Source: Fibrobacter sp. UWB11 (GTDB lineage Bacteria > Fibrobacterota > Fibrobacteria > Fibrobacterales > Fibrobacteraceae). Taken from it: a stretch of DNA of 64,000 bases. The notes under the pieces were generated by a model. That model saw nothing but the letters and a program-made list of their open reading frames with translations, did no database searches and had not been told where the DNA came from. This document shows positions 1 through 64,000 of the stretch, piece after piece (positions within the stretch are counted from its first letter, which is position 1; each line of letters starts with the position of its first letter). The stretch spans positions 992,001 through 1,056,000 of the forward strand of contig NZ_FSRT01000001.1 in NCBI RefSeq assembly GCF_900143015.1, given 5' to 3'. The position numbers and the translations under genes were made by a program.

Positions 1-1653
1 GCTTTTGCCGCTCTGGTCGTTTTATTCTTTGTAGTCAGCTTTGATGGTGCGTGCCGTCATGGCCTGTGCGACAATGTCATTAAGCTTAACGATGGATGGT
101 CTATTTCATTTTCTGATGTCCATCTCCCGGCTTTGGAACATGTCTCCGATTTTCGCGTCCCCTCGAATATTCAACCGGGCGATACGATTATCTATGAACG
201 AGACATGAGTGGCGATTCAATCCCATTGGCGACGACACTTCGATTCCATGCTTACCATGTGGCCGTGGCTGTTTATGTAGACAGTGTCTGTTATTATCGA
301 TATGGCTTTGATCGCTTTGAAAAAGGCAATTTGGTGGGTAGCGGTATCCATAATGTGAACATGCCTGCGCACCTTGAACGCCATAAAATTCGCGTGGTAA
401 CTATAGTTACAGAAAGTGCAGCCGCAAAATCTGTAGCCTCCATTGAACTTTTACGTTCGGGCAGCATGACGGACTATTTTGCGAAAAATTCCGAATCCAT
501 TGTCATTGGCATTTTCCTCATGTTTTTCGGGATGATAGCCTTTGTGACGGGGGCTTGCGCTGTCGGGTTTGACAGGGCTTATTACCGCCTTATTTTGATT
601 GGTGTGTTTGCGTTCTTGATGGGGCTTTGGACTCTGAACTATGCAAAGGGTATCCAAATTTTCTCCATGAACTACGCTCTGGATACAACGCTAGAGTACG
701 TCTCGCTTTATCTTTCGGCAATCCCGTTTGGACTTCTGATCATCAATATGCGCTCGGGTAAGATTGCAAATTGGAAACTGAATGTGCTTAAGGGAATTGT
801 TACTTTGGGCGCGGTGTTCTTTGTCGTGACGACTATTTTGCATTTCACGAATATTGCGCACTACCCGAAGTATTTGGTTGTTTACCACATTTACATTCTC
901 GTATCGTTCCTGTTCATGGTGTTTTTCAAGGTCTTTTATGATCGTGGTGCCGGTTTGCAAGAAAAAATCCTCACTTCGGGAACGGTTGTCTTTGTCTTGT
1001 TTGGAATTGCGGATATTTTCCGTTACAACATCCAGAACCTGTTTGGAATGGAAAAGTCGTTCTTGGATTCAACCTGCTTGCCGTTTGGAACGCTGTTGTT
1101 TATTATCCTTTTGATGGTGGGCTATCTCGTCTACATGTACGAAGAACTGATGGACAAGACCGAAAAAGAAGTCCTCCGCCAGATTGCTTACAGGGATGCT
1201 TTGACCGGCATTTATAACCGTGCTAAGTGCGAACACATTTTTGAAGTCCTGAATCGCGACGACAACGATTACGCTATTGTTAGTATCGATGTCAATGGGC
1301 TTAAGTATGTGAATGACACGTTTGGACATTCTGCAGGCGATAAGCTCTTGTGCGCCTTTGCCGATGTGTTCAAGAATGCGTTTAATGGCATCGGAACGAC
1401 AATCCGCATGGGCGGTGACGAATTTGTGGCTATTGTTCGAGCTGAACACCTTTCTGACCTGAATACCGCCTTAAAGACGATGGTCCTTCTGGAAAAAGAT
1501 GCCAAGTTGCCGATCGCGGTTACGCTGAATGTTGCTTACGGTTACTCTGTACGCCGCCGTGGTGACGCAGTGACTGCAATGGACGTTTATCGCATGGCCG
1601 ATGCCAACATGTACGCCATGAAACTCGCCTCCAAGCAACAGCGAATCGCGTAG
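1..1653 (+). CDS. 7TM membrane diguanylate cyclase (GGDEF), 5' end outside window
   Basis: The reading frame is open from base 1 and begins inside a hydrophobic helix (AALVVLFFVVSF), so the true start lies upstream of the window; the TTG at 133 is only an internal codon. After an extracytoplasmic stretch of about 140 residues come seven hydrophobic helices (about 500-1150) and a C-terminal GGDEF domain. This is the plan of 7TMR-DISM receptors that make c-di-GMP from GTP at the inner membrane. The signature GGDEF is encoded at 1411-1425 and is preceded by the usual DALTGIYNR motif. The RxxD inhibitory site normally found five residues before GGDEF is absent, so product inhibition through that site is unlikely. 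No EAL domain follows. The ligand is unknown. The domain assignment is firm; cyclase activity is inferred from the intact motif. Confidence 0.9.
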   Translation, partial: AFAALVVLFFVVSFDGACRHGLCDNVIKLNDGWSISFSDVHLPALEHVSDFRVPSNIQPGDTIIYERDMSGDSIPLATTLRFHAYHVAVAVYVDSVCYYRYGFDRFEKGNLVGSGIHNVNMPAHLERHKIRVVTIVTESAAAKSVASIELLRSGSMTDYFAKNSESIVIGIFLMFFGMIAFVTGACAVGFDRAYYRLILIGVFAFLMGLWTLNYAKGIQIFSMNYALDTTLEYVSLYLSAIPFGLLIINMRSGKIANWKLNVLKGIVTLGAVFFVVTTILHFTNIAHYPKYLVVYHIYILVSFLFMVFFKVFYDRGAGLQEKILTSGTVVFVLFGIADIFRYNIQNLFGMEKSFLDSTCLPFGTLLFIILLMVGYLVYMYEELMDKTEKEVLRQIAYRDALTGIYNRAKCEHIFEVLNRDDNDYAIVSIDVNGLKYVNDTFGHSAGDKLLCAFADVFKNAFNGIGTTIRMGGDEFVAIVRAEHLSDLNTALKTMVLLEKDAKLPIAVTLNVAYGYSVRRRGDAVTAMDVYRMADANMYAMKLASKQQRIA

Positions 1654-1676
1654 GTGAGTTACTAGTTACTAGCATG

Positions 1677-1710
1677 TCACCCCGTACTTGTTACGGGGTC
1701 GACTTTTTTA
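1677..1710 (+). terminator. Intrinsic terminator of the GGDEF gene
   Basis: A 7-bp perfect stem (CCCCGTA/TACGGGG, loop CTTGT) lies 25 nt after the stop codon and is followed by TCGAC and a run of six T. Confidence 0.75.
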
Positions 1711-2005
1711 TACGAGAAGGCGATGCCGTCCCCATACGTGGATCATGACCACGTAAGAACTAGTTGCATTCAAGGCGAGTGTCGCAACAGGCTGCTTGCA
1801 GACTGTCATGATTGAGCCGAAGATGCTGACGCAAAGCGTCAAAGTTCTAAGTGGTCAAAGAGAACGGAGTCCGGCATGACAAGCCATCGTCATTGCGAGC
1901 GGAGCGAAGCAATCTATTCTGTAATGTGTATGGATTCCCTCCTTCGCGGTGCACAGTCGAGAATGACAGTTCTAAAAACTAATAACTCATAACCAATTTT
2001 TTGAT
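1711..2005. repeat. Non-coding stretch of dispersed repeats
   Basis: There is no credible gene here. The stretch holds a CCACGT/ACGTGG-type inverted repeat near 1735-1757 and one copy of the GGCTCGG/CTCGCC hairpin family (1772-1822). It also holds a 'gtcattgcgagcggagcg' repeat from about 1890, which closes with 'gagaatgacag' near 1969. Such elements recur at other gene borders in this window. Confidence 0.6.
1772..1822 (-). repeat. Hairpin repeat family, copy R1
   Basis: AAGGCGAG at one end and TGAGCCGAAG at the other flank an imperfect hairpin (ACAGGCTGC TT GCAGACTGT, one mismatch). The flanks match copies at 15590, 15870, 15958 and 54200, while the hairpin arms differ between copies. Confidence 0.6.
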
Positions 2006-2011
2006 TAGATT
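2006..2011 (+). promoter_or_regulatory. -10 box (TAGATT) for leaderless transcript
   Basis: TAGATT ends exactly 7 nt before the ATG at 2019. No Shine-Dalgarno sequence fits, so transcription probably starts at or next to the start codon. Confidence 0.5.
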
Positions 2012-2018
2012 TTGGATT

Positions 2019-3302
2019 ATGATAGAATTCAATATCTTTTATAAGCTTGCGGCCGCGCTGGGAATCGGCTTCATTATCGGTTTGCAGCGTGAAAATTCGT
2101 ATTCCCGCAATAATTCACGGCACCCTGCTGGGCTTTGCTCGTTTTCGATTGTGAGCCTTTGTGGCGCCTTGTCTTGTTATTTGGGCGAATTGATGGGTTC
2201 TATAGTTCCTTTTGTGACGGGACTTATTGTAGTCGGACTTTTGCTTGTGGCAAGTCATGTGGCGTACGGCCTTTCGAATCGTGAAAATGGCGGGCCCGCT
2301 GGCGTTACGACGAGTGCGGCTCTCATCATGATTTATTTCCTGGGGGCACTTTGCTGGTTCAATCGCCTTTTAGAAGCTTGTATCCTCATGATTGCGCTCT
2401 TGTGGCTATTGGCGGTAAAGCGGCAGCTCCATGAATTCGCAAAGAAGCTTTCGACAGAAGATATCATGGCAACGGTCAAGTTTGCGGTGATTTCTCTGTT
2501 GATTTTGCCATTCTTGCCGAACCATGCTTATGGCCCCGCAGGGCTAGAGGTGCTGAACCCGCATACGATTTGGCTTTTTGTGGTGTTCATTTCGGGCATT
2601 GGCTTTGTGGGCTATGTGCTCATTAAGGTTGTTGGGCCGGGCAAGGGTATTTGGCTTACGGGCCTCTTGGGTGGACTTGCGAGCAGTACCGCGCTTACGC
2701 TGAACCTGGCGGGGCGCAGCTGCGACAACGAACAGTATGCGGCCGATTTTACGCTCGGCATTGTGCTCAGCTGGTCGGTGATGTATGCGAGACTATACCT
2801 CATTTGCATATTCCTGATGCCCTCTCTTGCGCTCCCGTTACTTGCGCCTCTCCTTGTGCCTGTGGTGCCGGGACTTGGGTATGCGGCGTACCTGAAACTC
2901 CGTGAATCTAAGGATCATCGCCAGAAGACAACCGATTTTAATAACCCGTTCAAGTTGCTACCGGCAATCAAGTTTGGCTTGGTCTTTACGGTGGTCATGT
3001 TCATCGCCAATGCGGCTCACGCTTATTTTGGCTCGGGTGCGTTGATGATTTGTAGCTTCTTGGGCGGTGCTGCTGAGATGGATGCGGTGGCGTTTTCGCT
3101 CATCGACATGTGCCGAAAGGCGACTCTTGAACACCACAACTTGATCTTGGCACTTCTTTTTGCGAGCCTTGCCAATACGCTTACCAAGGGCTGCATGGTG
3201 TATTTCCTTGGGGCAAAGTCCATGCGCCGCCCGATTCTCCCGGCGGTGGGGCTTATCTGCGGCGTGTCTGTAGTGATGATTGGAATTTATTCGGTGGTAT
3301 AA
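2019..3302 (+). CDS. MgtC/SapB-type and DUF4010 membrane protein
   Basis: A polytopic inner-membrane protein of 427 residues with about eleven hydrophobic helices. The N-terminal 140 residues carry the MgtC-like pattern GIGFIIGLQRE. The C-terminal half resembles DUF4010, with GLLGGLASSTALTLNLAGRS and a late GALMICSFLGGAAEMDAVAF segment. Proteins of this two-part type are annotated as MgtC/SapB family transporters; their substrate is not established. The ATG at 2019 is preferred over an in-frame TTG at 2001 because a -10-like TAGATT ends 7 nt upstream of it. The stop codon lies one base before the ATG of thiD, so the two genes are probably cotranscribed, although no functional link is obvious. 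Confidence 0.85.
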   Translation: MIEFNIFYKLAAALGIGFIIGLQRENSYSRNNSRHPAGLCSFSIVSLCGALSCYLGELMGSIVPFVTGLIVVGLLLVASHVAYGLSNRENGGPAGVTTSAALIMIYFLGALCWFNRLLEACILMIALLWLLAVKRQLHEFAKKLSTEDIMATVKFAVISLLILPFLPNHAYGPAGLEVLNPHTIWLFVVFISGIGFVGYVLIKVVGPGKGIWLTGLLGGLASSTALTLNLAGRSCDNEQYAADFTLGIVLSWSVMYARLYLICIFLMPSLALPLLAPLLVPVVPGLGYAAYLKLRESKDHRQKTTDFNNPFKLLPAIKFGLVFTVVMFIANAAHAYFGSGALMICSFLGGAAEMDAVAFSLIDMCRKATLEHHNLILALLFASLANTLTKGCMVYFLGAKSMRRPILPAVGLICGVSVVMIGIYSVV

Positions 3303-3303
3303 A

Positions 3304-4056
3304 ATGTCTGAAAAAATGAAATTTGCATTGACAATCGCTGGCTTCGATGGCTCTGCAGGTGCTGGTATTTTAGCCGATGTCAAGGCTATGGCGCACTTTG
3401 GAGTTTATTGCGAAGCCGTATGTACAGCGCTCACGCAACAGAATGAAGATGAATTTGTGGCTCCTGGCTGGGTGATTTGGGAACGCATCGAAGCGCAACT
3501 AGAAACCTTGTTTGCCAAGCGCAAGTTCAAGTTCGTGAAAATCGGACTTGTCGAAAAAGCGAAAGTCCTTAAGCGTATTGTGGAATTTGTGCGTGCAAAA
3601 TCTCCGGACGCCTACATTATTTGGGATCCAATTGCAAGTGCTTCTGCGGGGTTTCATTTTTTGCGCGCCGCAGAACAAGACAAGTTTATGCCCGTGATGA
3701 AGCAGATTGACTTGGTAACTCCGAATCAAGATGAATTTGGCTTTTTGGGGCTCGGGCTTGCGGCTTCTCGTGGAACGTTTGAACTCGGGAAGGATTTTGC
3801 CTTGCTTTTGAAGGGAGGTCACTCTCGGGGGAAGGATGCTGTCGATATCCTTTGGGATAGGGACGGCAAACAGTACAAGTTCTCTAGCCTGCGTTTGCCG
3901 GGAAAGGGTAAACATGGCACTGGTTGCCACTTGTCTTCGGCTATTTTGGCGAATCTCGCGATTGGCCATACGCTCCCGGAATCTTGCCAAATTGCGAAGG
4001 ATTACCTCACCGAGCTATTGCAAAGTGGCGAGGGGCGATTGGCTAAAGACTTTTAA
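3304..4056 (+). CDS. thiD: Hydroxymethylpyrimidine/phosphomethylpyrimidine kinase (ThiD-like)
   Basis: A ribokinase-fold kinase of 250 residues, close to the usual ThiD length of about 265. The N-terminal TIAGFDGSAGAGILADVKA is the HMP-binding signature. The C-terminal KGKHGTGCHLSSAILANLA holds the anion hole and the catalytic-base region (GTGC). ThiD phosphorylates HMP and HMP-P in the cytoplasm for thiamine synthesis. The start at 3304 immediately follows the upstream stop codon; a frame-open extension inside the upstream gene is not needed. No other thi gene and no TPP riboswitch is visible nearby, so the enzyme may serve salvage. A pyridoxal kinase of the ThiD/PdxK type is the alternative. 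Confidence 0.85.
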   Translation: MSEKMKFALTIAGFDGSAGAGILADVKAMAHFGVYCEAVCTALTQQNEDEFVAPGWVIWERIEAQLETLFAKRKFKFVKIGLVEKAKVLKRIVEFVRAKSPDAYIIWDPIASASAGFHFLRAAEQDKFMPVMKQIDLVTPNQDEFGFLGLGLAASRGTFELGKDFALLLKGGHSRGKDAVDILWDRDGKQYKFSSLRLPGKGKHGTGCHLSSAILANLAIGHTLPESCQIAKDYLTELLQSGEGRLAKDF

Positions 4057-4061
4057 GTTGT

Positions 4062-4096
4062 AAAAAAAATCCCGGCCGTGATGGTCGGGATTTTTG
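4062..4096. terminator. Bidirectional terminator between thiD and typA
   Basis: AAAATCCCGGCC and GGTCGGGATTTT form a 12-bp stem with one G-T wobble. A and T runs on both sides suit the two convergent genes. Confidence 0.85.
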
Positions 4097-4116
4097 CAAA
4101 CTGCGCGAAGCGCGAA

Positions 4117-5952
4117 TTAATCGTCGTCTTCAGCTGGCTTCTTGGACATCTGCTTACGCTTGATCGGGTCGAGCTCGGTCTTGCGGATGCGGAGCACTTC
4201 CGGAGTGACTTCGATGCATTCGTCTTCATTGATGAAGGTGACGCATTCTTCCAAAGTCATGCGGCGGTACGGCGTGAGCTGGATCATGTCGTCTGCGGAC
4301 TTCGAACGCATGTTGGTGAGGTGCTTGCCCTTCGTGACGTTCACGGTGATATCGACGTCGCGGTTGTGTTCACCCACGATCATGCCCGGATAAACTTCGG
4401 CACCCGGACCGATGATGAGGTAGCCACGATCTTCCAAGTTAGAGAGAGCGTAGCTTGCAGCTTCGCCCGGTTCCTTGGCGATGAGTACACCGTTGATACG
4501 AGACGGAATTTCTCCCTTGTACGGCTGGTATTCCTTGAAGAAGGACTGCGTCACAGCGTAACCCTTGGAAAGCGAGAGGAGCTTCGGACGGATGCCGATA
4601 AGGCCACGGGAGGGAACGATAAATTCGAGAGAAACGCGGTCGTTTTCGTCGGTGGTCATGTTGACCATTTCGCCCTTGCGCTGCTGGATTTCCTGGATGC
4701 AGGCGCCGCTGAATTCGTTCGGAACTTCGACCTTGAAGTCTTCGACCGGTTCCAAAAGCTTGCCGCTTTCGTCTTTCTGGAAAATGACCTGCGGAGAACC
4801 GATGGTGAATTCATAAAGTTCACGGCGCATGTTTTCGACGAGAATCGTGAGGTGCAAAATGCCACGGCCAGAAACCTTGAACGTAGATGCACCTTCGGCC
4901 TTTTCGACGAGGAGGGCGGGGTCAGCCATGTGGGCACGTTCCAAACGTTCCTGGAGCTGGTTACCCGTCATGAACTTTCCACCGTATTTGCCGGCGAGCG
5001 GCGAAGTGTTCACGGTGAAGAGCATAGAAATTGTCGGCGGGTCAATGTGAATACGCGGCAAGTGAACTGGATTGTTCGTAGAAGAAAGCGTATCACCGAT
5101 ATCGAAGTAGTCAAGACCTGCGATGAGGATGATTTCGCCCGGACCAGCTTCTTCAATCGGCTTCGGGGTAAGGCCTTCGTAGCGGAGGAGCTTTTGCGGA
5201 CGGACGTTCTTGACGGTTCCGTCGGGGAATGCCTGAGCGTAGGTCTGGTTCGGCTTGAACACGCCCTGCTGCACGCGACCCACAGCCAAACGACCCAAGA
5301 AGCTGGAGTATTCGAGGGAGGCAATCTGGAGGAGCGGTTCTGCATTCGGATCGCCCTTCGGAGCCGGAATACGTTCGATAATCTTGTCCATCAAGATGCT
5401 GAAGTCGCCATCCGGGTCTTCAAGTTCGGCGCGGCAAATGCCCTTACGGCCACTGCCAAAAACTCTGTCGAAATCGAGCTGTTCTTCGGTAGCATCGAGT
5501 TCGCAGAACAAGTCAAAGACCTTGTCGAGAGCGAGGAGCGGGTTGCAGCCGTCGCGGTCGATTTTGTTCACGACGATAATCGGGGTAAGTCCGAGTTCCA
5601 AAGCCTTCTTCGTCACGAAGCGGGTCTGGGCCATGGGGCCTTCGAAAGCGTCAACGACCAGAAGAACGCCATCGACTGTACCCAAAACGCGTTCCACCTG
5701 GCCACCGAAGTCGGCGTGCCCCGGGGTATCGACGATGTTCACGCGGTATCCCTTGTACATCACGCTCGTGTTCTTGGAGAGGATGGTAATGCCGCGTTCG
5801 CGTTCAAGGTTGTCGGAGTCCATCACGCGGTCCACGATTTCTTCACCTTCATGGAAGGTACCGCACTGTTTGAGGAGCTGGTTCACCAGGGTAGTTTTAC
5901 CGTGGTCAACGTGGGCGATGATGGCAACGTTTCTGATTTTTGATTGATCCAT
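4117..5952 (-). CDS. typA: Ribosome-associated GTPase TypA/BipA
   Basis: A translational GTPase of 611 residues (E. coli BipA has 607). The N-terminus reads [17 protein letters not shown] (P-loop). It is followed by the switch I segment [21 protein letters not shown], and NKID for guanine recognition. EF-G-like domains II, III and V follow, and the C-terminal part holds the BipA-specific region ([12 protein letters not shown]). The protein acts on the 50S subunit in ribosome assembly and stress growth. It is transcribed on the minus strand, divergent from ruvX. A TATCTTTG box at 5982-5989 implies a leader of about 25 nt. Codon use is strongly biased, typical of a well-expressed gene, and creates a long spurious antisense open frame. 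Confidence 0.97.
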
Positions 5953-5981
5953 ATTTTACCGTTTGGCTTTAATTTTCGGCG

Positions 5982-5989
5982 CAAAGATA
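5982..5989 (-). promoter_or_regulatory. -10 box (TATCTTTG) of typA
   Basis: TATCTTTG fits the TAnnTTTG pattern described for Bacteroidetes-type promoters. It lies 29 nt before the typA start, so this transcript has a leader, unlike many neighbours. Confidence 0.45.
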
Positions 5990-6030
5990 GAAAAATGAGT
6001 GGAAAAATGCAATATTTAGCGTTCGTATTC

Positions 6031-6036
6031 TATATT
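6031..6036 (+). promoter_or_regulatory. -10 box (TATATT) for leaderless ruvX
   Basis: TATATT ends exactly 7 nt before the GTG at 6044. The same spacing is seen at nhaC, xerD and proA. Confidence 0.5.
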
Positions 6037-6043
6037 TAGGGGC

Positions 6044-6457
6044 GTGAATTACTTGGCTTTGGATTACGGAGAGCATCGTGTCGGGGTCGCTTTTGGCGAT
6101 TCCGAACTCAAAATGGCGTTTTCGCGCGAGACGATTGACCAGAAGACGACGAACCTGTTCGAACGTCTGGACCAACTCGTGCGCCTCAACAAGATTGACG
6201 AATTTGTCGTCGGGATGCCTTATCACCCGGATGGCCGCAAGGATGGCAAGAACGTGGTGGTGGAGGCCTTTATCAAGGATTTGGCGTTGCGATTCCCGGG
6301 AATGAAAATCCATACGCAGGATGAATCGTACTCCAGCGTGCAGGCGCAGGAGTTCACCTCGTACATGAGCAAAAAGAAAAAGCAGAAGAACAAGGCGATA
6401 ATCGACCGCACCGCCGCCGCTATCATACTCCAGCGCTGGTTCGACGAGAACCCCTAA
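6044..6457 (+). CDS. ruvX: RuvX/YqgF Holliday-junction resolvase-like nuclease
   Basis: A small RNase H-fold protein of 137 residues, the normal size for the family. The opening LALDYGEHRVGVAFGD contains the first catalytic aspartate. VVGMPYHPDGRKDGK is the conserved central motif. DESYSSVQAQE and IDRTAAAIILQRW supply the remaining acidic residues. Family members process 16S rRNA ends or nick Holliday junctions. The start is a GTG at 6044, supported by a -10-like TATATT ending 7 nt upstream. A lysine-rich insertion (KKKKQKNK) before the last motif is a normal family loop. Confidence 0.92.
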   Translation: MNYLALDYGEHRVGVAFGDSELKMAFSRETIDQKTTNLFERLDQLVRLNKIDEFVVGMPYHPDGRKDGKNVVVEAFIKDLALRFPGMKIHTQDESYSSVQAQEFTSYMSKKKKQKNKAIIDRTAAAIILQRWFDENP

Positions 6458-6479
6458 AACGTAATACCCAACTTTTTAC

Positions 6480-6485
6480 TATATT
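6480..6485 (+). promoter_or_regulatory. -10 box (TATATT) upstream of 6492 gene
   Basis: TATATT ends 6 nt before the ATG at 6492 and no ribosome-binding sequence is present. Confidence 0.45.
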
Positions 6486-6491
6486 TACAAC

Positions 6492-6950
6492 ATGGCTAAA
6501 GAATTAGATAATTTCGATGATGAAGAAATGGACGAAGCCAACGGTGCGATGCTTGATGCATTGAACGCCGAAGAAAACTTTGTTCCGCAAGTTCGTGACT
6601 ATAGCGATCGTCGCATCCTTATCTGGGAAGAAGACGATGTCCGCCGTGAAGCATGCCTCGAAGTCCTTTCGGACTTGCTCGTCGGTGCTTATATCAAGAC
6701 CGTCAAGACCGAAGAAGAAGCTTTGCAGCAGCTCGAAGAAGATGACTGGGACACGTTCGTCGTAGACTTCTACACCGAAGGTGTTTCTGTAAGCGACTTC
6801 ATCAAGCGTGTGAACAACTATCCGGGTTCTATCCTGGTGGCAATTGCCATGGCTCCGCTTACACTCCCCGAAGAACGCGAACCTGCCAAGGCCGAAAACT
6901 TGCGCCGCTTGTTCGACATCGAACGCGCCAGCTCTCAGATTCACGCATAA
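6492..6950 (+). CDS. Stand-alone receiver-like (CheY-fold) protein
   Basis: A 152-residue acidic protein. Residues 41-130 look like a response-regulator receiver: RILIWEEDDVRRE gives the acidic pocket (E47, D48, D49) after the first strand, TFVVDFYTEG puts a likely phospho-acceptor at D92, and SILVAIAMAP fits the fourth strand. The invariant lysine of the fifth strand is not evident, so the domain may be degenerate or may serve as a binding module. There is no output domain and no adjacent histidine kinase. The first 35 residues are acidic and probably disordered. It sits alone between ruvX and a convergent lipoprotein gene. The fold assignment is moderate. Confidence 0.55.
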   Translation: MAKELDNFDDEEMDEANGAMLDALNAEENFVPQVRDYSDRRILIWEEDDVRREACLEVLSDLLVGAYIKTVKTEEEALQQLEEDDWDTFVVDFYTEGVSVSDFIKRVNNYPGSILVAIAMAPLTLPEEREPAKAENLRRLFDIERASSQIHA

Positions 6951-6978
6951 GCATTGTCATGCCTGCCGCTTCGCACTC

Positions 6979-7020
6979 GTCATCCTGAGCGAAGTGCGTA
7001 GCACGAAGTCGAAGGATCTC
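6979..7020. repeat. Dispersed intergenic repeat (TCATCCTGAGC...GAAGGATC type)
   Basis: GTCATCCTGAGCGAAGTGCG and TCGAAGGATC are the ends of a repeat that also occurs, in part, at 62394-62495 and 63811-63844. Confidence 0.6.
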
Positions 7021-7025
7021 TAAAA

Positions 7026-7060
7026 GACGACCGCCCCGAAAGGACGGCCGCTTTTTTTTT
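7026..7060 (+). terminator. Terminator downstream of the receiver-like gene
   Basis: CGACCGCCC and GGACGGCCG pair across a CGAAA loop with one mismatch, followed by a run of nine T that runs into the stop codon of the convergent gene. Confidence 0.7.
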
Positions 7061-8297
7061 AATTCCCGCAGGCTGTGATGCTTCCCGGTGTCGGTACGCC
7101 CGTGCACCAAGAATCGGGTTCATTGCGTTTGTTCCAAAGCTCGATGTTTAGTTGGGTACTCTTGCGGATAGTTGCCGAAGAAGAACCTAAGGGGAGTGGC
7201 GTAACGTGGAGCGAATCTGCCTTACCATAATAGAGCGAGTCGAGTACGGCTCCATCGCATTGCAGCACTAGTGAACCGTATGTCTTGCCGAATTCGGGCA
7301 TCTTCTCGTTGTACACGTACATGCCCGAAACGTCTGCTTTTTCGCGGTCTCCGATGACGATCACTTCGTTTGGCGGGAGTGCGATTGCTCCGATTTCCGA
7401 AGCGTCGCTTTGGCTTGATTTTCCGAATGAGCATTTGTCCAAAACGAGAGTGTCCGTGCTGCCGTTGTAGAATTCTACGAAGTTGAACTGAGAAGAATCG
7501 TTCGCGTTTGCGATTATGAAAAATTCGCTTACGATCAAGTCATTTGCTGCCGGTGCACGTTTTGTTGCAGGGAGCTTGAATGTCACCTGCAAATTCACGT
7601 CATTCGCAAGTTCAATGGCTAGGGCGATTTTGCTGCGGAGCGATTCAATTTGAAAGTTCGGAATGGGCGTGTTCTCGTTGAGTGTAAAATCGTCTTCCAA
7701 ACTAAAAATGTTCTTTCCGTTCTCGTCTTGCATCGTAAGGGTGATGTGGTACTCGCGGTTGAGCTTAAGGCCGTCACTGGTGAACGTGACGTTGTCGGAA
7801 TCGAACGCCATGGGGAAGGTGTACGATTCGTCTTTGCTCGTGAGTTTCATTTCGCCTTTCTTGATGCCGGCAGGGTTACCAAAGCCGATTGGAATTTTGA
7901 CGTAGACGAACCCGACAATGGCATGCATGGGAATCTTCAGATTCACGGCACTTCCTGCTTCAAGTGCTGTGGTGACATCGCCTTCTTGCATCAACGTGCC
8001 GTTTGCGTAAAGCTTTGCTTTGAACACCCATTCGTCGCTTGGGAAAAGGTCGAGACTGAACGATTTCTTTTCGACGGAATGGACAAAATGAAGCGTATCC
8101 GGACCGTAGCAGTCGAGCACAAGGCTGTCGAGTAACGGTGTTTCGGAGTAGTCCAAGCTGAGCGCAATGTTGGCGGGTGTACCGAGTTGTATAGATTCGT
8201 CTACTTGCGATGAATCGCTGGAGCAGTTCCACAAGGCAAGAGCGGTGAGAGTTGTAGCCGCATAACGGCAGACGTGTTTTTTGAATGTAGGACTCAT
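7059..8297 (-). CDS. Lipoprotein with C-terminal lamin-tail-like domain
   Basis: A 412-residue exported protein. The N-terminus is basic, then a hydrophobic stretch ends in LALWNC, giving a probable lipidated C25. Residues of about 40-240 look like beta-sandwich material without a recognised family. From about residue 250, DLIVSEFFI, FNFVEFYN and DTLVLDKCSFG match the lamin-tail domain pattern (an Ig-like fold common on surface proteins). Its start is firmly set by a strong AGGAGGT sequence four to five bases before the ATG at 8297. Its function is unknown; a surface or nucleic-acid-binding role is possible for lamin-tail domains. The gene stands alone, convergent with the receiver-like gene. 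Confidence 0.75.
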   Translation of the reverse strand: MSPTFKKHVCRYAATTLTALALWNCSSDSSQVDESIQLGTPANIALSLDYSETPLLDSLVLDCYGPDTLHFVHSVEKKSFSLDLFPSDEWVFKAKLYANGTLMQEGDVTTALEAGSAVNLKIPMHAIVGFVYVKIPIGFGNPAGIKKGEMKLTSKDESYTFPMAFDSDNVTFTSDGLKLNREYHITLTMQDENGKNIFSLEDDFTLNENTPIPNFQIESLRSKIALAIELANDVNLQVTFKLPATKRAPAANDLIVSEFFIIANANDSSQFNFVEFYNGSTDTLVLDKCSFGKSSQSDASEIGAIALPPNEVIVIGDREKADVSGMYVYNEKMPEFGKTYGSLVLQCDGAVLDSLYYGKADSLHVTPLPLGSSSATIRKSTQLNIELWNKRNEPDSWCTGVPTPGSITACGN

Positions 8298-8420
8298 ATA
8301 ACCTCCTGATATTTGGGTGGTCCTACTTCTTTAACACGCGTTTTTCAGGTGCTTGTACTAAAGAAATTGTGTAAAATTTCCTAAACAGGATGTTCTTTCC
8401 TTGTCCTGTCCGCCATTTCT

Positions 8421-8912
8421 TTACAAATGCAATTTACTCTTCCCGTTTTCGACGCGGTTGCCTTGCAATTTGGCAGCGCAAGCTTTGTCTTGCCTGAGAA
8501 TTTTCACGAGAGCACTCGGGCTAAGCCCGAACGCCGCGGCTGCGGCCTTTGTATCGCCATTCTTTGTCGCCATGATGTCAAAGACATGGGCGACAAACAG
8601 CGGAAACTGCGGATTGCTTGGCTGGATATGCCCGTTGCTGCCCGGAAACTTCATTTCGACTGCCGGAGGTTCTTCGCGGACATTTAATGCGAGCGCCATT
8701 TGCATGCGGTGTAGGGCGTGAATTTTGTTCTCTTTCGCGCTCCTGCTTTCGGAAGACTTTATTTCTAAATTATATTGTTGTAACGTGAGATGAATGCCGG
8801 TATTGGTCTTGTTTCTGTGCTGACCGCCGGGGCCACTGCCTTGAAATCCTTTCAAGGAGCAGGCTCGTAAAAGTTCATCCAAGTTCATTTTCAGGTAGGT
8901 ATCGCGATGCAT
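8421..8912 (-). CDS. GGQ-containing peptide chain release factor-like protein
   Basis: A 163-residue basic protein. KGFQGSGPGGQHRNKTNTGI carries the GGQ motif that hydrolyses peptidyl-tRNA on the ribosome. The protein lacks the codon-recognition domains of RF1 and RF2, so it resembles rescue factors such as ArfB. It differs from ArfB in its C-terminal region, which reads like a helix-turn-helix (AAAAAFGLSPSALVKIL). Two starts are possible (8912 and 8888); 8912 is preferred because a TATTTT box on the minus strand ends exactly 7 nt before it. The start overlaps by six bases the start of the divergent lipoprotein gene, and the promoter lies inside that gene. Confidence 0.8.
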   Translation of the reverse strand: MHRDTYLKMNLDELLRACSLKGFQGSGPGGQHRNKTNTGIHLTLQQYNLEIKSSESRSAKENKIHALHRMQMALALNVREEPPAVEMKFPGSNGHIQPSNPQFPLFVAHVFDIMATKNGDTKAAAAAFGLSPSALVKILRQDKACAAKLQGNRVENGKSKLHL

Positions 8913-9626
8913 GTGCTGAAAAATAAAATAGTTCTTGCTCTTTTGGTAAGTGCTTTTGCTTTTATGGCGGGTTGCGCCGGTTCTTCTGGCGGCACGCCTC
9001 AGGAATCAACCGAAACGGCAGCTGTCCGTGATGCAAAGGTCAAAGCTCAGGAATCCCAAAAGCTCGTCATGCTCGAAGAGATGTATGAACTGTTCAAGTC
9101 CTCGGTTAAAAACCGCGCCCCGCACGATATCTTGCTCGATTTCTTGACGGATCCTTCGGAAGATTGGCTTAATGAACTCGAAAGTCATGCCAAGACCTAC
9201 GATGCCGCCGCCATGGATACATGCCAGTTCTATGAGGCTTATGCCATCGTGCTTTACCGCCTTTTTGAGCGTGAACATCTTTGGGAAGTTACCGATTACC
9301 GCATGCTCTATTTGCTCCTTTACAATAGCGGATTCTTGGATTTGGTGGATCGCGTGAACATGGGCCCGTTCGAAGTCAAGAACGACCGCGGAAGTGTTGG
9401 CCTAGCCTCTAGCCCGAAGGTGCCGATAATGCTGTTTACTTGGGATGATACCAAGTGGAAACTCGACCTTATCGAAACGTTGCCGCTCATCACGAAGGGT
9501 ATTGAAGCGACTGCCGCCAAGAAAAACTGGACTGGCGCAAAGCTTGCTCTTTACTGGCTCGATAAGAAATACCACTTGCAGTATTCTCGTCTCGATGAAT
9601 CGCTCTTTGAACCGATTGGATTTTAA
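8907..9626 (+). CDS. Lipoprotein of unknown function upstream of porU
   Basis: A 239-residue protein with a lipoprotein signal (FAFMAGC, C at residue 22) followed by a Gly/Ser/Thr-rich linker and a helical, acidic body. I recognise no domain. AGGTAGG about seven bases upstream supports the ATG at 8907. It is followed after a short gap by another exported protein and then by PorU, so an envelope role is likely, but this rests on position only. Confidence 0.7.
   Translation: MHVLKNKIVLALLVSAFAFMAGCAGSSGGTPQESTETAAVRDAKVKAQESQKLVMLEEMYELFKSSVKNRAPHDILLDFLTDPSEDWLNELESHAKTYDAAAMDTCQFYEAYAIVLYRLFEREHLWEVTDYRMLYLLLYNSGFLDLVDRVNMGPFEVKNDRGSVGLASSPKVPIMLFTWDDTKWKLDLIETLPLITKGIEATAAKKNWTGAKLALYWLDKKYHLQYSRLDESLFEPIGF
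8920..8925 (-). promoter_or_regulatory. -10 box (TATTTT) of the GGQ gene
   Basis: On the minus strand TATTTT ends 7 nt before the ATG at 8912. The box lies within the first codons of the divergent gene. Confidence 0.45.
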
Positions 9627-9638
9627 CGGGTGATGAAT

Positions 9639-10520
9639 ATGAAATTTGTACGTAGCCTCGTGGCCGTTTGTGCGTTCTCGACGCTTTTGACCGTGAGTTC
9701 GTGGGCCGCTCCTGCTTCAAAGTCCGCCGTTACGAATAAAATTTATGGCGCGGTCGAAGCTAAGGATGGTTTTGCTGGCGGTCGACTCTTTGATGTCCTT
9801 GATTCCGTTGGTGGCACTGGAACGTGGATGGAATGGGATGTGAATGGTGTTCGTGACCCTTCTTTGATGAAGGTTCTCGACCCGGTTTTGAATTCCCCGA
9901 ACAAGCCCAAGATGGTTTGGCTTATCACTGAACGCGAAAAGCCATTGCTCTCGGTGCTTTTGCCGAAGGGACAAGGTGAAATACTTGTTTTTTACGAACT
10001 GAGTTCCCTTGATGCCAAGCCGGTGCAGTTGAAACTCAACAAGGTCCTTACGCCCGATGTCGTATTTAGGGATTACAAACAAATTTCTGAAACTCAGTTT
10101 GAACATCTTGACCGCTCGAACTTGAAAATTTCGGCATCGGACAAGTTAATCCGATTCAGCTATGATAACCCCGATAATACACCGCTCCGCTACGATCCTG
10201 ATTTTGCCACAAAGACAATTGTCGAAAAACATGCCGAAGTCAACGATTATCTGGGCTTTTTGAAGTATGAATATTCGTTGATGCTCCGTGCATTTGTCCA
10301 ATCGACTCGTGGTATTTTCAACTGGCAACCTTGGCATTGGTACATGGACAAGTGGAACCAGAAATACATGATTTCTGCCAAGGAAATCGAGATGATTCTT
10401 TCCAAAGGTGTTCGTCCCGACTATATTACCGTCTTTAAGGCCAAGGCTTCGGGCGGTGAAATTGTCGAAATGCGCACAACAGGGAATGGATTCCTCGAAA
10501 TGGTCATTACAAGACCTTAG
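9639..10520 (+). CDS. Exported protein of unknown function
   Basis: A 293-residue protein with a cleavable signal peptide (VRSLVAVCAFSTLLTVSSWAA). The mature part is mixed alpha/beta and contains a Trp-rich stretch near residue 230 (FNWQPWHWYMDKWNQ). No family is recognised. Of three close start codons (GTG 9630, ATG 9633, ATG 9639), 9639 is best spaced from the GGGTG sequence at 9628-9632. It is cotranscribed with the lipoprotein ending at 9626 (gap 12 bases). PorU begins 40 bases after its end, behind its own -10-like box. Confidence 0.65.
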   Translation: MKFVRSLVAVCAFSTLLTVSSWAAPASKSAVTNKIYGAVEAKDGFAGGRLFDVLDSVGGTGTWMEWDVNGVRDPSLMKVLDPVLNSPNKPKMVWLITEREKPLLSVLLPKGQGEILVFYELSSLDAKPVQLKLNKVLTPDVVFRDYKQISETQFEHLDRSNLKISASDKLIRFSYDNPDNTPLRYDPDFATKTIVEKHAEVNDYLGFLKYEYSLMLRAFVQSTRGIFNWQPWHWYMDKWNQKYMISAKEIEMILSKGVRPDYITVFKAKASGGEIVEMRTTGNGFLEMVITRP

Positions 10521-10547
10521 TACTACATTTAAATGGTGATAGTTTTC

Positions 10548-10553
10548 TATTTT
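10548..10553 (+). promoter_or_regulatory. -10 box (TATTTT) before porU
   Basis: TATTTT ends exactly 7 nt before the GTG at 10561, and no Shine-Dalgarno sequence is visible. Confidence 0.45.
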
Positions 10554-10560
10554 AAAATTC

Positions 10561-13500
10561 GTGAATTCTATCATCAAAAAATTTCAGATTCTTCTAGTTG
10601 CTTGCGCAACTGTATCTAGCTTGGCTTCTTCTGTCGTGGAAGATTCCAAGAATCGTTTTGTCTTGGACGATGAGGTCTTGGATTCGTCGAAGAAATCCTG
10701 TGAAGACGGCTCGGGCATGCGTTTTGTTCCCGAAAACGCTTTTTATGTGGATTCCACTAACGTTCCTGTCCGTCATTACCGTGTGGCGCTTCCGTCGAGT
10801 GCAAAACCTTCGGTTTCCGTGACAAACACTAAGCTTGTTTCGCTTGGCGCAACGCCTTGCAAGTCTACTCCGGTAAAGATTCCCTCTGTCGATGTCTCTA
10901 GCCCGTTCTTCAAGGATAACTTGTGGATGGTCGATGTGTTCGTTCCGCTCTATGTCAAGGAGGGTGGTTCTGTTGCACTTCGCAAGGATTTCCGCCTGAA
11001 TGTCGATTTTGGTTCTGCAAAGGTAAGTGGTCGAAATCCGGGTGCCCGTGCGCTCATGCTGGTCGAAAACTCTCGTGCGGCAGCACAGTTTGGCGCAGGT
11101 TCTGTGAATCGTGCTTTGCGCCGTGAAGCAACTTCAGATTTTGATAACATTGTCCAACTTGCCGAACTGGTTGTGGGCGATGAGAACATGGCTACGTTCA
11201 GTGAAGATGGTCTTTTCGCTGTTAGCTATAGTGCTATCCGCACTGCTCTTTTGAAGGTCGGCCGCCAAGACGAACTTGATGCGGTTCCGGTCGAAAAGGT
11301 TTGCCTTTTTGGTGCTGCCCCGGATACGCTCCCCGATATTGGCCCTGGCGCAGCACTCCGCTCTCCCAATCGAATTTTTGAACTGCCTATTAAAGTGAGT
11401 GACCGCAATTCAAATGGAAACTTCGACGAAGGCGACTCGCTCTATTTTGTGGGTTACGGCAATGCTTTTTGGAAACGCGTTGATGCAGAACCCACGGAGG
11501 TTCCTGAGATCCCCACATCGAACATGAGTTATTTCCATTCGTACTCGCCGTACTCCTATTACCAGCATTTTGTTTTCGGTTACAAGCAGACAGGGAAGGG
11601 GCTTCGCCTAGAAACGCTTACTGCACCGAAGTCTTCGGCAAAGGATGTTGATTGGTTCCGTTATGTTCGCGCCGAAAGAGATGAGCTTTTGCGCGATGCC
11701 TATTTTGGCCGTGGACAGGACTGGGATAAAGCGACCGGTAAAGAATATTTCTGGAAATGGCATGATCGTGGCGATACTCTCGTCTTGTCCGCTGAAGATT
11801 TGGAATTCAAGTCGACTACTAGCGATTTGCCGGGCTTTGTCTCTGGTGGTAAAGGCTTTGTCGCAGTCTCGTTCTTCCCGCTCCGTTCGCAGACGAATAG
11901 CACGATGTTTTCGGATAGCACTTACAAGAACCGCATGAAGTTCATCTCCTTTAAGTTGAGTGTGAACGGTTCTAGTTATTCAAAGGTCAGGGGCGAAGAA
12001 ATCTATTGGAGCGATGGTGATATATTGCCTGGTGGTAATTTCGGTGTTCCGACAAATGCGTTGAAGGCCAAGGATAACAAGTATGAATTGACCATCTATG
12101 ATAATTCTTATCAGGATGACCGTTTTGATGGGTATTCCGTGGCTTACCAGTGGGATCCGTCAAAGGTTACTGTTGATTCTTCGGAATGGATTTTGCCGGG
12201 CTTTTCAAAGGGCGTTATTCGCATTCCGGTTGGGAAGGATTCCGACCTCCGCTTGTTGAAATTTAAGGATTTTGTACCTGTAGGCCTTTTGAAAATTTCG
12301 GATGGAATTGCCGTCGATAGCATTGGAAATAACGAGGACGTTCGTTATTTGCTCTACCGTGATAGTGACCGTCGCCAGGCTTTCAGCGTCAAGGGAATTC
12401 CGACCCCGTCTAAGAACTCGGTTCAGAAACTTGCCAATATTTCTTCGAAGACCGAGTACCTCATTATTACTCCTGAAGAATTCTTGGCGCCGGCCGAAGC
12501 CTTGGCTGAGTTCCGTTCGAGTGATGCATCTGCATCTAAACTTGTGACGGCAGTTGTTCCTGTCGAAAACATTTACAGACATTATACCGGTGGTGCGTTG
12601 TCTCCGATTGCAATTAGAAACTATATCGCCTACGCTCGAAGCGTGTGCCCGGATTTACGATTTGTCTTGCTTGCGGGGTCTGGCCATTATGACTACCGCG
12701 GAACCAAGCACGGGAAAAACTATATGCCGCCGTTCGAAAAAGAATCTGCAGTGACCGAAGACTTCTTTGGCGTTTTGGATTCGGGCGAAGTTGTTCGTAG
12801 CGGTAAAGCCTACGATGTTGATTTGGCTGTGGGTCGCGTTCCTGTTTCTTCTGTACAGGATTTCGAATACTATAACGAAAAGGCAAGGGATTATGATGAA
12901 ATCCAAAGGTTCGATCATGGCGAATGGAAATCGACCTTGTTGCTTGCTGCAGACGATGCTTACAATGGTGTTTCTCCGGACCCGATGGACCATACCATTT
13001 ATCAAGAAAATTTGGCAAACTTGGTCGATACGACTGCAGAATCCCTTGGCTTTAGGATGAACATCAAGAAGGTTTATCTTTTGGATTACGAAGCCGATGC
13101 TGCCGGTCAAAAGCAGGAAGCCGCCAATGACTTCTTGAACATTTTGAACCAAGGTGCGCTGTTGACGGCTTACTATGGGCATGGCTCCAAGGTCGCATGG
13201 GCTACGGAAGGTTTGATGAAGCTTTCGTACCTCTCAAGAATTACGAACAAGAAAAGATATACCGTGCTGAACTCTTTCTCTTGCACGGTGGGCCGTTTTG
13301 ATGAAGGCAACACGCGCTCGATGACTGAGGCTTTTGTTCTTTTGCCTCAGGCCGGTGCAATTGCCGCTATTGGTGCTGCTCGTGAAACGTATGCAAACCC
13401 CAACGAAATCTTTGCGAAAAATTTTGTAAGCCGTGCTTTGTTGAAAAATGGCAATTACCTTGGTGTGGCCTATATGCAGGCTAAAGACAACGTATTCTTG

Positions 13501-14676
13501 CACAATAAGGCGGTTCCGACTTATACAAGCAATGTGTTCAACTCTGAACATTACGTTTACATGGGCGAACCTGTAATCCGTATGCCCTTGGCTGATTTGA
13601 AGATTGTTTTGGATTCTCCTGTTGATTCCATCAAGGCTTTGGATAAAGTAAAATTATCTGGAAAGGTCTCTGGAATGTCTTCGGGCAATATTGCGTTGAC
13701 TCTTAGAGAAGGCCGCTATACCAAGCGCCTCGATATGATTACGACTTCGAATTATGCCGATGTCAAGTACGATGGACCGCTTATTTATTCGGAAATTGTG
13801 CCTGTTGTGGGCGGCCGTTTTGAAACAGAATTTGTGACTCCGAAAAAATTGAATATTGGCGATACTCTTGCCGAATTCCGTGCTTGGGCTTATTCGCCGA
13901 ACGAAGTTGCGATTGGCCGCCATTTCGAAAAGAATATCAAGATTACGGGTGTTTCGAATTATGCGGATTCTTTGAATGATAAAACGCCTCCGACAATTCA
14001 AATCCAGTTGTGCAATTCGGGTGAAAAAACTTCATTTGTCGATAATCAGCGCATCAAGCTCCAAACGCCGGCATGCTTGCAGGTCGTAGTTGAAGATGAA
14101 ACTGCTCTGGACTATCGCGAACAGGCCGATGAAGGCATTACGTTTGAAATGTATGGACTTGAAAATCCGTATCATCCCACACCGTTCTTGGAACAAGCGT
14201 CGAAGCGTGCTGTGGCCCGCAAGTCTTTGACAACGGAATCTTATCCGCCGGGCTATTATACATTCATGGTGCATGCCATGGACGTTCTTGGAAATGTTTC
14301 TGTAAAGACGGTGCATATTGAAATCACGGAAAATTTACAGGCCGGCCTAGCAGACGTGTTCAACGTTCCAAACCCGATGGGCAAAAAGGGAACCACGTTC
14401 TACTTCAAGAATCTCTCCTCTGATTCGGATCCGGACGTAAATATCTTTATTTACAACCAACATGGCCGACTCGTCAAGGTGATTAAGAACGCCAAGTCTG
14501 GCGAAACGCACTGGAACGGTACGGATAATTTCGGGCGTTTGCTCGCCAATGGATTGTACCACTATGTGGTACGTAGCAAGACCAAAATTTCGGATCCGTA
14601 CAATTCTACGGAATCTAAGACGAAAACAAAAACTCAAACTTGGACTAAAAAACAAAAATTGTTGATATCGAGGTAA
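10561..14676 (+). CDS. porU: Gingipain-like C25 peptidase, probable type IX secretion sortase PorU
   Basis: A 1371-residue exported protein with an N-terminal signal sequence. The C25 peptidase domain lies around residues 660-1010, with the catalytic His in TAYYGHGS (H874) and the catalytic Cys in NSFSCTVGRFD (C908), 34 residues apart as in gingipains. After Ig-like segments, the C-terminus reads VFNVPNPMG...LYHYVVRSK, a FlgD-like/sorting-type beta domain, with a basic tail. PorU removes the C-terminal signal of type IX cargo at the cell surface and attaches the cargo to A-LPS; the length fits PorU better than a secreted protease. The GTG start is supported by a TATTTT box 7 nt upstream. A secreted gingipain is the alternative. 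Confidence 0.85.
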   Translation: MNSIIKKFQILLVACATVSSLASSVVEDSKNRFVLDDEVLDSSKKSCEDGSGMRFVPENAFYVDSTNVPVRHYRVALPSSAKPSVSVTNTKLVSLGATPCKSTPVKIPSVDVSSPFFKDNLWMVDVFVPLYVKEGGSVALRKDFRLNVDFGSAKVSGRNPGARALMLVENSRAAAQFGAGSVNRALRREATSDFDNIVQLAELVVGDENMATFSEDGLFAVSYSAIRTALLKVGRQDELDAVPVEKVCLFGAAPDTLPDIGPGAALRSPNRIFELPIKVSDRNSNGNFDEGDSLYFVGYGNAFWKRVDAEPTEVPEIPTSNMSYFHSYSPYSYYQHFVFGYKQTGKGLRLETLTAPKSSAKDVDWFRYVRAERDELLRDAYFGRGQDWDKATGKEYFWKWHDRGDTLVLSAEDLEFKSTTSDLPGFVSGGKGFVAVSFFPLRSQTNSTMFSDSTYKNRMKFISFKLSVNGSSYSKVRGEEIYWSDGDILPGGNFGVPTNALKAKDNKYELTIYDNSYQDDRFDGYSVAYQWDPSKVTVDSSEWILPGFSKGVIRIPVGKDSDLRLLKFKDFVPVGLLKISDGIAVDSIGNNEDVRYLLYRDSDRRQAFSVKGIPTPSKNSVQKLANISSKTEYLIITPEEFLAPAEALAEFRSSDASASKLVTAVVPVENIYRHYTGGALSPIAIRNYIAYARSVCPDLRFVLLAGSGHYDYRGTKHGKNYMPPFEKESAVTEDFFGVLDSGEVVRSGKAYDVDLAVGRVPVSSVQDFEYYNEKARDYDEIQRFDHGEWKSTLLLAADDAYNGVSPDPMDHTIYQENLANLVDTTAESLGFRMNIKKVYLLDYEADAAGQKQEAANDFLNILNQGALLTAYYGHGSKVAWATEGLMKLSYLSRITNKKRYTVLNSFSCTVGRFDEGNTRSMTEAFVLLPQAGAIAAIGAARETYANPNEIFAKNFVSRALLKNGNYLGVAYMQAKDNVFLHNKAVPTYTSNVFNSEHYVYMGEPVIRMPLADLKIVLDSPVDSIKALDKVKLSGKVSGMSSGNIALTLREGRYTKRLDMITTSNYADVKYDGPLIYSEIVPVVGGRFETEFVTPKKLNIGDTLAEFRAWAYSPNEVAIGRHFEKNIKITGVSNYADSLNDKTPPTIQIQLCNSGEKTSFVDNQRIKLQTPACLQVVVEDETALDYREQADEGITFEMYGLENPYHPTPFLEQASKRAVARKSLTTESYPPGYYTFMVHAMDVLGNVSVKTVHIEITENLQAGLADVFNVPNPMGKKGTTFYFKNLSSDSDPDVNIFIYNQHGRLVKVIKNAKSGETHWNGTDNFGRLLANGLYHYVVRSKTKISDPYNSTESKTKTKTQTWTKKQKLLISR

Positions 14677-14679
14677 TCA

Positions 14680-15549
14680 ATGGAATTACGTGAAAAACCG
14701 GGGAAAGTTCAGAAACTTTTGGAACTTTCTCTCCGCTTTCGTTTAATCTTTGTGCTTTTGATGGTGGGCTTTTCTGTGGCTTTCTTGGCTACGGGCTGGC
14801 AACAAATGGGGTCGCTCCCGCTTGGTGCTTCTGAAGCCCTTGGCATGTGGATTTCCAAATTTACGAATGTGGTTTCGGCATGGAATTCTGCACAGTACAT
14901 TTTTGTGGCCGGACTTTCCATGATTGTGCTTTATTTTGTCTTTGGCGGGGTTCGCGGTGGCGTTGGTGGCCTGCTTGCGCTTGCTGCCTTTGTGGGCGCG
15001 CTATTTGCACTTGGCGGTGACGAAGATATGCTTATCGTTTTCTTTGCCGCATTTGCTGGGCTCGCTCTTTTGCTTGTCCTTTTTGCTAAGTGGAGCGTTG
15101 CTTGCGCTTTGTTCCCGTTTGCGCTTTCGTGGCTGTTGCTGACCGGGTTCTTGGCCTGGTTCCCGATGATGGTAGGGAAGGCTTGGCTCATGTGGGCCGT
15201 GCTTAGCACAATTGCTTTTTCGGGCGTTGTTGCATTTGCCTTGATTGCCGGGAAAGAGCTTGGTGAAGGCGCTCCGCAGGCGGGGGCTCTTGTAAAGGCC
15301 GGTAAAAGGATGCTTGCCCCGGTCCCGATAGCCTCGCTTTTGGCGATTTCGGCTCTTGTGGTCGATATGAGCGTTGTGGTGGACTGGAGAAGGATTGGCT
15401 GTGCTGCGCTTCTTTGGGTGGCCTTTAACGTGTGGTTCTTCGGCTTTACGTTCGGGACTATGTCCTTTGCTCCGTGGGAACGTCTGCGTTCCGGTTCCCG
15501 CCGCGTTAAGATGAGCGACAAAAAGAAGAAATCCGCTAAAAAGAAGTAA
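14680..15549 (+). CDS. Eight-helix membrane protein following porU
   Basis: A 289-residue inner-membrane protein with about eight hydrophobic helices and a strongly basic C-terminal tail (KKKKSAKKK). No family is recognised. The start is three bases after the porU stop codon, so translation is probably coupled. Its fixed position behind a sortase gene makes a role in the envelope or in secretion possible, but no type IX component known to me (PorL, PorM, SprA and so on) has this shape. Confidence 0.65.
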   Translation: MELREKPGKVQKLLELSLRFRLIFVLLMVGFSVAFLATGWQQMGSLPLGASEALGMWISKFTNVVSAWNSAQYIFVAGLSMIVLYFVFGGVRGGVGGLLALAAFVGALFALGGDEDMLIVFFAAFAGLALLLVLFAKWSVACALFPFALSWLLLTGFLAWFPMMVGKAWLMWAVLSTIAFSGVVAFALIAGKELGEGAPQAGALVKAGKRMLAPVPIASLLAISALVVDMSVVVDWRRIGCAALLWVAFNVWFFGFTFGTMSFAPWERLRSGSRRVKMSDKKKKSAKKK

Positions 15550-15562
15550 ATCTCACAATGTC

Positions 15563-15656
15563 ACCCCGGATTTGTACAGGTACAAAGCACTTCGGCTCAG
15601 CCATGAAAATGCAAGCATTTTCGCAGCATTCGCCTTGGTAGCTTTTATTCCGGGGT
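15563..15656. repeat. Composite inverted repeat enclosing hairpin copy R2
   Basis: ACCCCGGA and TCCGGGGT form perfect 8-bp arms 94 nt apart, followed by CACCTTTTT on the plus strand. They enclose copy R2. The same arms, as ACCCCGTA/TACGGGGT, make the terminator at 1677-1710 without an insert. It may act as a terminator for the membrane-protein gene. Confidence 0.55.
15590..15636 (+). repeat. Hairpin repeat family, copy R2
   Basis: CTTCGGCTCA and TCGCCTT flank a perfect hairpin, GAAAATGC AA GCATTTTC. Confidence 0.65.
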
Positions 15657-15675
15657 CACCTTTTTAACCATTACC

Positions 15676-15710
15676 AAAAAGCGCCTCGGGCTATTTGCTC
15701 GGGGCGCTTG
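15676..15710 (+). terminator. Hairpin with GCGCC/GGCGC stem
   Basis: AAGCGCC and GGCGCTT form a stem around an interior that can pair further, followed by a weak T-rich tract (TTGTTGTT). A possible second terminator. Confidence 0.5.
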
Positions 15711-15765
15711 TTGTTGGAGTGTGGATGTTTTATTCTTTCTGTTTATAAGTTAGATAGTTTTGAAA

Positions 15766-15795
15766 CAAAAAGCCCTACTTTCGTAGGGCTTTTTA
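15766..15795. terminator. Strong bidirectional intrinsic terminator
   Basis: AAAAAGCCCTAC and GTAGGGCTTTTT form a perfect 12-bp stem with a four-base loop (TTTC). Confidence 0.85.
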
Positions 15796-15869
15796 TGGAT
15801 AAAAAATCCATGTTGAGAAATGATGTTGAGAATTATGCACCGTGGCACTACTTCGTAGTGCGTGTTGCT

Positions 15870-15919
15870 TCGCCTTGGATATAGAAACATGCGAGCATGT
15901 TTCTGCATCGCTCGGCTTA
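15870..15919 (-). repeat. Hairpin repeat family, copy R3
   Basis: TCGCCTTGG and GCTCGGCTTA flank a perfect hairpin, AGAAACATGC GA GCATGTTTCT. Small extra hairpins lie on both sides (CACTAC TTC GTAGTG and AGAATTTGC TTC GCAAATTCT). Confidence 0.65.
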
Positions 15920-15957
15920 CGCAACATGAGAATTTGCTTCGCAAATTCTACGTCGCT

Positions 15958-16008
15958 GCGGCTCGGTTATGAAAAACAAGCAAGCTTGTTTTCGCAACTC
16001 TCGCCTTA
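15958..16008 (+). repeat. Hairpin repeat family, copy R4, abutting yicC stop
   Basis: GCGGCTCGG and TCTCGCCTTAG flank the hairpin AAAACAAGC A AGCTTGTTTT. Its right edge contains the TAA stop codon of yicC. Confidence 0.65.
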
Positions 16009-16887
16009 GGCGACGTTCATACTCTGCTCGCGGATGCACTCGATTTCGTTCTTGAGTTCGATGGCGAGGGCGGCGATGTCCGCGTTCTGGCACTTTGTGC
16101 CAAGCGTATTCGCTTCACGGCCCATTTCCTGCAAGATGAACCCAAGGTTCTTGCCCTGTGCGCCACCCTTGGCGAGCGCGTCGAGGAACAACTTGTTGTG
16201 GCTGCGGAAACGCGTGATTTCTTCGTGAATGTCGAGCTTGTCGGCCATGATGCAGGCTTCTTGCAACAGGCGCACTTCGTCGATTTCGGAATCCTTCATG
16301 AGCGTATTGATGCGTTCGCGGAACTTGACCTTCCACGTTTCAATGCGCTGCGGATCGAGAACTTCGACCTTGTCGATGACTTCGTTCAGGTGGATAACGC
16401 GGCGGGTGAGGTCCACGGCGAGGTTTGCACCTTCCTTTTCGCGCATGGCAATGACACCGTCCAAAGCCTTATCGAGTTCGGTCTTCAGGTGCTTTTCCCA
16501 GACTTCATTGTCGTCGTTTCCATCGGTGAACTGCAAAACTTCTGGGATGGCAAGAACATGTTCGAGCTTGATATCACCGGCAATGCCGTATTTTTTCTGC
16601 ATGGCCTTCGTGATTTCGACGAACTTGGAAACTGCCGCCTCGTTGTAGCAGACGGGAATGTTCCCGGCATTGCCTGCGCCAAGCGTAATCGAAAAGTTCA
16701 CGGAACCGCGAACGAGCTTGTCCTTGATCTGTGCCTTGAAATCATTTTCGAGATAGGCGAAGTTCTTCGGAATCTTGCTTGAAATTTCAAGGAAACGGCT
16801 GTTCACGCTGCGTACTTCAATAACGCAACTGACTCCGTTCAATGTGGATTCGCTTTTGCCGAACCCGGTCATGGAAATAATGGACAT
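16006..16887 (-). CDS. yicC: YicC-family endoribonuclease
   Basis: A 293-residue protein beginning ISMTGFGKSE, the hallmark of the YicC/YloC family. EVRSVNSRFLEIS and the C-terminal LGFILQEMGREANTLGTK are the other conserved blocks. Members are cytoplasmic endoribonucleases that act on RNA in an open-clamp hexamer. The ATG at 16887 has AGAAGG six to seven bases upstream. It lies two bases after the metXW stop codon, so the genes form an operon. The stop codon lies inside a hairpin repeat (copy R4), an unusually tight junction. Confidence 0.93.
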   Translation of the reverse strand: MSIISMTGFGKSESTLNGVSCVIEVRSVNSRFLEISSKIPKNFAYLENDFKAQIKDKLVRGSVNFSITLGAGNAGNIPVCYNEAAVSKFVEITKAMQKKYGIAGDIKLEHVLAIPEVLQFTDGNDDNEVWEKHLKTELDKALDGVIAMREKEGANLAVDLTRRVIHLNEVIDKVEVLDPQRIETWKVKFRERINTLMKDSEIDEVRLLQEACIMADKLDIHEEITRFRSHNKLFLDALAKGGAQGKNLGFILQEMGREANTLGTKCQNADIAALAIELKNEIECIREQSMNVA

Positions 16888-16888
16888 T

Positions 16889-18685
16889 CTAAACCTTCTT
16901 CGAAATTGTCGCAATCACGTGTTCGGCACCGAAGTTCGGGAGCCCGATGGTAGTCAGGACCTTGCTTATCTTGTGCTCGTTCTGGAAGTGCAGATTTTCA
17001 ATCTTGAACCCTTCCTTGCTGCACAATGTATAAAAGTCTTTGAGCGTGAGCACGCGGATGTTCGGCGTGTCGTACCATTCGTAGGGGAGTTCCTTCGAAA
17101 TCGGCATGCGACCATGCAACATGAGGCTTCCGCGGGCTGACCAATGGCCGAAATTCGGGAATGTTACGATGACTTGCTTTGCGACGCGCAAAAGTTCGTT
17201 CAAAAGTGCAACAGGGTCTCGGATTTCCTGAATCGTGCGGTTGATAATCGCATAGTCGAAACTTCCGTCCTTGATATCCTTGAGACCGCTTTCGTCTAGA
17301 TCGCGCTGGATAACTTGTACGTCTTTTTCAAGACAATCGAGAATTCCCTTGATGTTCTTTTCGATGCCAAAGCCGGTGACTTTTTTCTTTTGGATAAGAT
17401 ATTCCAGCAAGTCGCCACTGCCGCAACCGAGGTCGAGCACATGGCTCCCTTCTTTTACGAGCTTGCCCATAAGGTCAAAGTCGCTCTGGTTGTGGAATAC
17501 AGGAATAGCCTGGGTACCGTTTTCCGGGATAATCTTGGAATCGAGGAATCGTCCTACGGCCTTGCCGAGTTCGCCGACTTCAATCAAGAATCCATCATGT
17601 CCGAATTGCGTATCGAGTTCGAGACTCGTGACCGATTTACCGTCGTTCAAGAGGGCGCTCGTGATGCGGCGGCTTTCGTGCGGCGGGAAAAGCCAGTCTG
17701 TAGAAAGGTTAACGTTCAAGACTTCGGCCTTGATATCCTTGAAGGCGTTCTCGATGCTGCCATATTCTGTTTCGAGGTCGAATGCATCAGTTGCGTGTGC
17801 AATGTGCAAATAGCTGTTTGCGTCAAAACGGTCGACGAACTTTGTTCCCTGATAACGTAAGTAGCTTTCGATGGGCAGGTTCAGGTCGTACGGAGTCGAG
17901 TAGGTGATGGCGTGGTTCCTGTTTTCCTGATCCTGGGCGCGCTTGAACTTTTTCTCCATGCCCACGGCAGAGAGGTACGTGATGTGCGCGAGCTTGCGGG
18001 CGTTGGCAAGTCCGATATCCGGGCGTGTCATGCCGTCTTCATAGTAGTCACCACCGTGGAAGTTCGGGTCTTGCGTAATCACGTCGCGGGCCACGACTTC
18101 AAAACCGAGTGCCTGGCTTGAAAAACGCGGGGAGCTTGCGATAATGATGATGCGCTTGACTTGTTCGGGGTAGTAGATGGCCCATTTCATGGCTTGGAAA
18201 CCACCCATGGATCCACCGATGACGCTGTAGAATTCTTTGATGCCGAGGTTGTCGGCGAGTTCCTTCTGGGCATGTACCATATCGCCTATCGTAATGGTAG
18301 GGAAGGTGCTGCCGTAAGGCTTGCCCGTGCGCGGGTTGATTGTTGCTGGACCTGTAGAGCCCTTGCATCCGCCGAGAATGTTGCTGCAAACTACAAAGAA
18401 TCTGTCGGTATCAATAGCTTTGCCTGGTCCGATGAGTTCGTCCCACCAGCCCGGTTTCTTGTCATTTTCTGTGTACCAGCCGGCTGCGTGGGCATCGGCG
18501 GTCAACGGCGAACAAACCCACACGGCGTTATTGCCGGCGGCGTTCAGCGTGCCATAGGTCTCGTAGCGGAGGGTGAGGGCGGGGAGCGTCTTGCCGCTTT
18601 CCAACAAAAAGCCTTTCTCTCCATAATCCTTATTAAAATCCTTTGGGATAACGGGACCAAACGATTTATGCAAATATTCACTCAT
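16889..18685 (-). CDS. metX: MetX homoserine O-acetyltransferase fused to MetW
   Basis: A 598-residue fusion. Residues 1-385 are an alpha/beta hydrolase of the MetX family, with nucleophile S159 in VIGGSMGGFQA, D330 in STDWLFPP and H363 in QFGHDGFL, converting L-homoserine to O-acetyl-L-homoserine (or O-succinyl). Residues 400-598 match MetW, with the SAM-binding loop VLDLGCGSGDLLEYL (416-430). In many bacteria metX and metW are adjacent, separate genes; here they are one frame with no internal stop or start signal. The start at 18685 is favoured over 18691 because a TATTTT box ends exactly 7 nt upstream. No SAM riboswitch can fit in such a short leader. It is cotranscribed with yicC. Confidence 0.93.
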   Translation of the reverse strand: MSEYLHKSFGPVIPKDFNKDYGEKGFLLESGKTLPALTLRYETYGTLNAAGNNAVWVCSPLTADAHAAGWYTENDKKPGWWDELIGPGKAIDTDRFFVVCSNILGGCKGSTGPATINPRTGKPYGSTFPTITIGDMVHAQKELADNLGIKEFYSVIGGSMGGFQAMKWAIYYPEQVKRIIIIASSPRFSSQALGFEVVARDVITQDPNFHGGDYYEDGMTRPDIGLANARKLAHITYLSAVGMEKKFKRAQDQENRNHAITYSTPYDLNLPIESYLRYQGTKFVDRFDANSYLHIAHATDAFDLETEYGSIENAFKDIKAEVLNVNLSTDWLFPPHESRRITSALLNDGKSVTSLELDTQFGHDGFLIEVGELGKAVGRFLDSKIIPENGTQAIPVFHNQSDFDLMGKLVKEGSHVLDLGCGSGDLLEYLIQKKKVTGFGIEKNIKGILDCLEKDVQVIQRDLDESGLKDIKDGSFDYAIINRTIQEIRDPVALLNELLRVAKQVIVTFPNFGHWSARGSLMLHGRMPISKELPYEWYDTPNIRVLTLKDFYTLCSKEGFKIENLHFQNEHKISKVLTTIGLPNFGAEHVIATISKKV

Positions 18686-18692
18686 ATGCATA

Positions 18693-18698
18693 AAAATA
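18693..18698 (-). promoter_or_regulatory. -10 box (TATTTT) for leaderless metXW
   Basis: On the minus strand TATTTT ends 7 nt before the ATG at 18685; this discriminates against the ATG at 18691. Confidence 0.5.
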
Positions 18699-19061
18699 GT
18701 AAAATGTTTGGTTCTTGGTCGTTAGTCTTTAGCCATTAGTAAAAGTCTTTTGTTGATTGCCTTACTGCAATAGTTTTTGTTTATTGTTAGTTATGTAAAT
18801 TCTTTTCGTGCGATTTTTATCACTATTTTCAGCGCTATCACTTTTGTAACTTGTTAAAACACATGTAGTTACGGAGAAAGATTTTTGCAAAAACTTGAAA
18901 AAAAATGGATTTTACAATTGTTTTTAGCGAATACAGATGAGACGATTGTGTATGTTTTTTTGAAGTTTTTCTTGTATCAAACTAATCTTTCATTATTATA
19001 TTTCTCTAAACTCGTGAGCTTAAAAGGGCTCCCGTCCGTTTTTTTAACTCAAAGGACTAAT
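18699..19061. other. AT-rich non-coding region
   Basis: There is no convincing gene. The right half holds TATATTTC near 18997, a plausible -10 box for the downstream lipoprotein gene. A short hairpin (GAGCTTAAAAGGGCTC) and a T-run follow it, then AAAGGA at 19051. The implied leader is about 50 nt. No known RNA was recognised. Confidence 0.4.
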
Positions 19062-19796
19062 ATGAAACGTCTCTCTTTTATTGGTATGGCTATTTTGGTC
19101 TCCAGCCTCGTCGCTTGCAATCAAGCTTCCGCTGGTGGTTCGTTCAACCAGCAGGCTCGCTTGGACAGCCTCGAAAAGGATTTCAAGCAGGTCAAGGAAG
19201 AATTCGAAATCATCAAGTACGCTCTTGACAAGCGCGGAATCTCTCTTGAACAGGCTCGCGCCGAAATGGAAGCCGACAACAAGGTTTGGGACATTCCTGA
19301 TGAAGATAGCCCGATCTTCGGTAACTCCAAGAACCCGAAGCTCACGATTGTCGAATTCACTGAATTCCAGTGCCCGTACTGCTCTCGCATTGCTCCGGCT
19401 ATGCAGGAACTCAACAAGAAGTACCCGAACGAAATCAAGTTCGTTTACAAGCACTTCCCGCTGAGCTTCCACTCCAACGCCAAGGCTGCTGCAGCTTCTT
19501 CTATTGCTGCTCAGAAGCAGGGCAAGTTCTGGGAATACCGTTATGCTCTCGCACCGCATTCCCGCGAACTCGGTGATTCCATCTACATCGCTGTAGCTAA
19601 GGAAATTGGCCTCAACATCGAACAGTTCAAGAAGGACATGGTTCTCGATTCTGCTATGAACGCTCGCATCGACAAGGACTTCCAGTTGGGTGTCAAGGTC
19701 GGCGTTCAGGGAACTCCGAACTTCTACATCAACGGCAAGCGTCAAGACCGCTTCAGCCCGGAACTCGTCGAAAAGATGTTGAAGGAAGCTAAGTAA
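19062..19796 (+). CDS. DsbA-like thioredoxin-fold lipoprotein
   Basis: A 244-residue lipoprotein (LVAC, C19) with a short coiled-coil segment (about 30-75) and a DsbA/thioredoxin-4 domain. The redox motif is C104-P-Y-C107 in FTEFQCPYCSRI, and the cis-proline loop is VQGTPNFYING. Such proteins oxidise or isomerise disulfides in the periplasm. AAAGGA five bases upstream fixes the ATG at 19062; an upstream in-frame TTG would add an unlikely AT-rich extension. It precedes the Cel51A gene but is separated by a hairpin. A role in folding exported enzymes is inference. Confidence 0.87.
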   Translation: MKRLSFIGMAILVSSLVACNQASAGGSFNQQARLDSLEKDFKQVKEEFEIIKYALDKRGISLEQARAEMEADNKVWDIPDEDSPIFGNSKNPKLTIVEFTEFQCPYCSRIAPAMQELNKKYPNEIKFVYKHFPLSFHSNAKAAAASSIAAQKQGKFWEYRYALAPHSRELGDSIYIAVAKEIGLNIEQFKKDMVLDSAMNARIDKDFQLGVKVGVQGTPNFYINGKRQDRFSPELVEKMLKEAK

Positions 19797-19806
19797 TTAC
19801 GTTTTC

Positions 19807-19846
19807 AGGCGTGCACGCTAATGATTTTGGCGTGTGCGCTTTTTCT
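19807..19846 (+). terminator. Terminator after the DsbA-like gene
   Basis: GGCGTGCACGC and GCGTGTGCGC form a stem with wobble pairs, followed by TTTTT. Confidence 0.65.
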
Positions 19847-19897
19847 TATTTACGATTTTAATTTAAAGATCAAAAAAACAACAAAAGGATGCACATT

Positions 19898-22800
19898 ATG
19901 ATTAAGCAATCATTGAAAGTTGCCTCGCTCGCCGTCCTCGGCTTGAGCGTTACAGCTGCAATGGCTCAGCCGAAAAAGCCGCATCTGGCCGTTTACAAGT
20001 TCTTCGATGAACAGTATCGTCCGGGTGGATACGACTACTCTTACGGTGGCACGAGCAAGGGCGTTACCATCACTAAGTCTGGTGGTTACAAGTCCAAGGC
20101 CGCCCTCAACATCAAGTTGGACCCGAAGGAATACTCCGGTGCTTCCATCTGCCTTTACAACGAATTCTTCGACTTGAACAAGTACATGCTTGACTCCAAG
20201 GTCGAATTCATGATCAAGGGTAAGCATGGTGGCGAAGCCGTTAAGGTCGGTCTCCTCGACGAAGAAGTTTCTGACGGCAAGAAGACTCAGGTTGTGCTTC
20301 CGATGAACAAGTACATCGAAGGCGGCGCCGTAACGACGGATTGGAAGAAGGTTTCCATTCCTCTCGTGGACTTCCCGGACCGTGGTCTCTACTGGGACAA
20401 CACCCGCAAGTCCGAATTCCCGTCTCGTATCGACTGGGACAAGATTGCTGAAATCCGTTTCTCCATTGACAAGAGCGCTGCAAGCGAATTCGAAGTCTGG
20501 GTAGATAACATCGAAATCGTGAAGGGCAACAAGAAGGCTGCCCCGAAGAAGCAGGTGGTCTACTGGGATGAAAACAACGACGTCATCGACGGTCCGAAGA
20601 ACCCGGAAAAGCTCGATGGCAAGGCTAAGACTCTCGCTACGTTCTATGACAACCAGGTCAAGGGTTTCTCTTACAGCTACGGTGGTCTCACCGCTCAGCG
20701 TGAAGCTCAGTCCAAGACTCCGGGCAACAAGAACGTGCTCGCCATGTACATCGATAACAACGACTGGTCTGGCGTGACCTACTCTCTCGGTGAAGGCAAG
20801 TTCATTGACCTCTCCAAGGTTCGCGACAAGGGCGGTCTCTACTTCTGGATCAAGGGTAAGCTCGGCGGCGAAAAGCTCTACGTCGGTATCCTCGACAACC
20901 AGGGCAACGACATCAAGAGCCAAACCAAGGTCGGCCTCAACGACTGGATCAAGGTCTCCAAGGATTGGCAACTCGCCAAGATTCCTCTCAAGCGCTTCAC
21001 CGACAAGGGTAAGGCTTGGGACGCTAACAAGCAGGCTGAAGTTGCTAAGGACATCAAGTGGGACAAGATTCAGGAAATCCGCTTCTCCGTTGGCAAGGGT
21101 GAAAACCAGGGCGAACCGGGCAAGCCGGCTCCTGTGACGGTCTTCGTTGACCAGATCACCTTCACGTCCAACATCGACTGGATTGACCCGGATCTCAAGT
21201 GGGATTCCTTCAAGTCCAACGCTCCGGACTACGTGATTTCCGACTTCGAAGGCAAGTATGCCAAGGACAAGTGGGAACCGTCTACCGGTCCGAAGTCTCA
21301 GCTCAAGTTCAAGGTTGAAAACTGCTCCGAATTCAAGGGCAACTGCTTGAATATCGAACACTACCTCCTTGCTGACTGGGTTGACGTCGTGCTCGACATG
21401 AAGAAGAATGGCCGTCCGGCTGCTGACCGCGACTGGACCAAGCACTGGGGCATCATGTTCGACGTGTACTCCGAAAAGGCTTGGCAGTCCATCACCGTGC
21501 AGATCCAGGATGCTGGCAACGAAATCTTCGTTTCCAACGTCGGTGCTCCTAAGGGCAAGACGACCATCCTCGTTCCGTTCCGCACCTTCGGCAAGTTCCC
21601 GTATTATCAACCGCCTGACGCTGTTGAAAACGGCCTCTTCGACCTCAAGGGTGTAACCGCTCTCGACTTCAAGCCGAGTGGTGAAGGTACTGCAGGTGGC
21701 TTCAAGATTGACAACATCCGCTTGACCAACCAGCGCGAAGTCAAGGCTAAGGAACGTCCGGCTGTCATCAAGGTCTTGGTGAAGGGCGAAAAGGAAGTCC
21801 TCAACCCGGAAATCTCTGGTGGCTTGTTCGGTATCAACGCTGCCCTCTGGGACGGCGACATGCTCGACAACAAGAACTTCAAGGTTCAGACTCGCGAATT
21901 TGCTAAGCGCGTCAACCACGGCATTATCCGTTACCCGGGTGGTCTCCGTGCTGATGACGACCACTGGAAGGAAATCCTCGACAACCACGACTGGATGGTC
22001 GACACTGACGAATTCCTCGAATGGTTGAAGAAGACTGGCTCTAATGCTATGTTCACTGTGAACTTCGGTTCCGGCACTGAAAAGGAAGCCGCTGACTGGG
22101 TCAAGCACACGAACGTTGACAAGAAGGCCGGCATCCTCTACTGGGAAATCGGTAACGAAATCTACGGTAACTGGCATCCGTATTACGAAAAGTACGGTAA
22201 GGACGGCGGTACCATCTATGGTAAGCGCGCTCGTAAGTTCATCGAAGCCATGAAGAAAGTTGACCCGACCATCAAGGTGGCTGTGCTCGGCGTTCTCGAA
22301 GGCGACTGGAACGACAAGGTTCTTGCTGAAACGGGTGACATCGCTGACGGTCTTATCGTTCACCACTACCCGCAGCACTTCGGCGAAGAAAATGACTTCG
22401 CTATGCTCTCTGCTCCGCAGACCCTCACCGCAATCTACGAACGTTTGCACAAGGTCGTGGACAAGTGGACTGCTAAGTTCAACAAGAGCAAGAAGATTGA
22501 ACTCTGGCTCACCGAATGGAACTCTGTTGACTTCAACCCGGGCCCGCAGACCTTGTCTGTCGAAAACGGCTTGTTCGTCGCAGACTACCTCGGTATGCTC
22601 GCTACTGAAAACGTCGACAACGCTCAGTACTGGGATATCCACAACGATATCACTCCGGAAGGCGGTGACTACGGTTACTTGACCCGTTCTGGTGAAGAAT
22701 GCATGAACTGCCCGCGTCCGAGCTACTGGGCATTCCAGATGGCTTCCGATGCTCTCCGTGGCAAGCTCATGAAGACCACCATCAAGGGTGACGAAGACGC

Positions 22801-23059
22801 TCTCCTGACCGCTTACTTGACTGTAAACGGCAACAAGAAGCAGCTCCTCCTCGTGAACAAGAGCCCGTACAGCGACTTCGATATCAAGCTCGACATCCCG
22901 GGCTTCAAGGGCAAGGCTTCTGTCCAAACTCTCGACAAGAGCTCCGAAAAGCTCAAAGAAGGCTGGGCAAACGACCCGTCCAAGAAGGCTAAGACAGTCG
23001 ATATCTCTAAGGGTATCAAGGTCGGCAAGCGCACTCTTACTCTCATCACTTTGCAGTAA
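19898..23059 (+). CDS. cel51A: GH51 endoglucanase, Cel51A/endoglucanase F type
   Basis: A 1053-residue secreted enzyme. After a signal peptide ending near AAMAQ there are three consecutive carbohydrate-binding-like beta-sandwich modules. Modules 1 and 2 are clearly homologous (FDEQYRPGGYDYSYGG and FYDNQVKGFSYSYGG; both contain WDKI.EIRFS), and module 3 starts at YVISDFEGKY. The catalytic GH51 domain starts around residue 620, with acid/base E754 in YWEIGNEIYG and nucleophile E873 in LWLTEWNSV. Length and layout match what is known of F. succinogenes endoglucanase F, whose tandem N-terminal modules bind cellulose. AAAAGGA eight bases upstream supports 19898 rather than 19889. Codon use is very restricted, a sign of high expression. 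An alpha-L-arabinofuranosidase is the alternative within GH51. Confidence 0.88.
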   Translation: MIKQSLKVASLAVLGLSVTAAMAQPKKPHLAVYKFFDEQYRPGGYDYSYGGTSKGVTITKSGGYKSKAALNIKLDPKEYSGASICLYNEFFDLNKYMLDSKVEFMIKGKHGGEAVKVGLLDEEVSDGKKTQVVLPMNKYIEGGAVTTDWKKVSIPLVDFPDRGLYWDNTRKSEFPSRIDWDKIAEIRFSIDKSAASEFEVWVDNIEIVKGNKKAAPKKQVVYWDENNDVIDGPKNPEKLDGKAKTLATFYDNQVKGFSYSYGGLTAQREAQSKTPGNKNVLAMYIDNNDWSGVTYSLGEGKFIDLSKVRDKGGLYFWIKGKLGGEKLYVGILDNQGNDIKSQTKVGLNDWIKVSKDWQLAKIPLKRFTDKGKAWDANKQAEVAKDIKWDKIQEIRFSVGKGENQGEPGKPAPVTVFVDQITFTSNIDWIDPDLKWDSFKSNAPDYVISDFEGKYAKDKWEPSTGPKSQLKFKVENCSEFKGNCLNIEHYLLADWVDVVLDMKKNGRPAADRDWTKHWGIMFDVYSEKAWQSITVQIQDAGNEIFVSNVGAPKGKTTILVPFRTFGKFPYYQPPDAVENGLFDLKGVTALDFKPSGEGTAGGFKIDNIRLTNQREVKAKERPAVIKVLVKGEKEVLNPEISGGLFGINAALWDGDMLDNKNFKVQTREFAKRVNHGIIRYPGGLRADDDHWKEILDNHDWMVDTDEFLEWLKKTGSNAMFTVNFGSGTEKEAADWVKHTNVDKKAGILYWEIGNEIYGNWHPYYEKYGKDGGTIYGKRARKFIEAMKKVDPTIKVAVLGVLEGDWNDKVLAETGDIADGLIVHHYPQHFGEENDFAMLSAPQTLTAIYERLHKVVDKWTAKFNKSKKIELWLTEWNSVDFNPGPQTLSVENGLFVADYLGMLATENVDNAQYWDIHNDITPEGGDYGYLTRSGEECMNCPRPSYWAFQMASDALRGKLMKTTIKGDEDALLTAYLTVNGNKKQLLLVNKSPYSDFDIKLDIPGFKGKASVQTLDKSSEKLKEGWANDPSKKAKTVDISKGIKVGKRTLTLITLQ

Positions 23060-23106
23060 GGTGTTGAGCTAAGGCTCGCAAACTAGATTCTCGAAATCTT
23101 GAAACG

Positions 23107-23138
23107 GACTCCGTCGGAAACGGCGGAGTTCGTTTTTT
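23107..23138 (+). terminator. Terminator after cel51A
   Basis: GACTCCGTC and CGGCGGAGTTC pair across a GGAAA loop, followed by GTTTTTT. Confidence 0.8.
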
Positions 23139-23169
23139 GTATATAGTGCTTTTATTCCGGTCTAATTTG

Positions 23170-23175
23170 TATATT
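23170..23175 (+). promoter_or_regulatory. -10 box (TATATT) of surface module A
   Basis: TATATT ends 6 nt before the ATG at 23182. The bases around it (TTTGTATATT) are the same upstream of the paralogue at 28840. Confidence 0.5.
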
Positions 23176-23181
23176 AGCTTT

Positions 23182-24429
23182 ATGCTTCATCGTTTTTCTC
23201 TTTTTGTTTTTTTCTTGTCTGTAGTGGCTTTTTGCGGGCCTTCGTTTGCGGATGATGTTCCGCTTGATTCTGTAATGCATTTATTTGTGCAGAATCCCGA
23301 TACAGATACTTCAAAGAAGTTGGATTTTGACGAAACATCGGCAAAGGCGAAAATTGTAGCTAACTATAGAGATTCTTTGGAAAAAGAGCGCTTTTACGCA
23401 ATGTATTATCGGAACACGATTGAAGATCTCTTGAATAAAGGCGAAATTGAACGTTTAAAGACGGTTGTCGAGGAGGCGGAACTTTTTGATCGTAATGCTT
23501 CGACGTTTCACGTTTTTTATGCGAACGATATACTAGTCATAAAATATTTCTTGAAGGATTATGATTTCTTGGCACAAGTCGATTATATAAAGGATTTACT
23601 AAATAGCTCAATACATGCAGATATGCGTTCTGCCTTGTATCGAACGTTGAAACGTGAAATTGAAACTGGCAAAATTGAAGAAAATCTGAGGGAAGTTCCT
23701 AATGAAAGTGATCGTGTATTTGTTTACATTATTCTAAATAGTTTATTTGAAAATAAAAAGGGCGTTTCGCAGTTGATTGAAAAATACAAGTATCAGCTGA
23801 CGGATGAAAAACAATTGTATTTCTTGGTAACTCGTTTTTGGCAAAAAGAAGATTTCGATACGAAGAATTATGCCGCTTTTTCTTGGGGTGCTGCTATTAT
23901 AAAACCAGTGGGCTCGTTGGCGGATAAAGTCGGTTGGATGCCAGGCATGTACATTGGTATTGATTTTATCAGAAATGATTTTTTGTATGAATGGTTTATG
24001 GATATTAACGGTTGCCAAAATAAGGAGCCGGATTCCTTGCAGTTCTATGATATGCGATGGGATTTTAATTTTGGCTATACGTTTATTAAGAATAAGAATG
24101 TGTTCTTTTACGGGTATGCGACAGTTGGCTTTGGCATGAACGCGTTCAATATTCGTGGGAAGAGCGTAGGGGATAAGGCGAACGATGATATGCCGTACCA
24201 GTTTTATCCGGCTTTTGGCGCAGGGGCAATTGTCGACTTGTTCTTTACAGATAAGGGGCGTATCCATAATGGCTTGCGCTTTAGAACGGGTATCAGGAGT
24301 ATTTTCTCTGGCGATGTGTTGAAAGCTTCCGGTGTTAGGTTGTATGCGTCCATTGAATGGACGTTCCGTGAATACTCCAAAAAGCAAGTTGATTTTGACT
24401 ATTCATTCAGGGAAAAAGGGGTTAAATGA
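23182..24429 (+). CDS. Module A protein 1: helical domain plus outer-membrane barrel
   Basis: A 415-residue exported protein (signal FFLSVVAFCGPSFA). Residues of about 25-235 are alpha-helical, with the pattern LLNKGEIERLKTVVEEAE...ILVIKYFLKDYDFL and the phrase NESDRVFVYIILN. The C-terminal 180 residues are rich in alternating aromatic strands typical of an outer-membrane barrel. It is paralogous to the protein at 28840-30039: both carry DSVM.LFV near the start, NESDR and a final SIE(W/F) strand. It overlaps the next gene by four bases (ATGA). No known family was recognised. The start is the ATG 6 nt after a TATATT box. Confidence 0.7.
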   Translation: MLHRFSLFVFFLSVVAFCGPSFADDVPLDSVMHLFVQNPDTDTSKKLDFDETSAKAKIVANYRDSLEKERFYAMYYRNTIEDLLNKGEIERLKTVVEEAELFDRNASTFHVFYANDILVIKYFLKDYDFLAQVDYIKDLLNSSIHADMRSALYRTLKREIETGKIEENLREVPNESDRVFVYIILNSLFENKKGVSQLIEKYKYQLTDEKQLYFLVTRFWQKEDFDTKNYAAFSWGAAIIKPVGSLADKVGWMPGMYIGIDFIRNDFLYEWFMDINGCQNKEPDSLQFYDMRWDFNFGYTFIKNKNVFFYGYATVGFGMNAFNIRGKSVGDKANDDMPYQFYPAFGAGAIVDLFFTDKGRIHNGLRFRTGIRSIFSGDVLKASGVRLYASIEWTFREYSKKQVDFDYSFREKGVK

Positions 24430-25742
24430 TGGTACGTAGATTATTGCTGTTCCTTTTGTTTGCGGTATCCCTTTCTTTTGCAGGGCGATATGTCACGTAT
24501 AATATCGTTCTTTCCGATTCTTCAGTGGGCTTTTCTCAATCGCAGACGGTTGCGCAAAAATTGCAAACGGCTCCGGTCGCTTATTACGGGAGCCTTATAC
24601 AAAGAAAATATTTGCAGAAGGAATTTTATAGGGCGGAGAATGCTGAATTCGAACAAAAATTCCCGCAGGTGTATAAGTCTTTTATCGGGTGGTCTAACTA
24701 TAAGCAGAATCGTCAGAATGAACTTTTGTCTCAGGCTCCCCCAAAATTCAAACAAATGTTTGAATATCGTTATTTAGCCATGGATGTGAAGGGCTTTTTC
24801 TTGATCCACGATGAAATTCGAGTAGATAAGGTTTATGACAAGGTGACTAAAACGTGGGTGAACCCCAAGCCTGAAGAGGTTAAAAAGGAACTCTTTTCTT
24901 TTGCGTATGTCGGACCGGACATTTCCCAGGATTCTTCGTGGAAAATTTCCCAGAGAATGATGGTGCTTTTGCCCAATCCCGAAGAACAGTCGATTCCGGT
25001 CAAAAGAATTTTTTTCATGGACGGATATTCAGAAGAATGTTATTCCTTGATGGATACATCGATTCTTGATAAGATTCATTACCTTCCGCATCGATTGAAA
25101 TATGACGTGAACCCTAATGCGACTTTGGATGTTCAGGAAGTGGCTCCGGCGCCTGTAAAAAATGAAAATGTCGGACCCGTCGTAAAGAAAGAGGGGGGCT
25201 TTAGGTTTAACGCGTTTGTCGATTTTGGCCGCCCGTTTTTGATTGGAAAATTCCCGGATTTCGACCCTGTTTTTTATTTGGGCCTTGGTTTTAATATATA
25301 TAACAGAAATATCTTTTGGGGAATGGGTGTCAGCATCCGCTCGCTTGATGCGAAGTGCGATTCTTGCGGCACAGGTGATTTTGGCGCGCATTTTGAATTT
25401 GGATACTTATGGTTGAAAACGAAATATATAGAATGCGGTGCATGGGGAAATCTTGGTTTTTCTGCAATTGAAGTCCCTCCGCAAAAGGGCGTCGAGGATT
25501 CGGACTATCAGCATGAACGATATTTCCGCTATGGCATTGGCATTTATGTCGATGCGCTATTCCCGAACCTTATCGGAAAGCCTATGAACAGCTTCTTTGA
25601 GCCTGGACTCGGAAATCGATTTGGAGCGCGTATAAAGCTCGGTTTGCAAAACATGAATGTCTCAGACATTGGGCATGCCAAAGGGGTTTCGCCATTTGTT
25701 TCGCTTGGGTTCACGTGGCATTTGATTAGTTTGGGCAAATAG
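24426..25742 (+). CDS. Module A protein 2: exported barrel-type protein
   Basis: A 438-residue exported protein with signal LLLFLLFAVSLSFAG. The N-terminal region (QTVAQKLQTAPVAYYGSLI) and the C-terminal barrel (IRSLDAKCDSCGTGDFG, YFRYGIGIYVD, GVSPFVSLGF) are matched closely by the protein at 30041-31624. Two cysteines in CDSCG are conserved between the two and might form a disulfide or bind metal. ATGA overlap with the upstream gene indicates translational coupling. An ATG at 24429 is an equally possible start. The function is unknown; an outer-membrane location is inferred from strand patterning. Confidence 0.68.
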   Translation: MMVRRLLLFLLFAVSLSFAGRYVTYNIVLSDSSVGFSQSQTVAQKLQTAPVAYYGSLIQRKYLQKEFYRAENAEFEQKFPQVYKSFIGWSNYKQNRQNELLSQAPPKFKQMFEYRYLAMDVKGFFLIHDEIRVDKVYDKVTKTWVNPKPEEVKKELFSFAYVGPDISQDSSWKISQRMMVLLPNPEEQSIPVKRIFFMDGYSEECYSLMDTSILDKIHYLPHRLKYDVNPNATLDVQEVAPAPVKNENVGPVVKKEGGFRFNAFVDFGRPFLIGKFPDFDPVFYLGLGFNIYNRNIFWGMGVSIRSLDAKCDSCGTGDFGAHFEFGYLWLKTKYIECGAWGNLGFSAIEVPPQKGVEDSDYQHERYFRYGIGIYVDALFPNLIGKPMNSFFEPGLGNRFGARIKLGLQNMNVSDIGHAKGVSPFVSLGFTWHLISLGK

Positions 25743-25774
25743 AAAGTTGACTTGGCTTTGGGCTGCGCTTTTTC

Positions 25775-25780
25775 TATCTT
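25775..25780 (+). promoter_or_regulatory. -10 box (TATCTT) for leaderless nhaC
   Basis: TATCTT(TTG) ends 7 nt before the ATG at 25788. TTGACTTGG lies about 20 nt further upstream, a possible -33 element. Confidence 0.5.
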
Positions 25781-25787
25781 TTGGCGC

Positions 25788-27140
25788 ATGCAAAACGAAA
25801 ATTTCGAAGAAAAAATCAAGGGCAACCCGATTGCCCTTTTGCCGGTCGCCGTGTTCTTGGTTCTTTATTTGGGCCTTGGCATTACGTTCGAATACATTCT
25901 CCATATTTCGATGGGCTTCTATAACATTCCCATCGTAGCTGCATTCTTGATTGCGATTTTTGTCGCATGCATGCAGAACCGCAAATTGAATTTTGACAAG
26001 AAGATGAACATCATGGCGGGAGCGCTGGGCGACCGCAACATATTCTTGATGATTCTCATCTTTCTTTGCGCGGGCATCTTTGCGGGGATTCTCGGGCGTT
26101 CGAGCGCTTCGGCGGCTGCTTATTTGCTGCTGGATTTTATCCCGGCGCAGTTTGCGGTTGTGGTGCTGTTCCTGGTGGCTGCGTTTGTCTCTACAGCGAT
26201 GGGAACCTCGGTAGGTACGATTGCTGTTGTTTCGCCGATTGCTGTTGAGGTGGCCCAGATGGCGGGCTTCGGTGTCCCGTTCTGCGTGGCGACGGTGATT
26301 GGTGGCGCAATGTTTGGCGACAACTTGAGCTTTATTTCGGATACGACGATTGCGGCAACTTCGACGCAGGGCTGCAAGATGAAGGACAAGTTCCATGTGA
26401 ACTTTATTATTGCGCTCCCGGCGGCGCTTGTGGCGGTGGCGATTATTACAGCGATTTCGTTTGCGACGGAAGCTCGTGCGGTTGCCGAAAATTCCTACAG
26501 TCTGGTGCAGCTGATTCCGTACGTTTTGGTGTTGGCGCTTGCGCTTACGGGCATTAACGTGTTTACGGTGTTACTTGTTGGCATTGTCGCTGCTTCTGTC
26601 ATCATGGTCGGTTTTGGCCCGCTCAATATGATGGGGCTTTTGCAGAACATCGGAAACGGCATTTCGGGCATGTATGAGACGATTCTTGTGGCGGTGCTGG
26701 TGAGCGCCTTGTGCGGGCTTATTCGCATTCATGGCGGTTTTGCGGCTCTGCTCGATTTTATCCATAAGGTGTTCAAGGGACACCGTAGCGGGCAAGTAGG
26801 TGTTGGCCTTTTGGTGAGTGCGCTCGATATTGCTACGGCGAACAACACGGTCGCTATTGTGATGGCAGGCCCGATTGCAAAGCAGATGGGCGATGAATAC
26901 CGCATTTCTCCTAAGAAGACGGCTTCGCTTTTGGATATTTTCAGTTGCGTGGTGCAGGGCATTTTGCCTTACGGTGCGCAGATGTTGGTGGCGCTTGCCG
27001 CAATTTCCACGGCCTTGCCGGATGCAAGCGTGAGCGCTTTCGACTTGATTCCATATATGTTCTATCCGTTCTTGTTGCTCGTTAGCGTGCTCGTATTCAT
27101 TGCGATTTCGCCTCGCAAGAAAAAGGACTTGAACGAATAA
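25788..27140 (+). CDS. nhaC: NhaC-family Na+/H+ antiporter
   Basis: A 450-residue inner-membrane protein with about eleven hydrophobic helices. STAMGTSVGTIAVVSPIAVE and GGAMFGDNLSFISDTTIAAT match conserved NhaC transport motifs, and ANNTVAIVMAGPIAKQMGDEY the later one. Family members exchange sodium for protons, sometimes with organic acids. The ATG at 25788 is chosen because a TATCTT box ends 7 nt before it; an in-frame upstream codon near 25752 would lie in the promoter. It is placed between two copies of a surface module and has its own terminator. Confidence 0.88.
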   Translation: MQNENFEEKIKGNPIALLPVAVFLVLYLGLGITFEYILHISMGFYNIPIVAAFLIAIFVACMQNRKLNFDKKMNIMAGALGDRNIFLMILIFLCAGIFAGILGRSSASAAAYLLLDFIPAQFAVVVLFLVAAFVSTAMGTSVGTIAVVSPIAVEVAQMAGFGVPFCVATVIGGAMFGDNLSFISDTTIAATSTQGCKMKDKFHVNFIIALPAALVAVAIITAISFATEARAVAENSYSLVQLIPYVLVLALALTGINVFTVLLVGIVAASVIMVGFGPLNMMGLLQNIGNGISGMYETILVAVLVSALCGLIRIHGGFAALLDFIHKVFKGHRSGQVGVGLLVSALDIATANNTVAIVMAGPIAKQMGDEYRISPKKTASLLDIFSCVVQGILPYGAQMLVALAAISTALPDASVSAFDLIPYMFYPFLLLVSVLVFIAISPRKKKDLNE

Positions 27141-27182
27141 AAATTCGAACGCTTTGCGTTTCCACAAAGTTTTTTGAAGAAC

Positions 27183-27213
27183 GACTCAGGGATTGTGATT
27201 CCTGAGTTTTTTA
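27183..27213 (+). terminator. Terminator after nhaC
   Basis: GACTCAGG and CCTGAGT(T) form a stem followed by TTTTTT. Confidence 0.75.
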
Positions 27214-27236
27214 TAGAAAGTTATGGGGGAGGAGAA

Positions 27237-27269
27237 TAAAAAAAACTCCATCTTTTCAGATGGAGTTTA
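27237..27269 (-). terminator. Terminator of the tRNA-Lys cluster
   Basis: Read on the minus strand, ACTCCATCT and AGATGGAGT form a stem followed by a run of T, just after the last tRNA gene. Confidence 0.8.
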
Positions 27270-27270
27270 G

Positions 27271-27343
<73 letters not shown>

Positions 27344-27488
27344 AAAATTCTTAGGTCGCATTCCCGTCTTTCGTTGGGAGCTATGTCTTTGCAAAAATCA
27401 AAAGTCGCAGTTTCAAAGTTCGTTAGACGCTTATCTTTGTCTGACGCTTTTGTATTTGCAATACCTTGCCTTACGGTTTGGTATTTAG

Positions 27489-27561
<73 letters not shown>

Positions 27562-27706
27562 AAAATTCTTAGGTCGCGTTCCCGTCTTTCGTTGGGAGCT
27601 ATGTCTTTGCAAAAATCAAAAGTCGCAGTTTCAAAGTTCGTTAGACGCTTATCTTTGTCTGACGCTTTTGTATTTGCAGCACCTTGCCTTGCGGTTTAGT
27701 GCTTAG

Positions 27707-27779
<73 letters not shown>

Positions 27780-27893
27780 ATAGTCGCTTGGACGCGCACA
27801 ATTATAGAAATAACGAATTAAAATGGCAAGGGAAATGGCCGATTTTTTTTGAAAAAATCTTTCGTCTTCCGTCTTTTGTCTTTCGTCTATAAC

Positions 27894-27899
27894 TATATT
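27894..27899 (+). promoter_or_regulatory. -10 box (TATATT) for leaderless xerD
   Basis: TATATT ends 7 nt before the ATG at 27907. Confidence 0.5.
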
Positions 27900-27906
27900 C
27901 TCTCTC

Positions 27907-28803
27907 ATGAGCTTTAATTCCAATCGTCTAGATGCTTTTCTTTCGCACCTCGGGGTAGAACGTAATCTTTCCCCGGTGACGATCCAGAGCTATCAGGAAG
28001 ATTTGAGGCATTTTATTGCCTGGCTGGACGAGAACGGAATTGACCTCAAGGACTTGAAACCCGAAAAACTGGACGAATTTTTGACGCTTACGGCGGGGCA
28101 GGAAGAATATTCCCCGACATCGGTGGCGAGGCATTTTTCGAGTCTGCGTGGGTTCCTCAAGTACATGCAGAATCAGGGCGAGTACGACTACAGCACGGAA
28201 TCGATGCTTGCGACTCCGAAGCTTGGCCATTACCTGCCGCAGTACCTGACCCGCGAAGAAATCGACAGCGTTTTTGAGAGTGCCGCGAACGGCAAGAATC
28301 CGCTGCGCGATACGGCCTTGATCGAGCTCATGTATAGCGGAGGATTGCGCATTTCTGAAGCGCTCGGCATCAAGCTTTCGCAAATTGACCTTGAAAATGA
28401 ATGGCTTATGCCGATTGGCAAGGGCAATAAGCAGCGCCTTGTACCGCTCGGGAGCAAGGCTAAGGAAAATCTTCGCGCATGGATTGAAGAAGGGCGACCG
28501 CTGACGCACCCCGCAACGGATAATATCATCTTGAATGCGCATGGAAAGCCTATGAGCCGCATGGGGGCATGGAAAATTGTGCAATTGCATACGATGCACT
28601 TGAGCAAACAGGTCTCGCCGCATACGTTCCGCCATAGTTTTGCCACGCATTGCCTTGAAGCGGGTATGGACTTGCGCGTTTTGCAGGAACTGCTCGGTCA
28701 TGCCGATATCAGTACCACGCAGATTTACACGCACGTCGATAAAGATTTCATCAAGCAAGAACACCGCTCGTTCCATCCGAGGGAGATGGGCGGGCACTCC
28801 TAA
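27907..28803 (+). CDS. xerD: Tyrosine recombinase XerD/XerC
   Basis: A 298-residue site-specific recombinase, the normal Xer length. The N-terminal SAM-like DNA-binding domain (1-100) is followed by the catalytic domain. R148 lies in SGGLRISEAL, H239 and R242 in SPHTFRHSFATH, H265 in LLGHADISTTQIYTH and the nucleophile Y274 in the same motif. XerC/D resolves chromosome dimers at dif. The size, the lack of an integrase-type N-terminal arm and the absence of phage genes argue for the housekeeping enzyme, although tRNA genes lie beside it. Which of C or D it is cannot be decided here. Possible partners FtsK and dif are not in view. Confidence 0.9.
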   Translation: MSFNSNRLDAFLSHLGVERNLSPVTIQSYQEDLRHFIAWLDENGIDLKDLKPEKLDEFLTLTAGQEEYSPTSVARHFSSLRGFLKYMQNQGEYDYSTESMLATPKLGHYLPQYLTREEIDSVFESAANGKNPLRDTALIELMYSGGLRISEALGIKLSQIDLENEWLMPIGKGNKQRLVPLGSKAKENLRAWIEEGRPLTHPATDNIILNAHGKPMSRMGAWKIVQLHTMHLSKQVSPHTFRHSFATHCLEAGMDLRVLQELLGHADISTTQIYTHVDKDFIKQEHRSFHPREMGGHS

Positions 28804-28827
28804 GTTGCTCCATTTACGCCTTATTTG

Positions 28828-28833
28828 TATATT
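28828..28833 (+). promoter_or_regulatory. -10 box (TATATT) of surface module B
   Basis: TATATT ends 6 nt before the ATG at 28840, the same arrangement as at 23170 for the paralogous gene. Confidence 0.5.
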
Positions 28834-28839
28834 TATCTT

Positions 28840-30039
28840 ATGCGTTTTTGTGTAAAATATTTAGCGGTTTGGGCGTGTACCCTAATTTTGTCTTTGAATT
28901 GTAGCGTTTTTTCTGCAGAACCTGTTGCTCGCGATTCTGTAATGAACTTATTTGTGCACGATTACGAAGAGAGTAAATCTCCTGATACGTTGAGTCTTGT
29001 TGAAAAATTCAGTGAATCAGAAATGCTTCGGCAGGAGTTTGACCAGGTCAAGTATCTTCGCGATGCTATGAGAAAAGCTTTGCAAAATGATAATCTTGAG
29101 CGTTTAAAGAAACTGGTCGATGTTGCTGAGTCGTATGAAAAGTCGTCTACTTATTTTATAATTCATGATTACGAAAAAATTCTGTTGAAATATTTTTTAG
29201 GTGATTTTGAATCGCTTAGTGATGTGCAATTTGTATCGCGTTATAATACAAGGCCGGACTATGTTTACGATACGTTCCATAAAGCATTTAAGGATAAATT
29301 GCAAGCGGAAATAGAATCTGGAAAGCTTGAAGAAAAACTCAAAAGTGTTGAAAATGAGAGTGACCGGATGTTTATTTATATTGTAATGAAGGGCTTCTTT
29401 AAATATAAATATGATATTGAGTCGCTGATTGAAAAACATAAGCTCCAGTTAAAGAAACGGGAGCAGCTAGAGTATCTAGTTAATGTTTATTGGAACAGAA
29501 AGACAGTTGATACGCTCAAGTCGTATACGTTTTTCTTAGGTGGTTCCTATGTCGCCTTTTTAGGAGATATTTCGGATAAGGTTAAAAATGGTTTTGGTTT
29601 TTATGGGGGTACAAACTGGTATATATATGATGTCAGTCTTGAAACCCAAATTACGACACATTTCAGTGATGTTCGTTCTAGTGATTCTCTCCATTTCTAC
29701 AATTTGGGCTGGAATTTAAATGTTGGCTATTACTTTAGAAACATTTCGTTGCAGTGCTATTTAACGACTGGTGTAGAAGTTGATTTCTATGGTGAAAATA
29801 AAAGTAAAAACGATGAAAATAGAACAAGCAAGGATTCATATCAGGCTTATCCGGTGTATGGAGCAGGTGTTTTGTACGATATGTTTTACCTTCGTTTTAG
29901 AGCGGGTATAAAAAATATTTGGGGCGATCATACAGTAAATGCTTCTGGATTTAGGTTTTATATGTCAATTGAGTTTTCTATACCTGTGTTGACAATGAAA
30001 CCGGTAGAATTTGTTTATCCTGATTCTATGGAACGCTAA
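28840..30039 (+). CDS. Module B protein 1: helical domain plus outer-membrane barrel
   Basis: A 399-residue exported protein, paralogue of the one at 23182-24429. It shares ARDSVMNLFV near the signal cleavage site, the helical pattern DNLERLKKLVDVAESYEK...ILLKYFLGDFESL, the phrase NESDRMFIYIVM, and a C-terminal barrel ending MSIEFSI. The identity reads as moderate and is spread over the whole length, so duplication is old. The signal sequence is AVWACTLILSLNCSVFS; a TTG at 28825 in the same frame is rejected because it lies on the -10 box. It is followed after one base by module B protein 2. Confidence 0.7.
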   Translation: MRFCVKYLAVWACTLILSLNCSVFSAEPVARDSVMNLFVHDYEESKSPDTLSLVEKFSESEMLRQEFDQVKYLRDAMRKALQNDNLERLKKLVDVAESYEKSSTYFIIHDYEKILLKYFLGDFESLSDVQFVSRYNTRPDYVYDTFHKAFKDKLQAEIESGKLEEKLKSVENESDRMFIYIVMKGFFKYKYDIESLIEKHKLQLKKREQLEYLVNVYWNRKTVDTLKSYTFFLGGSYVAFLGDISDKVKNGFGFYGGTNWYIYDVSLETQITTHFSDVRSSDSLHFYNLGWNLNVGYYFRNISLQCYLTTGVEVDFYGENKSKNDENRTSKDSYQAYPVYGAGVLYDMFYLRFRAGIKNIWGDHTVNASGFRFYMSIEFSIPVLTMKPVEFVYPDSMER

Positions 30040-30040
30040 T

Positions 30041-31624
30041 ATGGTTAAGTATTTTTTTGCGATTATTTTGACTCTGCTGTCCTATAGCTTTGCGTACGAA
30101 GATGTTTTAGTCAATTCAGTGACGGTGGCGAAAAAGCTAGAAATAGCGCCTGTCGCTTATTACGGTTCACTCATCACGAGCAATGTATACAGCCAGGATA
30201 AATTGCCTTGGGTCAGTTTCGACAAGGAATATCCGGATGTCTATAAATCTTTTATGGAATGGTCTGAACTGAAAGCTGCTCGCATGCAGCGTGATTTGGC
30301 TGATGCACCCGAGAATGTTCGCAAAACATTTGAACTGCGCTCGCAAAAAGAATCAAATGGTTTTTATTTGATCCTTAATATTATTCACGTAGACAAAATT
30401 TATGACAAAGAAAGTAAAACTTGGGTAGATCCGCCTGCCGAAAAAACAAAAAAGGTCTTCACTCAATTTGCATACATGGGTCCTGATATTATAAGGGATT
30501 CTTCTTCGTTTAAACTGATCCAGCGCGTGATTACTGTGCCTGCATTTGATTCTGAAATTCCAAATAAGCGCATTTTCTTTTTGGATGGTGTATCTGAACC
30601 AGTTGCTTTTTTGGATATTCAAAGTTTGGAAAATGTGCAATTTTTCCCGTACCGTTTGAACTATAGTGTGGAACCGAACCCTGCGATTGAAGTTCGTAAA
30701 CGTATAGAATCTCTCGTTTATGCCGGTGATTATGCAACTGCTGTTCAGCTTGCTGATTCCGCAGATTTGTCGCCACGTTCGAAAATTCTTTTAAAGTATT
30801 TAACTCGTGATTATGAATTTATTTTAAATAAAGATTCTGCATCGAATTATTTGGTAAGGTATAGTACGTATCGATATGAAGATGGTCTCGATTTACTTTT
30901 GAATCGAGTTGCAGAACAAGATTATCATGAAATTTTTAAATGCGAAGAATTACAATATAAGCCTGAAGTCAATAAAGATTTGGCATGCCCTGTAATGGAA
31001 TCGATTGCTTTGGGAAAAATGATGAAATCATTGGTTGAAGGAGCGGGTAATTTCAGTTTTGGCTTGGGTGCTGATTTTGGTATTCCGTTTTTGGCTGGGG
31101 ATTTCCCAGATTACAAATCGTTTTTCTTTTTTAATGTCGCTTTAGATTTTAGAATTTATAATGTGATGCTTTCTTTTGAATTCAATATGCGCTCCTTGGA
31201 TGAAAAGTGCGATTCCTGTGGCTTTTTAGATTATGGAATACATTCAATGTTAGGTTATAGGGTACTTAAGACAAAGTATTTTGAAGGTGCCGCATTTGCA
31301 AATTTGGGTAAAGCTTTCTATGTGGTTCGCAGAGATGGTGAAGAAAAACGCGAAAACAAGCAAGAATCCTATTTCCGCTATGGTTTTGGGGCTTATGTAG
31401 ATTATCTTTTCCCGAGCCTTGTGGGTAAGACCATGCCTGAGGGGGATCCAATCGCGGGGCGAATTGCAATTCGTTTGAAGGCTGGATTTCATAATATGAA
31501 AGCTTCAAAATATGGTCATTCCAAAGGAATCTCTCCGTATATATCGATAGGGTTTAGGTTGCGTGGTGATGGTGTTAAGCTTTGGAATGTCTCTGATTTT
31601 TCTAAATTAGATGTCCAAAATTAA
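30041..31624 (+). CDS. Module B protein 2: exported barrel with inserted helical segment
   Basis: A 527-residue exported protein (signal FFAIILTLLSYSFAYE), paralogue of the protein at 24426-25742. Shared landmarks are KLEIAPVAYYGSLI, MRSLDEKCDSCGFLD, YFRYGFGAYVD and GISPYISIGF. It is about 90 residues longer because of an insertion around residues 222-310. The insertion (LVYAGDYATAVQLADSAD, ILLKYLTRDYEFIL, YEDGLDLLLNRV) reads like the helical module found in the companion gene and in the three proteins at 58182-61985. It starts one base after the upstream stop and is followed two bases later by a small barrel gene. Confidence 0.7.
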   Translation: MVKYFFAIILTLLSYSFAYEDVLVNSVTVAKKLEIAPVAYYGSLITSNVYSQDKLPWVSFDKEYPDVYKSFMEWSELKAARMQRDLADAPENVRKTFELRSQKESNGFYLILNIIHVDKIYDKESKTWVDPPAEKTKKVFTQFAYMGPDIIRDSSSFKLIQRVITVPAFDSEIPNKRIFFLDGVSEPVAFLDIQSLENVQFFPYRLNYSVEPNPAIEVRKRIESLVYAGDYATAVQLADSADLSPRSKILLKYLTRDYEFILNKDSASNYLVRYSTYRYEDGLDLLLNRVAEQDYHEIFKCEELQYKPEVNKDLACPVMESIALGKMMKSLVEGAGNFSFGLGADFGIPFLAGDFPDYKSFFFFNVALDFRIYNVMLSFEFNMRSLDEKCDSCGFLDYGIHSMLGYRVLKTKYFEGAAFANLGKAFYVVRRDGEEKRENKQESYFRYGFGAYVDYLFPSLVGKTMPEGDPIAGRIAIRLKAGFHNMKASKYGHSKGISPYISIGFRLRGDGVKLWNVSDFSKLDVQN

Positions 31625-31626
31625 TT

Positions 31627-32244
31627 ATGGATCGTCTTTTCGCTAAATTATTGCTTGCCTTGTCTTGTGCGTTTTCAGTGGCTTTAGCAGGGCCGCTTGG
31701 CACGCCTTTGGCACATGATGGAATGTTTGCTAGAGCTTCGGTAGGGCTAGGCTATTCTTCGTTTGAAAATGCGGATGGCGAGGAATCGTTGACTGCGGAT
31801 GGTCTGGGAATAAAGCTTCATGGCAAACTTGGTGCTTATGTCATGCCGAATTTGGCTTTGCATGCGAACATGGGTTTTGTTACGTATTCCGATTTTCGAG
31901 AAGCCCGTTATGGACTCTCGATGTATGTGGATCATGATTTTTACGTGTTGAGTTCTGTTTTTGTCGGTGCTGGTGCCACGTATTATGTGCCGGGATGGAA
32001 TAACGTTTATTTCAGCGGGGCTTTCGGAATGACTGGTTATAGGCTCAATTGCCGCAAGTATTCCGGGAATACGGGGCTCCATGCTTTTAGTTTCGATGTC
32101 GAAGCCGGCAAGGACTGGTGGGTGAGCGAACACGTTGGTTTAGGGGTGTCGCTCGCGTTCAATTCCCACGAGTATTGGTCCGATGATGATGGCGTATTCC
32201 GCTCGTCTTCTGTGATGCTCTTGTTCTCGGTAACGCTGAATTAA
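31627..32244 (+). CDS. Small outer-membrane beta-barrel protein
   Basis: A 205-residue exported protein with signal LLLALSCAFSVALAG. Its body shows regular amphipathic strands with aromatic girdles (LGAYVMPNLALHANMGF, SSVFVGAGATYYVPGW), fitting an eight-strand porin-like barrel of the OmpW/OmpA-beta type. It follows module B protein 2 after two bases and ends at a hairpin terminator, so it is the last gene of that operon. Module A has no counterpart. Confidence 0.7.
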   Translation: MDRLFAKLLLALSCAFSVALAGPLGTPLAHDGMFARASVGLGYSSFENADGEESLTADGLGIKLHGKLGAYVMPNLALHANMGFVTYSDFREARYGLSMYVDHDFYVLSSVFVGAGATYYVPGWNNVYFSGAFGMTGYRLNCRKYSGNTGLHAFSFDVEAGKDWWVSEHVGLGVSLAFNSHEYWSDDDGVFRSSSVMLLFSVTLN

Positions 32245-32246
32245 AA

Positions 32247-32268
32247 ATGCCGGCTTTTATAGCCGGCG
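32247..32268. terminator. Hairpin between module B and glgB
   Basis: TGCCGGC and GCCGGCG form a 6-bp GC-rich stem around TTTTATA. T-rich sequence follows only weakly. Confidence 0.6.
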
Positions 32269-32314
32269 TGTAATTTAAATGGAGATTCTTGCTCAAAGAG
32301 GAATGACAGCTTTC

Positions 32315-34531
32315 CTATCTCTCCAGCTTGAAGTAGACTGCCGCAAGAGGCGGAAGCTTGATGTTTAAGCTGCACTGGCGATTCTGCCACGGAATGTCTT
32401 GCGTCCAGACTTCACCGAGATTACCGACGTTAGATCCGCCGAACATGGCTGCATCAGTGTTGAAAATTTCTTTCCAAGCACCGCGAGCAGGAGCGCCCAG
32501 GCGGTAATCGTTACGGACAACCGGCGTAAAGTTGAATACGCACAAAATCATGTTGCCGTGGTCATCTTTACGGACAAAGCTTACGATGGAATTGTCGGCA
32601 TCGTCGCACCAGATCCATTCAAAGCCGGTGTAGTAATGGTCGATTTCCCACAGCGGAGCATTTTCCTTGTAGATGTGGTTCAAGACCTTCATCATTTCGA
32701 GGAGCTTGCCGTGGCTATCCCAGCTGACCAAGTGCCAGTCGAGCGAACGCTTTTCGTTCCATTCGCGGAACTGACCGAATTCGTTGCCCATGAAGTTGAG
32801 CTTCTTGCCCGGGTGTGCGTACTGGAAAGCGTAGGTGAGGCGGAGGTTTGCAAACTTCTGCCAGTTGTCGCCAGGCATCTTGCCGAGCATGGAGCCCTTG
32901 CCGTGCACCACTTCGTCATGGCTGAAAACTTGTATGAAATTTTCAGAATAAGCGTAGACCATGCTGAATGTAAGCTGGTTGTGGTGGTACTTGCGGTGGA
33001 TCGGTTCGTGCTGGATGTAGCTCAAGAAGTCGTTCATCCAGCCCATGTTCCACTTGTAGTGGAAGCCGAGACCGCCCTGCTCTGGCGGGCGAGTGATGCT
33101 CGGGAAGCTTGTCGATTCTTCGGCGATGAGAATTGCATGCGGGGTCAAGCGGCCCATGATGCTGTTTAAGTGCTTCAGGAATTCGAGCGTGTCGTAGTTG
33201 ATGTTGCCGCCGTCCTTGTTCGGCACCCATTCGCCCGGACCCTTACCGTAATCGAGGTAGAGCATAGATGCCACTGCATCGACGCGGAGACCGTCGCAGT
33301 GGAACTCCTTGAGCCAGTACATGGCGTTAGCAATAAGGAAGTTCTTGACTTCGTTACGGCCGAGGTTAAAGATGTATGTGCCCCAGTGCGGGTGTTCGCC
33401 CTGACGCGGGTCGGCGTGCTCGTAGCAGGCGGTGCCGTCGAAACGTCCGAGTGCGTGTGCATCCTTCGGGAAGTGTGCCGGAACCCAGTCCAAGATCACA
33501 CCGATTTCGTTCTGGTGGCAAAGGTCCACAAAGTGACGGAACTGGTCCGGTGTACCGTAACGGCTTGTCGGTGAATAGTAGCCGGTCACCTGGTAGCCCC
33601 AGGATTCATCGAGCGGGTGTTCTGCAAGCGGCAAGAATTCCACGTGCGTATAGCCCATTTCCTTGAGGTACGGGATGAGGCGTTCAGAGAGTTCGTCCCA
33701 GTTGAGGAATCTATCCGGATTGGACGGGTCTCTGCGCCAGGAGCCTGCATGGACTTCGTAAATGTTCATCGGCGAACCGAAGACCTTTGTTGCCCAGTGC
33801 GTCTTCATGTAAAGATCGTCGCCCCATTCATAACCATCGAGGTGAGTCGTGATGGATGCCGTTGCCGGGCGGACTTCAGCGAGCTTTGCGAGCGGGTCCA
33901 CTTTTACGTGAAGCTGGCCATCGGCTCCGTGAATTTCAAAACGGTAGAGTTCGCCTTCGCCAAGGTTTGGAATGAAGATTTCCCAAATGCCGCTAGAACC
34001 GAGCATGCGCATTTGGTGACGGCGTCCGTCCCAGCTGTTGAAGTTGCCGACGACAGAAACGGCGCGAGCGTTCGGAGCCCATACTGCAAAATGGATTCCC
34101 TTGAAGCCTTGGTGTTCGACGATGTTGGCGCCCAGCTTGCGATAAAGCTCGTAATGCGTGCCTGTTGCAATCAGGTGGCGGTCAAATTCGCTAAGTACAG
34201 GAAGGAATGCGTACGGATCCGTGAGCGTGTACTCGTTGCCGTCTCCTTGGCGGATAATCAAATTGTAAAAGAACGGTTCGAATTCCTTATCGAGGATGGC
34301 TTCGAAAAATCCTGTGTCACCCAGTTTTACAAAGTCGAATTCTTCGGTGCCGTCGCAAGTTTCACCGCGGACAAAGCTTGCTTGCGGCTGGTAGGTGCGG
34401 ATAACAGTCTTTATTCCACGGTCTGTTTCGAGCGGATGAATGCCCAAAATCGAAAACGGGTCCTTAGTCTTGAAGTCCCAGATTGCCTGCATGTTTTCTG
34501 CAGTGAGGCTGGTAAAATCATTCCATTCCAT
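32315..34531 (-). CDS. glgB: 1,4-alpha-glucan branching enzyme
   Basis: A 738-residue cytoplasmic enzyme of glycogen synthesis, the expected length. An N-terminal CBM48-like region (FAVWAPNARAVSVVGNFN) precedes the GH13 barrel. The catalytic nucleophile is the Asp in GLRVDAVASMLY, the acid/base the first Glu in ILIAEEST, and the third carboxylate is in FSHDEVVHGKGSM. The C-terminal beta domain ends in LPPLAAVYFKL. F. succinogenes is known to store much glycogen, so the gene is expected. The ATG at 34531 is preferred to one 12 bases upstream because it follows AGTGAGA with usable spacing. Other glg genes are not adjacent. Confidence 0.96.
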   Translation of the reverse strand: MEWNDFTSLTAENMQAIWDFKTKDPFSILGIHPLETDRGIKTVIRTYQPQASFVRGETCDGTEEFDFVKLGDTGFFEAILDKEFEPFFYNLIIRQGDGNEYTLTDPYAFLPVLSEFDRHLIATGTHYELYRKLGANIVEHQGFKGIHFAVWAPNARAVSVVGNFNSWDGRRHQMRMLGSSGIWEIFIPNLGEGELYRFEIHGADGQLHVKVDPLAKLAEVRPATASITTHLDGYEWGDDLYMKTHWATKVFGSPMNIYEVHAGSWRRDPSNPDRFLNWDELSERLIPYLKEMGYTHVEFLPLAEHPLDESWGYQVTGYYSPTSRYGTPDQFRHFVDLCHQNEIGVILDWVPAHFPKDAHALGRFDGTACYEHADPRQGEHPHWGTYIFNLGRNEVKNFLIANAMYWLKEFHCDGLRVDAVASMLYLDYGKGPGEWVPNKDGGNINYDTLEFLKHLNSIMGRLTPHAILIAEESTSFPSITRPPEQGGLGFHYKWNMGWMNDFLSYIQHEPIHRKYHHNQLTFSMVYAYSENFIQVFSHDEVVHGKGSMLGKMPGDNWQKFANLRLTYAFQYAHPGKKLNFMGNEFGQFREWNEKRSLDWHLVSWDSHGKLLEMMKVLNHIYKENAPLWEIDHYYTGFEWIWCDDADNSIVSFVRKDDHGNMILCVFNFTPVVRNDYRLGAPARGAWKEIFNTDAAMFGGSNVGNLGEVWTQDIPWQNRQCSLNIKLPPLAAVYFKLER

Positions 34532-34631
34532 ATATGATCTCACTTAAAGTTTTTATCGAATTGAAAAATAACATAAAATGGGGTTGTTATGCGAATAATT
34601 GCAATAAAAACCGTAATATTTGGATTTTTAT

Positions 34632-34639
34632 TACATTTG
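34632..34639 (+). promoter_or_regulatory. -10 box (TACATTTG) of the thioesterase gene
   Basis: TACATTTG lies 19 nt before the ATG at 34659, leaving room for a short leader with GGAGG at 34648-34652. Confidence 0.4.
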
Positions 34640-34658
34640 TAGCAAACGGAGGCATATA

Positions 34659-35090
34659 ATGGCTGTTGCAATGGAAGAAAATGAGAACCCGGTGAAGTTT
34701 GAAAAGCTTTTTAAGGTTACTCCCGAAATGATTGATGAAAATAAGCACATGAACAACGTTTGGGCGGTACAGTGGGTCCAGGATATTTCGATAGCTCATT
34801 CTGATTCCGTTGGTGCAACGGATGTGATGTATCAGTTAGGTTGCGGTTGGATGATTCACACGCAGTTCGTGGAATACAAGAATCAGGCATTCTTGGGTGA
34901 TGAAATCCGTGGAACTACATGGGTTGCTAGTTACAGTAAAGTGATGAGCGTCCGCAAGTGCCGCTTTGAACGCGTCTCCGATGGCAAGGTCGTTTTCGAA
35001 TCCGAAACGCAGTGGGTCCTCATGGATATGAAAAAGGGACGGCCATTCGCCATCCCGCAAGAAATCAAGGATAGATTCCAAGTCAAGTAA
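34659..35090 (+). CDS. Hotdog-fold acyl-CoA/acyl-ACP thioesterase
   Basis: A 143-residue protein. VTPEMIDENKHMNNVWAVQW is the 4HBT-type signature with the catalytic-region Asp and Asn, and the long central strand FVEYKNQAFLGDEI is typical of hotdog folds. Such enzymes hydrolyse acyl-CoA or acyl-ACP in the cytoplasm. GGAGG seven bases upstream fixes the ATG at 34659. The gene is single, between glgB and a convergent barrel gene that ends two bases later. The substrate cannot be named. Confidence 0.83.
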   Translation: MAVAMEENENPVKFEKLFKVTPEMIDENKHMNNVWAVQWVQDISIAHSDSVGATDVMYQLGCGWMIHTQFVEYKNQAFLGDEIRGTTWVASYSKVMSVRKCRFERVSDGKVVFESETQWVLMDMKKGRPFAIPQEIKDRFQVK

Positions 35091-35092
35091 TT

Positions 35093-36364
35093 TTAGAATC
35101 CAATACTTGCTTGGACCATGTAAATTCTGTTCTCGTCTTGACCGGTGTAATATCCGCGTTCTTCGCCCCATGTAGCGGCTTCAATCGAGAAGAATCTCAG
35201 GAATTCAACTCCGATACCTGCTGAGGGGTAACCGCCTCTGAAACCGCCTGCAATGCGCAAGACGAGGAATCGTATCTCGTTGTTGAGGCCTGGGTATGCC
35301 GCAAGAGTCTGTTCCAGTTCAAAACCGAAGTTCAGGTGCGTAAAGAACTTGTAGTTTCGTTCGTTATTGAACATGTCGGCAAAGTCTACGGCAACGTTGA
35401 ACTTGCGTCCAAAACCGGTGTTGCTGTTCATGAATCTCGGGCTGTAGTTTGCACCGATGGTAAAGTTCGGAATGAGCGTTTCGCCTGCAAGAGACTTGAA
35501 GTAAATGTCGCGCAAAGATGCACCGAAGCGGATCTCGCGGTTGAACTGGTAAAGCACGCCCAAGTCTAGGCCAAACGAGAACGTCTTGGAATCAAAGAAA
35601 TCATCTGTCGCATCGCCCAATTGGTCTTTAAGGGTGTCTGCAATGGTGTTGTAGTTCGCAAGGCCCAGTGTTACCATGTTCGTCTTGTGGCGCTTGACGA
35701 TCTTGCCTCCCAAGCCAACGGAAAGTTGATTGGGAATGATTTCGTAGGCTCCACCCATCTGCGCGACTGCATCGATAATGAATGTGTCAACGACGACATA
35801 GGGGAGGATGATGCCTGCATCAATGTATGGTGCAACGCTTCCGTTCATCCAGAACGCTGCTCCGAAATTGTGGAACGCAAGTTCAGCATCAAACTTCACT
35901 CTCGCTTCCAACGCCTTATGGTCGTATGAAGAGATAGTCTTGACGTACTTCGGATTTTTGACAAGTGAATCGAGAATTGCACTTGTTTTACTTGAAACTT
36001 GAGGATGCGTTGGGGTTATTCTGTTGGCTTCGTCTTGAGCCCTTCGGTACAGGTCCTGAACGTCTTTGACATCGCCATACGTTGAAAGGAATGCGAAGAT
36101 ATCACCTGCGCCACCGAAGGTGACTCGCATGTCGCCGATCCAGTTGCGCGGATAATAACCTTGTTCCGGTCGCTTTTCGAAATTGCCGAGTTTGTTAATT
36201 TGAGTTAAGCCTGCGTAGTTGTAGTGGAGAGCTTCTTTGTCATCTACAACGGCAACGTGTGCACCACCCATGGATTCTGCGCGGAGCGAAAAGTGCGTTG
36301 GCGATTTTGCTGAAACGATTCCGATAGCACAAGCGAAAATTGCAAGTATTGATAGTTTATTCAT
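35093..36364 (-). CDS. Outer-membrane barrel protein, PorV/FadL-like
   Basis: A 423-residue exported protein (signal LSILAIFACAIGIVSA). After the signal, SLRAESMGGAHVAVVDDKEALHYNYAGL is a pattern shared by PorV/FadL-type barrels, in which the N-terminus forms a plug. The remainder alternates strands and ends with VQASIGF, a typical barrel-terminal aromatic. Such proteins transport hydrophobic molecules or act as surface shuttles in type IX secretion; which applies here is not decidable. The ATG overlaps the upstream TPR-lipoprotein gene by four bases (ATGA) and has GGGAGA upstream. Confidence 0.72.
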   Translation of the reverse strand: MNKLSILAIFACAIGIVSAKSPTHFSLRAESMGGAHVAVVDDKEALHYNYAGLTQINKLGNFEKRPEQGYYPRNWIGDMRVTFGGAGDIFAFLSTYGDVKDVQDLYRRAQDEANRITPTHPQVSSKTSAILDSLVKNPKYVKTISSYDHKALEARVKFDAELAFHNFGAAFWMNGSVAPYIDAGIILPYVVVDTFIIDAVAQMGGAYEIIPNQLSVGLGGKIVKRHKTNMVTLGLANYNTIADTLKDQLGDATDDFFDSKTFSFGLDLGVLYQFNREIRFGASLRDIYFKSLAGETLIPNFTIGANYSPRFMNSNTGFGRKFNVAVDFADMFNNERNYKFFTHLNFGFELEQTLAAYPGLNNEIRFLVLRIAGGFRGGYPSAGIGVEFLRFFSIEAATWGEERGYYTGQDENRIYMVQASIGF

Positions 36365-37767
36365 TTTACAATTCTCCCTTCGAACCACTGGAGGAATTGT
36401 TCTTCAGTGTAGTATTTCCAGCATCCGCCGACCATTTCTTTACGCTTTTGCAAGTTGTATTTAATGTTGTTCACATTGGTATCGTTGCGGATAAGTTCCT
36501 TATTTTTGATCTTTTCGTCAAGATCTTTTCCGGGGAATGATAAATCAATGGCGAACTTGAGCAGATGGTTGTCAAGAGAATCTCGCATATTCGGGTCTCT
36601 ATAAACGTAATGCCATTCCGATTCGTCTAAAGGTTGCCAGTATTCTTCGGGTAAGGATCTATCGGCAGGGCCAAACGTACCGTCCATGTTGATATCGACC
36701 GATTGGTAACTCCCAATAAACTTGAGTGTGTCGACTTGGGCTTTGGTGAGGTCGTATGTTTTCGGGTCCATTCCTTGTGCGACGAGTTCTGCGTAGTTTT
36801 GAGGTCTTTTCACTAAGACAACGGTGCGGTAATCGCGAGCATCTTCATCGACTTCTCCATCACCGTCGTTATCGTAATTGTCGACAACTTCTTCGTCTAC
36901 ACAACCGTCACCATCATCATCGATGTGGTTTCCGAATTTGAAGAACACGTCGTTGCGGTCTTCTCCAACGGTTTGGGCTCTGTCGTTCAGTTCAATGACT
37001 GTATTTGCAAGACCGACGGAAATGTCTGCATAATCTTCGTCGTTAAATGCATCTCGTGTGGAGTCGGGGAGGTATGCCTTGATAATTTCGGCAGCGCTTT
37101 CTGGCGAGGCTTTTATGGCTTCGGCGGCTGCAGCCATGTCGTTGAGGAACGGCTTGAGGCTGTCTCCGAGATCGTTGAGCGTATTGAGGTTCACCATCAT
37201 ACCGGCATTGTCGGCCGAGACAACGTTCGTGAGTTGGGTATGGACGTTCCTGATGCGGAGGGCAGCCTTGGTGAGCTGGAGGATGGTGTAGCTGTCTGCG
37301 ATGGTGCTGAATCGAACTTTCTTGTCGGTTCTGTCGGTTGTGTCGCGGGCAATAAATTTGTCTAGGTAGAACAAGACGGAATCGATTCCTCTCGAAATGC
37401 TATCGGCTTTCGCATCGCTCATGTCGAGAAATCCGTTAGAACTCTTGCCGTCTTTTTCAGTCTTTTGCGCTAAAGAGGCGAGCTCGAAAACATTAAGCCC
37501 ATCTTGAGTCTTCAGGACGGATTTTGAAAGCCCGATCCAAGCCTCGGAATTGCCCGAGTCTGCACGTATAGCTTTGTTGAAAAATTTGCGTGCTGAATCG
37601 TAGTTCGACTTCTGGAACTCCAGGTAGCCATCTCGAGTGAGGGCCGCTGAATCGTCACTTTCGGCATCGCGGCTGCCTGTCGGGTGGAACAGATTGCAAC
37701 CTGCAACGCAAAGAGTCAATGCGATGGCTGCAGACCTCATCCATTTGCCTTGCGAAATTTTTCTCAT
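36361..37767 (-). CDS. TPR lipoprotein with calcium-type DxDxDG loops
   Basis: A 468-residue lipoprotein (TLCVAGC, lipidated Cys near residue 24). FQKSNYDSARKFFNKAIRADSGNSEAWIGLSKSVLK is a tetratricopeptide-like pair after the signal region. Two adjacent acidic loops, DDDGDGCVDEEVVDNYDNDG and DGEVDEDA, resemble thrombospondin type-3 or EF-hand-like calcium sites; a further NMDGTFGPADRS follows. It is the first gene of a two-gene operon with a barrel protein. A periplasmic or surface partner for the barrel is a reasonable inference. The ATG at 37767 is chosen because AGGA lies 10 bases before it; an in-frame ATG at 37797 is possible. Confidence 0.7.
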   Translation of the reverse strand: MRKISQGKWMRSAAIALTLCVAGCNLFHPTGSRDAESDDSAALTRDGYLEFQKSNYDSARKFFNKAIRADSGNSEAWIGLSKSVLKTQDGLNVFELASLAQKTEKDGKSSNGFLDMSDAKADSISRGIDSVLFYLDKFIARDTTDRTDKKVRFSTIADSYTILQLTKAALRIRNVHTQLTNVVSADNAGMMVNLNTLNDLGDSLKPFLNDMAAAAEAIKASPESAAEIIKAYLPDSTRDAFNDEDYADISVGLANTVIELNDRAQTVGEDRNDVFFKFGNHIDDDGDGCVDEEVVDNYDNDGDGEVDEDARDYRTVVLVKRPQNYAELVAQGMDPKTYDLTKAQVDTLKFIGSYQSVDINMDGTFGPADRSLPEEYWQPLDESEWHYVYRDPNMRDSLDNHLLKFAIDLSFPGKDLDEKIKNKELIRNDTNVNNIKYNLQKRKEMVGGCWKYYTEEQFLQWFEGRIVK

Positions 37768-37889
37768 AATGCCAGTCCTGAAAGAATATTTTTTCATTAC
37801 TCCGTACAATAAAATAACTTCATTCTTACAAAAATGAATAATCAGCTTTTTTTTATTGCGCGTTTTTTTACGGTAATCTCGTAAAAAAA

Positions 37890-37895
37890 TATATT
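37890..37895 (+). promoter_or_regulatory. -10 box (TATATT) of the cysteine-cluster gene
   Basis: TATATT(TG) ends 8 nt before the ATG at 37904, matching TAnnTTTG. Confidence 0.45.
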
Positions 37896-37903
37896 TGCGC
37901 TCG

Positions 37904-38659
37904 ATGAATGCTTATAAAGAGTATTTTCCGACCAAGGCCTACCGCATTGCCGAAATGCGGCTGTCCACTCTGCTTAGAGTGGAACGGGATAGGCTTGATG
38001 CGATTGCCGCGTCGCTTGGGCGCGAGTCTGCGATTGGTCCCGATAATTTGCGGGAGCAGTTGCCCGAAATACTCAAGTTTACTGAAGCGTATCATACGGC
38101 TTATGACCTGTATTTAAAGGCTGTGCTTGTCCAACAGCCGCGACCCATCCAGTGTAGGCCTGCTTGTGGAAATTGTTGCCACCATTACCCGATGTCGGTG
38201 GAACCTTTTGAACTGATTTTCATGTACAGCGAGCTCCGCAAGAGGGACGACCTCTTGTCCTTGATGGAGGCTTGTCAAATGCGTTCGGACAAATTTGAAT
38301 CGCTTTTTGAATCTCGCAAGGAAGAAGGTTTTTCTGAAGATGATGCCGAAGATAAGGCGCTGCATGACTATTTTTCGTGGTGGCGTTCTTGCCCGTTTTC
38401 GGATATGGCGGGGGATTGTACGGTCTACCCGTTGCGGACGGTTTCTTGCCGCATGTATTTTAGCGAGACTGATCCGCAGTATTGCACGCCCGATATGCTC
38501 CAGACCGAAAAAAACGATAGCTATATAGTTTATATGCCAGATGTTGTTGAAGATGCCGTTTATGGTATCTCGGAACATTATGCAGCGCTAGAACTGCCGG
38601 AGAGTTTTTTTGGCGGTCTTCTTGCGCTAAATGGCTATGAAGGAGTCTTGGGCGCGTGA
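37904..38659 (+). CDS. YkgJ-type cysteine-cluster protein
   Basis: A 251-residue cytoplasmic protein with the zinc/iron-chelating cluster of the YkgJ family: CRPACGNCCHHYP, then WWRSCPF, GDCTVYPLRTVSCRMYF. The cysteines suggest binding of Fe-S or Zn. Its biochemical role is not known for the family. The gene overlaps the next (SprT-like) by the four bases GTGA, so the two are translated together. A TTG at 37895 is in frame but lies within the -10 box, so it is rejected. Confidence 0.82.
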   Translation: MNAYKEYFPTKAYRIAEMRLSTLLRVERDRLDAIAASLGRESAIGPDNLREQLPEILKFTEAYHTAYDLYLKAVLVQQPRPIQCRPACGNCCHHYPMSVEPFELIFMYSELRKRDDLLSLMEACQMRSDKFESLFESRKEEGFSEDDAEDKALHDYFSWWRSCPFSDMAGDCTVYPLRTVSCRMYFSETDPQYCTPDMLQTEKNDSYIVYMPDVVEDAVYGISEHYAALELPESFFGGLLALNGYEGVLGA

Positions 38660-39450
38660 ACCAGAATGATGGCCAATTGGATTTGTTCGGATTTGTTCCG
38701 ACAGAAACACCGCCCGAAGTCAAGGCTCCGTCGCCGGATTGTTCTGCCAATGGCCTGGTGCATTTTAAATACAATCCACTGTTGAAAAAGAGCATTCGCT
38801 GTAAAGGCGGGTTCTTGTTTGGCCATCCGGAGGTTTTGCTGCCTGCGTATATGAAGGCTCCTGAGTTTGCCGCAGCTCGTGAACTTGCGGCTGAATGGGC
38901 TGAACATGCGGTGCGTCGCAAAACGCAGAAGAACAAGGCGGCCATCAGGGATTTGGTAAATCGTTTTTGGCAGGCTGTTGACCAAATTTTTACAGATAAA
39001 GGCGAGGCTCCTCTTGCAAGCAAGGGCCGTTTACCGCCAATCCGACCGCAAGGGAAACATCACAATTTGACGGATGTGCTCGCTGCCATTAACAACACTT
39101 ATTTTGATGGAACGCTCACATGCCGTATCACATGGAGTAATCGAGTAGGGGGCTTAAGCTTCCATTCGGTGCGTAAAGATCCGGTGACCGGCGAAAGTTT
39201 CCATCTGATTAGCATTAGCCGCGGGTACGATGCTGCCAATTGTCCTTTATACGCAATTGCGGGCGTTGTTTATCATGAATGTTTGCATATCGTGATTCCG
39301 GTCGAAGAACGCCAAGGGCGTCGTGTTGTTCACGGTCGCGAGTTCCGCCAGCGCGAAAAACGTTATATCTACTACGATGAATGGATCAAGTGGCACAAGG
39401 AAGTGCTACCGCATAATATCCGTGCCATGCGCCACCACAAGGCTCTGTAG
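38656..39450 (+). CDS. SprT-like zinc metallopeptidase
   Basis: A 264-residue protein whose C-terminal half is SprT-like. NNTYFDGTLTCRITWS opens the domain, and VVYHECLHIVIP contains the HExxH-type zinc motif (HECLH), with a third ligand probably in HGREFRQ. The N-terminal 110 residues are not recognised. SprT-like proteases include DNA-protein crosslink proteases in eukaryotes, but bacterial roles are unclear. The GTG start overlaps the stop codon of the cysteine-cluster gene (GTGA), indicating coupling. Confidence 0.78.
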   Translation: MNQNDGQLDLFGFVPTETPPEVKAPSPDCSANGLVHFKYNPLLKKSIRCKGGFLFGHPEVLLPAYMKAPEFAAARELAAEWAEHAVRRKTQKNKAAIRDLVNRFWQAVDQIFTDKGEAPLASKGRLPPIRPQGKHHNLTDVLAAINNTYFDGTLTCRITWSNRVGGLSFHSVRKDPVTGESFHLISISRGYDAANCPLYAIAGVVYHECLHIVIPVEERQGRRVVHGREFRQREKRYIYYDEWIKWHKEVLPHNIRAMRHHKAL

Positions 39451-39513
39451 CAATTACGAATTCGGAATGTGGAATTCGGAGTTGAAATAATCGCGGCAAA
39501 GCCGCCAAATGCG
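39451..39513. other. Short convergent intergenic region
   Basis: It contains GCGGCAAAGCCGC (39492-39504), a small hairpin with no T-run, and an imperfect 'gaattcgga' direct repeat. Confidence 0.35.
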
Positions 39514-41151
39514 CTAATTGAAAATGTTCTGTATATTCTGGAACAGGCGGCTTAACACTCCGGTGGAATCGCTGATTTTTTCGAGTGCATGCTGCGGCGT
39601 GTGTACCACAATTACAGATTCGTTCTTGTCGTAAGGAATCGAAAAGTCAATAGAATTGCTGCGTTCTTCAGTGATGCTCATTGCCGCAATGCAAAGGTCC
39701 GTCTTTTCGTTTACGAGGGACGGAATCAGAACGTCGAAGTTCATGTCGGCAAACTTGATGTTCTTGTTGAGCATCTTGCCGATCGTGTACATGATATCGA
39801 TGTCGATGCCCGAAAGTTCGCCCCATTGGTAAAATTCATAAGGGGCATACAGGGCTTCTGTGCCGACAATTAGTGTGTCGTTTCCGATCCAGTCCTGTTG
39901 CATGACTCTTACGGCAGATTTATTCTTAGACCATTTCTCCTTGATTCGCCTGATTTCGCCTTTCTTTTGCAAAACACTGATGCTCGAATCGATCCTTGCC
40001 TTGAGCGGACTATTTTTCCTTATGGCGATTCCGAATTCGTCTTTGTTCAAACGGTCTTTTAAAATGGAAAAGTCTGAATGGTTCTTGAGGATTGTTTCTG
40101 CTACTGAATAGTCTACGGCGATAGCGTCGATAGTTCTTTGTTCTAGAGCCTTTGTCATTTCGGGAATGTGCGCGAAGTACTGGATGCGCGGAAGCTTGAT
40201 CAGCTGCTGGACTTGCTCATCAAGAGTTGTTCCTGTTTGAACACCCACAAACTTTCCGGACAAGTCGGCTAGCTTGTATATTTCATCGGGCTTTTTCGGC
40301 TCGAGATAAGTCATTTTAGGTACTTTGCTTAAAGACTCTTCTTTATTGAAGTTGTCCTGGCGGACAGCAAATGCTGTTTTTCCGATGTAATAGGGCTTCG
40401 AAAAATCGATGTCGTCTGTATATTCGTCCGCTTTTGTGAATGCCGAAATGATGAGGTCCGCTTCGTTGTTCTTTAGTGCATTTACGAGCTTATTGCGCTC
40501 TGTCTTGATAATCGTTGCATTGACGTTGAGCTTTTCTTCGAGAAGTTTAATGATGTCGAGGTCGATGCCCATAATTTGATTTTCGCTTATAAAGGAAAAT
40601 GGCGGTACATCGGCTGATGTTGCTATTCTCAAAACTTGTTCCGAATCGTTTTTCTTGGGGCTGATGAGCGGGTTCTTTTTTGAATTTTTGTTCCAGTGGT
40701 CGTTGAGCTCGGTTAAAGTCCCTGCAGCGTTTAAACTGTCAATGAGCTTGTTGATAATCCCCTTGAGGTCCGGGATGGAACTGTGCTTGTTCATGCCGAT
40801 AACGATTTCATTAGGAATATCTATATCGTTTGGGATATAGGTGAGTCCGCTCATGCTGTCGTTAAAGGTGTGATAGAGGACGATTTCGTTGTAGGCGAGG
40901 GCATCGATTTCGCCTACCTGGAGTGCAAAGTATGCTGTAATCAAATCCGGATAGGGTTTGATATTTGCTTTGGGAAGCTGTTTTTCGATAGATGCTTGGA
41001 TGCTAGAAGATTGTTCGACTCCAATGGTGTATTTGGGGGAGTTTGCCTTGGAAGCCGAGGTCAGTTGATCCTTGGATGTTCCTTTGCATCCAGTGTTAAT
41101 TGCAAGTAGTGCGCCAATGAAAATATTGAATATTACATAACGTATTCGCAT
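39514..41151 (-). CDS. Lipoprotein of rearranged family-3 solute-binding domains
   Basis: A 545-residue lipoprotein (probable C22 in AINTGC). Residues 41-156 (YTIGVEQSSSIQASIEKQL..., GEIDALAYNEIVLY, LTELNDHWNKN) correspond to the second half of a family-3 periplasmic binding protein. Residues 173-417 form a complete domain (VLRIATSADVPPFSF, MGIDLDIIKLLEEKL, FVGVQTGTTLDEQVQ, RRIKEKWSKN). Residues 426-520 are a first half only (LIVGTEALYAPYEF, SGIDIDIMYTIGKML, MSITEERSNSIDFSIPYD). The order is therefore lobe II, complete domain, lobe I. Such proteins bind amino acids or act as sensor domains; no transporter or kinase is nearby. The start fits a TACATT box 6 nt upstream. Confidence 0.78.
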   Translation of the reverse strand: MRIRYVIFNIFIGALLAINTGCKGTSKDQLTSASKANSPKYTIGVEQSSSIQASIEKQLPKANIKPYPDLITAYFALQVGEIDALAYNEIVLYHTFNDSMSGLTYIPNDIDIPNEIVIGMNKHSSIPDLKGIINKLIDSLNAAGTLTELNDHWNKNSKKNPLISPKKNDSEQVLRIATSADVPPFSFISENQIMGIDLDIIKLLEEKLNVNATIIKTERNKLVNALKNNEADLIISAFTKADEYTDDIDFSKPYYIGKTAFAVRQDNFNKEESLSKVPKMTYLEPKKPDEIYKLADLSGKFVGVQTGTTLDEQVQQLIKLPRIQYFAHIPEMTKALEQRTIDAIAVDYSVAETILKNHSDFSILKDRLNKDEFGIAIRKNSPLKARIDSSISVLQKKGEIRRIKEKWSKNKSAVRVMQQDWIGNDTLIVGTEALYAPYEFYQWGELSGIDIDIMYTIGKMLNKNIKFADMNFDVLIPSLVNEKTDLCIAAMSITEERSNSIDFSIPYDKNESVIVVHTPQHALEKISDSTGVLSRLFQNIQNIFN

Positions 41152-41157
41152 ACGTTA

Positions 41158-41163
41158 AATGTA
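41158..41163 (-). promoter_or_regulatory. -10 box (TACATT) of the solute-binding lipoprotein
   Basis: On the minus strand TACATT(T) ends 6 nt before the ATG at 41151. Confidence 0.45.
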
Positions 41164-41263
41164 AGAAATTTGAAGAAAAATGCAACAAAAACATAATATT
41201 ATTCAAACAAAATGTGACCGGAATTAACCGGTCACCATTGCAAGTGTAAAGACTTTTTTTCGT

Positions 41264-41863
41264 TTAGAACTCTGGGTATCCGTCTTTGAGGCTTTCGTTA
41301 TAGTGGGCGCGTTCGCCACCGATGAATTTTGGACGGGTGCGGGCGGCGATAATCATAGCCTTTCCGATGTGATTTTGCTTTAAACGGACGGGCACGGCGA
41401 CTTCGCGGAGGTGCATACCGATAAGGGTCCCGCCGATATCGATTCCTGCGTTTGCCTTGATATGTTCTAGCGCTACGGGAGCCTTGAAGCTTGCGTAGCA
41501 AGCGGTAGCGAAGGAGCCGCCTGCTTTTGGCTGTGGTACAACGTTTACGATTTCTGCATTCGGGACTGCTTCGTGCTCGATGATGATGGCTCGGTTCAGG
41601 TGTTCGCAGCATTGGGCTGCGATGTAGATACCTTGCGGCCCGAAAACGCTTTGAAGTCCCTCGTAAATTGCTTTCCCGACTTCCGGGACGGAGTGGCTAC
41701 CGACTTGGTTGCCTAATGTTTCGCTGGTGCTACAGCCAATGACTACAATGTCGCCTTTTTTGAGCTTCGCCACTTCGACAAGTTCTGTAGCGACGTTCAT
41801 GGCATCGGATTTGATTTGCTCAACAATGCTCTTGTCGTCAATTTCGTAAGTGATTCCTGCCAT
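41264..41863 (-). CDS. ywlG: TIGR01440/UPF0340 family protein (YwlG-like)
   Basis: A 199-residue cytoplasmic protein. IVVIGCSTSETLGNQVGSHS, QCCEHLNRAIIIE and DIGGTLIGMHLREVAVPVR are characteristic of the YwlG/UPF0340 family, which has no established function. Length is close to the family norm of about 180. AGGAGC eight bases upstream fixes the ATG at 41863, and a TATCTTTA box sits about 25 nt further up. It is monocistronic as far as visible. Confidence 0.88.
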   Translation of the reverse strand: MAGITYEIDDKSIVEQIKSDAMNVATELVEVAKLKKGDIVVIGCSTSETLGNQVGSHSVPEVGKAIYEGLQSVFGPQGIYIAAQCCEHLNRAIIIEHEAVPNAEIVNVVPQPKAGGSFATACYASFKAPVALEHIKANAGIDIGGTLIGMHLREVAVPVRLKQNHIGKAMIIAARTRPKFIGGERAHYNESLKDGYPEF

Positions 41864-42021
41864 TTTTTGCTCCTGTTGAATTTGCTGTAAAGATAGTTTT
41901 TTTTGATTTGTGTGTGAAATAGGTTAATTTAGAGCAAAAAATAAAAAGCATATCTCCTCAAGAGCCCCGTAGCAATGTATATTATAATTATATTACATTA
42001 TATCATGTACTTTGGTAGCAT

Positions 42022-43716
42022 ATGAGTGACGATTCAGACATTTCCTCAAGTGTCGTTGGACTTGATCGAAAGAAAATCAAAGATTTCTTTTTACGAAAAC
42101 TTCCTGAGATGAAGGAAGCGGTTATTGATGCTATTATTGAAATTTTGCCGAGTGTCCCGCACTACCAAGAAGAAAATGATCATTTCACGTTTAGAATCAT
42201 CATGGGAAACGGTAATCCGCCGATGGGCTGGAACCGCCGCATTTATGATTTTTCGGGTGATGCGTTAGAAAATTTGTTCAAGGAACGAGTCAAGGCATGC
42301 TTGAAGGATGTCATTCATTTTTGCAAGAGCGACTGTGACCTGATTATCCAGCAGATGCCTGCTCGTGAAAAGGTGGATTCGTCTATCCAGGTCGGAGTTT
42401 TCCAGTCGGACTTGGGTAACGCTGGCGAAACGGAACGTGCGCTTCTCGAAAAAGGCTTTTTGCTGATTGAATGTGTGAACCGTTCCAAAATTTGCATAAA
42501 CTCGCATACGCCTGCGGGCGTGAGTGATCACTTGCTCATTCGCTTTGACCTGGATGAAAATGAATTTTCGGACAATTTAGAAGACAAGGACTTGGACTCG
42601 TACCCGAAGGGATTTTGGGCGGGCCTATTTTCGCAAATCAAGAGGGAAGTCCATGGAACTATTTGCTTGTTCGTGGACCCGTCCTGGAATGGTAACGAAG
42701 ACGAAAATTTTGATGCCGGCAAGATAGTTTTTGAAGACTACAAGGAAATGCAAATCAAGCCGGACTCCATGTTGGACTCGCAGTCGTACCGCGACTTGTA
42801 CGAACAGAATTTTATCCGTAAGATGTTCATCTCGATGCTCAATTATGATGGCATTACGGTAATCGATACGAATGGTTGCGTACGTGCATTCCACTGCTTT
42901 GTGTCTATCCATCGTGGTAAGTTTACATCGGGTGGTGCAAGGCACCGTGCTTACAGGGCCTTGGCGAATTTGTTCAAAGACAATGAATGTTACAAGGCGC
43001 TATACTTCCAGTCGCAAGAAGGTAACATTAGGTTCTATCACAAGTTCCGTGTTTCTCCGTCGTTTGATTCAGCTGTGATGGACGACGATCAAGACGAAGT
43101 CGATAATGTTAATGTAGTGTCGAAAAACGCTGATGGTATGGATGGGAAGACATCATCGCTTGCATCGGCGATAAACGCTGGAATTTCCGAAAGTACTCCA
43201 GTGGATGAATCTTCTGCGTTGTCGGACTATCTCGACCGCTTGCGTGATGCGCATTTGGGAATTGACAATTTCTACAACGAACCGAAACCTGCCGAAGATT
43301 TGTATAACGCTACTCTCGAAATGACAGACGAATCTTGGAGTCGTGTCAATGTCGAGCGTATTATCAATGTGCCGCTTGTTTGCTTGATCGGTAATTCTTA
43401 CGGTTATTCGACGAACGCCGAACCGTTCCTTAAGAATATTCTGGAGAAAATCCCGAATTCTGTTTGGAGAATTTACTTGAACAACAAGTGCTATGAGGAT
43501 TCGTCGTTATCGTCTACGCTGGGAAGCAAGAATCAGGAAAGCCAATGGTCCAAACTCATGAATGAGACCGGCACCGATGATTCCGAAGCTGAAAAGTATG
43601 TGACCGATGAATTGGCGGAACACATCAAGACGGTCTACAAGCACGTCAGCAAGCAGTTTGCCCAAAAGTTCGAAGAAGAACGCAACCTTTGGGAAAACCT
43701 GTTTAAGGGTTATTAG
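42022..43716 (+). CDS. Orphan protein with a diadenylate-cyclase-like (DAC) core
   Basis: A 564-residue cytoplasmic protein without signal or membrane helix. The middle carries LNYDGITVID (D276, G277) and SGGARHRAYRAL (R307, H308, R309), then YFQSQEGNIRFY. In DisA/CdaA enzymes, which make c-di-AMP from ATP, the DGA and RHR motifs are about 32 residues apart and followed by SEETG; the spacing here is 31. Ala replaces the usual Thr before RHR and Ile replaces Ala in DGA. The N-terminal 230 residues and the C-terminal 200 match nothing I know; an acidic, Ser-rich linker (360-400) separates the C-terminal part. The ATG at 42022 lies 8 nt after TACTTT. It overlaps lgt tail to tail by 14 bases. Cyclase activity is inference. 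Confidence 0.6.
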   Translation: MSDDSDISSSVVGLDRKKIKDFFLRKLPEMKEAVIDAIIEILPSVPHYQEENDHFTFRIIMGNGNPPMGWNRRIYDFSGDALENLFKERVKACLKDVIHFCKSDCDLIIQQMPAREKVDSSIQVGVFQSDLGNAGETERALLEKGFLLIECVNRSKICINSHTPAGVSDHLLIRFDLDENEFSDNLEDKDLDSYPKGFWAGLFSQIKREVHGTICLFVDPSWNGNEDENFDAGKIVFEDYKEMQIKPDSMLDSQSYRDLYEQNFIRKMFISMLNYDGITVIDTNGCVRAFHCFVSIHRGKFTSGGARHRAYRALANLFKDNECYKALYFQSQEGNIRFYHKFRVSPSFDSAVMDDDQDEVDNVNVVSKNADGMDGKTSSLASAINAGISESTPVDESSALSDYLDRLRDAHLGIDNFYNEPKPAEDLYNATLEMTDESWSRVNVERIINVPLVCLIGNSYGYSTNAEPFLKNILEKIPNSVWRIYLNNKCYEDSSLSSTLGSKNQESQWSKLMNETGTDDSEAEKYVTDELAEHIKTVYKHVSKQFAQKFEEERNLWENLFKGY

Positions 43717-44575
43717 CTTTCTTTTCTTTGTAGAAAAGGTAAATCATCCACGCAAGGCCTGCGAGAATCATTACGGAGCAGAGCGTCTGTCCGCGGCTCA
43801 TGCCAAAGAGATCAACGCGTCCGAGGTGTGCATCCGGCTTGCGGAAAAATTCGATAAAGAATCGGAACAGTCCATAGCCCATCAAATAGAGGCAAGGAAT
43901 CTTGTCGTGGAGCTTAGGAATCTTGCGCAAGTTGTACAAGACGACGAACAGCACGACCCCTTCAAAAATCATTTCGTAAAGTTGGCTCGGGTGGTGGAGA
44001 ATCGGGTTTGCAAGAGTGCTGTCGTGGGCTAGCGGGAACCACATGCCGATAGCACTCGTTGTTGCTTCTCCGAAAAGTTCGCCATTGATGAAGTTTCCCC
44101 AGCGGCCCCAGGTGTAGGCGAGCGGAGCTGCGAGCATGGCGAGGTTCAATGTTTTCCAGACGTCGAGTTTGTTTCGCTTTGCGCCAATGCAGAAGAATAC
44201 AATTCCCAAAATGAGACCGCCGTGGTACGACATTCCCGAAATCCCGGCAAAGTGGCTGCCGAATTCATCGTGCGTGAATGGCAAAATAATTTCGAGCGGG
44301 TTCGAAAGATAGTAGCCCGGTTTGTAAAAGAATACGTAGCCGAGGCGGGCGCCGAGCAAGATGCCTGCGATAATCCAGGTGAATATGTTATCGAGCTGAT
44401 CCTTGGTGTAGCCAAGCTTTTCTTTTTCGCTGATTTTCCACATGGTGAGGTAGGCGGTCACGAACGCAAAAATGTACATGATTCCATACCAATGAACCGG
44501 AAAACCAATGAAGGGAATCGTGAATGCAATTCCATCGAAATAAGTCGGGATTAAGTTCCACCAAGATAATTCCAT
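43703..44575 (-). CDS. lgt: Prolipoprotein diacylglyceryl transferase
   Basis: A 290-residue inner-membrane enzyme that moves diacylglycerol from phosphatidylglycerol to the lipobox cysteine of prolipoproteins. FPVHWYGIMYIFAF, GMSYHGGLILGI and the signature GRWGNFINGELFG (with catalytic-site Arg and Asn/Glu) are present. About seven hydrophobic helices are visible. AGGAAT eight bases upstream supports the ATG at 44575. It is the last gene of the minus-strand series orn-PBP-lgt. The many lipoproteins in this window depend on it. Confidence 0.96.
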   Translation of the reverse strand: MELSWWNLIPTYFDGIAFTIPFIGFPVHWYGIMYIFAFVTAYLTMWKISEKEKLGYTKDQLDNIFTWIIAGILLGARLGYVFFYKPGYYLSNPLEIILPFTHDEFGSHFAGISGMSYHGGLILGIVFFCIGAKRNKLDVWKTLNLAMLAAPLAYTWGRWGNFINGELFGEATTSAIGMWFPLAHDSTLANPILHHPSQLYEMIFEGVVLFVVLYNLRKIPKLHDKIPCLYLMGYGLFRFFIEFFRKPDAHLGRVDLFGMSRGQTLCSVMILAGLAWMIYLFYKEKKANNP

Positions 44576-44608
44576 AATATTCCTGCTTCTTTTGTGTTTA
44601 AATCTAAA

Positions 44609-45955
44609 TTATTTTTTGAGCTCTAGGTTTTGATGAGCCCAATAGTTGATGACTGTCGCTGCGACCTGAGTTGCCGGTTGCGAACGAATTTCTTTATGCA
44701 TTTGCATCACGATAACGACAATGGACTTGCTAGGGTTCGCCTTGGATTCGGCAAAGCCCATGAACCAGTCGTAACGCCCGGCGGGGTCGGTTCCGTCGAG
44801 GGAGCCTGTTTTTCCGCCGAGGCGGAGTGCATCGAAATTTTTGCGAGCCATGTTCTTTGTGGACATGTGCTTGCGGGCGGTGCCTTGCGTTACAGAACGG
44901 AGCATGGATTCGCGTAGGCCGTAGTAGGTGTTTTCGCTGAATTTGCCAACATCAAGGGCGAGCTTTTTTTGCGGGGCGAATGGTGCCATGTCACGAGCCC
45001 ATGGAATTTCAAGCGGCTTCTTTGTAAGGATTGCACGGACTTGCGCCGCGGCAAGAAGCGGCGTAAGTGTTGTCGAGGTTGTAAAACCGCAGGCAACTTC
45101 GGCAAGGCCGTAACCCGTGTCCGGGGCTGTGTAGCTTGATGCGTTCGGTGCGTTGCCCGGGAATCGTTTGTTGTAGCCGAGCTTTGCTGCGGCAGAAAGC
45201 AATCGCTTTGCACCGACGGATTTTCCGACTATTGCCATGGGCGGGTTTGCGGAACGCGCAAATGCTTCGGAAAGTTCCATCGTTGGACCTTTATACTTTT
45301 CGGGAACGCGGAGTTGGTTCAAGTAGAGCGTATGGTGGCGCCCAATCATTGGAATGGGAGTGTTGAGCGAATACCGGTTGCTTTCCATGGCTGCAGCGAT
45401 TGTCACGAGTTTGGCGAGCGATGCGGCAGGGAAGGTGGGGCGTCCAATCCAGTCAGGCTTGTTCTGTACACGCCCGTCGCGGCGTTCTCCCCAGGCAAGA
45501 ATTTCGTTTGTCTTTGTGTCGACAACGAGAATGATGCCCAAATCCGGATGGTAACGGCGGAGCAAAATGTCGATTTTGTCGGCTAGGAACGGATCTTTCT
45601 GCGACTTGATATGGAGTGTGTCGCGGACATTTTCCGAAACTTCGTTTGCGCTATTGTTGGCTGTTGCGTTACTGCTTTTGTCGAAGTCCTTGTCTTCGAT
45701 TCCGGTCAGTGCGGCAAGTCCGTTTGCATTTTCTGGATTCGCGGTTTCGATGTTTTCCGTGGCGACACTATCGTAGAAGGCGTTGGTGTCTGTTTCTTCT
45801 ACAGGAACGGGGATGATATCGTGTGCGTTTTCGACAGGCCCCGATGAGGTATCGTCTTTGGTGGAACAGTGAACAATCGCAATGATAATCGTAACGAGAA
45901 CGGTAATCGCAATACAGCGGTTGCGCATTCGTTGAGCGTAGGGAAGTCTTTCCAT
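44609..45955 (-). CDS. Single-pass penicillin-binding transpeptidase
   Basis: A 448-residue protein with an N-terminal membrane anchor (CIAITVLVTIIIAIVH), a disordered linker, and a transpeptidase domain. The active serine is in ASLAKLVTI (SxxK), followed by SAN in ARSANPP and KTG in LGGKTGSLDG. It lacks a glycosyltransferase domain and the large N-terminal pedestal of class B enzymes, so it is a small monofunctional PBP or a PBP-like protein. It starts 4 bases after the orn stop codon. The ATG at 45955 begins MERLPYAQR; an upstream in-frame extension would overlap orn. Confidence 0.86.
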   Translation of the reverse strand: MERLPYAQRMRNRCIAITVLVTIIIAIVHCSTKDDTSSGPVENAHDIIPVPVEETDTNAFYDSVATENIETANPENANGLAALTGIEDKDFDKSSNATANNSANEVSENVRDTLHIKSQKDPFLADKIDILLRRYHPDLGIILVVDTKTNEILAWGERRDGRVQNKPDWIGRPTFPAASLAKLVTIAAAMESNRYSLNTPIPMIGRHHTLYLNQLRVPEKYKGPTMELSEAFARSANPPMAIVGKSVGAKRLLSAAAKLGYNKRFPGNAPNASSYTAPDTGYGLAEVACGFTTSTTLTPLLAAAQVRAILTKKPLEIPWARDMAPFAPQKKLALDVGKFSENTYYGLRESMLRSVTQGTARKHMSTKNMARKNFDALRLGGKTGSLDGTDPAGRYDWFMGFAESKANPSKSIVVIVMQMHKEIRSQPATQVAATVINYWAHQNLELKK

Positions 45956-45959
45956 GGAG

Positions 45960-46499
45960 TTACTTGAAGAATGTCTTTCTGTAGTAGGCGAGTTCGGCAA
46001 TACTTTCGCGGATGTCGTTCAAGGCTTCGTGCCTTTTTTCTTTTTGGAATTCTTCGAACTCTGGATACCAGCGGAATGTGAGTTCCTTGATGGAACTTAC
46101 GTCAACGTTTCGGTAGCAGAGCCATTCCGAAATTTCGGGCATGTACTTGTACAAAAAGCGCCTGTCTTGCGTGATGGAATTTCCGCAAAGGAGGTTTTTT
46201 GTCTTTTCTGTGAAAGGCTTGATGAAACGGAGCGTTTCGAGTTCTGCATCCTTGAGGGAATACTGCGAACGGCGGCAGCGATCGACGAGACCGCTTTGGT
46301 TATGGTGCCGTGTGTTCCATTCGTCCATGCTTTCGAAAACATTTTCCGGCTGGTGAATGGCTATGACAGGTCCTTCGGCGAGAATATTCAAATTGGCGTC
46401 GGTAACAATGGTCGCTATTTCGAGAATGACATCTTTTTCTGGATCGAGACCAGACATTTCTAGGTCCATCCAAACTAAATTTCGAGAACTTTTTGGCAT
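45960..46499 (-). CDS. orn: Oligoribonuclease
   Basis: A 179-residue DEDD exonuclease (E. coli Orn has 181). LVWMDLEMSGLDPEKDVILE gives the first catalytic pair, and the later SSIKELTFRWYPE and RHEALNDIRESIAEL supply the other acidic residues and the YxxxH-type region. It degrades 2-5 nt RNAs, including pGpG from c-di-GMP turnover, which connects with diguanylate cyclases such as the one at the left edge. The ATG at 46499 is favoured over 46517; TATTAT ends 8 nt before it. Confidence 0.93.
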   Translation of the reverse strand: MPKSSRNLVWMDLEMSGLDPEKDVILEIATIVTDANLNILAEGPVIAIHQPENVFESMDEWNTRHHNQSGLVDRCRRSQYSLKDAELETLRFIKPFTEKTKNLLCGNSITQDRRFLYKYMPEISEWLCYRNVDVSSIKELTFRWYPEFEEFQKEKRHEALNDIRESIAELAYYRKTFFK

Positions 46500-46767
46500 A
46501 CGCGTGAATAATAGCATTTTTTTGAAATGTCATTTTCGCCTTTTGGTGTGTCATTTCAAATCAACTGATAACCAATGACTAATGACTTTTGATTAATAAT
46601 CATTGTAAGTGTTTTGTGATAAAAATAAAAGAAAATCCTATATATATGGACAAATTAGTCAAAAGTTACAAAAAACTTTGCTAAAATGTAATTTTTTGCT
46701 ACAAATTGTCTTTTTCTTCGCTCTCTTACGAAAATATTACCTTTTTTTTTGTTATATTTGGCGCATT
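46500..46767. other. AT-rich divergent promoter region
   Basis: No gene is visible. Toward fabF it carries TATATTTG at 46753-46760, which places the transcription start only a few bases before the ATG at 46768. Toward orn it carries TATTAT at 46508-46513. Confidence 0.4.
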
Positions 46768-48012
46768 ATGGAAAATGTTGTTATTACAGGTATGGGCTGC
46801 GTTTCCTCTCTCGGAAACTCCCCCGATTTATTGTGGCAGAATTTGCTCCAGGGCAAGTCTGGCATCGCTACCATCCAGCGTTTCGACGCTTCCGCTTACA
46901 CATCCCGCATTGCAAGCGAAATCCGCGAGTTCGACGCTTCTGGCATCTACAGCACCAGAGATCAGTCTAGATTCTCTCGTTGCATCCAGTATGCCGTTTA
47001 CTCTGCTTTCCAGGCTCTGAACCAGGCTGGTATCGCTCCGGAAAACGAAAATCCGGAACGTTGCGGTGCTATCATTGGTAGCAGTATCGGTGGTTTGCAG
47101 TATTGCTATGATGCCGCTGTGGCTCTTAGCACTCGTGGTCCGTCTCGCGTTTCCCCGTTCTATATTCCGATGGCTATCGTGAATATGCCGGCTGGCGAAG
47201 TTTGCAACAAGACTGGTTGGATGGGCCCGTCCTACACGGTGACCTCCGCTTGCGCAACTTCCAACCACTCCATCGCCAATGCTTACGACATGATTCGTCT
47301 TGGTCGTTGCGACGTGATGCTCGCTGGTGGTGCCGATGAAACGGTGAACCCGCTCAGCCTCGCTGGCTTTACCAGCATGAAGGCTGTCAGTAAGCGTAAC
47401 GATGCTCCGGAACTTGCTTCCCGCCCGTTCGACAAGGATCGTGACGGTTTCGTGATTGGTGAAGGTGCTGCAGTTCTCGTTCTCGAAAGCGAATCTCATG
47501 CTAAGGCTCGTGGCGCAAAGATTCTCGCTCGTATTGCTGGCGTAGGTGCAAGCTCTGACGCTCACCACATCTCTGCTCCGCGTCCGGATGGCAAGGGTGT
47601 TATGCTCGCAATGGCCAATGCCATGAAGGAAGCAGGTATCGAAGCTAAAGATATTAGCTATATTAATACGCACGGTACATCCACACCGCTCGGTGACATT
47701 GCAGAATGCTCTGCCATCGAAACGCTCTTCAAGCAGTCCTCTGCATCGGCTCTCGAAAACCTCAAGGTCAATTCGTCTAAGTCCATGCTCGGCCACTGCC
47801 TGGGTGCTGCAGGTGCTCTCGAATCCGTAGTGACCATCATGTCTGTTATGAATCAGAAGGTTCATGGTACACTCAACGTGTTCGAACAGGATCCGGAAAT
47901 TCATCTCAACGTCTGCGCTAATGGTGCTGAAAATCAGAAGATTGACTACGCTATGAGCAACGGCTTTGGCTTCGGAGGCCAAAATGGAGTTATTATTTTT
48001 GCGAGGAATTAA
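46768..48012 (+). CDS. fabF: 3-oxoacyl-ACP synthase II
   Basis: A 414-residue thiolase-fold condensing enzyme for fatty-acid elongation. The catalytic Cys is C162 in TVTSACATSNHS. The two catalytic histidines are in YINTHGTSTPLGD and KSMLGHCLGAAG. The opening VVITGMGCVSSLGN is typical. An upstream in-frame region is open but AT-rich, so the ATG at 46768 is taken as the start. Its last codons contain GAGGAA, which serves as ribosome-binding site for the next gene, whose ATG overlaps the stop region by one base. Confidence 0.96.
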   Translation: MENVVITGMGCVSSLGNSPDLLWQNLLQGKSGIATIQRFDASAYTSRIASEIREFDASGIYSTRDQSRFSRCIQYAVYSAFQALNQAGIAPENENPERCGAIIGSSIGGLQYCYDAAVALSTRGPSRVSPFYIPMAIVNMPAGEVCNKTGWMGPSYTVTSACATSNHSIANAYDMIRLGRCDVMLAGGADETVNPLSLAGFTSMKAVSKRNDAPELASRPFDKDRDGFVIGEGAAVLVLESESHAKARGAKILARIAGVGASSDAHHISAPRPDGKGVMLAMANAMKEAGIEAKDISYINTHGTSTPLGDIAECSAIETLFKQSSASALENLKVNSSKSMLGHCLGAAGALESVVTIMSVMNQKVHGTLNVFEQDPEIHLNVCANGAENQKIDYAMSNGFGFGGQNGVIIFARN

Positions 48013-48995
48013 TGCGTAAGGCCAATAGTTTTGCTTTTGGCTCTTTCGCTTCTCGTAAAATAAACGCTAAAATTTGTGCGTTTTTGCTTATGCTGTCGCT
48101 GGTATTCCCGGCGGCAGCTTTGTCGTCTCCAGGGGATCCGCTTACGTGGCGTGATTCCACCTGGGATTATCGAAGTGAAGATTCAACAGATATTAAACCC
48201 CATATCGAAGCGGGGAAACTTTTTGGCGTTGCTTCGCTCACCTTGATTGCCTATGGGGCTGCCTACGGGTTGGTCTTTGAGAAAGGTTGGTGGGACAATG
48301 ATGAACGCGGGTTTCATTGGGAAAACGATTTTGACTATGCGTTAAATCTCGACAAGTTCGGACATTTTGCTGCGGGCGTAGCTCTGGGTGAGTTCTTTTA
48401 CGAAGGGTATAGATGGGCGGGAGCTTCTGAATTCCAGTCGTATTTGTTTGCTGGGCTTTCGGCTTTGGCGACCCATATTGCAATTGACATCAAGGATGGT
48501 TTTGCTCCTGAGTGGGGCTTTAGCATTTTCGATGTGCTCTCGGGCGGGCTTGGCGGATTCTTGCCGATGGCAGAACGTTATGTGCCTGTCTTTAAATATA
48601 TCGATTTGAAGTGGAGCTACTGGATTAATTCCAATGCTTATTATGATAAGGAAAGCCATACATCAGGTGGCGTTTTTACGGATGACTATGTGAACCATAC
48701 GTACTGGGTTTCGTTTAAGCCGTATAGGATGCTGCCGGAGGCTGCTCGCAAGTATTATCCGAGTTGGCTTGCTCTTGCTGTTGGGCTTAGCATTGACGAG
48801 AAGGTGTTTACCAAGGAACCGCATCCACATCGTGAAGTCTATATCGCTCTCGATTATGACTTGGAGGCATTCCGTCCGCAGAGTCGTTTGGCACGTACGA
48901 TTGTCAAGGCGTTGAACTATTTTAAATTCCCGGCGCCGACCATCCAGGTGTATCCTGAGTTCCACTGGTATTTGCTGTATCCCATCAAATTCTAG
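48012..48995 (+). CDS. DUF2279 family exported protein
   Basis: A 327-residue protein with an N-terminal signal (KICAFLLMLSLVFPAAALS). The DUF2279/YfiM-like core includes LNLDKFGHFAAGVALGEFFY, ATHIAIDIKDGFAPEWGFS and FDVLSGGLGGFLPM. This family is predicted to be membrane-associated and is uncharacterised. Starting one base before the end of fabF (TAATG), it is certainly cotranscribed with it, which hints at a link to lipids or the envelope. The C-terminal part reads like strands of a barrel or periplasmic domain. Confidence 0.8.
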   Translation: MRKANSFAFGSFASRKINAKICAFLLMLSLVFPAAALSSPGDPLTWRDSTWDYRSEDSTDIKPHIEAGKLFGVASLTLIAYGAAYGLVFEKGWWDNDERGFHWENDFDYALNLDKFGHFAAGVALGEFFYEGYRWAGASEFQSYLFAGLSALATHIAIDIKDGFAPEWGFSIFDVLSGGLGGFLPMAERYVPVFKYIDLKWSYWINSNAYYDKESHTSGGVFTDDYVNHTYWVSFKPYRMLPEAARKYYPSWLALAVGLSIDEKVFTKEPHPHREVYIALDYDLEAFRPQSRLARTIVKALNYFKFPAPTIQVYPEFHWYLLYPIKF

Positions 48996-49012
48996 ATTTG
49001 AGCATGAGGTGA

Positions 49013-50422
49013 ATGATGACAGAAAGAGAAAACTTTAAGTCCCGTCTAGGTTTTATCTTGATTGCAGCTGGATGTGCCATTGGACTTGGCAACGTGTGGC
49101 GCTTCCCGTTTATTACGGGGCAGTACGGCGGTGCCGCTTTCGTTTTGATTTACCTCTTCTTCCTGTTGATTTTTGGGTTCCCGATTCTCGTGATGGAATT
49201 TTCTGTGGGTCGCTCGTCTCAGCGCGGTGTGGGCCGTTCGTTTGCTATCCTTGAAAAGCCGGGGCACAAGTGGCATTATGCAGGCGTCCCGATGATTGCG
49301 GGTAACTACCTCTTGATGATGTTCTACACGACGGTGACGGGGTGGATGCTCTATTACTTCTATCGCATGGTGACGATGGGCGACCTCATGCATTTGTCGC
49401 CTGCCGAAGTTGGTGCTGAATTTACGAATATGCTCGGAAATGGCCCCTTGCTCTCGTTCTGGATGGTTGTGGCGACATTTGCTGGGCTTTCGATTGTGGC
49501 GCTTGGACTCCAGCGCGGTGTGGAACGCATCACGAAGACAATGATGTCTGCGCTCCTTATCATTATGCTTATCTTGATGATTCGCGTGCTCACGCTCCCG
49601 GGTGCGGGCGAAGGCCTCAGGTTCTATTTGCTGCCGGATTTCGCAAAACTCAAGGAAGCGGGAATCGGTGAGGTTGTGTTTGCGGCGCTTGGTCAGTCGT
49701 TCTTTACGCTGAGTATCGGCATTGGCTCTATGAGCATTTTCGGAAGCTACATCAAGAAGAAACATTCTCTCTTGACGGAAGCCGCCCACATTTGCGTGCT
49801 TGATACAGGTGTCGCTTTGATTGCTGGGCTTATCATTATTCCGGCGTGCTTTGCGTTTGGACTCAAGCCGGATGCTGGTCCGGGGCTTATTTTTGCAACG
49901 CTCCCGAACGTGTTTGCGCAGATGCCAGCAGGCCGTATTTGCGGTGCGGCGTTCTTCCTGTTCATGTCTTTTGCGGCTCTTTCGACGCTTGTTGCCGTGT
50001 TCGAAAACATTGTTGCTTACTGGATGGATGTGCGCAATGTGGAACGCAAGAAGGCGGTGAAGTGGAACTTTGTCGCAATTACGATTTTGTCGCTCCCGTG
50101 TGCGCTCGGCTTTAACGTGCTTTCGGGCTTTGAACCGTTTGGTCCTGGTAGCTGCGTTTTGGACTTGGAGGACTTCCTTGTTTCGAATACGCTGTTGCCG
50201 CTAGGTTCGCTTATCTTTGTGTTGTTCTGCAATTCCCGCTATGGCTGGGGGCAGTTTAAGTTCATTGGCGAAGCAAATCTGGGTGTAGGTATGAAGTTCC
50301 CGAAGTTGAAGATTTTGCACCTTTACTTCAAGTGGGGCTTGCCGATTATCATTTCTGTGATTTTCGTGCTCGGCTACATGCAAAAGTTCGCACCAAGCTT
50401 GTACAACAAGATTTTTGAATAA
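49013..50422 (+). CDS. Sodium-dependent transporter, NSS (SNF) family
   Basis: A 469-residue inner-membrane protein with about twelve helices. The first helix holds FILIAAGCAIGLGNVWRFPF, the sodium and substrate site of LeuT-type transporters. YGGAAFVLIYLFFLLIFGFP and LGQSFFTLSIGIGSM are the other hallmark blocks. Substrates are probably amino acids. GAGGTGA directly before the ATG pair at 49013/49016 leaves the exact start uncertain by one codon. It follows the DUF2279 gene after 17 bases and may share its transcript. Confidence 0.92.
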   Translation: MMTERENFKSRLGFILIAAGCAIGLGNVWRFPFITGQYGGAAFVLIYLFFLLIFGFPILVMEFSVGRSSQRGVGRSFAILEKPGHKWHYAGVPMIAGNYLLMMFYTTVTGWMLYYFYRMVTMGDLMHLSPAEVGAEFTNMLGNGPLLSFWMVVATFAGLSIVALGLQRGVERITKTMMSALLIIMLILMIRVLTLPGAGEGLRFYLLPDFAKLKEAGIGEVVFAALGQSFFTLSIGIGSMSIFGSYIKKKHSLLTEAAHICVLDTGVALIAGLIIIPACFAFGLKPDAGPGLIFATLPNVFAQMPAGRICGAAFFLFMSFAALSTLVAVFENIVAYWMDVRNVERKKAVKWNFVAITILSLPCALGFNVLSGFEPFGPGSCVLDLEDFLVSNTLLPLGSLIFVLFCNSRYGWGQFKFIGEANLGVGMKFPKLKILHLYFKWGLPIIISVIFVLGYMQKFAPSLYNKIFE

Positions 50423-50483
50423 AATAGTTTAGCTAATCGCTTGTCATGCCCGCCAGAATGAACTGCGCGGGCGTTGTTTGTAT

Positions 50484-50523
50484 GTCATGCCCGCCTCCGA
50501 CTCCGAGCGGGCATCACCTTTTT
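50484..50523. terminator. Bidirectional terminator between NSS gene and pgpA
   Basis: ATGCCCGC and GCGGGCAT form a perfect 8-bp stem whose interior (CTCCGACTCCGA) can pair further, followed by CACCTTTTT. A partial extra copy of GCCCGC lies just upstream (50449-50475). Confidence 0.75.
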
Positions 50524-51121
50524 AGCCGAGCAAAACAGTTAATGTTATGATTAGGAAAAGCGAAATTCCGGCATAGATTCCGCCAAGCAGATCGTCTGCC
50601 ATGACTCCCCAAGCTCCGGGGAGTTTTTCCATTTTATGGATGCCAAGCGGCTTGAGAATATCGAAAAAGCGGAACAAACCAAATGCGATGGCGAGAATCC
50701 AAGGGCTGTGTATAATGACATCGCTCGGAACGAATGCTAGTGCCATGAAAATCCCGCAGACTTCGTCAATCACAATCCAGCCGGGGTCTTCAGTGCCGGT
50801 ATCCTTCATCGCTTTTTTCACAAATGGGATGGCTGCAAAAAAAACGAATAATGCGGCTGCAAGGAAGGTCAGGCTTATGAGAATGCCAAAATTATCGCCC
50901 CCGATGTAGAAAACTTCGTCTTGCCCTAAGTGCGATTGTGAAAAAATTGCTATGGGGTAGGCGACAATTGCTGCGGCGAGGCTTCCCATGGTGCCGGGCG
51001 CTTTCGGGCTCATTCCCGAACCGAAAAACGTCGTAATCAGCGTAGAAATCTTGTCTGTCTTGCGCCATTCGTGCGGAACGCGCTTCTTGCCATACTTTTC
51101 TTTAAGTTCTTGTTTATTCAT
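50522..51121 (-). CDS. pgpA: Phosphatidylglycerophosphatase A
   Basis: A 199-residue inner-membrane protein that dephosphorylates phosphatidylglycerol phosphate. FGSGMSPKAPGTMGSLAA, WIVIDEVCGIFMA and FRFFDILKPLGIHKMEKLPG followed by GVMADDLLGGIYAG are the family motifs. A basic N-terminal segment of about 25 residues precedes them. GGAGGAAT before the ATG at 51121 is a strong ribosome-binding site, and the start overlaps the hflX stop (TAATG). It supplies phosphatidylglycerol, which Lgt uses. Confidence 0.93.
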   Translation of the reverse strand: MNKQELKEKYGKKRVPHEWRKTDKISTLITTFFGSGMSPKAPGTMGSLAAAIVAYPIAIFSQSHLGQDEVFYIGGDNFGILISLTFLAAALFVFFAAIPFVKKAMKDTGTEDPGWIVIDEVCGIFMALAFVPSDVIIHSPWILAIAFGLFRFFDILKPLGIHKMEKLPGAWGVMADDLLGGIYAGISLFLIITLTVLLG

Positions 51122-52314
51122 TATTCCTCCGGCGGCCACGGCAGTTCTGCAACTTCCTTTTCTTTTTCTTCGGCGGCGGCGCGTTTTTCGTGCCAGCGTT
51201 CAAGTTGTTCCTTGAATGCTGCGCGTAAGCGTTCCATGCCGATGTTCTCCTTGGCGCTAATTTGGATGGCGTCAGGATAGTTCTGTAAAAGTTCCGTGCG
51301 GCGTGCTTCGTCGGCGACTTCGACCTTGTTGAAAACGCGAAGGCGCGGCGTGTCTTTGTCGATAATGCTTTCGAGCGTCTTGTGTGTGACTTCCAGATGG
51401 TCGCGGTAATCCGGGGCGCTTCCGTCAACGACTTCCAAGATGCAGTCCGCATGGGCGGCAACGCCGAGCGTGCTCTTGAACGTTTCTATCAAGTTGTGGG
51501 GGAGCTTGCGGATAAATCCGACGGTATCGGAGAGGATGATATTTTCACCATCGAGATAAAGCTTTCGCGTGGTGCTATCGAGCGTTGCAAAGAGTTTGTC
51601 TTCAACGTAGACGTCAGCACCCGTCAAACGGTTTGTTAGCGTAGATTTGCCTGCGTTCGTGTAACCGACAATGCCGACTTGAAAAATGTCTGTGCGTTTG
51701 TCGGCTTGCTGTTCGCGTGCATCTTCGATTTTCTCAAGCTTTTTCTTGAGTTCCTGGATGCGCTTACGAATCATGCGGCGGTCTGTTTCGAGCTGCGTCT
51801 CGCCCGGCCCCTTGGTGCCGATGCCGCCATTGTGCTGGCGGCAAAGGTGCGTCCACGCACCGGTGAGACGCGGCATCATGTACTGCAATTGCGCGACTTC
51901 GACCATCAGGCGGCTTTCCGCAGTCACTGCGTGTTTTGCGAAAATATCGAGGATAAGACCGGTGCGGTCGAGAACCTTGATGCCGGGCATGCGTTCTTCG
52001 AGATTGCGCACTTGTGATCCCGAGAGGTCATCGTCAAAGACGACCATCTTGGCATTGTCTTCTTCGAGGGCTCGCTTGACTTCATTCACCTTGCCTTCGC
52101 CAATGAGCGTTGCTGGGCTAAAGTTCTGAACTCTTTGTAAAAAACTCCTGGTGACAATAGCGCCTGCGGTTTCTGCAAGTCGCCCCAGCTCTGCGAGCTG
52201 TTCGCCAGCAAGCCAAGAACGAATCTTGGGAGTGGCGATGCCCACTAGAATACAGCGTTCCTGTTCTTTCTTGTTTTCGACGGGATTGATGCCTTTTTTT
52301 CTTGGTTCTTCCAT
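51121..52314 (-). CDS. hflX: GTPase HflX
   Basis: A 397-residue ribosome-associated GTPase. The N-terminal HflX domain contains ARTLIGEGK-like SPATLIGEGKVNEV and VFDDDLSGSQVRNLEE; GGIGTKGPGETQLETDRR is the glycine-rich linker. The G domain has VGYTNAGKSTL, SDTVGFIRKLPH and FNKVE. The protein splits and rescues stalled ribosomes. The stop codon overlaps the start of pgpA. Two more ATG codons lie near the beginning; 52314 gives the usual length. Confidence 0.95.
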   Translation of the reverse strand: MEEPRKKGINPVENKKEQERCILVGIATPKIRSWLAGEQLAELGRLAETAGAIVTRSFLQRVQNFSPATLIGEGKVNEVKRALEEDNAKMVVFDDDLSGSQVRNLEERMPGIKVLDRTGLILDIFAKHAVTAESRLMVEVAQLQYMMPRLTGAWTHLCRQHNGGIGTKGPGETQLETDRRMIRKRIQELKKKLEKIEDAREQQADKRTDIFQVGIVGYTNAGKSTLTNRLTGADVYVEDKLFATLDSTTRKLYLDGENIILSDTVGFIRKLPHNLIETFKSTLGVAAHADCILEVVDGSAPDYRDHLEVTHKTLESIIDKDTPRLRVFNKVEVADEARRTELLQNYPDAIQISAKENIGMERLRAAFKEQLERWHEKRAAAEEKEKEVAELPWPPEE

Positions 52315-52600
52315 ATATATAGTAGATCGTAAGTTGCTTTAATAATATATCAAAAATTAATCGCCCTTTGGCGGTGAACTGTTTTTGAAGTGCGTATTCT
52401 ATAAGATGTTTATGTAATGCGTTGTTTACTTTCTCTTATGCTGTTGTGAAAATTTCAATGGCTTTATTTATGTTGTTTTGGATTTATTGATATTTTTATT
52501 TGTATACAAATTACTTATTTGTAATCTTTCGTTAATTGTGAACTTAATCACTTTAAAAATTATATACTAAATTTAAAGGCACAAAATAGGACGAGTGAGT
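52315..52600. other. AT-rich divergent intergenic region
   Basis: There is no gene. Near the right end TTGTGA and TATATACT lie at roughly -35/-10 spacing before the Ser-rich protein gene. AGGACGAG is its ribosome-binding site. Confidence 0.4.
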
Positions 52601-54127
52601 ATGAGGAAAAATATCTGCCTTGGTTTGGGGGCTACGCTTGCGTTTGCTGTAAGCGTGTACGCTCAAGAATACAAAATTAATAAAGTAGGAAGCAATGAAG
52701 AACAGTCATTCAACGTTTTGTTGAATCAAACGGCTGTAACTCAGGCTGCTGCGGGTACATGGCTCGACGTGACGCCGATTGTTCCCGACGGAAAAGTCTT
52801 TAAGGGCTTTACTGTCTATGATGAATACGGCATGTTTCCGAATCAGCAGCGAGTTTCTACTACAACGAAAGAAGAAACGCGTTTCTTGATGCCTGATCAT
52901 GATGTATATGTGAAGGCTTCGTATGAATCGTTACGTTATTCACTTGTTGTGAATAGTACAGATAACGGAAGAGTTTTAATTACATTTAACGACCGCACTC
53001 GTGACCGTACAAAGCCGGGAACGAAGGTGACTGTAACGCCGAATCCATCAGATGGTTATATCACCGAATCTATCACCGTAAGCAAGAAACAGGATGATAG
53101 TACATTTGTAGATTGTGTTAAGGATACCGCACGTGTCGACGGAAGTTGCTCTTTTGATATGCCGTATTTCGATGTACTCGTTTCGGCAAATTTCGTGCCT
53201 ATAGCATCTTCGAGTTCGAATGTTGAAGTTGTTTCGTCCAGTAGCGCAGAAGTATCAAGTTCTAGCGCGGAGATTGCTTCGAACTCTTCGAGTTCTCGCA
53301 ATGACGTTTTAAGCTCTAGCAGCGATGTTGTATCTAGCTCTAGTGCTGCTGCGCTTTCTTCGAGTAGCGATGTTGCCGCTTCGTCCAGCAGCGCCGTGGA
53401 ATCAAGCTCTAGTGTAGTTCCGGCTTCTAGCAGTGATGTTGCTGTTTCGTCCAGTAGTGTTGTGGCTTCTAGCTCCAGCGTTGCTCCTGCTTCTAGTAGC
53501 GCCGTAGCTTCCAGTTCTAGCGTGGAGATTGCTTCGAACTCTTCGAGTTCTCGCAATGACGTTTCAAGCTCTAGTAGCGCAGTTGCTTCTAGCTCTAGTG
53601 CAAAACCAGCCTCTAGCAGTGCTGTAGCATCGAGCTCCTCTGCTAAAGCAAATTCTTCGAGCAGCGCAAAACAGTCTAGTTCTAGCGCAAAACCGGCAAG
53701 TTCATCGTCTAAACCTGCTTCCAGTAGCGCAAAGTCTTCTTCTAGCATCGCAGATGTTGTTGTCGAAGCTGTAGCAACTGAAGAAGATTTGCCGAGCTGC
53801 ACCGTCAAGCGCGAAAACATGACGTATTACGTTTCTACTCTTAAGGCTGTTTTCGTTTGCCATAACAGAATGTGGACCCGCTACAATCCTGGTCCTAACG
53901 GTTTGCCGGTAATTGCGTTTGCTCCGAAGTTCTCTGCTGTTACTAATGGCCGTAGCCTTCAAATTTCTGGTGCAAAGGTTGGTTCGCTGGTGAGTTTGTT
54001 TGATATGCAGGGCCGCGTGATTTACAGTAGTCTTGCCAATGTTGCGAACTTCTCGATGAATGTACCTCGCAGCGGTTCTTACTTGCTCCGCGTCGGTACG
54101 CATCAGAAAGTCGTGAATATCCGATAA
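52601..54127 (+). CDS. Secreted surface protein with poly-Ser linker and type IX sorting tail
   Basis: A 508-residue exported protein (signal LGLGATLAFAVSVYAQ). Residues of about 20-200 hold two repeats of an Ig-like or InlB-type domain (FKGFTVYDE..., YSLVVNSTDNGRVLITFN). Residues of about 203-385 are a linker of SSSS blocks separated by short V/A/K/D spacers. A small Cys-containing domain (CTVKRENMTYYV...VFVCHNRMWTRYN) follows. The last 70 residues (LQISGAKVGSLVSLFDMQGR, GSYLLRVGTHQKVVNIR) match the type IX C-terminal sorting domain. The product should be cargo of the PorU-dependent system. AGGACGAG supports the ATG at 52601 rather than the GTG six bases upstream. Confidence 0.82.
   Translation: MRKNICLGLGATLAFAVSVYAQEYKINKVGSNEEQSFNVLLNQTAVTQAAAGTWLDVTPIVPDGKVFKGFTVYDEYGMFPNQQRVSTTTKEETRFLMPDHDVYVKASYESLRYSLVVNSTDNGRVLITFNDRTRDRTKPGTKVTVTPNPSDGYITESITVSKKQDDSTFVDCVKDTARVDGSCSFDMPYFDVLVSANFVPIASSSSNVEVVSSSSAEVSSSSAEIASNSSSSRNDVLSSSSDVVSSSSAAALSSSSDVAASSSSAVESSSSVVPASSSDVAVSSSSVVASSSSVAPASSSAVASSSSVEIASNSSSSRNDVSSSSSAVASSSSAKPASSSAVASSSSAKANSSSSAKQSSSSAKPASSSSKPASSSAKSSSSIADVVVEAVATEEDLPSCTVKRENMTYYVSTLKAVFVCHNRMWTRYNPGPNGLPVIAFAPKFSAVTNGRSLQISGAKVGSLVSLFDMQGRVIYSSLANVANFSMNVPRSGSYLLRVGTHQKVVNIR
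53209..53748 (+). repeat. Coding Ser-rich repeats with an internal 255-bp duplication
   Basis: Serine codons alternate between AGC/AGT/TCT/TCG in blocks of three to five. A 41-base stretch starting at 53269 recurs almost unchanged at 53524, exactly 255 bases (85 codons) later, so the linker has grown by in-frame duplication. Confidence 0.85.
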
Positions 54128-54149
54128 ATTTTGCATAAACCTCTTTGAA

Positions 54150-54175
54150 AAGACCTCGCTTCGGCGAGGCTTTTG
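54150..54175 (+). terminator. Terminator after the Ser-rich protein gene
   Basis: CCTCGC TTCG GCGAGG followed by CTTTT. A second small hairpin (GGCGTAC TT TGTACGCC with TTTT) follows at 54175-54195. Confidence 0.75.
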
Positions 54176-54199
54176 GCGTACTTTGTACGCCTTTTGCTG

Positions 54200-54242
54200 G
54201 GCTCGGAAATGGGTGTGCAAGCACCCCCGCTTCGCTCGCCTT
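54200..54242 (+). repeat. Hairpin repeat family, copy R5
   Basis: GGCTCGG and CTCGCC flank the hairpin GGGTGTGC AA GCACCC, matching the layout of copies R1-R4 with different arms. Confidence 0.55.
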
Positions 54243-54256
54243 TTTGCAAAAGTTAC

Positions 54257-54264
54257 TATCTTTG
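54257..54264 (+). promoter_or_regulatory. -10 box (TATCTTTG) of glyQS
   Basis: TATCTTTG lies 82 nt before the start codon. The intervening leader can form small hairpins (CCTA/TAGG, CGGCC/GGCCG). Confidence 0.45.
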
Positions 54265-54346
54265 CACCCGTCAGGGCCTATCATCCAGGTAGGTTCCTAG
54301 TCCGGCCAAAACACGCCTCTTGGGCACGGCCGATAAAGGATATATA

Positions 54347-55759
54347 ATGGCAAAGAAAGTTCAGGATGCCCTCAAGGACATCATTTCCCTCTGCAAACGC
54401 CGCGGCTTCATTTTCCCCGGCTCCGAAATTTACGACGGCCTCGCCAATACTTGGGACTACGGTCCGTATGGCGTGGAACTCAAGCGCAACATCAAGAATC
54501 TCTGGTGGAAGAAGTTCGTGACTTCCCGCCACGATGTGCTTGGTCTCGATAGCTCTATTCTTTTGAACCCCCGCGTTTGGAAGGCTTCTGGCCACGTGGG
54601 TAACTTCTCTGACCCGCTCGTGGACTGCCTCGCTTGCCACGAACGTTTCCGCGCTGACCAGCTCCTCGAAGAAAAGCTTGGCGAAGGCTGCTGCGCTGGC
54701 AAGAATTTTGACGAAGTTCACCAGATGATGGTGGACAACAAGATCGAATGCCCGACTTGCGGCAAGACCGATTGGACAAAGCCGCGTGCTTTCAACCTCA
54801 TGTTCCAGACTGAAATCGGCGTGATTGAAGGCGAAGGCAACAAGGTTTATCTCCGTCCGGAAACCGCTCAGGGTATCTTCGTGGATTTCCGCAACATTGT
54901 CGATAACGTCCGTCCGCGCATCCCGTTCGGTGTCGGTCAGATCGGTAAGTCTTTCCGTAACGAAATTACTCCGGGTAACTTCATCTTCCGTACTCGCGAA
55001 TTCGAACAGATGGAACTCGAATACTTCTGCGAACCGGGTACTGAACTCGACTGGTACAACTTCTGGCGCAAGTACTGCTTCGAATGGCTCGTGAACGATC
55101 TCGGCGTGAAGCGTGAAAAGCTCCGCCTCCGCGAACATGCCAAGGAAGAACTTTCTCACTACAGTAACGGCACCACCGACGTCGAATACGAATTCCCGTT
55201 CGGCTGGGGCGAACTCTGGGGTATCGCTTCTCGTACGAACTACGACCTCACGCAGCACCAGAACGAATCCAAGGTCAAGCAGGAATACATCGACCCGGTC
55301 CAGAACAAGCGCTACATCCCGTACGTTGTCGAACCGTCTCTCGGTGTGGAACGTTTGCTCCTCGTGCTTCTCTGCAACGCTTACGAAGTCGAAAAGCTCG
55401 AAAACGACGAACGTACTGTGCTCCACTTCGATCCGAAGGTTGCTCCGGTCAAGGTTGCCGTGCTTCCGCTCGTGAAGAAGGGCAAGGTCAAGGAAAAGGC
55501 CGAAGAACTTTACCAGAAGCTCCTCAACCGTTGGAACGTCGAATACGACGAAACGCAGTCCATCGGTAAGCGCTACCGCCGTCAGGACGAACTCGGCACG
55601 CCGTTCTGCGTGACTGTTGACTTCGACACTGTTGGCGAGGGTGAATCCGATCCGGCAAAGCTCGGCTACGTGACTGTTCGCGAACGCGACTCCATGAAGC
55701 AGGAACTTGTCGCTATCGATAAGCTCGAAGCTTACCTCTTCGAAAAGCTCGGCTGTTAA
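54347..55759 (+). CDS. glyQS: Glycine-tRNA ligase, single-subunit type
   Basis: A 470-residue class II aminoacyl-tRNA synthetase of the dimeric (eukaryote/archaea/Thermus) type, not the alpha2beta2 type. GLANTWDYGPYGVELK opens motif 1. CLACHERF and CPTCGKTDW form a probable zinc knot. YLRPETAQGIFVDFRN and FRNEITPGNFIFRTREFEQME make motif 2, and EPSLGVERLLL makes motif 3. The C-terminal anticodon-binding domain starts at VAPVKVAVLPL. AAAGGA before the ATG at 54347 fixes the start. The strong codon bias is typical of high expression. The leader of about 80 nt is long compared with its neighbours. Confidence 0.96.
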   Translation: MAKKVQDALKDIISLCKRRGFIFPGSEIYDGLANTWDYGPYGVELKRNIKNLWWKKFVTSRHDVLGLDSSILLNPRVWKASGHVGNFSDPLVDCLACHERFRADQLLEEKLGEGCCAGKNFDEVHQMMVDNKIECPTCGKTDWTKPRAFNLMFQTEIGVIEGEGNKVYLRPETAQGIFVDFRNIVDNVRPRIPFGVGQIGKSFRNEITPGNFIFRTREFEQMELEYFCEPGTELDWYNFWRKYCFEWLVNDLGVKREKLRLREHAKEELSHYSNGTTDVEYEFPFGWGELWGIASRTNYDLTQHQNESKVKQEYIDPVQNKRYIPYVVEPSLGVERLLLVLLCNAYEVEKLENDERTVLHFDPKVAPVKVAVLPLVKKGKVKEKAEELYQKLLNRWNVEYDETQSIGKRYRRQDELGTPFCVTVDFDTVGEGESDPAKLGYVTVRERDSMKQELVAIDKLEAYLFEKLGC

Positions 55760-55779
55760 TCAGACGCCCCAAAAAGCTT

Positions 55780-55814
55780 AAAAAAGAATCCGTTCATTGC
55801 GGGTTCTTTTTTTT
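55780..55814 (+). terminator. Terminator after glyQS
   Basis: AAAAGAATCCG and CGGGTTCTTTT form an 11-bp stem around TTCATTG, followed by a run of T. Confidence 0.85.
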
Positions 55815-55935
55815 GTTCGAATTTTTAATGAAAATTATTTGCTGTGTAATGATTTGTTGTTGTCTATAATTTACAAGAAAAATAAAGCATGGTATTTAGA
55901 TAAATATATATTGATTAAATGAATCAGGTACGACC

Positions 55936-56895
55936 ATGAATAAGAAAATCTTGACTCTTGCATTATCTTCCTTTTTACTTGTCGCTTGTGGCGAATCTTC
56001 TAATGCAAGTGACTCGTTTAATGCAAATTCTGTTGAAGCAGGTAATTCTAGTTCTTCTGAAAAAAATTTAGTTCTTGATGATTCTGCACTTTTGGAGTGT
56101 GAAAGGTCTTTGCCAAGTTATTCTGATGATGAATTGCTCATATCTGATAAAAAGTTAAAAGATACAATTTGCTTTTATGAAGATTTTGCCGTTAAAGATA
56201 CCATATGTTGTTTTGGTGAAGTAGGTACATATCTGTTGAAAGACGAAAATGGCGAATTTATAAATGTAAGTTCAGATTTTGGGGTTGCTTTCAAATATGA
56301 TACGTTATTCGCTTCAATTGAGCCATCTACAGTTCATCGCTGCATGGCGACTGTCGGAAATGAACGTTATAGGGCTGTCAAAATAGGTTCACAGACTTGG
56401 TTTTCTGAAAATGCAAAAGGTAAGGGCCGTTGCTTAAATGATGACGACGAAAACTGCAAGTCGTTTGGTTCATTGATGTCTTATGATAAGGCACAAGAAG
56501 TTTGTTCTGGTGATTATCGTTTGCCTACAAGTGTTGATGTCGAAAAATTGATGCGTTCTGTAGGTGCCAAAGTTGAAATTTCATATACCAGGGATATATG
56601 TGGTGAAATTCCTGGTGAAATTCGTTATTATGAAGTACCGTTGTTTGTGAATAATCAAGATTCTTCAAAAAATGATAATATTTATAGTTTTTCTTTTCAA
56701 GTTGATAGTGGGGTATATGACAAAAATTTTGAAGGTAACTTGGCTTACTTGATGGATAAAGCTTGTTTCTTTTTACAATCTGACGAAAATGCAAATTTTC
56801 GAAACGCATTTTGTTATGATGTCAATGGAAAATATGCTGTTGTTACAAAAATGGGAAAAGAATCTGAACTTTATGTACGTTGCATCATGAAATAG
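55936..56895 (+). CDS. FISUMP-domain lipoprotein
   Basis: A 319-residue lipoprotein (FLLVACG, C19) followed by a Ser/Asn-rich linker. The C-terminal half carries the Fibrobacter succinogenes major paralogous domain: RYRAVKIGSQTWFSENAKGK, CLNDDDENCKSFGSLMSYDKA and VCSGDYRLPTSVDVEKLM. This domain is highly amplified in Fibrobacter and related genomes, and its function is unknown. Its tryptophan and cysteine spacing suggests a compact disulfide-bonded fold. The gene is more AT-rich than its neighbours and stands alone with its own TATATT box near 55905. Confidence 0.85.
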   Translation: MNKKILTLALSSFLLVACGESSNASDSFNANSVEAGNSSSSEKNLVLDDSALLECERSLPSYSDDELLISDKKLKDTICFYEDFAVKDTICCFGEVGTYLLKDENGEFINVSSDFGVAFKYDTLFASIEPSTVHRCMATVGNERYRAVKIGSQTWFSENAKGKGRCLNDDDENCKSFGSLMSYDKAQEVCSGDYRLPTSVDVEKLMRSVGAKVEISYTRDICGEIPGEIRYYEVPLFVNNQDSSKNDNIYSFSFQVDSGVYDKNFEGNLAYLMDKACFFLQSDENANFRNAFCYDVNGKYAVVTKMGKESELYVRCIMK

Positions 56896-56955
56896 TTTCT
56901 TTTTTGAATAATTTCTACTGAAATTTATTATTTTGTAATAGATGGAGGTGCGAAA

Positions 56956-57285
56956 TTGTATTATTTGATGCTTTTGCTTGCGATTGTCTGCGAAACGGCG
57001 GGGACTACGCTTTTAAAATTCTCGGAACAGTTTACACGTATTGTGCCAACGGTTGCTTCGCTCGTTTGCTATATAGCTGCGCTCTATTTTTTGAGCGTGT
57101 GCTTAAAAGCTATTCCGATTGCGATCGCTTATGCGATTTGGTCTGCACTCGGGGTTGCATTTATTACTATAATCGGAATTGTAGCCTTTAAGCAGGTGCC
57201 TGATATTGGCGCTTATATTGGCTTGTTCCTGATTGTTTCGGGTGTAGTTGTGTTGAATCTGTTCTCTAAAATGGATGTGCATTGA
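56956..57285 (+). CDS. Small multidrug resistance (EmrE/Sug-type) transporter
   Basis: A 109-residue protein with four hydrophobic helices. Glu13 in AIVCETAGTTLLKFSEQFTR aligns with Glu14 of EmrE, and AIAYAIWSALGVAFIT with its third helix. SMR proteins exchange cationic drugs or small metabolites for protons. The TTG start is accepted because GGAGGTG lies eight bases upstream and the family alignment begins there; the ATG at 56968 would cut into helix 1. It overlaps the next gene by one base (TGATG). Confidence 0.9.
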   Translation: MYYLMLLLAIVCETAGTTLLKFSEQFTRIVPTVASLVCYIAALYFLSVCLKAIPIAIAYAIWSALGVAFITIIGIVAFKQVPDIGAYIGLFLIVSGVVVLNLFSKMDVH

Positions 57286-57815
57286 TGAAAAAATTGAAGT
57301 TGTTGGCTGTTGTTGGTGTGCTTGCAATTGTCGCTTGTACGGATGAAAATTCTTCTCAGGTATGGAACTCTGCGGAATCATCATCTAGCGTGTTTTCTTC
57401 ATCAAGTGCGCTGAGCGCAGACACTGTTTGGCATCAGGCAAATCTCACGTGGTACACTTCTTGGCCGGAACCGGATAGTGAAGAATGCATTGAGTACAAT
57501 GGCTGCACCTGGGCGGGTTACTTTGCTGGCGTTGAAGGTCAAATGACCGAAGAATGGGTGAGTCAGCACAACATCATTGCTGTTCATGAAAAGGATTGGG
57601 AGAAGTACAAGTTAAAAACGTTCCGGTTGCGAATGAACGGTTCGACGATTGACGCCGTTGTTTATGACATGTGCTCCGATAGCGATTGCGATGGCTGTTG
57701 CACCGAAAATGCCGGCGAAATAGGATTCCTCATCGACATTGAAAAATACACGCGTGAACGTTTTGATGGCAATGGCGATGGCGTTGTCGAATGGACTTGC
57801 CTCGATTGCGAATAA
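57285..57815 (+). CDS. Small lipoprotein with possible double-psi beta-barrel (expansin/RlpA-like)
   Basis: A 176-residue lipoprotein (LAIVACT, C18) with a short poly-Ser linker (SSSSVFSSSSA). The remainder, from ANLTWYTSWPEPD, includes AVVYDMCSDSDCDGCC and a terminal GFLIDIEKYTRERF, which fits a double-psi beta-barrel as in expansin or RlpA (an Asp after a strand, then a Cys pair, then a final strand). The evidence is the strand order and the TWY and VYDMC motifs only. If right, it may bind polysaccharide. Coupled by TGATG to the SMR gene. Confidence 0.5.
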   Translation: MKKLKLLAVVGVLAIVACTDENSSQVWNSAESSSSVFSSSSALSADTVWHQANLTWYTSWPEPDSEECIEYNGCTWAGYFAGVEGQMTEEWVSQHNIIAVHEKDWEKYKLKTFRLRMNGSTIDAVVYDMCSDSDCDGCCTENAGEIGFLIDIEKYTRERFDGNGDGVVEWTCLDCE

Positions 57816-57834
57816 AATTTGAGAAGGATGATAA

Positions 57835-58185
57835 ATGAGATTGGTTGGGCAGAAAATTTCTATTGCATTGCTCGCATTGTCTTTTGCGGGCTGCGCTGGT
57901 TCAAATCAAAATGGGACGCAGCAATCCCTGCATCGACAGCCGCTTGATGAATCTGTCGAAGTCTCTATTATACCGGCGTCTATAATTCCGATAATTCCTG
58001 AAAAGGCTGAACATGTGAATACGCTTCTGTTGTCTGGATCTGCATCCAGTAACGAGGAAGGCTTTAAAGCTGTGGCTAGAAAACAAGGTGCCAACTTTGT
58101 TTTTGTAAAAAAGACTGGCGAGTATTATGGCGCTACTGCGTCTGTAGTTGACTTGTACTATCTTCCGGAAGAGGCTCACAAATGA
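57835..58185 (+). CDS. Small lipoprotein of unknown function
   Basis: A 116-residue lipoprotein (LSFAGCA, C20). The mature part has a proline-rich segment (IIPASIIPIIPEKA) and a short alpha/beta region ending in YYLPEEAHK. Small lipoproteins with this rhythm (V.V.... A...GAN.V.) occur widely but I cannot name the family. Its last four bases overlap the ATG of the next gene (ATGA), making it the first gene of the barrel array operon. Confidence 0.65.
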   Translation: MRLVGQKISIALLALSFAGCAGSNQNGTQQSLHRQPLDESVEVSIIPASIIPIIPEKAEHVNTLLLSGSASSNEEGFKAVARKQGANFVFVKKTGEYYGATASVVDLYYLPEEAHK

Positions 58186-59468
58186 AACAATTGAGCCTTT
58201 TGATATTGTTATGGACGATAGTCGCATTTGCGGGAGCCTCGTCGAATAAAAATTTTGACGAATTTGAAAAAAGCCTGATGCTCAATGCCCCAGCCGAGAA
58301 GGAACAACCGGGTCTAAGCAAATTTGAACAGAGCCTGATTGCAGAATCTTCGGATATGGAGCCGATTTACAAGGTTCGTGATAATCTTCTCGAATCCTTG
58401 AAAGGCAAGGACTATCCCCAAGTCTTAAAACTTATGGATACGCTTTCGACGATGGAATCTCGTATGGTCATTCCATTGAGCTCTATTGAAAAGGAAGTGA
58501 TTTATATTGAAATTCAAAAATATGATAAATTGCTTGATTATCTCGTTGAATTTTATCGAGGTGTTTATGATACGTCACGCTACGAACAAAATGTTGTGTT
58601 CGCGTCGCAAGATGGTCTAGAAATTTATCTGCAACAACGGATGCGTGAACGCACTGCGTTTAAAAATGAATTTTATTCACTGAATGAAGAAGTCTTAAAA
58701 AAGCTCCCGAAGCGCAAACGTGATAAACTCAAAATGTTGCTCTTGCTCCCTGAAGCGTACAAGAGCGAAAAGTATGGAACGATTGTTCTGCATTTGGCGG
58801 AATCGCTTATTGCAGATCCTTCGAATGATCCTGATGTTTCGTGGATAAAGAATTGCATTTATTTGCCTCTTTCAAGAATGGATCCTACGGAATTCATGTT
58901 GCAAAGGCGTAAAGAGCAAAAAGAGAATGTCATACAGGAAAAATTGTATTCTGGCGGATTCGGTGTGAATGCGCTCTTTATCTCATTGGGTGGTGCGTCT
59001 GGTTCCAAGAATTTCTATAACAAGGACCGTTTTGAAGCTGAAAATTTGCCTATCAACATTGAGCTGTATGCTCAAATTATGCGCTTTGCAATTTTAGGTG
59101 AACTTGTCAATAATGGAATGATGGGGAGCCATACTTATGAGTTTGGGCTTGGCTTTGTAGCGTATGACAGTCGTTATCTTAAAGTGCGTCCCTATCTTGC
59201 TTGGGGTAAGTCGTTCATGGAAATGCGTCCGAAAGATGACGAGTGGGTGGCTTATGGCAATGATTCTGGCCCGATGACTTTTACTGCGGCCGTGAACGTA
59301 GATTTTAAGTTCATTACGGCGTATCTCTTTTATGCCGATCGCGCGTTTGCAAGTTTTTCTCTTGTAGGCAAACTTGGCTTTTCGAATATTGAGTTTGATC
59401 ATAAATATGTTAAGGGCGAAACGACTAGCTTTTTCTTCAATCTTGGACTTGGAATTTATTTGTGGTAA
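58182..59468 (+). CDS. Tandem array protein 1: helical domain plus barrel
   Basis: A 428-residue exported protein (signal LLILLWTIVAFAGAS). The helical part (about 55-250) contains NLLESLKGKDYPQVLKLMDTL and ends before YSGGFGVNALF, where the barrel begins. GLGFVAYDSRYLKVRPYLAW and the final residue Trp (GLGIYLW) suit an outer-membrane barrel. Related to the next two genes: all share a Y(T/S)GG.. strand, a F(V/T)A(Y/F)DSRY strand and a terminal Trp. No known family. Follows the small lipoprotein with ATGA overlap. Confidence 0.68.
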   Translation: MKQLSLLILLWTIVAFAGASSNKNFDEFEKSLMLNAPAEKEQPGLSKFEQSLIAESSDMEPIYKVRDNLLESLKGKDYPQVLKLMDTLSTMESRMVIPLSSIEKEVIYIEIQKYDKLLDYLVEFYRGVYDTSRYEQNVVFASQDGLEIYLQQRMRERTAFKNEFYSLNEEVLKKLPKRKRDKLKMLLLLPEAYKSEKYGTIVLHLAESLIADPSNDPDVSWIKNCIYLPLSRMDPTEFMLQRRKEQKENVIQEKLYSGGFGVNALFISLGGASGSKNFYNKDRFEAENLPINIELYAQIMRFAILGELVNNGMMGSHTYEFGLGFVAYDSRYLKVRPYLAWGKSFMEMRPKDDEWVAYGNDSGPMTFTAAVNVDFKFITAYLFYADRAFASFSLVGKLGFSNIEFDHKYVKGETTSFFFNLGLGIYLW

Positions 59469-59471
59469 ATT

Positions 59472-60728
59472 ATGAAGTTGCGAATTCTTCTTCTTTTATT
59501 TTTGTTTAGTGTTGTTGCCTTCTCGCAGCCATCCAAGAAAGAGTTGTATGACCGTGCTCGAGATGTTCTTCGAAAGTCTTTGGAAAGTCGCGACTTGGAA
59601 CGCGCCGGTGAAGCTTTGGACTACTTGAAAACGAATGTAGAGAATGGCGCTCCGCTTTCGGAAGTTGAAGAGTATTTGGTGAATCTCGAATTGGGTCGAT
59701 TTGAGGATGCTCTTATTTTCTACGGTGAAATTCATCGGGATATCTTCGATAAAAATTATACGCGCCCTGTTGTAAGTCGTATTGAAACTGAAGATTTGTT
59801 AAATCGTTATTTGTTACGAACAAATCAAATGGAAAAACAAAATATCGATTCATTATGTGTTCGTATAGATGCTTCGGAAGAAAGGCTAGAGTACAAACTT
59901 TTGCACAAAACTCTTGTTTATTTGGATTTTGTTACCGCTCATTCTTCTACGACGCAGAACGGGAACGATATCGTTGTATTGAACTATAATGAGGAATTGT
60001 CTTCTATTGAGGAATTCCTAGCGTTAATGAAAAAATATATTGAGGAGTATCCTTATTCGGATCATGCTAAGTATTTGAAGGATTTGTTTGTTGAGCCTTA
60101 CCAAAAATATTTGGATGAGCAAAAACAGTTTAAACAGGATCCTTGGGGACAAAAGTATTATACGGGTGGATTTGGATTTTATTTGTACACGGGCTTTGGT
60201 TTTATGACAGGCGAGGCGAGTGATTATCTAAAGTATGAAACAGATTCACCCATTATAATTGGCTTGGATTTTCGTGTAAAACGATTTGATTTGAGCTTGT
60301 TCTGGTCGTTTGGTTATATTACCGGATATAATTTTAATAAGTGCGATGTTGATTTGAGGCGGATGTCATCGCAGGGGGCTAATATTTTTGGACGTGAAGG
60401 CTCATGGGCGGTTGGCGCCAGTCTTGGATTTGTCGCTTACGATTCTAGATATTTGCGTGTAGAACCTTTTGCCGGTATATCTAGCTTGATGTATGATCAC
60501 CTTGCAAGTACAACGCTTGTTCCAGAATTTATGTTGGGCAATAATGTCGATTTTCGCTTTTATGCAGCCCAGCCTTCTTCTGTAGGGAATATGTCTTACT
60601 CGTTCTTGTTGCGCTTTAGGTACATGTTGCATGTAGGCTCTGTTAAAGAACATTGCTGTAACAATGGCAAGGATTTTAGCGCAGTTAGGCATACTTTTGC
60701 ATTTGGCATCGGTGCGGAACTTTGGTAA
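59472..60728 (+). CDS. Tandem array protein 2: helical domain plus barrel
   Basis: A 418-residue exported protein. The helical domain has the pattern RDVLRKSLESRDLERAGEAL, VEEYLVNLELGRFEDALIFY and ETEDLLNRYLLR. The barrel begins at YYTGGFGFYLYTGFGFMTGE and includes SLGFVAYDSRYLRVEPFAG, ending in GIGAELW. Near-identical in plan to the next gene and about three bases from its neighbours on both sides (GGTAAATTATGAA precedes both it and the third gene). The function is unknown. Terminal Trp supports an outer-membrane barrel. Confidence 0.7.
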   Translation: MKLRILLLLFLFSVVAFSQPSKKELYDRARDVLRKSLESRDLERAGEALDYLKTNVENGAPLSEVEEYLVNLELGRFEDALIFYGEIHRDIFDKNYTRPVVSRIETEDLLNRYLLRTNQMEKQNIDSLCVRIDASEERLEYKLLHKTLVYLDFVTAHSSTTQNGNDIVVLNYNEELSSIEEFLALMKKYIEEYPYSDHAKYLKDLFVEPYQKYLDEQKQFKQDPWGQKYYTGGFGFYLYTGFGFMTGEASDYLKYETDSPIIIGLDFRVKRFDLSLFWSFGYITGYNFNKCDVDLRRMSSQGANIFGREGSWAVGASLGFVAYDSRYLRVEPFAGISSLMYDHLASTTLVPEFMLGNNVDFRFYAAQPSSVGNMSYSFLLRFRYMLHVGSVKEHCCNNGKDFSAVRHTFAFGIGAELW

Positions 60729-60731
60729 ATT

Positions 60732-61985
60732 ATGAAAATACGTTGTTTGTTTTTCGTAATGATGCTTGGATTTGCGGCAAGCCTTTGGGCTCAAGAATCG
60801 CAAATGGTTTCCAAGAAATCTTTATTCTTGCGTGCTCGCGAAGCGTTGCATAAATCCTTAAAAAATGAGGACTATGAACGCGCTGCGACCGCTTTTGATT
60901 ACCTCAAAGAAAATGTCAGCGTAGGCGCTCCGCTGGAATTGTTTGAAGAATATTTAGTGAATATGGAACTCAAGCGTTTCGATGATGCAATCGCGATTTA
61001 TACGGATGGCAGGCGCGCATTCATGGATTCTGCATACTCGAAGAAATTTGAGATGCGCTTTAGGGAAGACGATGGCTTGAATCTCTATTTGTATAGGCAT
61101 CTTTCGCCGTTTGAAAAGCCTATAGCGGATTCGTTGATTGCTCGCGTAGATTCTTCAGACATCAAGCAGGAATCTAAAGATTTGTACAGGACCTTGCTCT
61201 ATTCCGAAATTCTGTTGGGTTATAAAACATTGCGCTCTTATTCTTCAGATTCCGTGCGCTACATGTATTATATCAAGGATACGACTTGTGCCGAGGCATT
61301 TTTAATTGCGGCTCAAAATTTTGTTCAAGATTATCCTTCTTCAAAACATTCTTCTTATTTAAAGAACCAGATAATTCCGTTTGTTCAAAAGATAATGAAT
61401 AAACATCGCTTGTATCGCAAGGATCCTTTTGCGCATAAATATTATACAGGTGGGAGTAATTTGTATGTGTACAAGTGGCTTGGTACTTTGAGTGGGGAAG
61501 GTACGGACTATTTGAATAGTAAAATGGGAACGTCGTTCATGATTGAATTGTCGCTACGTTCTTGGAGAATCAGTTTGAACGGCTACTATTCTTATGGCTT
61601 GATTACTTATTTAAAGCCAGAATTTAAAGGTACTTCTGATGGCGATAGCGAGGAAGATGTTACTTATGGCTTGAATTTGGGCTTTACCGCATTTGATTCT
61701 CGCTATATTCGCGTTGAACCGTTTTTAGGTTATTCGAGAACAAGTTTTGAGAGTGCGGTAAATGCTGAATCTTCGGATGAATTTGCGTTGGGAACAAATG
61801 TCGATTATCGATTCTGGTCAACAATTCCGAGAAACGCTTTCAGCTATTTGACCTTTTCTTGTTTATTGCGCTTTAAGTATATGGTTCAGTTCGGTTCCTT
61901 TAAGCAGGAAGGCATTGGGAACAATAAAAAGTTTGGAACTGTTCGACATACGTTTGCCCTTGGTTTGGGCATAGGGGATTGGTAA
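60732..61985 (+). CDS. Tandem array protein 3: helical domain plus barrel
   Basis: A 417-residue exported protein (signal FFVMMLGFAASLWAQ). Its helical domain REALHKSLKNEDYERAATAF, FEEYLVNMELKRFDDAIAIY and EDDGLNLYLYR aligns with array protein 2. The barrel starts at YYTGGSNLYVYKWLGTLSGE, contains NLGFTAFDSRYIRVEPFLGY, and ends GLGIGDW. It is the closest relative of array protein 2, indicating a recent tandem duplication. A strong hairpin terminator follows the stop. Confidence 0.7.
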   Translation: MKIRCLFFVMMLGFAASLWAQESQMVSKKSLFLRAREALHKSLKNEDYERAATAFDYLKENVSVGAPLELFEEYLVNMELKRFDDAIAIYTDGRRAFMDSAYSKKFEMRFREDDGLNLYLYRHLSPFEKPIADSLIARVDSSDIKQESKDLYRTLLYSEILLGYKTLRSYSSDSVRYMYYIKDTTCAEAFLIAAQNFVQDYPSSKHSSYLKNQIIPFVQKIMNKHRLYRKDPFAHKYYTGGSNLYVYKWLGTLSGEGTDYLNSKMGTSFMIELSLRSWRISLNGYYSYGLITYLKPEFKGTSDGDSEEDVTYGLNLGFTAFDSRYIRVEPFLGYSRTSFESAVNAESSDEFALGTNVDYRFWSTIPRNAFSYLTFSCLLRFKYMVQFGSFKQEGIGNNKKFGTVRHTFALGLGIGDW

Positions 61986-61987
61986 TA

Positions 61988-62014
61988 AAAAAGCTCGGCT
62001 TTTAGCCGAGCTGA
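61988..62014. terminator. Bidirectional terminator between the array and hisI
   Basis: AGCTCGGCT TTT AGCCGAGCT is a perfect 9-bp stem, with A-rich and T-rich sides for both directions. Confidence 0.85.
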
Positions 62015-62017
62015 ATT

Positions 62018-62368
62018 TTACTTATCGCATGTTTTAAAGAAGCAACTGCGAGCGCCTGTGTGGCAAGCGACCTGCGGTCCCTTCATTCGCACCTTGAAAA
62101 GCAGTGCGTCAGAATCACAGTCAGCGGCCCATTCGACGACTGTCATCACGTTTCCGCTTGTGTCGCCCTTGTGCCAGTATTCCTTGCGGCTACGGCTCCA
62201 GAACACCATTTCGCCACATTCATGTGTGCGGCGGAGTGCTTCTTCGTTCATCCATGCCATCATCAGTACGTCACCTTTGTCGGCATCTTGAACGATTGCC
62301 GGTGCGAGTTTTACGCCACCGAATTCCACTTCGAATTTTACTTCTTTGATTAAATCTTCAAATTTCAT
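62018..62368 (-). CDS. hisI: Phosphoribosyl-AMP cyclohydrolase
   Basis: A 116-residue cytoplasmic enzyme of histidine synthesis that opens the adenine ring of [18 protein letters not shown], the metal-binding DCDSDALLF and [13 protein letters not shown] with its two cysteines are all present. It lacks a fused HisE domain, which must be elsewhere. It is alone, between the barrel array and proA. No regulatory leader is visible. Confidence 0.96.
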
Positions 62369-62393
62369 AGTAATTTACTCTTTATTCATCTTG

Positions 62394-62495
62394 TGTCATT
62401 CTGAGCGGACCCTGGAGCCGCAGGCGATAGGGGTAGTCGAAGAATCCAGTGAGTTTTGCTCTGGATCCTTCGGAGCGTTGCTCCTCAGGATGACG
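62394..62495. repeat. Dispersed intergenic repeat pair between hisI and proA
   Basis: TGTCATTCTGAGCGGAC and GCTCCTCAGGATGACGCG are inverted ends of the TCATCCTGAG-type repeat, with 'gaagaatccag' and 'ctggatccttcgg' inside. No coding potential. Confidence 0.55.
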
Positions 62496-62505
62496 CGCAT
62501 CTGTA

Positions 62506-63777
62506 TTATCCGCGAACCTGTCCGTTGCCACGGAGAATCCACTTGTAGCTGCAGAGGCTTTCGACGCCCATCGGACCGCGAGCATGGAGCTTGTCGGTGG
62601 AAATTCCCACTTCGGCACCGAGACCGTATTCGCCACCGTCTGCAAAGCGCGTGCTGGCGTTCACCATGACGCTGCTGCTATCGACATTTGCAACGAAGTA
62701 GTCTTGAACGCTTGCATCTTCTGCAACAACAGCTTCCGTGTGGCGGCTGCTGTTCTTTTCGATGTGGTCGCATGCTTCTTCGACGTTGTCCACGAACTTG
62801 ACGCTTGATTTGAGAGCGAGGTATTCGTGATGGTAGTTGCTGTCGTCACCGATGTCCTTGATGCGGCTGTCGTGCGATTGTGCGTCCTTGTTGCCAAAGA
62901 GTTCCACGCCGCGATCAGCGAGGCAATCAATGAGTTTCTTGACGTTTGCATCATCGATATGGCGGTCAATGATGACGCATTCCATGGCGTTGCACACGCC
63001 GGTGCGCTGCGTCTTGGCGTTAATCAAGATGTTTACTGCTTTTTCCATGTCTGCGGACTTGTCCACGTACACATGGCAGATGCCGTTGAAGTGCTTGATG
63101 ACAGGAATCTTGCTCTGTTCCACGACTGCGCGGATCAAGCGTTCGCCACCGCGAGGAATCACGAGGTCGAGGCAATCGTTGCGCTGTAAGAGCATGCCCA
63201 CAAGGTCATGGCTCGTTTCGGTCACGAGTTGCACAGCGTCCTTGTCGACGCCATTTTCTTCAAGAGCCTGGTGGAAAATCCCGGCGAGGCACTTTGCGGA
63301 GTTGAGCGATTCTTTTCCGCCACGGAGAATTACGGCATTGCCAGCCTTAAAGCAAAGGCAAGCTCCATCAATCGTCACGTTCGGGCGGCTTTCAAAAATA
63401 AAGAACACAGAACCTATCGGCACGGCAACACGGCTAATCTTGATGCCGTTCTTGAGTTCACGAGATTCAAGAATGCGGCCGAGCGGGTCGGTAAATGCAG
63501 CGATTTCTTCGGCACCCTTAGCCATCGATTCGATGCGGGCGTCGTTCAAAGTCAGGCGATCCATCTTGGAATCGTCGAGTTTGCCGGCGGCGGCTTCGAG
63601 GTCAAGCTTGTTGGCGGCGAGAATTTCCGGCTTCTTTGCACGGAGGATTTCTGCAACACGTGCGAGTACTGCAGCGCGCTTTTCAGCGCTCAATGTACGA
63701 ATTTTCTTGCTCGCGTTCTTTGCGTTGTTGGCGAGCTCATCAGAGTATTTTTCCAAATTAACGTTATTCTGTGTCAT
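62506..63777 (-). CDS. proA: Gamma-glutamyl phosphate reductase
   Basis: A 423-residue aldehyde-dehydrogenase-fold enzyme of proline synthesis. The catalytic Cys is in KTQRTGVCNAMECVI, and IFESRPNVTIDGACLCFKAGNAVILRGG (in two parts) is the NADPH-binding region. ARGPMGVESLCSYKWIL is the typical C-terminus. The ATG at 63777 is supported by a TATATT box ending exactly 7 nt upstream. ProB is not in view. It may be transcribed alone. Confidence 0.96.
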   Translation of the reverse strand: MTQNNVNLEKYSDELANNAKNASKKIRTLSAEKRAAVLARVAEILRAKKPEILAANKLDLEAAAGKLDDSKMDRLTLNDARIESMAKGAEEIAAFTDPLGRILESRELKNGIKISRVAVPIGSVFFIFESRPNVTIDGACLCFKAGNAVILRGGKESLNSAKCLAGIFHQALEENGVDKDAVQLVTETSHDLVGMLLQRNDCLDLVIPRGGERLIRAVVEQSKIPVIKHFNGICHVYVDKSADMEKAVNILINAKTQRTGVCNAMECVIIDRHIDDANVKKLIDCLADRGVELFGNKDAQSHDSRIKDIGDDSNYHHEYLALKSSVKFVDNVEEACDHIEKNSSRHTEAVVAEDASVQDYFVANVDSSSVMVNASTRFADGGEYGLGAEVGISTDKLHARGPMGVESLCSYKWILRGNGQVRG

Positions 63778-63784
63778 AAACGCA

Positions 63785-63790
63785 AATATA
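63785..63790 (-). promoter_or_regulatory. -10 box (TATATT) for leaderless proA
   Basis: On the minus strand TATATT(TG) ends 7 nt before the ATG at 63777. Confidence 0.5.
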
Positions 63791-63810
63791 GAAATTTAAT
63801 AAGTGCTGCA

Positions 63811-63844
63811 CTGGATCCTTCGTCCCTTCGGTCCTCAGGATGAC
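63811..63844. repeat. Dispersed intergenic repeat, TCAGGATGAC end
   Basis: CTGGATCCTTCG and GGTCCTCAGGATGACG match the same repeat ends as at 62445-62495. Confidence 0.55.
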
Positions 63845-63853
63845 GTATTGCAA

Positions 63854-63882
63854 CGAAAAAGTCCCGCACTAGGGCGGGACTC
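63854..63882 (-). terminator. Terminator of the right-edge gene
   Basis: On the minus strand AGTCCCGC and GCGGGACT form an 8-bp stem followed by TTTTT. Confidence 0.75.
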
Positions 63883-63908
63883 TCGAATTGGTGATAAAGC
63901 CGAACCAA

Positions 63909-64000
63909 TTACAGCAAGTTCACGATTGCCGTGAACAGCGCATCCGAAAGTGCGTTTGTTTCCAATCCTTCAATCACGCTGAACTGGTTGAACATAATCT
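63909..64000 (-). CDS. C-terminal fragment of an unidentified protein
   Basis: The minus-strand frame is open from the window edge to a TAA at 63909-63911 and gives about 29 residues ending ETNALSDALFTAIVNLL. The hydrophobic C-terminal helix is consistent with a membrane or coiled protein, but this is too short to name. A hairpin terminator 30 bases downstream supports it as a real gene end. Confidence 0.55.
   Translation of the reverse strand, partial: IMFNQFSVIEGLETNALSDALFTAIVNLL

Follow-up and report, generated by a model that had tools for sequence, protein, structure and literature searches.

Diadenylate cyclases (DACs) are known chiefly for the production of c-di-AMP in osmotic, cell-wall and DNA-damage control. 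The DACN-type domains of Pfam act as N-terminal sensors on these enzymes, and Galperin is said to have described, in 2023, DAC proteins bearing N-terminal sensor domains. The ATP contacts of CdaA are made by the Leu of the GALI motif, the Asp of DGA, the Gly-Thr-Arg-His stretch of GTRHR, and the Ser and two Glu residues of SEE (PMC7288161). In the system DS-2, phage defence depends on a DAC adjoining CBASS and is abolished by catalytic mutants of that DAC (PMC13092281); in the literature found, DS-2's is the only DAC tied experimentally to phage defence. The protein considered here, encoded in a stretch of 64,000 nucleotides from Fibrobacter sp. UWB11 (the window), shares its fold with the DACs of PF02457 (DisA, CdaA, CdaS and CdaM), along with the order and spacing of the counterparts to GALI, DGA, RHR and SEE, but displays GGAR-H in place of GTRHR and S-Q-E-G in place of S-E-E-T-G, and falls below the Pfam cut-off. 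It lacks the partner domains of DisA and CdaA and bears N and C domains of its own. The idea of an N-terminal sensor feeding a DAC is common to this protein and the sensor-DAC proteins, although its N domain matches no Pfam sensor model. Its family lies outside the current DAC family cut-off and has its own partners, yet retains the fold and the greater part of the active site. The best reading of the gene is a cyclase or nucleotide-binding switch that was recruited from a phage-defence module and became fixed in one Fibrobacter clade, and which probably belongs to the nucleotide-signalling part of phage defence rather than to cell-wall control.

The 51 longer ORFs contain a single instance of DG-x(25-40)-RHR-x(10-30)-S-x-E, which lies in the target ORF (Table 1); the pattern is absent from 200 shuffled windows and arises once in 20,000 shuffles of the target protein. 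An earlier note on this DNA had located the DGI and RHR motifs (RHR at 307-309) 31 residues apart, followed by SQEG, and these positions are correct. Its description of the protein as an orphan holds for the locus in the window only. A gene read by eye as lgt converges on the target, with 14 bases of overlap between the two; the names orn, PBP and lgt, like the identification of a 199-aa neighbour, are putative readings of this kind. The gene is under strong purifying selection, with a median dN/dS of 0.049 across the whole gene among Fibrobacter-clade orthologues, a figure that is rough, like the other dN/dS values given here, with synonymous sites near saturation. Among the ORFs around the target gene, read by eye, no defence gene adjoins it and no CBASS arrangement of a CD-NTase cyclase and effector in the same operon is present. 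PADLOC-DB 2.0.0 holds no model that matches the target protein or its relatives, and NCBIfam, PADLOC and Pfam, run on the family, returned no match above cut-off. Elsewhere in the window, positions 39514-41151 encode a lipoprotein-like protein with parts resembling repeated solute-binding domains. At 62-82% identity it changes faster than the adjoining genes, and it is missing at the same place in loci L026 and L028.

Table 1. Features of the target gene, with positions counted from the first letter of the window
Feature	Residues	Position	Strand	Basis and remarks
Whole gene	564 aa, ATG start	42022..43716	+	ORF; N domain, DAC-fold domain, linker and helical C domain
N-terminal alpha/beta domain	10-175	42049..42546	+	Common to the whole DAC-like family, fused and unfused; pLDDT mostly 70-94
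DAC-fold domain (predicted)	196-347	42607..43062	+	Structural match to DisA; Foldseek; Pfam DAC; dN/dS 0.014
VHGTICL strand	210-216	42649..42669	+	Counterpart of the DAC GALI motif; G212 in 23/23; role of GALI from PMC7288161
DGI	276-278	42847..42855	+	DGA of DACs, Asp contacts ribose; D and G in 23/23; hhalign register
GGARHRA	304-310	42931..42951	+	GTRHRA of DACs, phosphate contacts; G305, R307 and A310 in 23/23
SQEG	331-334	43012..43023	+	Counterpart of (V/I)SEE; Ser contacts phosphate and the second Glu the metal
Linker	350-398	43069..43215	+	Variable, low confidence (pLDDT about 23-50); dN/dS about 0.2
Helical C domain	399-564	43216..43713	+	H411-x(3)-DNFYNEP and GNSYG; tblastn E 2e-5 to 8e-3; hhalign

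The sequence of the core is a distant one. Pfam DAC (PF02457) was the best of 24,736 models for the target (E 0.0029, residues 235-314), at 17.6 bits, and at 20.7 bits in a search of the whole genome (3.76 Mb), against a gathering score of 27 bits; a paralogue of about 32% identity (L012) matches the same model independently (E 0.0024). Alignment by hhalign to a genuine CdaA alignment set DGI on DGA and GGARHRA on GxRHRA (E 8e-4, probability 25%). Profile and single-protein searches of the sequences of solved structures returned no DAC match, and against solved structures the kinship is detected by fold comparison alone. The AF2 model of the whole protein had a pLDDT of 64, and residues 1-358, remodelled with prophage relatives, reached 77. 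Both models were set against the PDB. With the second, a VIA comparison placed DACs in each of the first 40 positions (Z 8.1-11.3), ahead of an unrelated entry at Z 3.3; DisA leads (Z 11.3, with 119 residues aligned at 2.7 A), DacA has a Z of 10.3, and DacM and CdaA are also among the matches. Foldseek, given the same model and the PDB, likewise returned a list of DACs, with a probability of 1.00 and E values down to 6.7e-5. The predicted models assign residues 196-347 to the DAC fold, clearly by structure and weakly by sequence. The DAC-like core put forward in the earlier note, which had itself proposed a structural comparison, is borne out by this match and by the retention of almost all ATP-contact residues. 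Its view that the flanks are unlike the partners of DisA, CdaA and CdaS also stands, with no such matches in Pfam and with the structural match confined to 196-347. Current family models, as this case shows, miss catalytically plausible DACs.

Conservation in the active center was counted in 23 family members, 15 fused and 8 unfused, with site equivalences that rest on alignment. Beyond the invariant positions listed in Table 1, residue 331 is Ser in 22 of the 23 and Thr in one, while residue 333 (Glu or Asp) and G334 are kept throughout. The middle Glu of SEE is replaced by Gln or His in the family, and by Gln (Q332) in the target. Position 306, a Thr in DACs, is Ala or Ser and never Thr across the 23 members, with Ala in the target. 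H308 is retained in 15/23, these being all 15 of the fused proteins, and each of the 8 unfused ones has Lys, Arg or Ser instead. The target itself presents D276, G277, G305, R307, H308, R309, S331 and E333, and deviates at I278, A306 and Q332. Because the Thr before RHR is absent and the His of RHR is replaced in the unfused members, catalysis may be altered or lost; judged by these residues, the window protein could plausibly be an enzyme, the unfused members less surely so. The new class of cyclic-dinucleotide synthase suggested in the earlier note is no more than a possibility, given the replaced His in 8 of the 23 members.

The N domain (dN/dS 0.022 for residues 10-190) has no convincing fold match in VIA or Foldseek with the model of residues 1-358. 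No Pfam match to the DisA linker or to its helix-hairpin-helix DNA-binding part was found in the target, and N-terminal membrane helices of the CdaA/CdaM type are absent, the N part being predicted as alpha/beta with many strands. The C domain (dN/dS 0.056) has a helical-repeat-like AF2 model, in which confidence is low after about residue 500. Its assignment as an ARM/HEAT-like repeat was considered and rejected, as the matches are weak (Z about 7) and may represent a common helical arrangement.

A genome scan recovered orthologues of 77-92% identity in a matching genomic position within a single Fibrobacter clade, and paralogues of about 30% identity at unrelated loci in other Fibrobacter lineages. 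Altogether, the family is present in 26 of 168 Fibrobacterota genomes, all in one genus of 41. Within the window clade, the gene is found in all nine genomes in which the adjacent 199-aa gene reaches 88% identity or more; the target gene was not seen beside the 199-aa gene in 19 other loci, two of them cut by contig ends. Such a pattern indicates that the window copy is inherited vertically within its clade. The scan also gave one fused relative in Butyrivibrio, the sole strong case among 391 genomes of the Butyrivibrio class, where the family is rare, and, in Clostridia, short forms that lack the C domain. The DAC-like part has no relatives in phage records or in E. coli genomes, and viral-collection contigs scanned with the fused proteins gave no match, while a profile of the unfused form led to three contigs. 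As judged from these matches, the DAC-like family, which lacks annotation, spans Fibrobacterota, Bacillota and Pseudomonadota, and is carried on plasmids, prophages and chromosomes. In genome G011, a paralogue of the target is broken (L015 1489-2976), with N- and C-terminal pieces remaining and unrelated sequence between them.

Three architectures can be discerned: the DAC-like protein is fused to the C domain (Fibrobacter, Butyrivibrio), is encoded as a separate protein A upstream of a protein B of ~440 aa (Vibrio and Agrobacterium plasmids, prophage contigs), or has neither arrangement (Clostridia). A comprises the N domain and the DAC-like domain, and B a HEPN-like region and the C domain. 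In tblastn searches of plasmids, matches to the target are confined to residues of about 370-564 and lie in proteins called hypothetical; the C domain is recovered in plasmid proteins of about 440-490 aa (hhalign 98.9%, E 3e-17). The gene immediately 5' of B on the Vibrio and Agrobacterium plasmids encodes an unfused DAC-like protein, related to the Clostridia form with BLASTP E values of 4e-29 and 1e-21, and the family alignment profile matches unfused A by hhalign (98.7%, E 3e-16). The three viral-collection contigs carry the A-B pair as well. The N-terminal motif of B, together with sub-threshold Abi_C matches, reads as the HEPN motif R-x6-H: stand-alone relatives of B bear RN-x2-(S/G)-x-(A/S)-HP or a close form in 14/14 cases, and the motif is lost in 5/5 of the A-paired B proteins. 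These five constitute a single clade (100/100 support), and the loss of the motif is therefore one evolutionary event, not five. In a tree of the C domain, the fused proteins group with A-paired B and apart from the stand-alone HEPN proteins (93/92 support). This grouping points to an origin of the fusion in an A-B pair that lost its HEPN-like part, the order of events being inferred. The target protein has no HEPN domain, with no R-x4-6-H motif found, and only the C domain is held in common. Likeness to HEPN RNase toxins such as Tha (PMC11087260) and to HEPN-MNT pairs extends to the HEPN-like character of B and its stand-alone relatives and to carriage on prophages and plasmids; the differences are that the window protein lacks a HEPN part and that A-paired B lacks the catalytic motif.

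Relatives of the gene are found repeatedly in the company of defence genes. The Agrobacterium A-B pair adjoins a CBASS cyclase and phospholipase (E 9e-120 and 1e-154), a setting that resembles that of DS-2 when the two are compared by description, although no partner of the B type is described for DS-2. The fused gene of Butyrivibrio lies directly 3' of PARIS AriA and AriB (E 4e-29 and 1e-27). In the Fibrobacter genome G511, a gap of 17 bases separates a fused gene from the DrmMI-type methylase gene before it, and a DrmD/DpdE-type helicase is also encoded (E 1e-199 and 3e-152); in this DISARM-like operon (L157 2434-18996 and L158 641-5827), the DrmD/DpdE-type gene and a large helicase precede the fused gene, and SMEK, HNH and PDC-S56 genes come downstream of it. 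Another fused gene comes after a DruE-type helicase gene that is shortened, the Vibrio pair is near a BsuBI/PstI-type restriction-modification pair, and one prophage pair is near a putative DNA cytosine methylase and restriction genes read by eye. The association with defence is strong for the family and indirect for the window copy.

The most likely account of the target, though one for which belief and doubt are evenly matched, is a DAC-fold nucleotide cyclase module that is coupled to a regulatory C domain and stems from a family associated with phage defence. It is favoured by the fold, the conserved site with its low dN/dS, the A-B operons, the defence neighbours of relatives, the grouping of the C domain and the independent precedent of DS-2. 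At related loci, the module is split into A and B, with the HEPN catalytic motif of B lost; in the window lineage, A adjoins the C domain within one protein, with no HEPN-like part between them. The C domain, the N domain or both may sense a threat or cellular disturbance, whereupon the DAC domains would meet face to face, as those of DisA and CdaA do, and may form, by condensing ATP or another NTP, a cyclic-dinucleotide alarm signal. A defence role in the window clade is itself inferred. Most defence genes are not inherited vertically, and the vertical inheritance of the window copy, along with the absence of an adjoining defence gene, counts against this account. The same genome also encodes an ordinary CdaA as a separate gene (E 5e-39), which should already make c-di-AMP and would blur an alarm based on that nucleotide. 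A fuller version is put forward tentatively, as more doubtful than the account above: the family may be an anti-phage signalling system that pairs a divergent DAC-fold enzyme with a regulator descended from HEPN RNases and deprived of their nuclease site, the nuclease output having been swapped for a nucleotide signal, and the window gene may be its fused chromosomal version, with a product that could be a cyclic dinucleotide different from c-di-AMP. If true, this would widen DAC biology into immunity, and it provides a defined gene set for testing: a DAC-fold family on plasmids and prophages that is paired with a degenerate HEPN-like protein.

The main rival is a nucleotide-binding switch without synthesis, whereby a catalytically weak or dead DAC fold would act as a sensor and switch the C domain or B in response to ATP, a cyclic dinucleotide or another nucleotide. 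The incomplete retention of the RHR His and the consistent absence of the preceding Thr agree with such a role, as does the encoding of A and B side by side in one operon or as one fused protein, but D276, R307, S331 and E/D333 are conserved across three phyla to a greater extent than simple binding would demand, and every fused member keeps the His; we regard the switch as unlikely, if still a serious competitor to the cyclase. Improbable by comparison is a housekeeping c-di-AMP synthase for cell-wall or osmotic control, which would account for the conserved synteny beside lgt, PBP and orn in the clade and for the strong purifying selection. The link to the cell wall and Orn drawn in the earlier note is not supported, as the gene is convergent and not co-transcribed with the lgt/PBP/orn block, is missing from most Fibrobacter genomes, has relatives at unrelated loci and in defence settings, and shares its genome with the ordinary CdaA. 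A nucleotidyltransferase of antitoxin type, inactivating a HEPN RNase through AMPylation as in HEPN-MNT pairs, would suit the five loci in which A is encoded beside a HEPN-like B, but this toxin-antitoxin model is very improbable and was rejected: the motif is lost wherever the DAC-like gene is present and kept in the stand-alone relatives, so that neither A-paired B nor the window protein, which has no HEPN part, offers an RNase to neutralise. Finally, it is barely credible that DGI, RHR and SQEG form a chance pattern in a protein unrelated to DACs, a reading that could draw on the sub-threshold Pfam score, the low hhalign probability and the profile searches without a DAC, but that is contradicted by the 40 leading structures and the gap in Z behind them, by the concordant motif register in Pfam, hhalign and the structural range, and by the shuffles.

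Two further groups of genes were encountered during the searches. In Clostridia, the unfused DAC-like gene lies beside a sigma-factor-like gene and ahead of a cardiolipin-synthase-like one (L037 51-2140 and L038 2859-4951), a setting unlike those of defence; no canonical DAC was found in these two small genomes, which are probably incomplete. The stand-alone proteins with a HEPN-like region and the C domain, of about 450 aa, form a single-gene family that no model of Pfam, NCBIfam or PADLOC matches above its cut-off, including L040 4152-5570, L042 3080-4447, L043 2062-3426, L044 3089-4549, L060 3887-5299, L092 4959-6311, L094 4578-6041, L096 4887-6314 and L016 1315-2658. One stand-alone member is matched by 74 plasmid records, many of them from Escherichia, Shigella and Klebsiella, and by their RN...HP motif and C domain these proteins look like a HEPN toxin or defence family.
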